Shown: piece by piece, positions 1-27,544 of the stretch
Layout: each line of letters begins with the position of its first letter
Position numbering within the stretch: position 1 is the first letter of the stretch
The notes under the pieces: generated by a model
The model's input: only the letters and a program-made list of their open reading frames with translations
Told to the model about the DNA's origin: nothing
Databases searched by the model: none
IMG/VR virus record: IMGVR_UViG_3300009603_000047
Span: 1-27,544 of that record
DNA from: a virus
Length of the DNA stretch: 27,544 bases
Direction: 5' to 3' (one strand)
Program-made: the position numbers and the translations under genes

Positions 1-107
1 GAAAATTCTGCACCATTTATCTTTTCAATATCGTCATCATCCTTACCGTTTATCTTTTCGATATCGGCAAGAGCAATATTATTTAATTTTTCAACTTCAT
101 TAGCCAT
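1..107 (-). CDS. partial structural/tail protein, N-terminus only
   Basis: Only the first 35 codons are inside the window; the gene continues past position 1. The peptide begins MANEVEKLNNIALADIEKIN and contains two copies of a D-I-E-K-I-N-G unit separated by K-D-D-D. Short repeats of the type 'D/S-I-x-K-I-N-G' occur near the N-termini of tail-fibre-like and carbohydrate-binding virion proteins in many environmental phages, so a tail or appendage role is likely but inferred. Its ATG overlaps the stop of the upstream 1108-residue fibre gene by one base (TAATG), so it is probably translationally coupled and the next gene of the leftward structural operon. Confidence 0.7.
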   Translation of the reverse strand, partial: MANEVEKLNNIALADIEKINGKDDDDIEKINGAEF

Positions 108-3100
108 TATGCGTGTTCAATTATATCTAGACTTGGATTAATGAACGCACTACGCGCACCAATTGCTACTCCGATAACTTGGATAAGGTCACCATCATCA
201 CTAGGTATAGTAGTAGTGAGAGTACCTGGAGTTTCGGGAGCATACAGGTCAACTCCAACAGTCATATTACCTCCGAACCCACCATCATCCCTATAGACAC
301 CATGAGTAAGTACACGAACTGAACTTCCCGCAGAACCCTGCGCTTCAATAGCTATCCCTATTACTGGCATCTTGGCAGCATCATTAGCGTCTGCCCTTCC
401 AACTCTGCCTGTCGTTGTACTGACATATACAGCATCAAACTGGGTAATGGCTTCGACTGCAAGAAATTCTATAACAATTCCTTGAACAGTATTATCAGTG
501 GTCGGAGTTCCAGCTGCTGATTCAAACTCAACAAACTTACTGTCAGCAACTGCTACATCACCAGCAAACGAACTAGCACCAAACGCATTAGCCGCAGCAG
601 TAGATGTAATCCCTGCCGCTGAGGTAATACCACCACCATCGGCTATAGTAATGGCATCATCACCATCGGTATAGCTGATCTTGGTGGTCATCACTTCCCC
701 AGGAACCTTCACACCAAGAGCACCGTCTAGTATCCTAAAGCCCTCGTCATCATTGTTATCGGTGAATATAAGGTCTTTTGCATTGGTAACCAGTTTTATG
801 GTCACGTCTCCTGAGTTGCCCTCAGTAAAGCGTAACACTTCTGTGCCACCATCCTCAAAGGTGAGGATTCCGCTCGCTGAATCAAGCTCTATTTGCGCAC
901 CAGAATCAACAATGATAGGGTTGGCGGCTATAGTTAATCCAGTAGTGCCATCGTGTGTTAGAGTGGCATCGCTGCCAGCCCCCATGTTGAACACTGCACT
1001 ATCAGTCAGTAGGAAAACGTCATCTCCAAACACCGCATCTTTAACTACAGATAATCCACCGTCTGTTTGCAGAGATCCGTCTGTTGTAGACGTTGCTTCA
1101 GTTGCGTCATCCGTCTTAACAATGCCGGATGCAACAATGGTACTGGTTGTTAGGGCTGCCGTTGCTACTGTACCGCCTGCTGCCGTTAGTGTGTTCGCTG
1201 AGTGGGTGAGTGTCATGTCTCCATTATTGAAGTTGATGACACCGCCACTAGCTACAAACAGATCAGACCACATCAGGGACGTAGTGCCTAGTGCAACCCC
1301 GTCACTAGTTACTGGCGATAGAGCATTTTCTACTAACTCCACCTCGTTAGCATTATTAACTCTAAGAATAATCTTGTTATCAGTAGTGGCAAAGTCAATT
1401 AAATTCTGACTATCTCTACCCATCTTCAAGCTAGTGTTGTATATAGATGAGATAGCAGTTATGTCACCTGATGCACCTAGCGAGTCAGCATAAGCCTTAA
1501 CAGATTGCTGTGTTGGAACCAGAGTAGCTGAGTCTGTACTCATATCATCTTCATCAACAAACGCTGTTATAGTTATTGAACCATCTGACAAACTACCGAA
1601 TGTAAGAGTATCAGCGGCTGTTATTCCTCCTGCTGATATATCTGCTAAGTCATATCCTGTACCACCCACGTTTACAGTAGTACCAGGCTCTGCCTCTACA
1701 GCATCAAAGAATGTCCAAGGGTCACCAGTAACACTTTGATCTCTAAAGATACCTGCCCATTTAGCTGTGCCACTTTCTCCGTATTGACCATAGATACCAA
1801 AGTCTACTGCGTCTGCACTCGTTCCTTGGTCTTTAGCGACCTTCAGTAAGGAGTCTGCTACAGCTACTGTTGTTGAAGTTATAGTTGTTGTTGTACCTGA
1901 TACAGTGAAATCTCCAGTAACCGTGAGGTTGTCTCCGACTATAGTCTCCGATACTCCATGTCCTATCGTAATCGCCGTACCTGAGATACCAGTACCTATA
2001 GACACTGACTCACTACTATTAGCGGTATCAACAATCAAGTAGGCATCAGACCCCTGCTTGATTGTCAGAGCTGTCGCTGAATTATCGCTAACAGCTATGT
2101 TGATATCTGTGCCATCAGCACTAATACTATCGAGGGCTATATCATTCACATTGGTAATACTGGCATCTCCAAATGAGGTAGCACCAAAGCTGTTAGCTGC
2201 TGCGGTAGAAGTTATGCCTGCTGCTGCGGTGATACCGCCACCATCAGCAATGGTGATAGCGTCATCTCCATCTGTATACTCTATAAGAGGGGTTTGTATT
2301 GCAGTAGCAAATGAACTAGTGCCTGTTGATGTAATTGCACCAGATCCTATAGTACCTATAGTTGCAATATTCTTGCTTCCATCTAACACCACAGCTTTAC
2401 TTGCTGCTGCTGTTCCAGCAGTAATACCATCTATCATTTCCAGTTCTGCTTCAGCTATAGAAGCACTACCTATAATGAATGATCCACCTGATGTAACATT
2501 CCCAGAAGATGTAATCGCCCCAGAACCTATCGTGCCTAACCCACTAACATTGCCACTAGTATCAAATGTATAGTTGCCGTCTGATAGTGTGCCGGACAAA
2601 GTGATGTTCGTAATGCCTGTTAAGGCCCCATCAAAAGCTACGGCTCCATTGATATCTACCGTAGTATCTGAGGTTATCGTTAGAACTCCGTCAGAGGACT
2701 GATGAATGAATGTGCCTGTATCTCCGAATAGGATTTTCTCTGTGCTATTCATAAGGATCTCATCAGAGAACTTGAAGTAGTCCTCGTCTTCCATCCATGT
2801 GATAACACCATCATACGTGGTGGCATCAAAGGTGAGAGAGATGTCTGTATTAGCACCTGACCCTATAGTAAGAGCATCTACGTTCATGTCGAATGACATA
2901 GCACCAGCGTCACTTGATGCAATAGTCCACACCTTGGTCAACGTGCCTGACTTCCTTACATCGAATTCTATCTGAGCATCCTCATTACCATCTGTCACAT
3001 CTGTTGCCACCGCCGTCATACGAGCAAACTCTTCAATGTCCCCTGCGGAATTAGCTAACTTGAAGGACAAATAAATTTCATCATTGTCAGCCCTGGTTGC

Positions 3101-3433
3101 GTTAGCTCCGCTAAACACAGCTACTTGGTTAGAAACATTATCCTCAAGGTTAGTAAACGTGGCAGCAGGAGTATTCTCGTCAGTATCATTACGGACATCT
3201 ATTTCCCTGAGAGATATCTGGTCGTTCCACTGAATGTAGCGTATTGAGCTACCTCGTGTAATCTTTATATCGTACCTATCTTGGTCGGACTCGTTAAAAT
3301 ACCATAGGCCGGCGGCACTGGTAGTCGTTGATGCCTCCTCTGCACCATCCGATTCTTGTAGGAGCTGTACCGTAGCCCCCTGGATAGCACTGCCTGAGTC
3401 ATCGAATAAATATCCTCTAAAGTTAATAGCCAT
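107..3433 (-). CDS. large tail fibre / appendage protein (1108 aa)
   Basis: This is a long, Thr/Ser/Ala/Gly/Asp-rich, Cys-free protein typical of trimeric beta-structured phage fibres. Residues about 5-75 look like a beta-sandwich of the carboxypeptidase-regulatory or fibre N-terminal type (GYLFDDSGSAIQGATVQLL). The middle has degenerate short repeats such as GTIGSGAITS, seen twice. A longer module (YTDGDDAITIADGGGIT followed by AGITSTAAAN) occurs at about residues 384-421 and again at about 921-957. The last ~105 residues resemble small capsid-decoration-like beta domains (VQGIVIEFLAVEAITQFDAV). No self-cleaving S74 chaperone motif was recognised. The start is preceded by GGGGGATAAC. It probably recognises the host surface. 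The fibre assignment is good; the receptor is unknown. Confidence 0.75.
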   Translation of the reverse strand: MAINFRGYLFDDSGSAIQGATVQLLQESDGAEEASTTTSAAGLWYFNESDQDRYDIKITRGSSIRYIQWNDQISLREIDVRNDTDENTPAATFTNLEDNVSNQVAVFSGANATRADNDEIYLSFKLANSAGDIEEFARMTAVATDVTDGNEDAQIEFDVRKSGTLTKVWTIASSDAGAMSFDMNVDALTIGSGANTDISLTFDATTYDGVITWMEDEDYFKFSDEILMNSTEKILFGDTGTFIHQSSDGVLTITSDTTVDINGAVAFDGALTGITNITLSGTLSDGNYTFDTSGNVSGLGTIGSGAITSSGNVTSGGSFIIGSASIAEAELEMIDGITAGTAAASKAVVLDGSKNIATIGTIGSGAITSTGTSSFATAIQTPLIEYTDGDDAITIADGGGITAAAGITSTAAANSFGATSFGDASITNVNDIALDSISADGTDINIAVSDNSATALTIKQGSDAYLIVDTANSSESVSIGTGISGTAITIGHGVSETIVGDNLTVTGDFTVSGTTTTITSTTVAVADSLLKVAKDQGTSADAVDFGIYGQYGESGTAKWAGIFRDQSVTGDPWTFFDAVEAEPGTTVNVGGTGYDLADISAGGITAADTLTFGSLSDGSITITAFVDEDDMSTDSATLVPTQQSVKAYADSLGASGDITAISSIYNTSLKMGRDSQNLIDFATTDNKIILRVNNANEVELVENALSPVTSDGVALGTTSLMWSDLFVASGGVINFNNGDMTLTHSANTLTAAGGTVATAALTTSTIVASGIVKTDDATEATSTTDGSLQTDGGLSVVKDAVFGDDVFLLTDSAVFNMGAGSDATLTHDGTTGLTIAANPIIVDSGAQIELDSASGILTFEDGGTEVLRFTEGNSGDVTIKLVTNAKDLIFTDNNDDEGFRILDGALGVKVPGEVMTTKISYTDGDDAITIADGGGITSAAGITSTAAANAFGASSFAGDVAVADSKFVEFESAAGTPTTDNTVQGIVIEFLAVEAITQFDAVYVSTTTGRVGRADANDAAKMPVIGIAIEAQGSAGSSVRVLTHGVYRDDGGFGGNMTVGVDLYAPETPGTLTTTIPSDDGDLIQVIGVAIGARSAFINPSLDIIEHA

Positions 3434-3434
3434 G

Positions 3435-3830
3435 TTATCCCCCTGTCATGCGAGAATGATCTCTATATCGTAATGCTTCTCTGCAATAATACTCCGGGTC
3501 CCGTAATAAATCGTCCTCATCTATGAAAATTAACGTAAGTCCCCGGCTTACGGCTCCTTCACGAGCTATTATATCTCGTCCTTTTGTTTCTACTCCAAAC
3601 TCATAGTGATAGTATACACCCTGCACGTTGACCGCAAGGTCGGGCGGATCATTGAATAGAAAATCCAATACCAGCCCACCCTTCTCTATCCGCCCCCCTA
3701 AGAGGGGGGACTGATAAATAAAATCCTGCCCAGGGCGCAACCCTATAGACTCAAAGGTTGTGTACGCTACGTATTCTGGTAGCGATCCTTGCCATCCGGC
3801 AGGTACTGCTGTGATTTGTTGCGTAGTCAT
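3435..3830 (-). CDS. Vsr-like / PD-(D/E)XK nuclease-fold protein (131 aa)
   Basis: The start chosen is the ATG at 3828-3830, which overlaps the stop of the upstream 97-aa gene as TAATG; an upstream in-frame start would add nine residues. The pattern follows the Vsr/DUF559-type nuclease fold: G-S-L-P-E-Y near residue 16, F-I-Y-Q-S-P at 37-42, L-D-F (Asp56), then V-N-V-Q-G-V-Y-Y-H (Gln70, His75), R-D at 85-86, and a final strand (LIFIDEDDLL) that matches the closing strand of the family. Vsr proteins nick DNA at T:G mismatches. Here the acidic residue expected in the 'F-V-D-G-x-x-W-H' strand is Gln, so activity may be altered or lost. It lies between tail genes, so it may be a virion or packaging-associated protein rather than a repair enzyme. 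Confidence 0.6.
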   Translation of the reverse strand: MTTQQITAVPAGWQGSLPEYVAYTTFESIGLRPGQDFIYQSPLLGGRIEKGGLVLDFLFNDPPDLAVNVQGVYYHYEFGVETKGRDIIAREGAVSRGLTLIFIDEDDLLRDPEYYCREALRYRDHSRMTGG

Positions 3831-4123
3831 TAGCCTTCCAATATCATACTCCAGCAAACCTTATCGCTGTTCGTTGCCGCATCTGCATAAAACACATTTG
3901 CTGGTACAGATCCTCCAAAGTCTCCAAAGTTTAATTCCAGTTCGTTGCCTGCACTCAGCTCATATCCCGTAGTAGAGGCCACGTCCGAGACCCCTACATA
4001 GGCCAAGCCAGAGTTGCCAGCCAATGCTTTTGCTTTAACAAACTTCACCCTGTTGGTGACATTATTTAATTGCACCCTTGTGCCCGCACTACTAATCGTT
4101 GTAACGCCGGTAACAAATCTCAT
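3830..4123 (-). CDS. small beta-rich virion protein (97 aa)
   Basis: A hypothetical protein of predicted all-beta character: alternating hydrophobic strands such as TRVQLNNVTNRVKFVKAKAL, followed by G-L-A-Y-V-G-V-S-D-V and ELELNFGDFG. Proteins of this size and pattern are common in phage head-fibre, decoration and tail modules, so a small structural component is the best guess; I do not recognise the family. AGGAGAAAAGA precedes the ATG, a good ribosome binding site. It sits just downstream of the 647-aa tail protein and overlaps the nuclease-fold gene by one base, consistent with operon membership. Confidence 0.6.
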   Translation of the reverse strand: MRFVTGVTTISSAGTRVQLNNVTNRVKFVKAKALAGNSGLAYVGVSDVASTTGYELSAGNELELNFGDFGGSVPANVFYADAATNSDKVCWSMILEG

Positions 4124-4132
4124 TCTTTTCTC

Positions 4133-6076
4133 CTATGGTTCCACCACGCTAATCATCGTAGAGCCCCGTTCATCGTGACCGGTGTACTCTAGTCCTTGCG
4201 CTGATGTAACATCTACATAATAATTCCTAGTCCCTCCACTATCATCCCGGAAAGTAAACTCTACAAGCGTTGTGCTTTCGATTGCAGAAATTAAATTAGA
4301 CCGCAGGTCTTTAGGGTTATTCCCTTTATATGCGTTGTTGAGGTCCACCTCAACCGTATGCCCCCACTTTGCGGCAAGTTTCTTCCTCCACTCTAGGGTT
4401 AGACTTACCACGTCCGGGCTGTTAAATTTCTCCAACCCAGTCGTGGTTGCCGTAGACCTGGATAACGTAAGCTTAAACTTAATGGATCTAAATGTAGTGC
4501 CCGCACTAGAACCAAACGTGTAGGTGTAGGTTCCTGCGGCGGCTCCCATTGTTGTTGTGTTTAAAGTTACTGCCGTTGTATAGCTTTCCGAATAATCTGT
4601 GGCGTATTGCACTAAGACTGTCTCGTCAGCCGACAGATCCTGACATTCAATCCGCAGATTCAGTGCCAGCTTATCAACCTCGCTCTGTCCTGCATTGAAC
4701 CAGGGAGTCTCATGCACCCCTGATGTTGCATAAGCAAAGTCATCTACCTCGCTAGGATTAATAATGTCCTTTGGAAGGTCCATGAAGTACACTACACCAT
4801 TAGCTCCCCACCATACCCGATAGGTATTATATGCGGTGCTAACATGCATATCATCAAAGGTCGTACCAGTATCACCTGCTATCCACTTTGTTTCCCACCC
4901 TAGCTCGTTATATCCCAGGATAGTGCTAGATCCTGTATCATCAGCCATAACAGCACTACCTACATGGCTTTGCCATTGTCTCGGTATAGCGTCGGTGGCA
5001 ACAGCGGCAGCACTCACTTGTGCATCTATACCTATTAACAATTCATTGTGACTACCTGCCATTGTCCGGATAGATCCTCGTTTATCAGACGGCAGTCCAT
5101 CGTCTCTATCTGGTCCCATTATAGTTACAACGGCGGCGTTGCTACCGTTAATGTACTTATACATACCATTACCGCTAGGGATATAGACTGAGTCTCTCCA
5201 CCGAATAGACCCCTTGCCGTTATCCGGGTGTACTGGAAGCTCTAACTGTGTCGCGTCCCACCTGGCATTGTCGGCATCATGGGCAAAGAGACCGTGTGTG
5301 GTCATCGCATATATGATTGGCACTCCTGCTGCATTACGTGCGACAAATAAAGAGGTTACACTACCATCAGGCAGTGGCAGCATTGCATCAGCATACTCAG
5401 TTCCTACTGATGCTGCACTCCATAGCTGTCCTGCATTAGATATTCCCCAAAGCCTGTCATCCCACTCGGTTACAAACCGCGCGCCATATGTAGTATCTGT
5501 AGTCCATGACGTACCGTTAGAGGAATAAGAATACCCAGATCCACCAGAATCGTAATGAGCCAACACCAGGTAGGAAGTTCCACCAGCATCTGTAAATACT
5601 ATGCTGTCTGTAACTGCATCCGTTATACCCGATGTTGTTAGTGCCGATCCCCAGCTATCTCCACCATTGGCATACTTAAATAGCTTAGGCGTAGCACCTC
5701 CTCCGCCATTCCATGCGGCATATACTTCACTGCTAAATGTAGCAATAGCCCCAATAGTAGCTTGTCCTAAACTGTGTGACGGTGTGTCAGTGGCTATTGC
5801 CAGGTTCGCTAAAACCAAATGATTCTTATATCGGAGCTGACAGGTGCTGAACCATGCTCGGTTAACATCTCTGGCTCCTTCCATTCTATTAACACCAATA
5901 CCCCCACGCCAATCGCTCCAGGCCACGATGGATGATCGTAGCTGGTCGTCTTTGGAAGTATCTCCAATAACTATCTTGGCAGGGTATATAGATGCTAATG
6001 TAGAACGTACCGGTCTGGTAACAGGATAGTACGTGCCATTAAGATACACCTCATTTGTGTCAACTACTACGGGCAT
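4133..6076 (-). CDS. tail protein, probable beta-propeller-like (647 aa)
   Basis: A large beta-rich protein with repeated strand-turn units rich in aromatic, Gly, Ser and Asp residues, for example SIVAWSDWRGGIGVNRM, VYAAWNGGGG and RLWGISNAGQLWSA. The spacing of 'V-Y-A-A-W', 'Y-L-V-L-A-H-Y-D' and 'L-W-G-I-S' segments suggests a propeller-like or repeat beta fold over roughly residues 50-400, followed by a jelly-roll-like region and a C-terminal strand-rich domain. The ATG overlaps the stop of the preceding adaptor gene by one base, so the two are probably co-translated. The position between adaptor and fibre fits a distal tail or receptor-binding component. The exact family is not recognised. 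Confidence 0.6.
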   Translation of the reverse strand: MPVVVDTNEVYLNGTYYPVTRPVRSTLASIYPAKIVIGDTSKDDQLRSSIVAWSDWRGGIGVNRMEGARDVNRAWFSTCQLRYKNHLVLANLAIATDTPSHSLGQATIGAIATFSSEVYAAWNGGGGATPKLFKYANGGDSWGSALTTSGITDAVTDSIVFTDAGGTSYLVLAHYDSGGSGYSYSSNGTSWTTDTTYGARFVTEWDDRLWGISNAGQLWSAASVGTEYADAMLPLPDGSVTSLFVARNAAGVPIIYAMTTHGLFAHDADNARWDATQLELPVHPDNGKGSIRWRDSVYIPSGNGMYKYINGSNAAVVTIMGPDRDDGLPSDKRGSIRTMAGSHNELLIGIDAQVSAAAVATDAIPRQWQSHVGSAVMADDTGSSTILGYNELGWETKWIAGDTGTTFDDMHVSTAYNTYRVWWGANGVVYFMDLPKDIINPSEVDDFAYATSGVHETPWFNAGQSEVDKLALNLRIECQDLSADETVLVQYATDYSESYTTAVTLNTTTMGAAAGTYTYTFGSSAGTTFRSIKFKLTLSRSTATTTGLEKFNSPDVVSLTLEWRKKLAAKWGHTVEVDLNNAYKGNNPKDLRSNLISAIESTTLVEFTFRDDSGGTRNYYVDVTSAQGLEYTGHDERGSTMISVVEP

Positions 6077-7341
6077 TAGTCAACCGTCCTTACATTGGTT
6101 AACATTGGGAACGCAGCCTTGGCTCTGTTAATTTCTCCATCCCAATAAGCAACGAGCTGTCGTTTATTATCCGGATCTGTCGTTGGCCCACCAGAAGTGG
6201 ACAACAAAGCCCTGGCTGTAGCAAAGGATATAATGTACCGCTCTGGTATTTCGGTGGTGTCTGTTTCAGATGATAGCAATGCCGGCTTGTCTCCACCTGT
6301 CAGTTTAATCAATGAATACCCAATAGCATCTTGCCCGTCCCGGCCAAGGATAAGGTCTCTAGCCTCTTTATCTATCTTCCATAGACGCCTGTCTAATGTG
6401 TTCCATTCAGCAGTGTCATTAGCGACGGCTGATATATCATCGATCCACACAGTACAAGCACCGAGGTCTGAGTCATACTCCAGGCCCACAGATATAATAG
6501 CTGTGTCTGTCTCAGGATTAGCCATTGCCATTCTGACAAATGTCCATGTGTTAGCGGATAGAGCTGGTATACTGAGTGTCTCCAGGGGGCTACCACATGA
6601 CGCTGTATCATCTAGTAAAAGCTTTAAGTTACCGGCACTAGTGGCCACTGTACTCTTCACCCACATCTCTATGTAGTCATACTTACTAATGTCTTTACTA
6701 GTAATACTGTCAGTAACAAAATCACCTGCTGATGCCCCGGCTGCAATAACCATCTTGAGGGCCTGGGAGCCTTGCTTCTTGTCTTTGGTGTCTAACGACT
6801 GGGTAAAATCCCCATCAGTCTTTTCATCAAAGGTTGTACCACAGTCATGAATACGAGCTGAACTAATCCTGGATCTATATGCAACTTTGGATATCTGTGA
6901 AATGCCGGATGGTATATCAAAGCGTGTCTGATGCCCATCGCCATGTAGTGCCACGTTTTCTATGGGGTCATACACAGCCCCTGTCGAATCTACAATCGCC
7001 TGGTTAATAAACTCATGTATGGCGTCAGGAGTATAGGGCTCATCCCATAGTTCATATGTATCACCGGCAACAGTAGAAAAAGATAAAGCCTGTCCTAGCG
7101 TTAGCCTATAAGCGGATGCTGTATAGTCCGTAACAAGTCTGGTTTCGGCACTATCAGAATTACTGGTATCAAAAACGACAAGCCACTTACCATTATGGTT
7201 GTCATCTCCACCGGTAAGTGTTAGTGATATTAATGTAGTTGTCGATCCTGCATCATAAGCAGTACCAGTGTGAATAGCCCCAAGGTTATAGCCAATGGAC
7301 TGCCTTAATTGTTTACGCGTTCTCCCTTGTATAGCTGGCAT
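6076..7341 (-). CDS. head-tail adaptor/connector-like protein with jelly-roll insert (421 aa)
   Basis: Residues 1-160 begin with a charged helix (RKQLRQSIGYNLGAI) followed by a beta-barrel-like stretch and a helix (DAIHEFINQAIVDSTGAVYD) as in short-tailed-phage adaptor proteins. Residues about 165-305 look like an inserted carbohydrate-binding-module-like jelly roll: K-Q-G-S-Q-A-L-K-M, Y-D-Y-I-E-M-W-V-K-S, N-T-W-T-F-V-R-M and V-W-I-D-D-I-S are the characteristic strands. Residues 310-421 are helical (WKIDKEARDLILGRDGQD). The start follows GAGGAACTACA. Its place downstream of the capsid genes and upstream of the tail genes supports a connector role, with the insert perhaps displayed outside. 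The domain calls rest on pattern only. Confidence 0.55.
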   Translation of the reverse strand: MPAIQGRTRKQLRQSIGYNLGAIHTGTAYDAGSTTTLISLTLTGGDDNHNGKWLVVFDTSNSDSAETRLVTDYTASAYRLTLGQALSFSTVAGDTYELWDEPYTPDAIHEFINQAIVDSTGAVYDPIENVALHGDGHQTRFDIPSGISQISKVAYRSRISSARIHDCGTTFDEKTDGDFTQSLDTKDKKQGSQALKMVIAAGASAGDFVTDSITSKDISKYDYIEMWVKSTVATSAGNLKLLLDDTASCGSPLETLSIPALSANTWTFVRMAMANPETDTAIISVGLEYDSDLGACTVWIDDISAVANDTAEWNTLDRRLWKIDKEARDLILGRDGQDAIGYSLIKLTGGDKPALLSSETDTTEIPERYIISFATARALLSTSGGPTTDPDNKRQLVAYWDGEINRAKAAFPMLTNVRTVD

Positions 7342-7362
7342 TGTAGTTCCTCGTGTCCGCCA

Positions 7363-7491
7363 TCACACACGCCTCGAGCGTTGTGATCGCCTTGTTAAAG
7401 GTTTAGTTGCCTTTAGGGCCATAATATATTTAGGGTCCCTCAAGCGATTCTTCTGTTCTGCTGTTAGTTTCTTTGGTGTTCTACCAGCCAT
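7363..7491 (-). CDS. small basic peptide (42 aa)
   Basis: A short open frame starting MAGRTPKKLTAEQKNRLRDP and ending in an Arg-rich tail (RRSQRSRRV). It begins two bases after the stop of the 38-aa MPKVGK-type gene and ends about 20 bases before the adaptor start, so it fits the operon spacing. The ribosome site would lie inside the preceding gene (AAGAAGAAGGGTGGAT). A DNA-contacting or packaged minor protein is possible given the charge, but no family is recognised. Confidence 0.5.
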   Translation of the reverse strand: MAGRTPKKLTAEQKNRLRDPKYIMALKATKPLTRRSQRSRRV

Positions 7492-7492
7492 A

Positions 7493-7609
7493 CTAGTATC
7501 CACCCTTCTTCTTTTTAGTTACCTTTTGCCCGGTCTTTCTTGCATATGACTTGGCAGCAGCCTGTCCTTTTTTACTGTAAGAAAAATGTCTCTTGCCTAC
7601 CTTGGGCAT
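7493..7609 (-). CDS. MPKVGK-type small virion-module peptide (38 aa)
   Basis: The peptide starts MPKVGKRHFSYSKKGQAAAK and ends in K-K-K-K-G-G-Y. Very short basic proteins with an 'M-P-K-V-G-x-x-x-F-x-Y-x-x-K-G-x-x-A-A' start are frequently annotated next to capsid and connector genes of environmental tailed phages, usually as hypothetical proteins. The frame starts one base before the stop of the 75-aa gene, with AGGAGGG upstream (a strong Shine-Dalgarno inside the preceding gene end). I am fairly confident it is expressed; its function is unknown, perhaps nucleic-acid or capsid binding. Confidence 0.65.
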   Translation of the reverse strand: MPKVGKRHFSYSKKGQAAAKSYARKTGQKVTKKKKGGY

Positions 7610-7610
7610 A

Positions 7611-7838
7611 TCAGCCCTCCTTCTTACCTTTATTATCTTTCGCTAAAGCTTGCTCTAGCTCTGCCTTTGTAGATCCTAACTCGCCCATTGCGGTCTCTAG
7701 TCTCGTTGTAAGTTCAAGAACCGTTCTATTAAGAGCTGCGTTCTGCACCTGTAGTGCAAACTTAGCATCCCGGTTCAGTACTGTACGAATATCATCCATC
7801 GCTATTGGTACTTCAACACCACTATTTTCCTGTGTCAT
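7611..7838 (-). CDS. small coiled-coil protein (75 aa)
   Basis: A 75-residue protein predicted almost entirely helical after residue 13. The segment from VQNAALNRTVLELTTRLETA through KAELEQALAKD shows heptad spacing of Leu/Val residues, typical of a coiled coil. The C-terminus is Lys-rich (KDNKGKKEG). GAGGAAT precedes the ATG. It lies in the run of small genes between capsid and connector, so a head-completion or oligomerising accessory role is plausible. No specific family recognised. Confidence 0.6.
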   Translation of the reverse strand: MTQENSGVEVPIAMDDIRTVLNRDAKFALQVQNAALNRTVLELTTRLETAMGELGSTKAELEQALAKDNKGKKEG

Positions 7839-7851
7839 ATTCCTCTATTCC

Positions 7852-8211
7852 TTAAAAGTATATTTTTCCTGTTGTACTCTCCCTACGCTTCCGTATATGT
7901 GTACGGATATCATTGAGAGTCCGTCCTATTTCCTTGTTCTCTGCAGCCGTGGGTCGGCGTTTGCTATGCTTCTCACGCACCTGGTCTTTAAACGTCTCTG
8001 CCGCTTTGCCCATCATGTCTTCTATGTGAGCATTACTTGTATCAGGATCTGCTAACACTATGATGCGCGTCTTGTGCGTAACGCCAAAATCATCTTTGGC
8101 ACTTACCAATAAGGTGTGCCTTACTATGGTCTTCCCGGTTTCTGCATTGTACCCTACGGGGGCCATGCCTAATGGCACAGTCCCCCGAGGTGTCCATAAG
8201 TCTCGTTCCAT
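7852..8211 (-). CDS. hypothetical virion-module protein (119 aa)
   Basis: The N-terminal half is strand-rich (TGKTIVRHTLLVSAKD, then THKTRIIVLADPD) and the C-terminal half is a charged helix region (AAETFKDQVREKHSKRRPTA, then IGRTLNDIRTHIRKRRES). This layout could be a small head or neck protein. It is preceded by AGAGGAT only a few bases before ATG, a rather short Shine-Dalgarno spacing. It sits between the 255-aa decoration-like gene and the coiled-coil gene with tight spacing. I do not recognise the family. Confidence 0.55.
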   Translation of the reverse strand: MERDLWTPRGTVPLGMAPVGYNAETGKTIVRHTLLVSAKDDFGVTHKTRIIVLADPDTSNAHIEDMMGKAAETFKDQVREKHSKRRPTAAENKEIGRTLNDIRTHIRKRRESTTGKIYF

Positions 8212-8220
8212 ATCCTCTTC

Positions 8221-8988
8221 CTAGTTGCGAATATTCAACATCACGACTTGGTTATCCGTATCTACGGATGGGATTGCCATTGCTGTACCAATAGGCGCAG
8301 TGTCCTCCTCTGAGGAAGCATCCCACAAGTCAAATGCTCCCGACTCGCCCGACGCTTGGCTCACGCCTATAGCGTCACCAACAACAGCTACTGCAGCCCC
8401 TGACAGAACAGAGGCAATTCCTGCTGTTTGTATCCAGCAGTAGTAACTAGCTGTTACAGGTATGGTTGTTACACCAAGAGGCCCTGTGGTCATCGTTCCA
8501 TCACCATCAATGATCTTGATGTTGGTGTATGGGTTATATATAAGCCCAAAGAGCGACGATGTTGTTAACGCTGTCCTTATGCCATCTGGCTCATCAAGGG
8601 TGATGATAACCGTGTTGTCAGCAGACGCATCGTGGGCAGGATGAGACTTGATCCTGTATACCTCTCCCTGACCAGGGCCGTCGTTGCATATCAGATATCC
8701 GTCGGCATACTGGTTCTTTGTAAGGTCGGTGGTGGGCACTTCAATGCTGATTGTCGTGTCCCCTGCCGAGTGTGCTGCAGTGGCGGCAACGTCCATATCG
8801 TGTGCAGCTACCGCGGCAATGCCATCCACAATCTTGCCTGCGGGCGTAATCGCCGTCGAGCTGTTCTTAGCATAGTAAAATACTCTACCATCAGGGGTCA
8901 CTGCCCTTGTGCCAAGCTTCTGCTTTTGCTCGGAAGTCTCAACCTTCTCTTGTCCATAACTCAAATAAATCGTTGTTGGGAATGCCAT
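8221..8988 (-). CDS. capsid decoration / virion structural protein (255 aa)
   Basis: An all-beta, Ala/Thr/Asp-rich protein with the N-terminal pattern TIYLSYGQEKVETSEQKQKL followed by GTRAVTPDGRVFYYA. This start is common in proteins encoded just after the major capsid gene of environmental podovirus-like phages, where they are taken to be head-decoration or structural proteins. Residues about 50-130 have further short strands (DTTISIEVPTTDL, GYLICNDGPGQGEVYRI). It has a clean TAGGAGAA site before the ATG. The small 71-base gap upstream contains an inverted repeat. A structural role is likely; the precise position in the virion is inferred. Confidence 0.6.
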   Translation of the reverse strand: MAFPTTIYLSYGQEKVETSEQKQKLGTRAVTPDGRVFYYAKNSSTAITPAGKIVDGIAAVAAHDMDVAATAAHSAGDTTISIEVPTTDLTKNQYADGYLICNDGPGQGEVYRIKSHPAHDASADNTVIITLDEPDGIRTALTTSSLFGLIYNPYTNIKIIDGDGTMTTGPLGVTTIPVTASYYCWIQTAGIASVLSGAAVAVVGDAIGVSQASGESGAFDLWDASSEEDTAPIGTAMAIPSVDTDNQVVMLNIRN

Positions 8989-9019
8989 AGCAATTCTCCT
9001 AACAGGCTCTATGTCCTGC

Positions 9020-9058
9020 GATTGCCGTTATAAATTTTCTTTGCCAGGCACGGCAATC
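9020..9058 (-). other. inverted repeat between two head genes
   Basis: GATTGCCG at 9020-9027 is complementary to CGGCAATC at 9051-9058, giving an 8-bp stem with a 23-base loop on the leftward transcript. A second segment, TTGCC at 9041-9045, can compete for the same right arm (GGCAA, 9052-9056). There is no T-run after the stem in the leftward direction, so this is not a classical terminator. It lies in one of the few non-coding gaps of the operon and could influence mRNA processing or translation of the 255-aa gene. Confidence 0.35.
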
Positions 9059-9059
9059 T

Positions 9060-9398
9060 TTACACCTGACTGTTAAAGTGAGGCCCCATTGTCCTCTTGC
9101 CTGTTCCTTTTGGTTCTGTTCCAGACTTACGTTCCGAGCACCATCGGCAAGTACATGAGTCAGATGGTGGCCATGCGAGTAGGCCTTGTCTTGCCTTGTC
9201 TCGCACGTAGGACGGCTGACCTGGTAACCCAGATACAGCCGTACCCACCTCGCTCACCACTTCACCCTGTGGGTTTCGCTGGGCCTTGTGTCGATATAGC
9301 GTAATCTTAGGAGGTGCTTCATCAACATAGTCCGTACTATAGCCCTGGCTTTCTAACTCAGCACGAATAACTAGTCTGTCTTTTGTTGTCATCGCCAT
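9060..9398 (-). CDS. hypothetical protein with Cys cluster (112 aa)
   Basis: The N-terminal 35 residues form a charged helix-strand unit (KDRLVIRAELESQGYSTDYV). The C-terminal part has C-T-C-R-W-C (Cys82, Cys84, Cys87), which could bind a metal though a fourth ligand is not obvious, and ends in a basic tail. It starts after GAGGTATAAT and is immediately downstream of the major capsid gene, where many phages carry small head-associated genes. No family recognised. Confidence 0.55.
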   Translation of the reverse strand: MAMTTKDRLVIRAELESQGYSTDYVDEAPPKITLYRHKAQRNPQGEVVSEVGTAVSGLPGQPSYVRDKARQGLLAWPPSDSCTCRWCSERKSGTEPKGTGKRTMGPHFNSQV

Positions 9399-9411
9399 AT
9401 TATACCTCTAA

Positions 9412-10272
9412 TTATGCAGTTGCTGGTGTACCTGCATCGAGTGTCAACGCAACACCTTTGCTGTCATCGAGCTCGAATACACCGTAGTCAGCCGTGATCA
9501 CTACCTCGGTAGCTCTCATGGATATGTCCCTCTCCTGCTCTTTGTTCATGTCAATAGACTTGAGCACAGCTAGAGCAGACCTGTCGGCGCACACGCCAAC
9601 AGCATCGTCACTACCGTCAATGGTTATGTTCCCATCTTCAAATATAGGAACTCCGTTTATAGGTCGTAGCCCACTGAAGAAGTTACCTAACAAATCAGCA
9701 GACCAACCTACTGGCACTGGGTATGTAGTAGAAGCTGTGACCGCTGTATTAGCAATGTCCCATACAGCAAATGGATGCTGAACGATATATACGTTAGGAC
9801 CAAACTTATTACCCTTGGCATATGCCACGGTTGCGGATACATTAGCCAGGCTCATGCTACGCCCGGCTGCACCTATGTCAGTGCTAAAGCCGGAGTACAG
9901 AGCTGTTACGTCTGTGTCCTTCTTCCTAGCCATACCATCACCAAGCTGACGTCCGATCATGCTAAACACATTCTCTGTACTCTGGCGCACCAGTTTGTCA
10001 GTCAGGATGATTTTTGCCCCTACCTCATTAGCTGTGAGGTCAACAGTGGTCATGCCAATGTCTTCCTCGTCTATGATGTCTTGCCCGTCTACTAAGTCGG
10101 ACATGGACATCTGGCCTACCTTGGGAACAGTTACCTGTTTGGCTCCTTTCGGTAGAGTGAATTGCTCTATCAAGTTCATAGCTGGTGCGTTATGCTCCTC
10201 AGTATAACGAGCAGCGGCTATGATGATATTCTGAGCCTTTTCGAGATTGCCTGTCGTTGCTGTCTGTGCCAT
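9412..10272 (-). CDS. major capsid protein, HK97-like fold (286 aa)
   Basis: Position and size fit a major capsid protein: it follows a scaffold-like gene and has the strongest ribosome site in the operon (AAGGAGG, ten bases before ATG). The sequence has an N-terminal helix (LEKAQNIIIAAARYTEEHNA), an extended strand region (AKQVTVPKVGQMSMSDLVDG), a long spine-helix-like segment (KLVRQSTENVFSMIGRQLGD) followed by ARKKDTDVTALYSG, and late beta strands including P-I-N-G-V-P-I-F-E-D and a final EVVITADYGVFELDD. This order of elements is typical of the HK97 fold in marine podovirus-like phages. No maturation-protease gene is seen nearby. The assignment is by pattern and context. Confidence 0.78.
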   Translation of the reverse strand: MAQTATTGNLEKAQNIIIAAARYTEEHNAPAMNLIEQFTLPKGAKQVTVPKVGQMSMSDLVDGQDIIDEEDIGMTTVDLTANEVGAKIILTDKLVRQSTENVFSMIGRQLGDGMARKKDTDVTALYSGFSTDIGAAGRSMSLANVSATVAYAKGNKFGPNVYIVQHPFAVWDIANTAVTASTTYPVPVGWSADLLGNFFSGLRPINGVPIFEDGNITIDGSDDAVGVCADRSALAVLKSIDMNKEQERDISMRATEVVITADYGVFELDDSKGVALTLDAGTPATA

Positions 10273-10291
10273 AATATATGACCCTCCTTAT

Positions 10292-11041
10292 TTAACTTCC
10301 CATGCCCGCAGCTCGACGTGCTGCTGCTATATGGGCTTCGGTTTTGTATCCCCCAATATATTCCCTCAACAGTCGCTCCTGGTTGCTTGTTGCTTCCGCC
10401 GCGCCCTGACTATTGTCGAAAGTCTGCGGTGCAACCTGCCCCTGTTTTAGCCGAGATATCTCGGCTGCTTGTTGACGGAGCTGCGCGATCCGCTTTGCCT
10501 CGCGCTCCATGTCTTGTGGGTTCGTAAATCCAGTTAATGACTTATAGTCCTCTAGCATTTGTTTATTGGCTAGTCCGTACTTATCAAGCATATGAAGGGT
10601 GGCTGCCTGCCTGCCTTCTATGTTGCGTATTAAGTCAAGGTCTTTGCTCTGTTGATCACGTAGTTGCTTCTGGCCTGCTACATGTTGCCTGGCTATTTGT
10701 CTGGCACTCTGTGGATCTGTGCCCTGTTCCTGTGCCCTGCGCTCAATAGCCTGGGCCTGGCGATATACTTGCTGTTCCCATTCTTTCTGGGCGTTGACCT
10801 GCCGCATAGTATGCAGCTCCTCAAGTTCAGCGCGCATATCCGGTGCGGGCGACGTGGGCGGCGCAGATGGATCAGGCTGTTGCTGTATCGGAGGCTGTAT
10901 AGCCTCTACGGGTACAGGGGGCGCACCCTCTGTACCAACCACCGGCTCATCGCTTGGCGGGCTATCATCTCCCGGCTCAACGGGTGGAGCCTCCGGTGTT
11001 TCCGGTTCTATAGGTTCTTCTGCGTCTACTGACATTACCAT
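10292..11041 (-). CDS. capsid scaffolding protein (about 249 aa)
   Basis: The start chosen is the ATG at 11039-11041, seven bases after AGAGGAG; an upstream TTG at 11045-11047 is less likely. Residues 1-70 are acidic and Pro-rich, a disordered tail (EEPIEPETPEAPPVEPGDD). Residues about 70-200 are strongly helical and Gln/Arg/Glu-rich with coiled-coil character (MRAELEELHTMRQVNAQKEW; REAKRIAQLRQQAAEISRLK). The C-terminus is basic (YKTEAHIAAARRAAGMGS), as in scaffolds that bind the capsid protein through a positively charged end. It is encoded directly upstream of the major capsid gene, the usual place. It probably guides procapsid assembly and then leaves. Confidence 0.72.
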   Translation of the reverse strand: MVMSVDAEEPIEPETPEAPPVEPGDDSPPSDEPVVGTEGAPPVPVEAIQPPIQQQPDPSAPPTSPAPDMRAELEELHTMRQVNAQKEWEQQVYRQAQAIERRAQEQGTDPQSARQIARQHVAGQKQLRDQQSKDLDLIRNIEGRQAATLHMLDKYGLANKQMLEDYKSLTGFTNPQDMEREAKRIAQLRQQAAEISRLKQGQVAPQTFDNSQGAAEATSNQERLLREYIGGYKTEAHIAAARRAAGMGS

Positions 11042-11084
11042 TTCCAAACTCCTCTCTTATTTCTACATATTTCCTGAATGTTTG

Positions 11085-14000
11085 TCAAGGCTGATGATAT
11101 TTATATAGCGTCTCTTGTGTGACATCTTCAGATAGTATGTCTCCGAAAAATGACAGAATGGTGGACGTATCCATCGGGTTTCTTTCTATCTGTTGTAAAA
11201 CCCCTTGCGTTGTTTGGCCTAACCTAGTTAAAGGGTCAGAGTCCCAACCTGTAGTTACCTGGAGCATAGCATCTACCTTCGGGTTTGCAGCCTGGAACTC
11301 TATCTTCGCCTCGCGTGCGTTCTTAAGCAAGACTCTGAATAAGTCATTCTTGTGTTCTGTTTTCTTTCTGTCTTTCGAGCTTTGATGTTTCCATTGGTTA
11401 TATAGCTCCATTGTTTCTTGGGCGCGTCTGGGATATTGCCTGTTTAGCCTCTCGACAAGATAATTCTTTTCTACTTCATAGTAACCAGACTGTGCAATAC
11501 GCTCAGATATTTCCAGCATAGCACTGGCAACGGGAGGGGCTTCTCGTTTGGCTGACTGTTGTACCCTTAATAGATAGGACGCAATGTCAGAATCCGCTAG
11601 AGTCTTAAACCTCTTCTTCATATCGACCGCCCACTCCTCGAGCTTGCGGTCTCGCTTATCCCAGTCCGGTTCACCCGTGGCTGGGATAATGATGTTATCT
11701 TCTCCATATAGCTTGTCATAGTAAGACGCCTGGGCAAAGTCATATACATCAACATCAGCGTTAGATAATATACCCAAAGAAGATTCCCGTCCAAAAGTAA
11801 ACAGCTCGTCTACACCCCTAAAAGCTCCCTGTGGCCCGGTAAGGGCACGTCTTTTATCTGAAGCCTCTTTACGTATCTCTCGTACATCTGCGTAATATGT
11901 TGTTATGTTTTGCATTCCATTAGCTATAAATGCGTCTTCAGCTACCTGTAAAAAATTCTGCTCCTCTACTAAAAGGCGGTCTCGTTCAGCTTTGTATCTA
12001 GTGTACTCGCTAGCACTATTCCGAACCCTCTCGTCAATCTTAGCCTTTGCCTTCTCCCAATCCTCTGGAGATAGAATATCTGCAAAGCGACCTTCTTCTG
12101 TCATTCTTTTAATGTTCTTGCGATAATCGCCGGCAACCTCAGAGAAGCTTGGCGTCTGGTTGCCCGACAACAATCTCCTGATGCTGAGACTAACATCAAA
12201 GCCACGCCCATCATTCCATCCACCCTTACCAATGTCCCTTAGATACTCTGCCAGTTCGCCTTCAGTCATACTGAAAGCTTCCTGTAAATCTACATTGGTC
12301 GGGCCTAGTTCCAGAACCGATGCATACACCTCATCCAATGTTTCATTAAGGGATTCATAGCTACTCTTTATGCCAAACAATTGGCCGAGTCCCTGGCCTG
12401 CTGCTGTCGCAATGTCTGCTCCACCACCCAATACATCGCCTTGTCTTATCTGTTGCACCCCTCCATATGTCCTCTGTATTAAGGATTCCTTACCCGGATC
12501 TGCACGGAACAGTTCGTCCCAGGCAAAGGGAATCAGGTGTTCCGCCAAAGTCCCTATTGTTTGTCCGCTCATTAGGCTATCAAAATTACTTACATGTACT
12601 ATCTCGCCATCGACTAACTGCTTGCCGACAATAGGACGTGTAGTCTGGCCAATAGCATCCGTGCCCGTAGCAAGATCCATAGCTAGACTTGCAGCAGGTC
12701 CGCTAACTAATCCCCGGAAAGCCTTGAAGCTCTCGTCTATTCCGCCCCCCTCTCCTATGCCATTTGCCACAGCAAAGAATGGCGTTGATGCTATTCGGAA
12801 CATTGTATCCCAGGGGCCGAATAAACTAATATCTAAATCCCCTACATGGATACGCATAAAGTTTGGGTTGAAGTGCCACTTACCGGTTGCCTCGTCTCGT
12901 AGCCAGGGACTGATATCTGTTTCTTCTCCCATCGCTTCATTGATAGCAAAGGTAAGGAATGTTGCCGTGCCCATCATTTTACTCATGTATTGTTTGGCAA
13001 TGCGTTCCTGTAATGTAGCCCTATCTCCTTTAGCGGCTCCCTTAATAGCATGGCCTGCGAAACTCATTCTGGCGGCAAAGAAGCGTGGTGCAAATAAGAG
13101 GAACTGGCCTATACTGCCACCATACCCACGCTTACCCACACCGGTCATTACGTTTACTATAGAAGATATCTGTGCTGCATCCCCACTATCTATGAGTTGC
13201 TTGGTAGTCATCCCTGTATCCACCATTCGTAATTGCATTTCAGCATCAAAGAGCTGATATCGTAGTACGTTGCCGTAGTGCGTAAATGCTCTGTCAAAGT
13301 TTTTCAAACCAGGAAATTGAGCCATGCGCCTATTAAGGAACATATCCGGGGCATTGCCTAGTATGGCCAACCCAGAACTGGCAGCTTCTAGTGGTGTTGC
13401 CCTACCTGTTTGTTTAGCCAACACATCTTGTAGCTGGAAGAACTCTCCAACAACCTCGGGTCCTGCATGAACAAAAGCTTCCCAGGAATCACGAATGGCA
13501 GTGATGCCATCACCCCGTCGGTCAGCTACAAGTAAATGCTGACCCCTGCCTGTACCTTTGCGCAACGGGTCTTCTACGACACGACGTAGTGCATCGTTCA
13601 TAACCGTAGACCACCCTTGAATACCCATAGCACTCATGTCCCCAGTTGCACCATAGGTTCTCATCAGATTGTTAAGAGCCATATACGCTTTGGCAAAACC
13701 TGATGGATCTGTAGTACGCTTTATAAACTCTTGGCTCTCTATGATGGCGTCTCTAAATAATACCGGGAAATAATGTCCCTCAAGTCCAATGCCGGATAAC
13801 TGGCCCATACGGCCCGTGACCTCTTTTTTCATCTGTTCCATATCACGGGTAGCCTTCTTGAATAATTTTGTAAGTCTCTCTTTCTCGGCCTTGTTCCAGC
13901 CCTTGTTGGTCATCAGGCTATCTATTTCTTTTCTCCACTTAACAAGGCTTGCCTCGAGGCGATCCGTTTCCGCCCGTGCTATCACAGATATATCAATGTC

Positions 14001-17000
14001 TCCCAAATCGCTAGTGACATTAGGGGTGATTTTACCGGCTGCTTCCATCTCGGCAATAATAACCTCAGCTCTCGATAGGAGACGTGCCTGCCTGCCACGG
14101 CCCGTCCATTCTCTTCTGGCAACATTCTTTAATAGCCGTTTGATCTCGACCAAGTTAATGTTGTATTTTTTATAAACCTTTTCGCCAACAAGCTGTGCGA
14201 CTGTGCCATATCTACCCTTCATGTTTTCATTGGCAATCCGATTAACATACTGGCCCAGCTTTCTGTTCTGCACTATGTTGCCTGCGTATTCCACAAACTC
14301 ACCGTTAGATACAGCAGGACTGGCATACACATGACGAAAGAACATGCCTAGAGCCTGCGAGGGCATCTCTCGTTCTTTCACGGATTTCACTCCCCATCTC
14401 TTTGGTATATCACCCTGGTCTGATAATTCTAATTCACTCAACCCCCGTGACAACACACCATCATCTTGTACCGATTCTCCCATGACATTACTGGGCTGAT
14501 ATCCGGCACCTTCATTGTATAAAACGTGGCGAGCTTTGCCAGCTCCGCCAACTCCCTCTTGGATTAATTGCGCCTCATACCTTTTGGGTATCGCGGCAAG
14601 TTCAGACATAATGTCATACGCTGACACCTTGTCTCCTTCTTTGAATCCAAACAACGAACCCCCACGTTTATTAACTCTCCCTATTAGATCCTTGTCTAGC
14701 GTAACAACGGCAGACTTTAATGCAGCTACATATAAAGGTAGTCGCTCCACTACATCACGATATCCCGGCTGTAGAGTCAGGCTTATGTCTTCCCCCCTCA
14801 TATTTTTTTTCACATCGCCAGGAGCAATATTCTTATACCTCTGGCCTGCGGGAGTACTGAGGTCAACTATAGAGTTACCCAATACAGTTTGATCTATATT
14901 GTTGTCTATAAAATATTCATCTGTAAAAGCAAAGTTAATCTGATTGCCCTGTTTCTCTGATAACAATAAGTTCTCTAAGAGTTCCCCCTGGGCGGTAACA
15001 ATATTATTGTCCGCATCAAAAGATTGTGCTATGCGCCTTTCAATCGGACCACCCATGTTGGACTTTAATAGTTTAGGAAACAATGCCTGTATTGTGGCAA
15101 TCCCAATCCCCGTCTTTTCCCTAACAACGGTCGCATGTCCTTCAACCCGGTTAGCCGTACCGTCAGACCAACTTTTAATCTTGTCAGCAGCTTCCCTTCC
15201 AATCCCCCGTTCATATAATTCTTCTGCGGTCTCAGGTTTTGTCCTTCGTTGAAAAAGATCCGGTATTATTGTGGATTTGCGTCGCAACATGTTGTTGGCC
15301 GTAGCCATTAGATTATTTGTTGCATTAACCGCTGTTTTATCTGCTATGGCCGACTTTACATTTTGATATGTCTGTAGCATTTTGCTACCAAACCCGGTCC
15401 TTGGTGACACCATCTCAATATCCGGTACACCAAAGGTGTTGTCATTGGCAGACGCTTGCTGTGCGGCAAAATCGTTTGCTGCGTTTGGCCTGATGTCCGG
15501 GGTATCAACTAGGCGTTTGGCTTGATGAATATCCACGATAGGCTGTATAAAGTCCCTGGTCACCGCCCCATGTATGCCATTACCAAGTACTGTCTTGGCA
15601 AGTTGATTGCCTGTGTAATCCTTCCCATATTTACCTGGGGGCGGTATAACGAAATCATCAGGAAGGCCCATGTACCTTTTCCACATATCAGGGGTTGCCC
15701 TTATCACTTTCGTCGCTTCATCATCAATCCCTGTTGGCCCTGGCAGAATAATACGTGGCACTTGCCCCTTGGACGCTACAAGTGTTCCCCCTGCCTGTGG
15801 CCCAGCGTACTCCCTAGTATGAAGGTTTCTCCCGGAGTTTCTCGCGTTGGCCTCTTCAAAGACACCTGATCCCCCTGTGGTTAAAATAGGCCGGTTAGAA
15901 TCTAGCTTTCCTTCTGCAATCATAGTACGTATTCGGTCTACCTCCCAATGGGTCTCACGGGTGATAGGCCTAAACGCCTGGGCGAGTGACATTGCATTAC
16001 CAGCATCCTCTTCTGCTTTAATTAAATCCTCCAGGTTGTCATACCAGTCTGTCGGACCTGTTTTCTCAGGAAGAGCTGGAAGCTCACCAACATCATTGCG
16101 AACAGCCCTAAGAAGCATTCTAGGTCTGTGCTGCGACCCACCGTAGTCAGCAGCATTTACTAGTTGTACATCCCATTTATACCCAATAGAATCTGCATCT
16201 ATTGCATCTGTGATTTGCTTAAACAGCAACGTGTTTTGATACTGCGGAACATTTTCTATGGTAATAGTCTTGGGGCTGGTCATGCGTATGTTTCTTGCCA
16301 CGGATGTTGCGATGGCATAATCATTCTCGTCAACTATCCGGTTGGGATTTATTAATGAAAATTTCTTACAAACTGGAGAGGCGTGGTAATGCTCGGCATT
16401 AGAAGCGATCAGTGACTGCAAGGAAGCATCATCAGCAATGCTCCTCGCGGTGAAGTTCGTTCCATGTGCGATATTGAACGCCTGGATAATCTCTGGATCA
16501 TATTCATCAACGTGTACATTAACGTAAGAACCTGGTTTTAGGCCTCCAGCAAGTGTGCCAGTACCAGCCATAGACTCCGCTAGGCGTACTACCGTGGTAA
16601 CTGGTGCGGTAACTGTGCCTTCCACTTCTTGTCGAGGCAAAACCCAAGTCGGATTGTCGAGCTGTTCTTCAAACATTTCATCGTAGAAGACATAATCAAA
16701 AGGTACGCCTTCAATATGTCCGCTGTTCACGGCATCATCAACTGCTTGCTTTGCAGTTGCGTTAACCTGATCCATGGGCAGGCCCTCTTCCTGTGCCTTC
16801 CTGCGGAACTTATTAACCATAGTTTCAAGTCCCCTAAATGTTAGCCTGGTACCGGCAATGCCACCTCGGACGCCAGTAAAGGCTGCTTTAAAAGGTGCTG
16901 TTATTATGCGCCCTGCAAGATCATCAATACGTTTAGGAATTAATAATGCTTGTCTGGTTGCTTCTGTGGTAGCCCTTACCGTATTACGTGCAGCTTGTTG

Positions 17001-17681
17001 AGCCAGGGTATCAGCTCCCATCTGAGCTGCTTTCCTAGCACCTAGCCTTGCAACAGTCTTTGCGGCAAATGCCGTGCCCCCGGTTAATACCGTCTCTCCA
17101 ATACCGGCTGCCACTTCCGTTGGCAGTTCAACAAGCATCCTGTTAGAAAACTCTACCGGCCCAACCTTATGGCGTTCTGTTAGCCAGGGCATTGCTACAT
17201 CCTGGACTTGCGCCATGATATCGTATTCTTCTGTCATCGTGGGATTACGGCCTTCACGATCACGAAAGGCCTGTTTGTCTGCCTCGACTTGTGCCCCAAG
17301 CTCTACATTACGAGAAGGATCTAGCCTCTCCCCCCAGCTCTCTGGCATTCCACCAGGCTTTAATCCAAACCCAGACGAAACATCCGCCCCGATATCTAAA
17401 ATATCGCTTCCATACTCTCTTGCTCCATGCCATAACATACCGCCTATTCCGCCCTGCTCGTAGGCCTCTTTCAATTCTCCGATTCTCTGAATCTCCTCAA
17501 CCGCAGCACGGCGAGGATATTCCATAGCAGCCTGTGCCGGCTTGCTCTGGAGAATAGGCGCAAGATATTTGCCCGCCAAATTCATTCCCGTCTGGGGAAT
17601 AGGCCGGGCTTGTCGTTCTTCCCTCTGCCGCCGTTGTTCTGCCATCTGGCGTAGTTTTTCTCTTTGTTCTTCGCTAGGCAT
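11085..17681 (-). CDS. giant virion / polyvalent-type protein with embedded C5-cytosine DNA methyltransferase (2198 aa)
   Basis: The largest gene of the window is a single uninterrupted frame whose ATG overlaps the preceding stop as TAATG. Residues 1-25 are a charged helix; about 185-215 is Gly/Ala-rich and hydrophobic, possibly membrane-active. Residues about 366-722 carry a cytosine-5 methyltransferase domain, described in its own entry. From about 750 the protein is mostly helical, with coiled-coil-like segments around 1180-1310. A hydrophobic stretch near 1525-1545 (IGQFLLFAPRFFAARMSFAG), with the region before it, resembles the associated domains of large phage polyvalent proteins. The C-terminal 500 residues are charged and helical. 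The gene lies between portal-side genes and the scaffold, where podovirus-like phages encode internal or ejected proteins. A packaged, DNA-ejected role is inferred; the methyltransferase call is strong. Confidence 0.75.
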   Translation of the reverse strand: MPSEEQREKLRQMAEQRRQREERQARPIPQTGMNLAGKYLAPILQSKPAQAAMEYPRRAAVEEIQRIGELKEAYEQGGIGGMLWHGAREYGSDILDIGADVSSGFGLKPGGMPESWGERLDPSRNVELGAQVEADKQAFRDREGRNPTMTEEYDIMAQVQDVAMPWLTERHKVGPVEFSNRMLVELPTEVAAGIGETVLTGGTAFAAKTVARLGARKAAQMGADTLAQQAARNTVRATTEATRQALLIPKRIDDLAGRIITAPFKAAFTGVRGGIAGTRLTFRGLETMVNKFRRKAQEEGLPMDQVNATAKQAVDDAVNSGHIEGVPFDYVFYDEMFEEQLDNPTWVLPRQEVEGTVTAPVTTVVRLAESMAGTGTLAGGLKPGSYVNVHVDEYDPEIIQAFNIAHGTNFTARSIADDASLQSLIASNAEHYHASPVCKKFSLINPNRIVDENDYAIATSVARNIRMTSPKTITIENVPQYQNTLLFKQITDAIDADSIGYKWDVQLVNAADYGGSQHRPRMLLRAVRNDVGELPALPEKTGPTDWYDNLEDLIKAEEDAGNAMSLAQAFRPITRETHWEVDRIRTMIAEGKLDSNRPILTTGGSGVFEEANARNSGRNLHTREYAGPQAGGTLVASKGQVPRIILPGPTGIDDEATKVIRATPDMWKRYMGLPDDFVIPPPGKYGKDYTGNQLAKTVLGNGIHGAVTRDFIQPIVDIHQAKRLVDTPDIRPNAANDFAAQQASANDNTFGVPDIEMVSPRTGFGSKMLQTYQNVKSAIADKTAVNATNNLMATANNMLRRKSTIIPDLFQRRTKPETAEELYERGIGREAADKIKSWSDGTANRVEGHATVVREKTGIGIATIQALFPKLLKSNMGGPIERRIAQSFDADNNIVTAQGELLENLLLSEKQGNQINFAFTDEYFIDNNIDQTVLGNSIVDLSTPAGQRYKNIAPGDVKKNMRGEDISLTLQPGYRDVVERLPLYVAALKSAVVTLDKDLIGRVNKRGGSLFGFKEGDKVSAYDIMSELAAIPKRYEAQLIQEGVGGAGKARHVLYNEGAGYQPSNVMGESVQDDGVLSRGLSELELSDQGDIPKRWGVKSVKEREMPSQALGMFFRHVYASPAVSNGEFVEYAGNIVQNRKLGQYVNRIANENMKGRYGTVAQLVGEKVYKKYNINLVEIKRLLKNVARREWTGRGRQARLLSRAEVIIAEMEAAGKITPNVTSDLGDIDISVIARAETDRLEASLVKWRKEIDSLMTNKGWNKAEKERLTKLFKKATRDMEQMKKEVTGRMGQLSGIGLEGHYFPVLFRDAIIESQEFIKRTTDPSGFAKAYMALNNLMRTYGATGDMSAMGIQGWSTVMNDALRRVVEDPLRKGTGRGQHLLVADRRGDGITAIRDSWEAFVHAGPEVVGEFFQLQDVLAKQTGRATPLEAASSGLAILGNAPDMFLNRRMAQFPGLKNFDRAFTHYGNVLRYQLFDAEMQLRMVDTGMTTKQLIDSGDAAQISSIVNVMTGVGKRGYGGSIGQFLLFAPRFFAARMSFAGHAIKGAAKGDRATLQERIAKQYMSKMMGTATFLTFAINEAMGEETDISPWLRDEATGKWHFNPNFMRIHVGDLDISLFGPWDTMFRIASTPFFAVANGIGEGGGIDESFKAFRGLVSGPAASLAMDLATGTDAIGQTTRPIVGKQLVDGEIVHVSNFDSLMSGQTIGTLAEHLIPFAWDELFRADPGKESLIQRTYGGVQQIRQGDVLGGGADIATAAGQGLGQLFGIKSSYESLNETLDEVYASVLELGPTNVDLQEAFSMTEGELAEYLRDIGKGGWNDGRGFDVSLSIRRLLSGNQTPSFSEVAGDYRKNIKRMTEEGRFADILSPEDWEKAKAKIDERVRNSASEYTRYKAERDRLLVEEQNFLQVAEDAFIANGMQNITTYYADVREIRKEASDKRRALTGPQGAFRGVDELFTFGRESSLGILSNADVDVYDFAQASYYDKLYGEDNIIIPATGEPDWDKRDRKLEEWAVDMKKRFKTLADSDIASYLLRVQQSAKREAPPVASAMLEISERIAQSGYYEVEKNYLVERLNRQYPRRAQETMELYNQWKHQSSKDRKKTEHKNDLFRVLLKNAREAKIEFQAANPKVDAMLQVTTGWDSDPLTRLGQTTQGVLQQIERNPMDTSTILSFFGDILSEDVTQETLYKYHQP
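15516..16586 (-). other. embedded C5-cytosine methyltransferase domain (residues ~366-722 of the giant protein)
   Basis: The canonical motifs occur in order. Motif I is ESMAGTGTLAGGLKPG at about 369-384, and the acidic motif II is HVDEYDP at 390-396. Motif IV is HASPVCKKFS, with the nucleophile Cys438 and Val437 replacing the usual second Pro. Motif VI is TIENV with Glu476. Motif VIII is NAADYGGSQHRPR with Gln517, Arg519 and Arg521. A variable region at about 530-655 probably recognises the target sequence. The IX/X region reads MGLPDDF (671-677) and VLGNGIHGAV (698-707). All main catalytic residues are present, so transfer of methyl from S-adenosylmethionine to cytosine C5 is plausible. The 'H-A-S-P-x-C' form is that of a divergent subfamily also found in phages. 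Confidence 0.85.
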
Positions 17682-18046
17682 TAATAAAAGATGAACCTCG
17701 TTCTTGGATTAGTAAACTGCTGTGTGACTCCCCTCTCGAATTGCGGTAGCTGACCATATCTCTTAGTCCACGGATCTGTTTCCAGATAGTCCATGAATGT
17801 AGCAGGGGGTTGACCCTGGCGGAATGATCTGCCAATTTCACCAAGATAATCACCATAAACATCCTGATATGCCCTTTGCATATAGCGACTGCGACGTGGG
17901 CTTTGGCTTCCAAAGGCTTCTCCGGCAGGCGAACTAAAGTATGCCGCCTGTGGAAGCTGGGCTAAAACCATTTGCCCAACCGCCGGCGATAATGATCCCC
18001 AGCCACCACCCGCTAGGTAGTCTGTAAATGCATCACCATTAGCCAT
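17681..18046 (-). CDS. small virion-module protein with F-x-x-Y motifs (121 aa)
   Basis: A protein of unknown family. It contains A-F-T-D-Y-L at residues 6-11 and T-F-M-D-Y-L at 83-88, a motif that recurs in the neighbouring 239-aa protein, together with QSPRRSRYMQRAYQDVYGDY in the middle. It is rich in Gly, Tyr, Phe and Gln and has no membrane segment. AGGAGTTAATC precedes the ATG, and its stop overlaps the giant gene's start, suggesting coupled synthesis of the two. It may bind the giant protein or the capsid through the repeated motif; this is inference. Confidence 0.55.
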   Translation of the reverse strand: MANGDAFTDYLAGGGWGSLSPAVGQMVLAQLPQAAYFSSPAGEAFGSQSPRRSRYMQRAYQDVYGDYLGEIGRSFRQGQPPATFMDYLETDPWTKRYGQLPQFERGVTQQFTNPRTRFIFY

Positions 18047-18055
18047 GATTAACTC

Positions 18056-18775
18056 CTATCCATAAAGTTGAGACAGTGCAGTGCTTGCATCAGTTCCGCC
18101 ACCTGTCTGTGTCAGGAAGTAATTCAAGAAATTACCCATTGGGTTCTGGCCCACATATGCATCATATAATTCATTCAAGACACCCCCCATAGCCTGTCCA
18201 ACAACACCCCCATAAAGGCCACCGCCCGGTCGTTGTAATGCCAAGAGATTCGCTAGGCCAAGCCTGTTTTCCCTTGCGCCCTGCCCGCTTGCATATAGTT
18301 CCCTAAACAGGGTAGCTTCTTCCGGGCTAATGGTTCTTGGTACCGCGGGCCCTGGAGATACACCAGCACCAGGCACGGGCTCACCAATGCCTGTTAGATA
18401 CTCTAGAAAGCCACCAGGCCCTGTGCCCTCCGGCATTTGACTGATGCGACCAATCTCCCCCGCTAAAGAGCGTAAGTCTGTTGGAGTCGCGCCAGTATAT
18501 CCACCCATAAAATCAGCAAAGCTACCACCAAACCCGGTCTGTGTACCGAATCTTGGTGTGCCTCCACCAAAGCCACCCAGATAATATTGCTGTAGTAGAG
18601 GTGACTGCAAGCCATACAGTGCGTTACGCATCACAGACCCTGGCGCAGTCCTGCGTGTAGCAAATTGTCTAAACCGTTCTGCCGGAGTAAACGCTGTTTC
18701 CCCTAGCCAGTCTGTATCTATCCCCCCTATACCTGCAAATAAATCTTCCATCGATGCATCGTTGCCATTGGGCAT
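18056..18775 (-). CDS. Gly-rich virion-module protein with repeated F-x-x-Y/F motifs (239 aa)
   Basis: A Gly/Pro-rich, probably flexible protein. Related motifs appear as S-F-A-D-F-M-G-G-Y (about 85-93), G-F-L-E-Y-L-T-G (122-129) and N-F-L-N-Y-F-L-T (215-222), each after a Gly-rich linker. A helical part (EEATLFRELYASGQGARENR) separates the last two. The start has a strong TTAGGAGG site. It is placed between the 667-aa protein and the 121-aa protein that shares its motif, so both may be built from one repeated module. The N-terminal D-L-F-A-G-I-G-G resembles methyltransferase motif I by chance only. Function unknown. Confidence 0.55.
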   Translation of the reverse strand: MPNGNDASMEDLFAGIGGIDTDWLGETAFTPAERFRQFATRRTAPGSVMRNALYGLQSPLLQQYYLGGFGGGTPRFGTQTGFGGSFADFMGGYTGATPTDLRSLAGEIGRISQMPEGTGPGGFLEYLTGIGEPVPGAGVSPGPAVPRTISPEEATLFRELYASGQGARENRLGLANLLALQRPGGGLYGGVVGQAMGGVLNELYDAYVGQNPMGNFLNYFLTQTGGGTDASTALSQLYG

Positions 18776-18785
18776 GTTGAACCTC

Positions 18786-20789
18786 CTAATATGGTCTTTC
18801 CTTCATAAAGGTAACTAAAAATTCCTCTCGTGTTTTACCTGCTGCTTCCCAGTTTTTAAGGTTGTCTGCCATCTGCTCCCGCATTCTTTGCTTTAACCAG
18901 GGCTCTGCATCAGGCGGTAAGTTATAGTCTGCCACCAGTCTCGCTGTTCTTCTAGCCGAACCAGAGCTATCGGGATCCATAAACAGCATTCTTTGATACT
19001 GAGTATTCGCATCCATTTCTTCACCCAAGATATCCTCATACGTTACGCCCATAAACTGGGACATGTTGTCTCGTAAGTTTTCTGCCGCATCAAAGAACAT
19101 CCCTCGTCTATTCCTTGGATTATCCATAAACTGATTAGCCCAGTTTGTAAAGTGGTCGTGTTCTTGTGTCAGGTCTTCATCTATATATTGTGGTAGTTTA
19201 ACTCCTTCTACTATCTGGTAATTAACACCTTTTGCTGGGTTGTCTCCTGGCCGACCCTCTGTATCCCAGGGTTCGGTTAAGTAATACAGCATTTCCGCTT
19301 CTGCATATAATTCCGGAAGCTTCTGTCGATAATCATATCGGCCTGATCCTTCTCTCTGATTAAACGCATTCAAGAACCTAGTGTAATAATCAGGGTATCC
19401 TGGACCGTAGGCCTCTTCTTTTGGCTTTGCCCAAATTTTGTCCCACATTGGGTCTAATCCTTCTTCCATTAACGCCTCTTCTTCTGTGGGCGTGAATCTT
19501 CCTTTAGGCATAGTCCCGCTTGCTTGCATAAGATCACGGTCTACTGCCCTTAATCGGTCATATGGAGTGCTATCTAGTGGGTGACCCAGCATTTGTTCTT
19601 GCGGACTGAGTTCGTCTGGTTCCAACCCTTCTTCCATTAACGCCTCTGCATCCCAATCGCCAGCCGAACCCGGCATAAAGTATGGTTTGTATTTATCCTG
19701 ATCCGCGTCACCTAAATAAATATTGGACGGTATGTCTTGTTTCCATGACTCTACTGGCAAGGAAGTTGCCAGGCGGGGTGTGGGCTGCATAGTTGCAGTA
19801 ACATCTTTGGATTCCTGATCCATAGAAAACTGTACAGCATCCACGGCATTTTGCCACGTCTGCATACTATTCCATTTATTGGGGTCAGCTGCACCACCGC
19901 TTATTTTGTTGCGATAATCCTCGAGCCACTCGTTCACCATGCCCATGTCTAGCTCTCCGGTCTGATAGTTACGCTCGTCTCCTATATATGCCTTCAGCGC
20001 GGCTGGGCCTTCATCTTTCAGAATATCATCTAAGACCCGGAAGTATTCTCGAGTCATTGCCTTGTCTTCTAGTTCCATAAACTTATTATTGGTTTGCTCG
20101 CTTACTCCCTGGCCTAACGTATGCTCCCAGGCTGCTTTGTTCCCCAGTTGGTTTAACTGCCAATTATCCCCGGCAGTGGTAATGCTATCTGTTATGGCGT
20201 CACCGATACCTTCTCCGATTGCCATTGTCCCCTCGCCTTGTGCCACCACACCCTCACCCAGTGGAGAGAACACGTTTTCCCCAAGCCAGTCACCAACGCC
20301 ACTGAATATGTTTTTAATATCTGCTAGGAGGCCCCGGTCTTCAGCCTCGTCTTCAATCCTGTCAACAGCTCCGGTAAATGCCGGATGGTTAGAAATAGCA
20401 TTTGCTTCATCAAAGAGGCCTTCGTCGTTGGTATTGAAGCCCACCTCGACAGCAGGAAATTCCTCAAGGAGACTGGCAATGTCTGGGACATCAAGCCCTG
20501 GACCCCAGGGTGTTAACATCCCTGTTACTCCAGCAAGAGCTGCCGGGTCGGCAGATCCTGCCATTTCAATCTGATATGCGGCTTTCTCGACGGCAAACTC
20601 ATCATCTTCATAAGCGGACGCCATATCATAATCTTCCATATGGCCCAGCATAGTATTGCCGAAATCTTCCATTGATTCCTCAAATGTCTTATCACCGTAG
20701 TACATATCCCAGAAAACATTCGCTGGGCCTCCCGTCCATATACTCGCAGCCAACTCAGGAATTCTATTTAAATGACTACGCTGCTCCAT
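18786..20789 (-). CDS. large acidic virion-module protein (667 aa)
   Basis: An acidic protein with many Asp, Glu, Trp and Met residues. Residues about 156-205 (ADIKNIFSGVGDWLGENVFS onward through Gly-rich GEGVVAQGEGTMAIGEGIGD) could form an amphipathic or membrane-interacting helix pair. E-A-L-M-E-E-G-L-E/D-P occurs at 382-391 and 438-447, encoded by a 21-base identical DNA repeat. The C-terminal third is helical (LKQRMREQMADNLKNWEAAG). AGGAGGG precedes the ATG, which directly follows the portal stop. Position after the portal suggests an internal or portal-associated virion protein; no family is recognised. Confidence 0.55.
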   Translation of the reverse strand: MEQRSHLNRIPELAASIWTGGPANVFWDMYYGDKTFEESMEDFGNTMLGHMEDYDMASAYEDDEFAVEKAAYQIEMAGSADPAALAGVTGMLTPWGPGLDVPDIASLLEEFPAVEVGFNTNDEGLFDEANAISNHPAFTGAVDRIEDEAEDRGLLADIKNIFSGVGDWLGENVFSPLGEGVVAQGEGTMAIGEGIGDAITDSITTAGDNWQLNQLGNKAAWEHTLGQGVSEQTNNKFMELEDKAMTREYFRVLDDILKDEGPAALKAYIGDERNYQTGELDMGMVNEWLEDYRNKISGGAADPNKWNSMQTWQNAVDAVQFSMDQESKDVTATMQPTPRLATSLPVESWKQDIPSNIYLGDADQDKYKPYFMPGSAGDWDAEALMEEGLEPDELSPQEQMLGHPLDSTPYDRLRAVDRDLMQASGTMPKGRFTPTEEEALMEEGLDPMWDKIWAKPKEEAYGPGYPDYYTRFLNAFNQREGSGRYDYRQKLPELYAEAEMLYYLTEPWDTEGRPGDNPAKGVNYQIVEGVKLPQYIDEDLTQEHDHFTNWANQFMDNPRNRRGMFFDAAENLRDNMSQFMGVTYEDILGEEMDANTQYQRMLFMDPDSSGSARRTARLVADYNLPPDAEPWLKQRMREQMADNLKNWEAAGKTREEFLVTFMKERPY
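19459..19647. repeat. 21-bp direct repeat inside the 667-aa gene
   Basis: The same 21 bases (CCTTCTTCCATTAACGCCTC plus T) occur at 19459-19479 and at 19627-19647, 168 bases apart, so the spacing is a multiple of three and the repeat is in frame. It encodes the duplicated E-A-L-M-E-E-G-L peptide. Identity at DNA level, with a few matched bases beyond, suggests a fairly recent local duplication of a short linear motif. Confidence 0.8.
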
Positions 20790-22637
20790 TTATGGCCCTC
20801 CTTGTGCGCCAGGTCTCGGAGTGCCCGGCGGTACTAGTGGTCCTGCTTGTGGCGTAGGAGCTGGAGGGGGTACGCCCATCATGGCATTAGGCATTACTTC
20901 TGGTCGGGTAGTCGGTGGTCCCCCGGGAGGTCCGGTCGGGGAAGGGGGTCCGCCCGGTCCGGGGGGTCCCCCCGGTCCTGGGGGTCCACCGGCCTGCATT
21001 GCCATTTGTTGCTGCATCATCTGTGCAGCCTGTCGCTTCTGCATGATCACGTTCATCAATTCTCCTGTATAAAAACTGACGAGATCCTCACGCCCTTGAC
21101 GCTCGGATGCTCGGAGTAGCGTCCACAATGCTGCTTCCGGCAACATTCTTTCCGCCATTTGTTCCTTAATAGAGTCATCCATCTGGTCGGCGTCTTGTAT
21201 AGCCAAGATTCTATCTCTGATTGCACGATCTGACAAGAGAGGCGTTGGGCCTTCCCTGGCAATCTGTGCCATTGAGTACCTGGTCATATCGTCCTGTGGC
21301 AATTGTCCGACCAGATTCACGACCGGAACGCCGGTAGCTTTCAGCATATCAGGTTCAATTGTCTCTGTGAAATACATTCTATGCCGATCCATTCCTGATA
21401 ACTCTAGCGACTGGAACGATCCGGTTACATATTGATCTGATACTAAATTGAATATCATTTCGTAGGCTTTCTCTACGCCTCTCAGGTATTTACTTACTAC
21501 TGTTTCCACTCCCTGTCGGAGTGTATTAATAGCAAACCCTGAGAGCTGGAAGGGGACATCCCCATATACTGAGTAGGGGATAGCACCTCTTTGCATTTCC
21601 CCGGATACGAGCTGCATAAACGCACCTGTTTCCTTGGCCACTTCCAGAAGTCCCAGGGGTTCCACGTTCTCGTTTTGTGAAAGCGCAATCTCAGAACCCT
21701 CCAGGTATGGATCTTCATCTAAAGTTTTTGTTCCATCTCTGGATCTTACAATAAGCCCCTGCCTCCTGGATCTTGCTGTCATCTCCAGCATTGTACTCAT
21801 CATCATGTTATGTTTTTCGTACAAATCCCTAGTGGACGTGTACACTGCTTCGCCTACATCAGCGATAGTATTGTCCATATTCGTATGGGTCATAGCGATT
21901 ATGTATGGATTAGATCCTATCGGTCCCAAAAATACAGGAACCTGGTTGGCTCCGTGCTTGGTTTGTTTCTTCACAACCCTGATTAAAGGCTGATTCTCAG
22001 AGCCTGCGTGGATAATAATCGTGTTCATTTCCTTATCATAGAAGTCATAGACATCTATGCCCTCGGCTGTATACTGGCTATCCCAATCGACGCGTACATT
22101 ATATTGCGCCAGTATCTGATCTCTGGTCTTAGGAACCTTGTAACACGCCCACTCTAATCCGTCTGATCCGACGCCCCAGTAAGTATGCATCGGGTCCCAG
22201 GGTGTGATATCCACGTATGTTGTGCCATCGTCCCGTTTTGCCAGCAAGGCTCTGCCGGAGTACCATCCACGGAGTGAAGAATACCATGCAAGTTGATCTC
22301 GTACCGTGGGCAGCATCATACGGCAGAGCCTCTCATCCGCTGCTTTAATAATACCAATAAGGAATCTTTCCTTTAAATCATTGCGGTCGCGTAGTTCCGG
22401 GTCGGCCTGGTCGTGCGGAATACGCACAGTCATCTCAGCTCCTGCTATCCACCCGATTACTTTCTGTGCGTAATTGTGTGGTTCATTAGAAGTATATGAC
22501 TGATAGCCTTCCCCTGCGTCATAGGGGTCCAGCCTGTACAGAGAATGGTCATCCTGCATTCTCTGTCTGAGCGGTTCGGTCGCATTATAGTGGGCATCCA
22601 CTAACTTAACGATATCTTCTGGTTTTCTACGTGCCAT
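20790..22637 (-). CDS. portal protein with collagen-like C-terminal tail (615 aa)
   Basis: It directly follows the large terminase, where phage portals are encoded, and its size fits. The N-terminal region has helix and clip-type features (VDAHYNATEPLRQRMQDDHS, then YTSNEPHNYAQKVIGWIAGA), the wing-like segment YVDITPWDPMHTYWGVG, and a core helix region (VYTSTRDLYEKHNMMMSTML; SGFAINTLRQGVETVVSKYL), a layout seen in portals of podovirus-like environmental phages. Residues 549-615 are an unusual Gly/Pro-rich tail with G-G-P-P-G-P repeats, after a Gln/Met-rich helix (RQAAQMMQQQMAMQ). Portals form the dodecameric DNA entry and exit channel. The tail is low-complexity and probably disordered, or collagen-like. 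The Shine-Dalgarno is weak, so translation may be coupled to the terminase gene. Confidence 0.8.
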   Translation of the reverse strand: MARRKPEDIVKLVDAHYNATEPLRQRMQDDHSLYRLDPYDAGEGYQSYTSNEPHNYAQKVIGWIAGAEMTVRIPHDQADPELRDRNDLKERFLIGIIKAADERLCRMMLPTVRDQLAWYSSLRGWYSGRALLAKRDDGTTYVDITPWDPMHTYWGVGSDGLEWACYKVPKTRDQILAQYNVRVDWDSQYTAEGIDVYDFYDKEMNTIIIHAGSENQPLIRVVKKQTKHGANQVPVFLGPIGSNPYIIAMTHTNMDNTIADVGEAVYTSTRDLYEKHNMMMSTMLEMTARSRRQGLIVRSRDGTKTLDEDPYLEGSEIALSQNENVEPLGLLEVAKETGAFMQLVSGEMQRGAIPYSVYGDVPFQLSGFAINTLRQGVETVVSKYLRGVEKAYEMIFNLVSDQYVTGSFQSLELSGMDRHRMYFTETIEPDMLKATGVPVVNLVGQLPQDDMTRYSMAQIAREGPTPLLSDRAIRDRILAIQDADQMDDSIKEQMAERMLPEAALWTLLRASERQGREDLVSFYTGELMNVIMQKRQAAQMMQQQMAMQAGGPPGPGGPPGPGGPPSPTGPPGGPPTTRPEVMPNAMMGVPPPAPTPQAGPLVPPGTPRPGAQGGP

Positions 22638-23996
22638 TTATACCCACCTTTTTACGCGAATACTGTCACGGTTGTGTACATATCCGTAGCCAAACTTATC
22701 AATCAGTCCATAGATAAGGGCTTTGACGCCGTGATTGTTCTTATCTTCAGGTACTTCCCCCACTATATTACCTTCTCTATCTGTTTTCCACCTATATGCT
22801 TTCGTTTGTCCGTCGAAAGGATTAGGCGATGCACCGAATTCTGACAGTAATCCCTGGCACTTTGCGTCTATTACTATCTTTGGTGCGTGTGTAGAGGGGT
22901 CAATTTTAAGCCAGCTCTTCAATCTTTCAGATCCTTCATTGATTTTTATCTTCTGACTAGCCATAAAGAGCCCTGCTTTATCCAGCCACAGCTCTGCGGG
23001 AGCTGCCATTGCCTGGTGCTGGGTACCGGCTATATCAATGACGCCGTACTTTACATCCCGCCACCACGGCCTGGCAGTAACAATATCTATAATATCCTCG
23101 GTTATTAAACCCTGTTCATATATTTCATCGATAACCCGTATCTGTTCCCCAACGAATTGTATCACCTCGACTGCATATGCTCCGGCGTACCCCGGGTCCA
23201 TCCATATATGAACAGGGACATGGGGATCATACTCCACGTTGCCGACATGTGCATCAGGCCGGAACTCAGGGAAGACCAGACCCCTTGGAGGACTGGGCTT
23301 TCCTGCTATACGTTCCATAAAAAAGTCATCGCTGGCTAAATTCTTCAGCCTGATAATCTCTGGATCGTTCTCTCCGCCCGGATATAAATACTTATTAGTC
23401 CAGCTCGGTAGGGAATAGGCCCTGGCCTGCTTATCAGCTCCCGATGCCCACGCTGTAAACATCTGTGGATACCATCCGAGAGATCCCTCAAATGTACCTG
23501 AGAGGAACAGCCATCCCTTTTTAGGGGCACATCTGCCCATAAGCCTGTGGAATGTATCTAAATCCAGTTGAGATGCCTCGCACCCAAGTATTCCGTTGGG
23601 GGCTCTCATTGCCAGTGTCCTGTGGTCTTTAGCGGATTTAGTCTCTATCCTCGTGCCGTCCACCAATTCCAGGAACCCGGGATCTACACGGAGAGAATAT
23701 TTCTTTAACATCTTCAATATCCCAAAATTATCCTTGAGATATTCAAATTCAGCCCTTGTTCTTTCGTAGTCCGCAGCTACCAGCCAATATAACGCAGGAC
23801 CATGTTCTTCATTATGTAAGAAATACTGGTGCAGGAGATACTTGGAAGCAATCATGCTCTTACCAGCCTGCTCTCCCCCGGCCACGAGGTTAAACCGATA
23901 CGGAGAATCTATAATAACCTTCTGCTCCTTGGTAGGAACAAAGCCCACTATATCAAATACCTGGTCTCTAACCGGCTTCCTAACGGCAGTAGTCAT
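22638..23996 (-). CDS. terL: terminase large subunit (452 aa)
   Basis: The packaging motor ATPase and nuclease. Walker A is A-G-G-E-Q-A-G-K-S at 39-47. The Walker B-like acidic strand is G-I-L-G-C-E with Glu140. The coupling motif is L-F-L-S-G-T-F-E-G around 163-171. The C-terminal RNase H-like nuclease has H-I-W-M-D-P-G-Y (Asp267), Y-G-V-I-D-I-A-G (Asp321), and a last acidic/His cluster E-D-K-N-N-H-G-V-K-A (Asp418, His422). The length is normal for the family. The start follows AGAGGTAAAAG, inside the stop region of a 27-aa gene. It works with the small subunit and portal to pump DNA into the procapsid and cut it. No frame break is seen. Confidence 0.92.
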   Translation of the reverse strand: MTTAVRKPVRDQVFDIVGFVPTKEQKVIIDSPYRFNLVAGGEQAGKSMIASKYLLHQYFLHNEEHGPALYWLVAADYERTRAEFEYLKDNFGILKMLKKYSLRVDPGFLELVDGTRIETKSAKDHRTLAMRAPNGILGCEASQLDLDTFHRLMGRCAPKKGWLFLSGTFEGSLGWYPQMFTAWASGADKQARAYSLPSWTNKYLYPGGENDPEIIRLKNLASDDFFMERIAGKPSPPRGLVFPEFRPDAHVGNVEYDPHVPVHIWMDPGYAGAYAVEVIQFVGEQIRVIDEIYEQGLITEDIIDIVTARPWWRDVKYGVIDIAGTQHQAMAAPAELWLDKAGLFMASQKIKINEGSERLKSWLKIDPSTHAPKIVIDAKCQGLLSEFGASPNPFDGQTKAYRWKTDREGNIVGEVPEDKNNHGVKALIYGLIDKFGYGYVHNRDSIRVKRWV

Positions 23997-23999
23997 CTT

Positions 24000-24083
24000 T
24001 TACCTCTTGCGTCCCACCTTATCATGCTTACGTGCCTTCTTACGGGCCTTCTTCATCTGCTTAATCGACTTGGGCTTCGCCAT
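24000..24083 (-). CDS. very small Lys/Arg-rich peptide between terminase genes (27 aa)
   Basis: The frame encodes MAKPKSIKQMKKARKKARKH followed by DKVGRKR, about half Lys or Arg. AAGAGGA lies about seven bases before its ATG, and the frame overlaps the end of the small terminase gene by 23 bases and stops just before the large terminase, whose ribosome site falls at its end. Such tight nesting suggests either a real DNA-binding peptide or a leader that couples translation of the large subunit. No family recognised. Confidence 0.55.
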   Translation of the reverse strand: MAKPKSIKQMKKARKKARKHDKVGRKR

Positions 24084-24552
24084 TGCCAGTCCTCTTTCTA
24101 TCCAGAATACTATCCAGCGTCTCTTCAATATTCTCAGATAAAGGCTCCTGGCTAGTTAATTCCTGACGGGCAGCCTTGCGCCACTCCGTGATAAGCTCCC
24201 TCGCCGAGTCTTCCCCAACAACCATCTGCGGCTTAAAGATATGGCCCAGGAACGCATTCAATAAAGAAATAAGCAAAACATCAGATCCACGATTCTTGTC
24301 CGGGTTCTGAACCCTGTCAATCGCCACCGCTAACATCTTCTCCCCAAATGCTACCTTGGACTGCTCGAGATCGTCCGCAAAACCAGGGTCATCTTTTATC
24401 CATCTGAAATACGTAGCCCGGGAAATGCCGGCTACCTTGATTGCCTTGGAGTTACCACCCCATTCCTCTACGGCCTGGAGCAATAGCTTCTTGTTTAAGG
24501 CCATGCCTTCGGGCGTATTGTCGTAGTTTCCCTTTGTGCTACGCTTTGCCAT
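24061..24552 (-). CDS. terS: terminase small subunit (163 aa)
   Basis: The start chosen is the ATG at 24550-24552 (MAKRSTKGNYDNTPEGMALN), six bases after GGGAG; an ATG two codons upstream would sit directly on the ribosome site. Residues about 20-60 carry a helix-turn-helix (LLQAVEEWGGNSKAIKVAGI then S-R-A-T-Y-F-R-W-I-K-D-D-P-G-F) typical of phage terminase small subunits of the homeodomain-like type that bind the packaging site. A middle helical region (LAVAIDRVQNPDKNRGSDVL) and an acidic C-terminal tail follow. It is first in the leftward operon, just before the large subunit. It recruits viral DNA and the large terminase. Confidence is good from the helix-turn-helix and the order. Confidence 0.85.
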   Translation of the reverse strand: MAKRSTKGNYDNTPEGMALNKKLLLQAVEEWGGNSKAIKVAGISRATYFRWIKDDPGFADDLEQSKVAFGEKMLAVAIDRVQNPDKNRGSDVLLISLLNAFLGHIFKPQMVVGEDSARELITEWRKAARQELTSQEPLSENIEETLDSILDRKRTGNGEAQVD

Positions 24553-24565
24553 TAACATCTCCCTA

Positions 24566-24750
24566 TTTACATACTTACATAATTACATTTACGGGTCTTA
24601 TAGAGACCCGAAATGTAATGTAATTTGTAACTTACATAATAATTACATGTAATTACATTGTAACTAGTCACGAATTACATGTAAGTTACAACCAGTTACA
24701 TTGTAATTCCTAGATCCTTGTAACAATCCCATGTAATCCTATGTAATTAC
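24566..24750. repeat. iteron-like TTACAT/ATGTAA array
   Basis: At least fourteen copies of TTACAT or its complement lie within about 180 bases just upstream of the small terminase gene, at 24567, 24575, 24583, 24613, 24618, 24632, 24643, 24647, 24653, 24675, 24679, 24696, 24731 and 24741. Several pair to form perfect palindromes, for example AATTACATGTAATT at 24641-24654 and TTACATGTAA at 24675-24684. AT-rich repeats of this density are typical of replication-initiator or repressor binding sites. The function is inferred. Confidence 0.75.
24582..24619. repeat. long inverted repeat / hairpin
   Basis: ATTACATTT-A-CGGGTCT on the left pairs with AGACCCG-AAATGTAAT on the right across a 5-base loop (TATAG), giving 16 base pairs with one bulged A. 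It lies in the repeat array, about 30 bases upstream of the small terminase start. In the leftward direction the GC-rich inner stem is followed by AAATGTAAT and no T-run of note. It may be an operator, a leader hairpin or part of an origin. Confidence 0.7.
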
Positions 24751-25060
24751 TAACATAGGAAGACATATAAGTCAATCTACATTGCGTAATAATGAATACA
24801 TTGTGGACGTAGCGCGTTGCCGGGAGGCCTTTTAGCGGAAAATTTATTGTCAGGGGTATCCATGTACTATCCCAACTCCACCCAAGCCCTACCCCTCCCC
24901 CCTGATTGCTGACGATTATGTGTTCTAAAGTGCGATGTTGCTGCCCTAGGTGTATGAGACCGCCCATTGTTGTCGCTCCGCTCCGTTGCCCAGCCTCCTG
25001 TCCACCCCCGGATGATGCTACTGGTGATGTTCTCCCATGTGTTGTCTCTAGTGTCTGTAT

Positions 25061-25090
25061 TGCTTAATAGTGTCTTGCTTAATAGTGTCT
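25061..25090. repeat. 15-bp tandem repeat, two copies
   Basis: TGCTTAATAGTGTCT occurs twice back to back at 25061-25075 and 25076-25090. Read on the minus strand in the frame of an open stretch at 25048-25248 it encodes D-T-I-K-Q twice. It is probably a local slippage duplication in the intergenic region. Confidence 0.85.
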
Positions 25091-25151
25091 TGATCATAGT
25101 GTTGTGGTGTGTTGTGTGAGGGTGCCGGGTTCATGCTCGGGCCCGGGCTCG

Positions 25152-25196
25152 GGGTTCCTAGGGTTCCTGGGATGCCTGGGATGCCTGGGATGACAG
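25152..25196. repeat. 9-bp tandem repeat, five units
   Basis: Five consecutive 9-base units run GGGTTCCTA, GGGTTCCTG, GGATGCCTG, GGATGCCTG and GGATGACAG. On the minus strand, in the same frame as the nearby 15-bp repeat, they read as P-G-I-P-G-I-P-G-T-L-G-T, a collagen-like pattern. No ribosome site supports expression, so it is listed as a repeat. Confidence 0.8.
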
Positions 25197-25366
25197 GATA
25201 AAATCCCTTTTTATATGGAATTACACTGTATCTACTGTCTACGTCCACGCATGCGCCACGTTTCCAGGGATTGCGCCTGTCAAAGCCTAGGAATTCGGCC
25301 CAATTCCCAGACTTGTGACGGTGTTAGCATAGGATGATCTAGCTATAAATCTATTGACTATAGGTA

Positions 25367-25395
25367 TGGACATTCGGCTATCATGAGCGTATAAT
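25367..25395 (+). promoter_or_regulatory. sigma70-like promoter for the rightward genes
   Basis: TGGACA at 25367-25372 (five of six to the -35 consensus) is followed after exactly 17 bases by TATAAT at 25390-25395 (perfect -10). Transcription would begin near 25402, about 40 bases before the ATG of the gene-88-like gene. The match to the bacterial housekeeping consensus suggests early transcription by host RNA polymerase. Confidence 0.65.
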
Positions 25396-25441
25396 CTAGA
25401 GGTAGGCCAAGCTTACAAATACAAAATTGTGGAGTGTGAAC

Positions 25442-26278
25442 ATGGTAACAAGAGCGGAATTGATAGAATTCGCCGAGGCGGCGATTAACAACCCGGACGG
25501 CCTCGGCCATGGGGCCCCGGCCCATTGGGGCCCGAATTGGAAACGGGCCCACAGTAAATTCACGGAATTCACGGCCACAGGTCAACCACAATGGAATATA
25601 TTCGTCAAAGGCAATTCCAAGTTAAAGTTTTGGCAGTTTTCCACACTGCCAAAAATATCTTGCCCAGGGGCGGGTGACTGTCTAAATTGGTGTTATAGTT
25701 TCAAGGCTTGGCGGTATCCTGATGCATACTTTAGACAATTACAGAATACTATTCTGATTATGAATAAATCCGAACATATCACGAATGCATTCTTAAACTT
25801 ACCAACAAATGAGACCATCCGTTTATATGTTGACGGCGATATAGACAGCCTGGACACTCTCGAATTTTGGTTTGATCTATTGGCCAAACGGCCCGACTTG
25901 CAAGTATATGGATACTCCAAGTCATGGGCCGTGTTCCTAGCATATGACAAAACTGGCCAACCTTGGCCAACAAATTATATGCTTAATTTATCAGGTGGTA
26001 GTAAATACAACGGCCAATTACGGGCCCATATGGAACAATTGCCAATTGTCCGCGGGGAATTCGTCGCAGTTACGGCACCCTTTAAAATGCCTAACAAACT
26101 AGACACGCCGACACTATGGGCACAATGGGCAAAAGTAGTAAAAGAATCAGCGCGTAAACTTGGATATGCAAATTCGTTTGTATGTCCGGGCAAATGTTAC
26201 GCATGCCTACCTAATCAAGAGCATGCTTGCGGATCTTGGAAGTTTAAAAATATTCCTGTAGTTATAGGCATACATTAA
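25442..26278 (+). CDS. phage gene-product-88-like protein (278 aa)
   Basis: The start is the ATG at 25442, eight bases after GGAG; an in-frame TTG at 25427 precedes the ribosome site and is rejected. The motif G-N-S-K-L then ISCPGAGDCLNWCYSFKAWR gives Cys74, Cys80 and Cys84 (C-x5-C-x3-C). The core strands I-R-L-Y-V-D-G-D-I-D-S and V-Y-G-Y-S-K-S-W match the 'GP88' family first named from mycobacteriophage. A C-terminal cluster C-P-G-K-C-Y-A-C with Cys248, Cys252, Cys255 and Cys263 could bind iron-sulphur or zinc. The biochemical activity of the family is, to my knowledge, not established; the shape recalls a barrel enzyme with a metal cluster. It is the first gene after the rightward promoter. 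Its DNA is unusually rich in GGCC and GAATTC, unlike the structural operon. Confidence 0.75.
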   Translation: MVTRAELIEFAEAAINNPDGLGHGAPAHWGPNWKRAHSKFTEFTATGQPQWNIFVKGNSKLKFWQFSTLPKISCPGAGDCLNWCYSFKAWRYPDAYFRQLQNTILIMNKSEHITNAFLNLPTNETIRLYVDGDIDSLDTLEFWFDLLAKRPDLQVYGYSKSWAVFLAYDKTGQPWPTNYMLNLSGGSKYNGQLRAHMEQLPIVRGEFVAVTAPFKMPNKLDTPTLWAQWAKVVKESARKLGYANSFVCPGKCYACLPNQEHACGSWKFKNIPVVIGIH

Positions 26279-26296
26279 AAATTGATCTGGTCCATT

Positions 26297-26323
26297 GGAA
26301 TTCTGGAAATTTTCCAGAATTCC
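26297..26323. repeat. 27-bp near-perfect palindrome after the gene-88-like gene
   Basis: GGAATTCTGGAAA is followed by one T and then its exact complement TTTCCAGAATTCC, so 13 base pairs flank a single central base. It starts 18 bases after the stop codon at 26278. There is no T-run afterwards in the rightward direction, so it is not a standard intrinsic terminator. It could be an operator, an mRNA-stabilising hairpin or a protein binding site. Confidence 0.85.
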
Positions 26324-26356
26324 AGAGGAGCTTAGGCCAAATCCGAAAACGTGGCC

Positions 26357-26452
26357 ATGAGCAATGAATACATTATGAAAGGGGGCGAAAATATTAGACC
26401 GAGACACATTGCGACTAGCAACCTGATCCGAGGAACAATTAATACAGAATAG
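26357..26452 (+). CDS. possible very small protein (31 aa)
   Basis: The frame starts MSNEYIMKGGENIRPRHIAT and ends at TAG just before the AGAAAGAGGT ribosome site of the next small gene. Its own ribosome site is weak; AGGAG lies too far upstream (about 26 bases). The spacing to neighbours fits a chain of small early genes, but coding is uncertain. No family recognised. Confidence 0.35.
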   Translation: MSNEYIMKGGENIRPRHIATSNLIRGTINTE

Positions 26453-26464
26453 AAAGAGGTAACA

Positions 26465-26596
26465 TTGAATTCTAAACAAGCTATCGACCAGGGATTTATC
26501 CCATACCCATACACATTCCCGGCCATTAAATTTGTAGTGGTCGAGGATATAAAAGCAGTGAATACAAAACAGAAAGAGGTGACGGCAACAGATTAA
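26465..26596 (+). CDS. small protein with TTG start (43 aa)
   Basis: The frame starts at TTG (26465-26467), five bases after AGAGG, and encodes MNSKQAIDQGFIPYPYTFPA followed by IKFVVVEDIKAV and a polar tail. The clear Shine-Dalgarno, balanced composition and hydrophobic strand-like centre favour a real gene despite the rare start. The function is unknown. It lies in the rightward early-gene chain. Confidence 0.5.
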   Translation: MNSKQAIDQGFIPYPYTFPAIKFVVVEDIKAVNTKQKEVTATD

Positions 26597-26597
26597 T

Positions 26598-26660
26598 CGC
26601 CCTGACGAGACCGAGTGGCTCCCGGTCGAAACACCCCCCGGGGGGTGTAGGCGAGAGCCA
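26598..26660 (+). promoter_or_regulatory. GC-rich structured leader with 18-bp perfect palindrome
   Basis: ACACCCCCCGGGGGGTGT at 26631-26648 is a perfect palindrome. Outside it, TGGCTC (26616-26621) pairs with GAGCCA (26655-26660), GACCG pairs with CGGTC just before the palindrome, and CGCC (26598-26601) can pair with GGCG (26650-26653). The element fills the gap between the 43-aa and 191-aa genes. It could be a structured leader, a terminator-like element without a T-run, or a dimeric protein site. Confidence 0.55.
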
Positions 26661-26685
26661 TAAATACAGTATAGGAGTAGAACAT

Positions 26686-27261
26686 ATGGGAAAGATTAAG
26701 AGACTAGTAGAGGAGAATCCACACGGGATATGCGAGGCAATGGTTGACTCGCTCCAGACTACCATTAAGACATTACAGGAAAGAACTAATACGAATTCTT
26801 ATACAGTCAGAGTCTATTGCGATAGGCAAGGGGTCGAGGTTGAGGAAGTAGTTAACCTACCAGACCACATTGCAACAAGTTTGTCCATCATCGGGGTTGT
26901 TGCTAGGGTGATGACCATTGCTGAACAACAACATAGCGGACAGTGTGGAACTAAACATGATCCATGTATATCTGAAGGAATAGCCAATGCATCCTTTAGG
27001 CTAGACCCCAAACAGGAACAGAGTATGACTGAAGAAAAAACATTTATTCACTATGACACAAGAACACCTCTTGGATTAGAGATACTAGAAGAAGAAGTCT
27101 TTGACCTACAAGTTATATTGGAGAACTTTGGTACAGGTGAAGGAGATTTGAAGGTAGAGTATCCAGAATTTTACACATTCCTAATGACTGCAAACGTAGG
27201 TGATAGCAAGTCTGGTATGTATGGACAGGGAACGTATGACTGTTGGAAGCGAATATCTTAA
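26686..27261 (+). CDS. hypothetical early protein, possible two-part fusion (191 aa)
   Basis: The ATG follows ATAGGAGTAGAACAT, a good ribosome site. Residues 1-105 contain a helix (GICEAMVDSLQTTIKTLQER), a strand pair (YTVRVYCDRQGVEVEEVVNL) and a second helix. Residues 114-191 start at an internal Met (MTEEKTFIHYDTRTPLGLEI) preceded by AGGA seven bases upstream at DNA 27014-27017. The C-terminal part is acidic with aromatic residues (EYPEFYTFLMT, then GQGTYDCWKRIS). The two halves look unlike each other, so this may be two former genes joined, or one gene with internal initiation at 27025. No family recognised. Confidence 0.6.
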   Translation: MGKIKRLVEENPHGICEAMVDSLQTTIKTLQERTNTNSYTVRVYCDRQGVEVEEVVNLPDHIATSLSIIGVVARVMTIAEQQHSGQCGTKHDPCISEGIANASFRLDPKQEQSMTEEKTFIHYDTRTPLGLEILEEEVFDLQVILENFGTGEGDLKVEYPEFYTFLMTANVGDSKSGMYGQGTYDCWKRIS

Positions 27262-27278
27262 AGAGAGAGGAGAAAATA

Positions 27279-27518
27279 ATGGTTGATCCAATAAGTCGGG
27301 AAGAGAAAGTCTTGAGAGCTGTACGCAAGATGTTAAGCGATCACTATGACATCAGTGAATACAACCTGGAAATAAACATCAGTGGTGGTGCAACCCGGAT
27401 CAATATAATCCTGATGCCCACCCAGGAGCAGTTTCCGGAACAGCACTGTAGCGTTCACGGCGTTCAATTAGGCCGAGGTTGGCACGGGCCGAAAGACTGC
27501 GAAGGGGGTGAGAGTTAA
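27279..27518 (+). CDS. hypothetical early protein (79 aa)
   Basis: The start is the ATG at 27279, after AGAGAGGAGA; an in-frame ATG further upstream overlaps the previous gene and is less likely. It encodes MVDPISREEKVLRAVRKMLS followed by a strand-like section (YNLEINISGGATRINIILMP) and a C-terminal H-C-S-V-H-G region with a second Cys (K-D-C-E-G). The His and Cys residues could bind metal, but the pattern is not a recognised motif. It lies 17 bases after the 191-aa gene and ends 26 bases before the window edge. Confidence 0.6.
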   Translation: MVDPISREEKVLRAVRKMLSDHYDISEYNLEINISGGATRINIILMPTQEQFPEQHCSVHGVQLGRGWHGPKDCEGGES

Positions 27519-27544
27519 AACAATTCAAGATCCGAGGGGTGGTC

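Follow-up and report, generated by a model that had tools for sequence, protein, structure and literature searches.

The 27,544-base virus fragment analysed here (the window, by which we mean the whole stretch) comes from an uncultured deep-sea-type phage and encodes a giant protein that, as comparison with its relatives indicates, is a structural-block protein with a cargo slot, the content of that slot in the lineage of the window being a cytosine-5 (C5) DNA methyltransferase (MTase) domain. By analogy with known systems, we see an even chance that this giant is packaged in the virion and injected and that its MTase methylates the incoming DNA against restriction.

The giant gene and its methyltransferase domain

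The giant gene belongs to the following block, in which the gene before it ends with a stop that overlaps the ATG of the giant (TTTATTAATGCC).

9412..10272, minus strand: major capsid protein (PF25209, E 2.1e-7, and several head-protein PHROGs)
10292..11047, minus strand: probable scaffold, between the giant and capsid genes, judged from its position and a composition rich in Pro and Gln; relatives show 49-63% identity
11085..17681, minus strand: giant protein gene with the embedded MTase, a single ATG-to-stop frame of 2,198 aa; homologous giants occupy the same place in relatives
17681..18046, minus strand: 121-aa protein directly preceding the giant gene, which it always adjoins; 50-78% identical
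18056..18775, minus strand: 239-aa structural-block protein, syntenic in relatives
18786..20789, minus strand: 667-aa structural-block protein, syntenic in relatives and 23-54% identical over part of its length
20790..22637, minus strand: probable portal gene, by position only (directly after the terminase); 70-85% identical across the clade
22638..23996, minus strand: terminase large subunit (phrog_2, E 9.9e-21)

The probable portal protein has no match in Pfam, PHROG or PDB sequences. A terminase scan yielded a large related phage group, from which 80 loci were kept. In the loci long enough to show it, the giant gene is found in the same place, downstream of a 70-85%-identical probable portal, and in this phage group it always lies between the portal-side genes and the scaffold and capsid genes. 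The giant gene of the window is encoded beside late virion genes, as is the phage type of polyvalent protein described by Iyer et al. (2017). Elsewhere in the window, positions 25427-26278 on the plus strand encode a homologue of phage Gene product 88 (PF17338, E 9e-17).

An earlier note on this DNA had placed a C5 MTase with motifs I, IV (with its Cys), VI and VIII and a PDDF...LGNG end at positions 15516-16586, within one uninterrupted frame of 2198 residues. Those positions correspond to residues 366-722 and agree with the domain, the MTase itself occupying residues 366-717, all of the named motifs are present, and both the profile and the structure comparisons recover a Rossmann MTase.

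15516..16586, minus strand: C5-cytosine DNA methyltransferase domain, residues 366-722 (PF00145 and fold match to M.HhaI/M.HaeIII)
16554..16574, minus strand: motif I, SMAGTGT, residues 370-376, for binding of the cofactor; the two Gly of G.G are invariant across a six-member alignment
16356..16379, minus strand: motif IV, SPVCKKFS, residues 435-442; HASP.CK.FS invariant in the six members
16368-16370, minus strand: predicted catalytic Cys438 of motif IV; Cys kept in every clade member tabulated
16248..16256, minus strand: motif VI, ENV, residues 476-478; invariant in the six members
16119..16133, minus strand: motif VIII, QHRPR, residues 517-521; both Arg invariant in the six members
15576..15587, minus strand: motif X, LGNG, residues 699-702; GNG invariant in the six members

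The Pfam family PF00145 (DNA_methylase) matches residues 368-695 with an E value of 3.9e-22 and a score of 79.5 bits against a cut-off of 22. The PHROG family phrog_116 matches the domain at E 3.3e-18, the NCBIfam dcm model matches it at 1.7e-11, which is under its curated cut-off, and a profile built from six relatives of the MTase finds M.HhaI at 2.8e-21. An AlphaFold model of the domain, made from the six-relative alignment (pLDDT 72.8, pTM 0.73), has a predicted Rossmann MTase fold, and its comparison with the PDB returns M.HhaI and M.HaeIII first (E 2e-12 to 2e-11, TM-score 0.5-0.6). The DNA cytosine C5-carboxymethyltransferase of PDB entry 8yf3 is also among the profile and fold matches.

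The motif order I, IV with the catalytic Cys, VI (ENV), VIII (RxR) and X (GN) is complete in the domain. Cys438 and Glu476 are 38 residues apart, and the pattern P.CK.F..ENV is expected by chance 0.00 times in the window. In the six-member alignment the catalytic residues are invariant among members as low as 30% identity, and they are kept in nearly all of the 38 clade members tabulated. Motif IV of most C5 MTases contains Pro-Cys-Gln (PPCQ), and that of the window MTase reads Val-Cys-Lys (SPVCK). When the P.CK.F..ENV pattern was used as a scan, 79 of 80 frames among the matches listed were SPDCK phage enzymes that are presumed to be active. Since Cys-Lys occurs in these enzymes, VCK is not in itself a sign of decay, and a degenerate active site is not supported on this ground.

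The frame could have been an assembly chimera joining two genes, as the earlier note had recognized, but further contigs and a diverged lineage that all keep the fusion rule this out. The same fusion occurs in L002, which has 99.80% DNA identity to the window (23 mismatches over 11,573 bp), in L003, a second near-identical contig, and in L006/L007, which encode a collinear 2,208-aa homologue of the giant that is 76% identical. Between the window and this 76%-identical lineage, the MTase has a dN/dS of 0.27, the part preceding it 0.35 and the part following it 0.31; judging from these ratios, the giant protein with its fused MTase is kept under purifying selection. It is very probable that an active C5 MTase domain resides in the giant protein, and the proposal that a genuine, conserved and probably active domain of this class is fused into a structural-block giant is borne out.

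A variable slot with exchangeable cargo

Alignment with relatives divides the giant protein into three parts.

16704..17681, minus strand: N-module, residues about 1-326; full-length giants of this phage group that lack the MTase have N-termini 27-40% identical to it
15279..16703, minus strand: variable slot with the MTase, residues about 327-801 (475 aa); near-zero aligned identity across 10 relatives
11088..15278, minus strand: C-module, residues about 802-2198; 28-39% identical in MTase-less giants, with 84-100% column occupancy over most of its length

In closer relatives the N- and C-modules are homologous to those of the window, whereas window residues about 350-800 are not. The distance between the two modules is about 469-484 aa in the window, depending on the pair compared, 217 aa in L093, 101 aa in L099 and 58 aa in L104, and the MTase is flanked by linkers of about 30-80 aa. 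Evolution of the giant protein is rapid, since in L105 the capsid protein is 93% identical to that of the window and the giant modules are only 38-40% identical. The slot comparison is an unusually clean natural experiment, in which related giants with and without the MTase can be set side by side, some of them accompanied by a nearly identical capsid protein.

Pfam gave nothing convincing for the slots of MTase-less relatives. Long slots that have nothing in common with the MTase, and that possibly hold other cargo, are present in the giant ORFs of L049, L026, L039, L070, L084 and L087, and these slots likewise have no convincing Pfam family match. The flanks of the window MTase match no named virion, polyvalent or ejection family in Pfam, PHROG or PDB sequences. 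The C-module has no match in PDB sequences, and the model of its fold is too poor for use (pLDDT 51, pTM 0.33). A scan of genome contigs with the whole giant protein as the query returned no match.

Two more MTase carriers, L253 and L254, belong to the phage group of the window. In its C-module, L253 is closer to L093, which lacks the MTase (57% identity), than to the window (about 34%), yet the L253 MTase is 58% identical to the window MTase. The distribution of carriers on the C-module tree requires two changes, and grouping them all into one clade is rejected (p-AU 5.65e-120). In the tree of the MTases, by contrast, a single clade (100/99) unites the window, L006, L253 and L254. These trees indicate that the MTase and its carrier clearly have separate histories, in which loss and gain look alike. 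Because the carriers form no clade on the C-module tree, yet their MTases do form one, the MTase behaves in these phylogenies as a separable, exchangeable cargo.

Beyond this phage group, the MTase tree gathers 39 embedded sequences, some of them near-copies, into one supported clade (100/99) with the signature HASPVCK; 38 of the 39 are in giant ORFs of 1,572-6,249 aa, and the exception within the clade is L260. Of 39 loci that were read, 36 have open frames of 1,572-6,249 aa, several of which end at the locus edge. The other three are L259, whose frame is interrupted at the MTase, L260, with 919 aa, and the free-standing L286, with 347 aa. Just outside the embedded clade the tree places L286 and a second free-standing enzyme, from a Nostoc plasmid. 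The scan patterns were drawn from embedded members, so free-standing enzymes with another motif IV would be missed by them, but those with HASPVC could be found, as L286 was. On the sequences gathered here, the MTase lineage is almost confined to giant phage proteins of different phage groups.

Among these carriers, G001 has its MTase in a 1,946-aa giant with a crAss-like portal (phrog_6547) nearby, and other relatives of the MTase are in giants of 1,784 aa (L237) and 3,461 aa (L238). G001 and L237 are of the Bacteroidota-phage type. A 3,989-aa MTase protein (L240:512-12478) is encoded on the Prevotellamassilia timonensis chromosome NZ_LT629845.1 and combines the C5 MTase with InPase, LPD13, LPD3, LPD23, ART-PolyVal and ddrB-ParB domains, giving eight Pfam matches besides the MTase. 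Polyvalent domains of other carriers are LPD23 (L238), LPD22 (L255), LPD38 (L256) and a weak ART-PolyVal (L271), and several carriers have virion or lysis genes as neighbours. At the L240 locus, four copies of one 365-aa ORF lie on one side of the giant gene, and a search of 295 genomes of the order of the L240 host for relatives of the MTase found only L240 itself. The giant protein L285:8132-13552 has lost ENV, reads HASPECQAC at motif IV and probably contains a dead MTase. The HASPVCK signature can be used to search for cytosine MTases that are candidates for delivery, and the small size of the domain allows a direct test.

Proposed role of the embedded enzyme

We propose that the giant protein would be built into the virion and would enter the cell with the phage DNA, where the MTase would methylate target cytosines on the incoming genome using host S-adenosylmethionine (SAM), ahead of the host restriction enzymes or as these arrive. 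The logic would be that of the P1 protein DarB, applied to an enzyme that modifies cytosine. The giant may be labelled a head/ejection protein from gene order and by analogy. By the same analogy it is probably part of the virion, its delivery into the cell is slightly favoured, and protection of the incoming DNA from restriction by the MTase comes close to an even chance. We favour delivery because of the position of the gene, the confinement of the MTase lineage to giants and the precedent of the P1 Dar proteins. Several points count against it: the flanks of the MTase match no polyvalent or ejection family and iterative profiles gave no link of the C-module to LPD38, the giant lacks an SNF2 helicase partner of the DarB kind, the same phage has an unrelated free-standing C5 MTase that could already mark progeny DNA, and motif IV is Val-Cys-Lys rather than Pro-Cys-Gln. 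Given the slow turnover of C5 MTases, a small number of injected copies would also have to act fast.

The free-standing enzyme lies outside the window, about 8 kb beyond the terminase (L010:559-1761, minus strand, and L009:1-465, minus strand). It is a canonical enzyme of 400 aa with the PCQ motif, and its block also contains an AAA ATPase and a PD-(D/E)XK nuclease gene. Direct BLAST of the embedded MTase against it gave no match, and the embedded MTase as a domesticated copy of this enzyme is therefore not supported. A relative without the embedded MTase has a free-standing canonical C5 MTase of 478 aa upstream of its terminase (L016:2145-3578 and L015:176-1609, both minus strand).

The presence of the free-standing enzyme also bears on the main rival to delivery, according to which the giant sits in the procapsid or at the portal and its MTase acts late on new phage DNA, no later than the packaging step, and the progeny leave in methylated form. 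The giant gene is one of the late structural genes, the producing cell contains SAM and injection is unnecessary, all of which fits such a role. However, a free-standing MTase would suffice for it without a giant carrier, and since this phage already has one the job could already be done, although the same enzyme is also proof that modification is open to the phage by other routes. Late action moreover leaves unexplained why the MTase subfamily is almost confined to giants of different phage groups, and we consider it unlikely. It is improbable that the fusion is a production device from which a protease releases the MTase to work in solution like any other late enzyme: zincin-like peptidases are predicted to process polyvalent proteins (PMC5512222) and the MTase has linkers on either side, but Pfam recognizes no peptidase domain in the window giant and no cleavage site was identified.

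Any injected MTase would meet host DNA, and many enzymes in polyvalent proteins are host-directed (PMC5512222), so the enzyme might mark host DNA rather than phage DNA and thereby alter host gene expression or distract modification-dependent nucleases; the sequence gives no pointer to host targets, and we regard this as very improbable. Least probable of all is a domain that has lost catalysis and acts only as a spacer, structural or DNA-binding. VCK in place of PCQ would fit this, and the state of L285, a distant member, tells us that decay does occur, but the Cys, ENV, the Arg pair of motif VIII and GNG are retained almost throughout the clade, and the Cys-Lys pair is shared with the large group of presumed-active SPDCK enzymes among the matches listed.

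As a clue to the recognition site, palindrome statistics are suggestive but confounded. CCGG is nearly absent in the MTase-less relatives L016, L100, L105 and L108 and low in L104 (4 observed versus about 43 expected in all), and it is slightly above expectation in the window (111 observed, 95 expected) and in L008, the contig of L006 (64 observed, 50 expected). The CCGG-poor relatives have a G+C content of 0.36-0.40 versus 0.47-0.48 in the window and L008. Because of this difference, because other carriers lack a CCGG excess and because the free-standing MTase is a confounder, we treat CCGG as a hypothesis and not as evidence.

If the MTase is delivered, the particle brings along a modification activity of its own without having to depend on how the last host methylated its DNA, and the modelling of restriction barriers changes. 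In a broader form, several unrelated phage groups would use a dedicated C5 MTase lineage solely as the cargo of giant virion-delivered proteins, moved between carriers via a fixed slot and methylating the entering genome. We advance this tentatively, as somewhat short of an even chance; if true, modification travels with the particle, independent of where the phage last grew.

Comparison with known systems

The Dar proteins of phage P1, including the ~2,000-aa DarB, are co-ejected internal head proteins whose protection of DNA works only in cis (PMC12810830, PMC12707154). Like DarB and the MTase-helicase polyvalent proteins, the window giant is a structural-region protein of ~2,000 aa with an embedded DNA MTase, and by analogy a DarB-like role in shielding incoming DNA is likely. 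DarB-type proteins contain an EcoKI/TaqI-like N6-adenine MTase, LPD36 and an SNF2 helicase (PMC5512222), whereas the window giant contains a C5-cytosine MTase. Its MTase domain is of the PF00145 type rather than the NPP(Y/F) EcoKI/TaqI-like type, and no SNF2-type helicase was matched C-terminal to the MTase, or elsewhere in the 2,198 aa. Because the MTase class and the helicase both differ, the giant is DarB-like in architecture, yet it is not a DarB.

The LPD-type polyvalent proteins of phages and conjugative elements (LPD3, 13, 22, 23, 38, InPase, ART-PolyVal) hold close relatives of the MTase and likewise carry enzymatic cargo in one polypeptide near virion genes. They combine several unrelated activities. 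In the window giant the MTase is the one recognizable enzyme and there is no named LPD domain, and a relative of this MTase is part of the L240 protein with its eight further Pfam matches. LPD, zincin peptidase, ART and InPase domains gave no match in it, although such domains are present in the relatives L238, L240, L255 and L256 and weakly in L271. An iterative profile search did not link the C-module to LPD38, and an hhalign comparison with G001 covered 192 columns at a probability of 14%, which we disregard. Since none of the hallmark domains was found in it, membership of the giant in the polyvalent class is unproven. The analogy with polyvalent proteins nevertheless holds better than the earlier note could know, in that the nearest relatives of the MTase sit in giants, several of which have Large-Polyvalent-protein domains.

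The free-standing C5 MTases of phages and plasmids (phrog_116/363, PaV-LD ORF010 and the Nostoc HASPVCANFS enzyme) have the same catalytic fold and motifs as the window MTase, but are single enzymes of about 350-650 aa and mostly 20-34% identical to it over the aligned part. The Nostoc plasmid enzyme and L286 are the nearest free-standing relatives of the embedded clade on the tree. M.HhaI and M.HaeIII (PF00145) have the fold and the motif order I, IV, VI, VIII, X in common with the window MTase, but they are free-standing restriction-modification enzymes with PCQ in motif IV, whereas the window MTase has VCK and is embedded. The N4-type virion RNA polymerase (PMC5512222) is also a giant virion protein carrying an early-infection enzyme; we liken it to the window giant by architecture only, the one enzyme being an RNA polymerase and the other an MTase.

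Our searches, which covered few subscription journals, found no literature on cytosine MTases in ejection or virion proteins, and the terms "large polyvalent protein" and "DNA methylase" were found together only in the survey of Iyer et al. (2017). In its main text, C5 MTases are not described and "cytosine" occurs only in a reference title, and the MTases of polyvalent proteins are mostly EcoKI/TaqI-like adenine enzymes (PMC5512222). Given that the surveyed enzymes are mostly of the adenine type, the embedded C5 MTase represents a cytosine variant of that theme.
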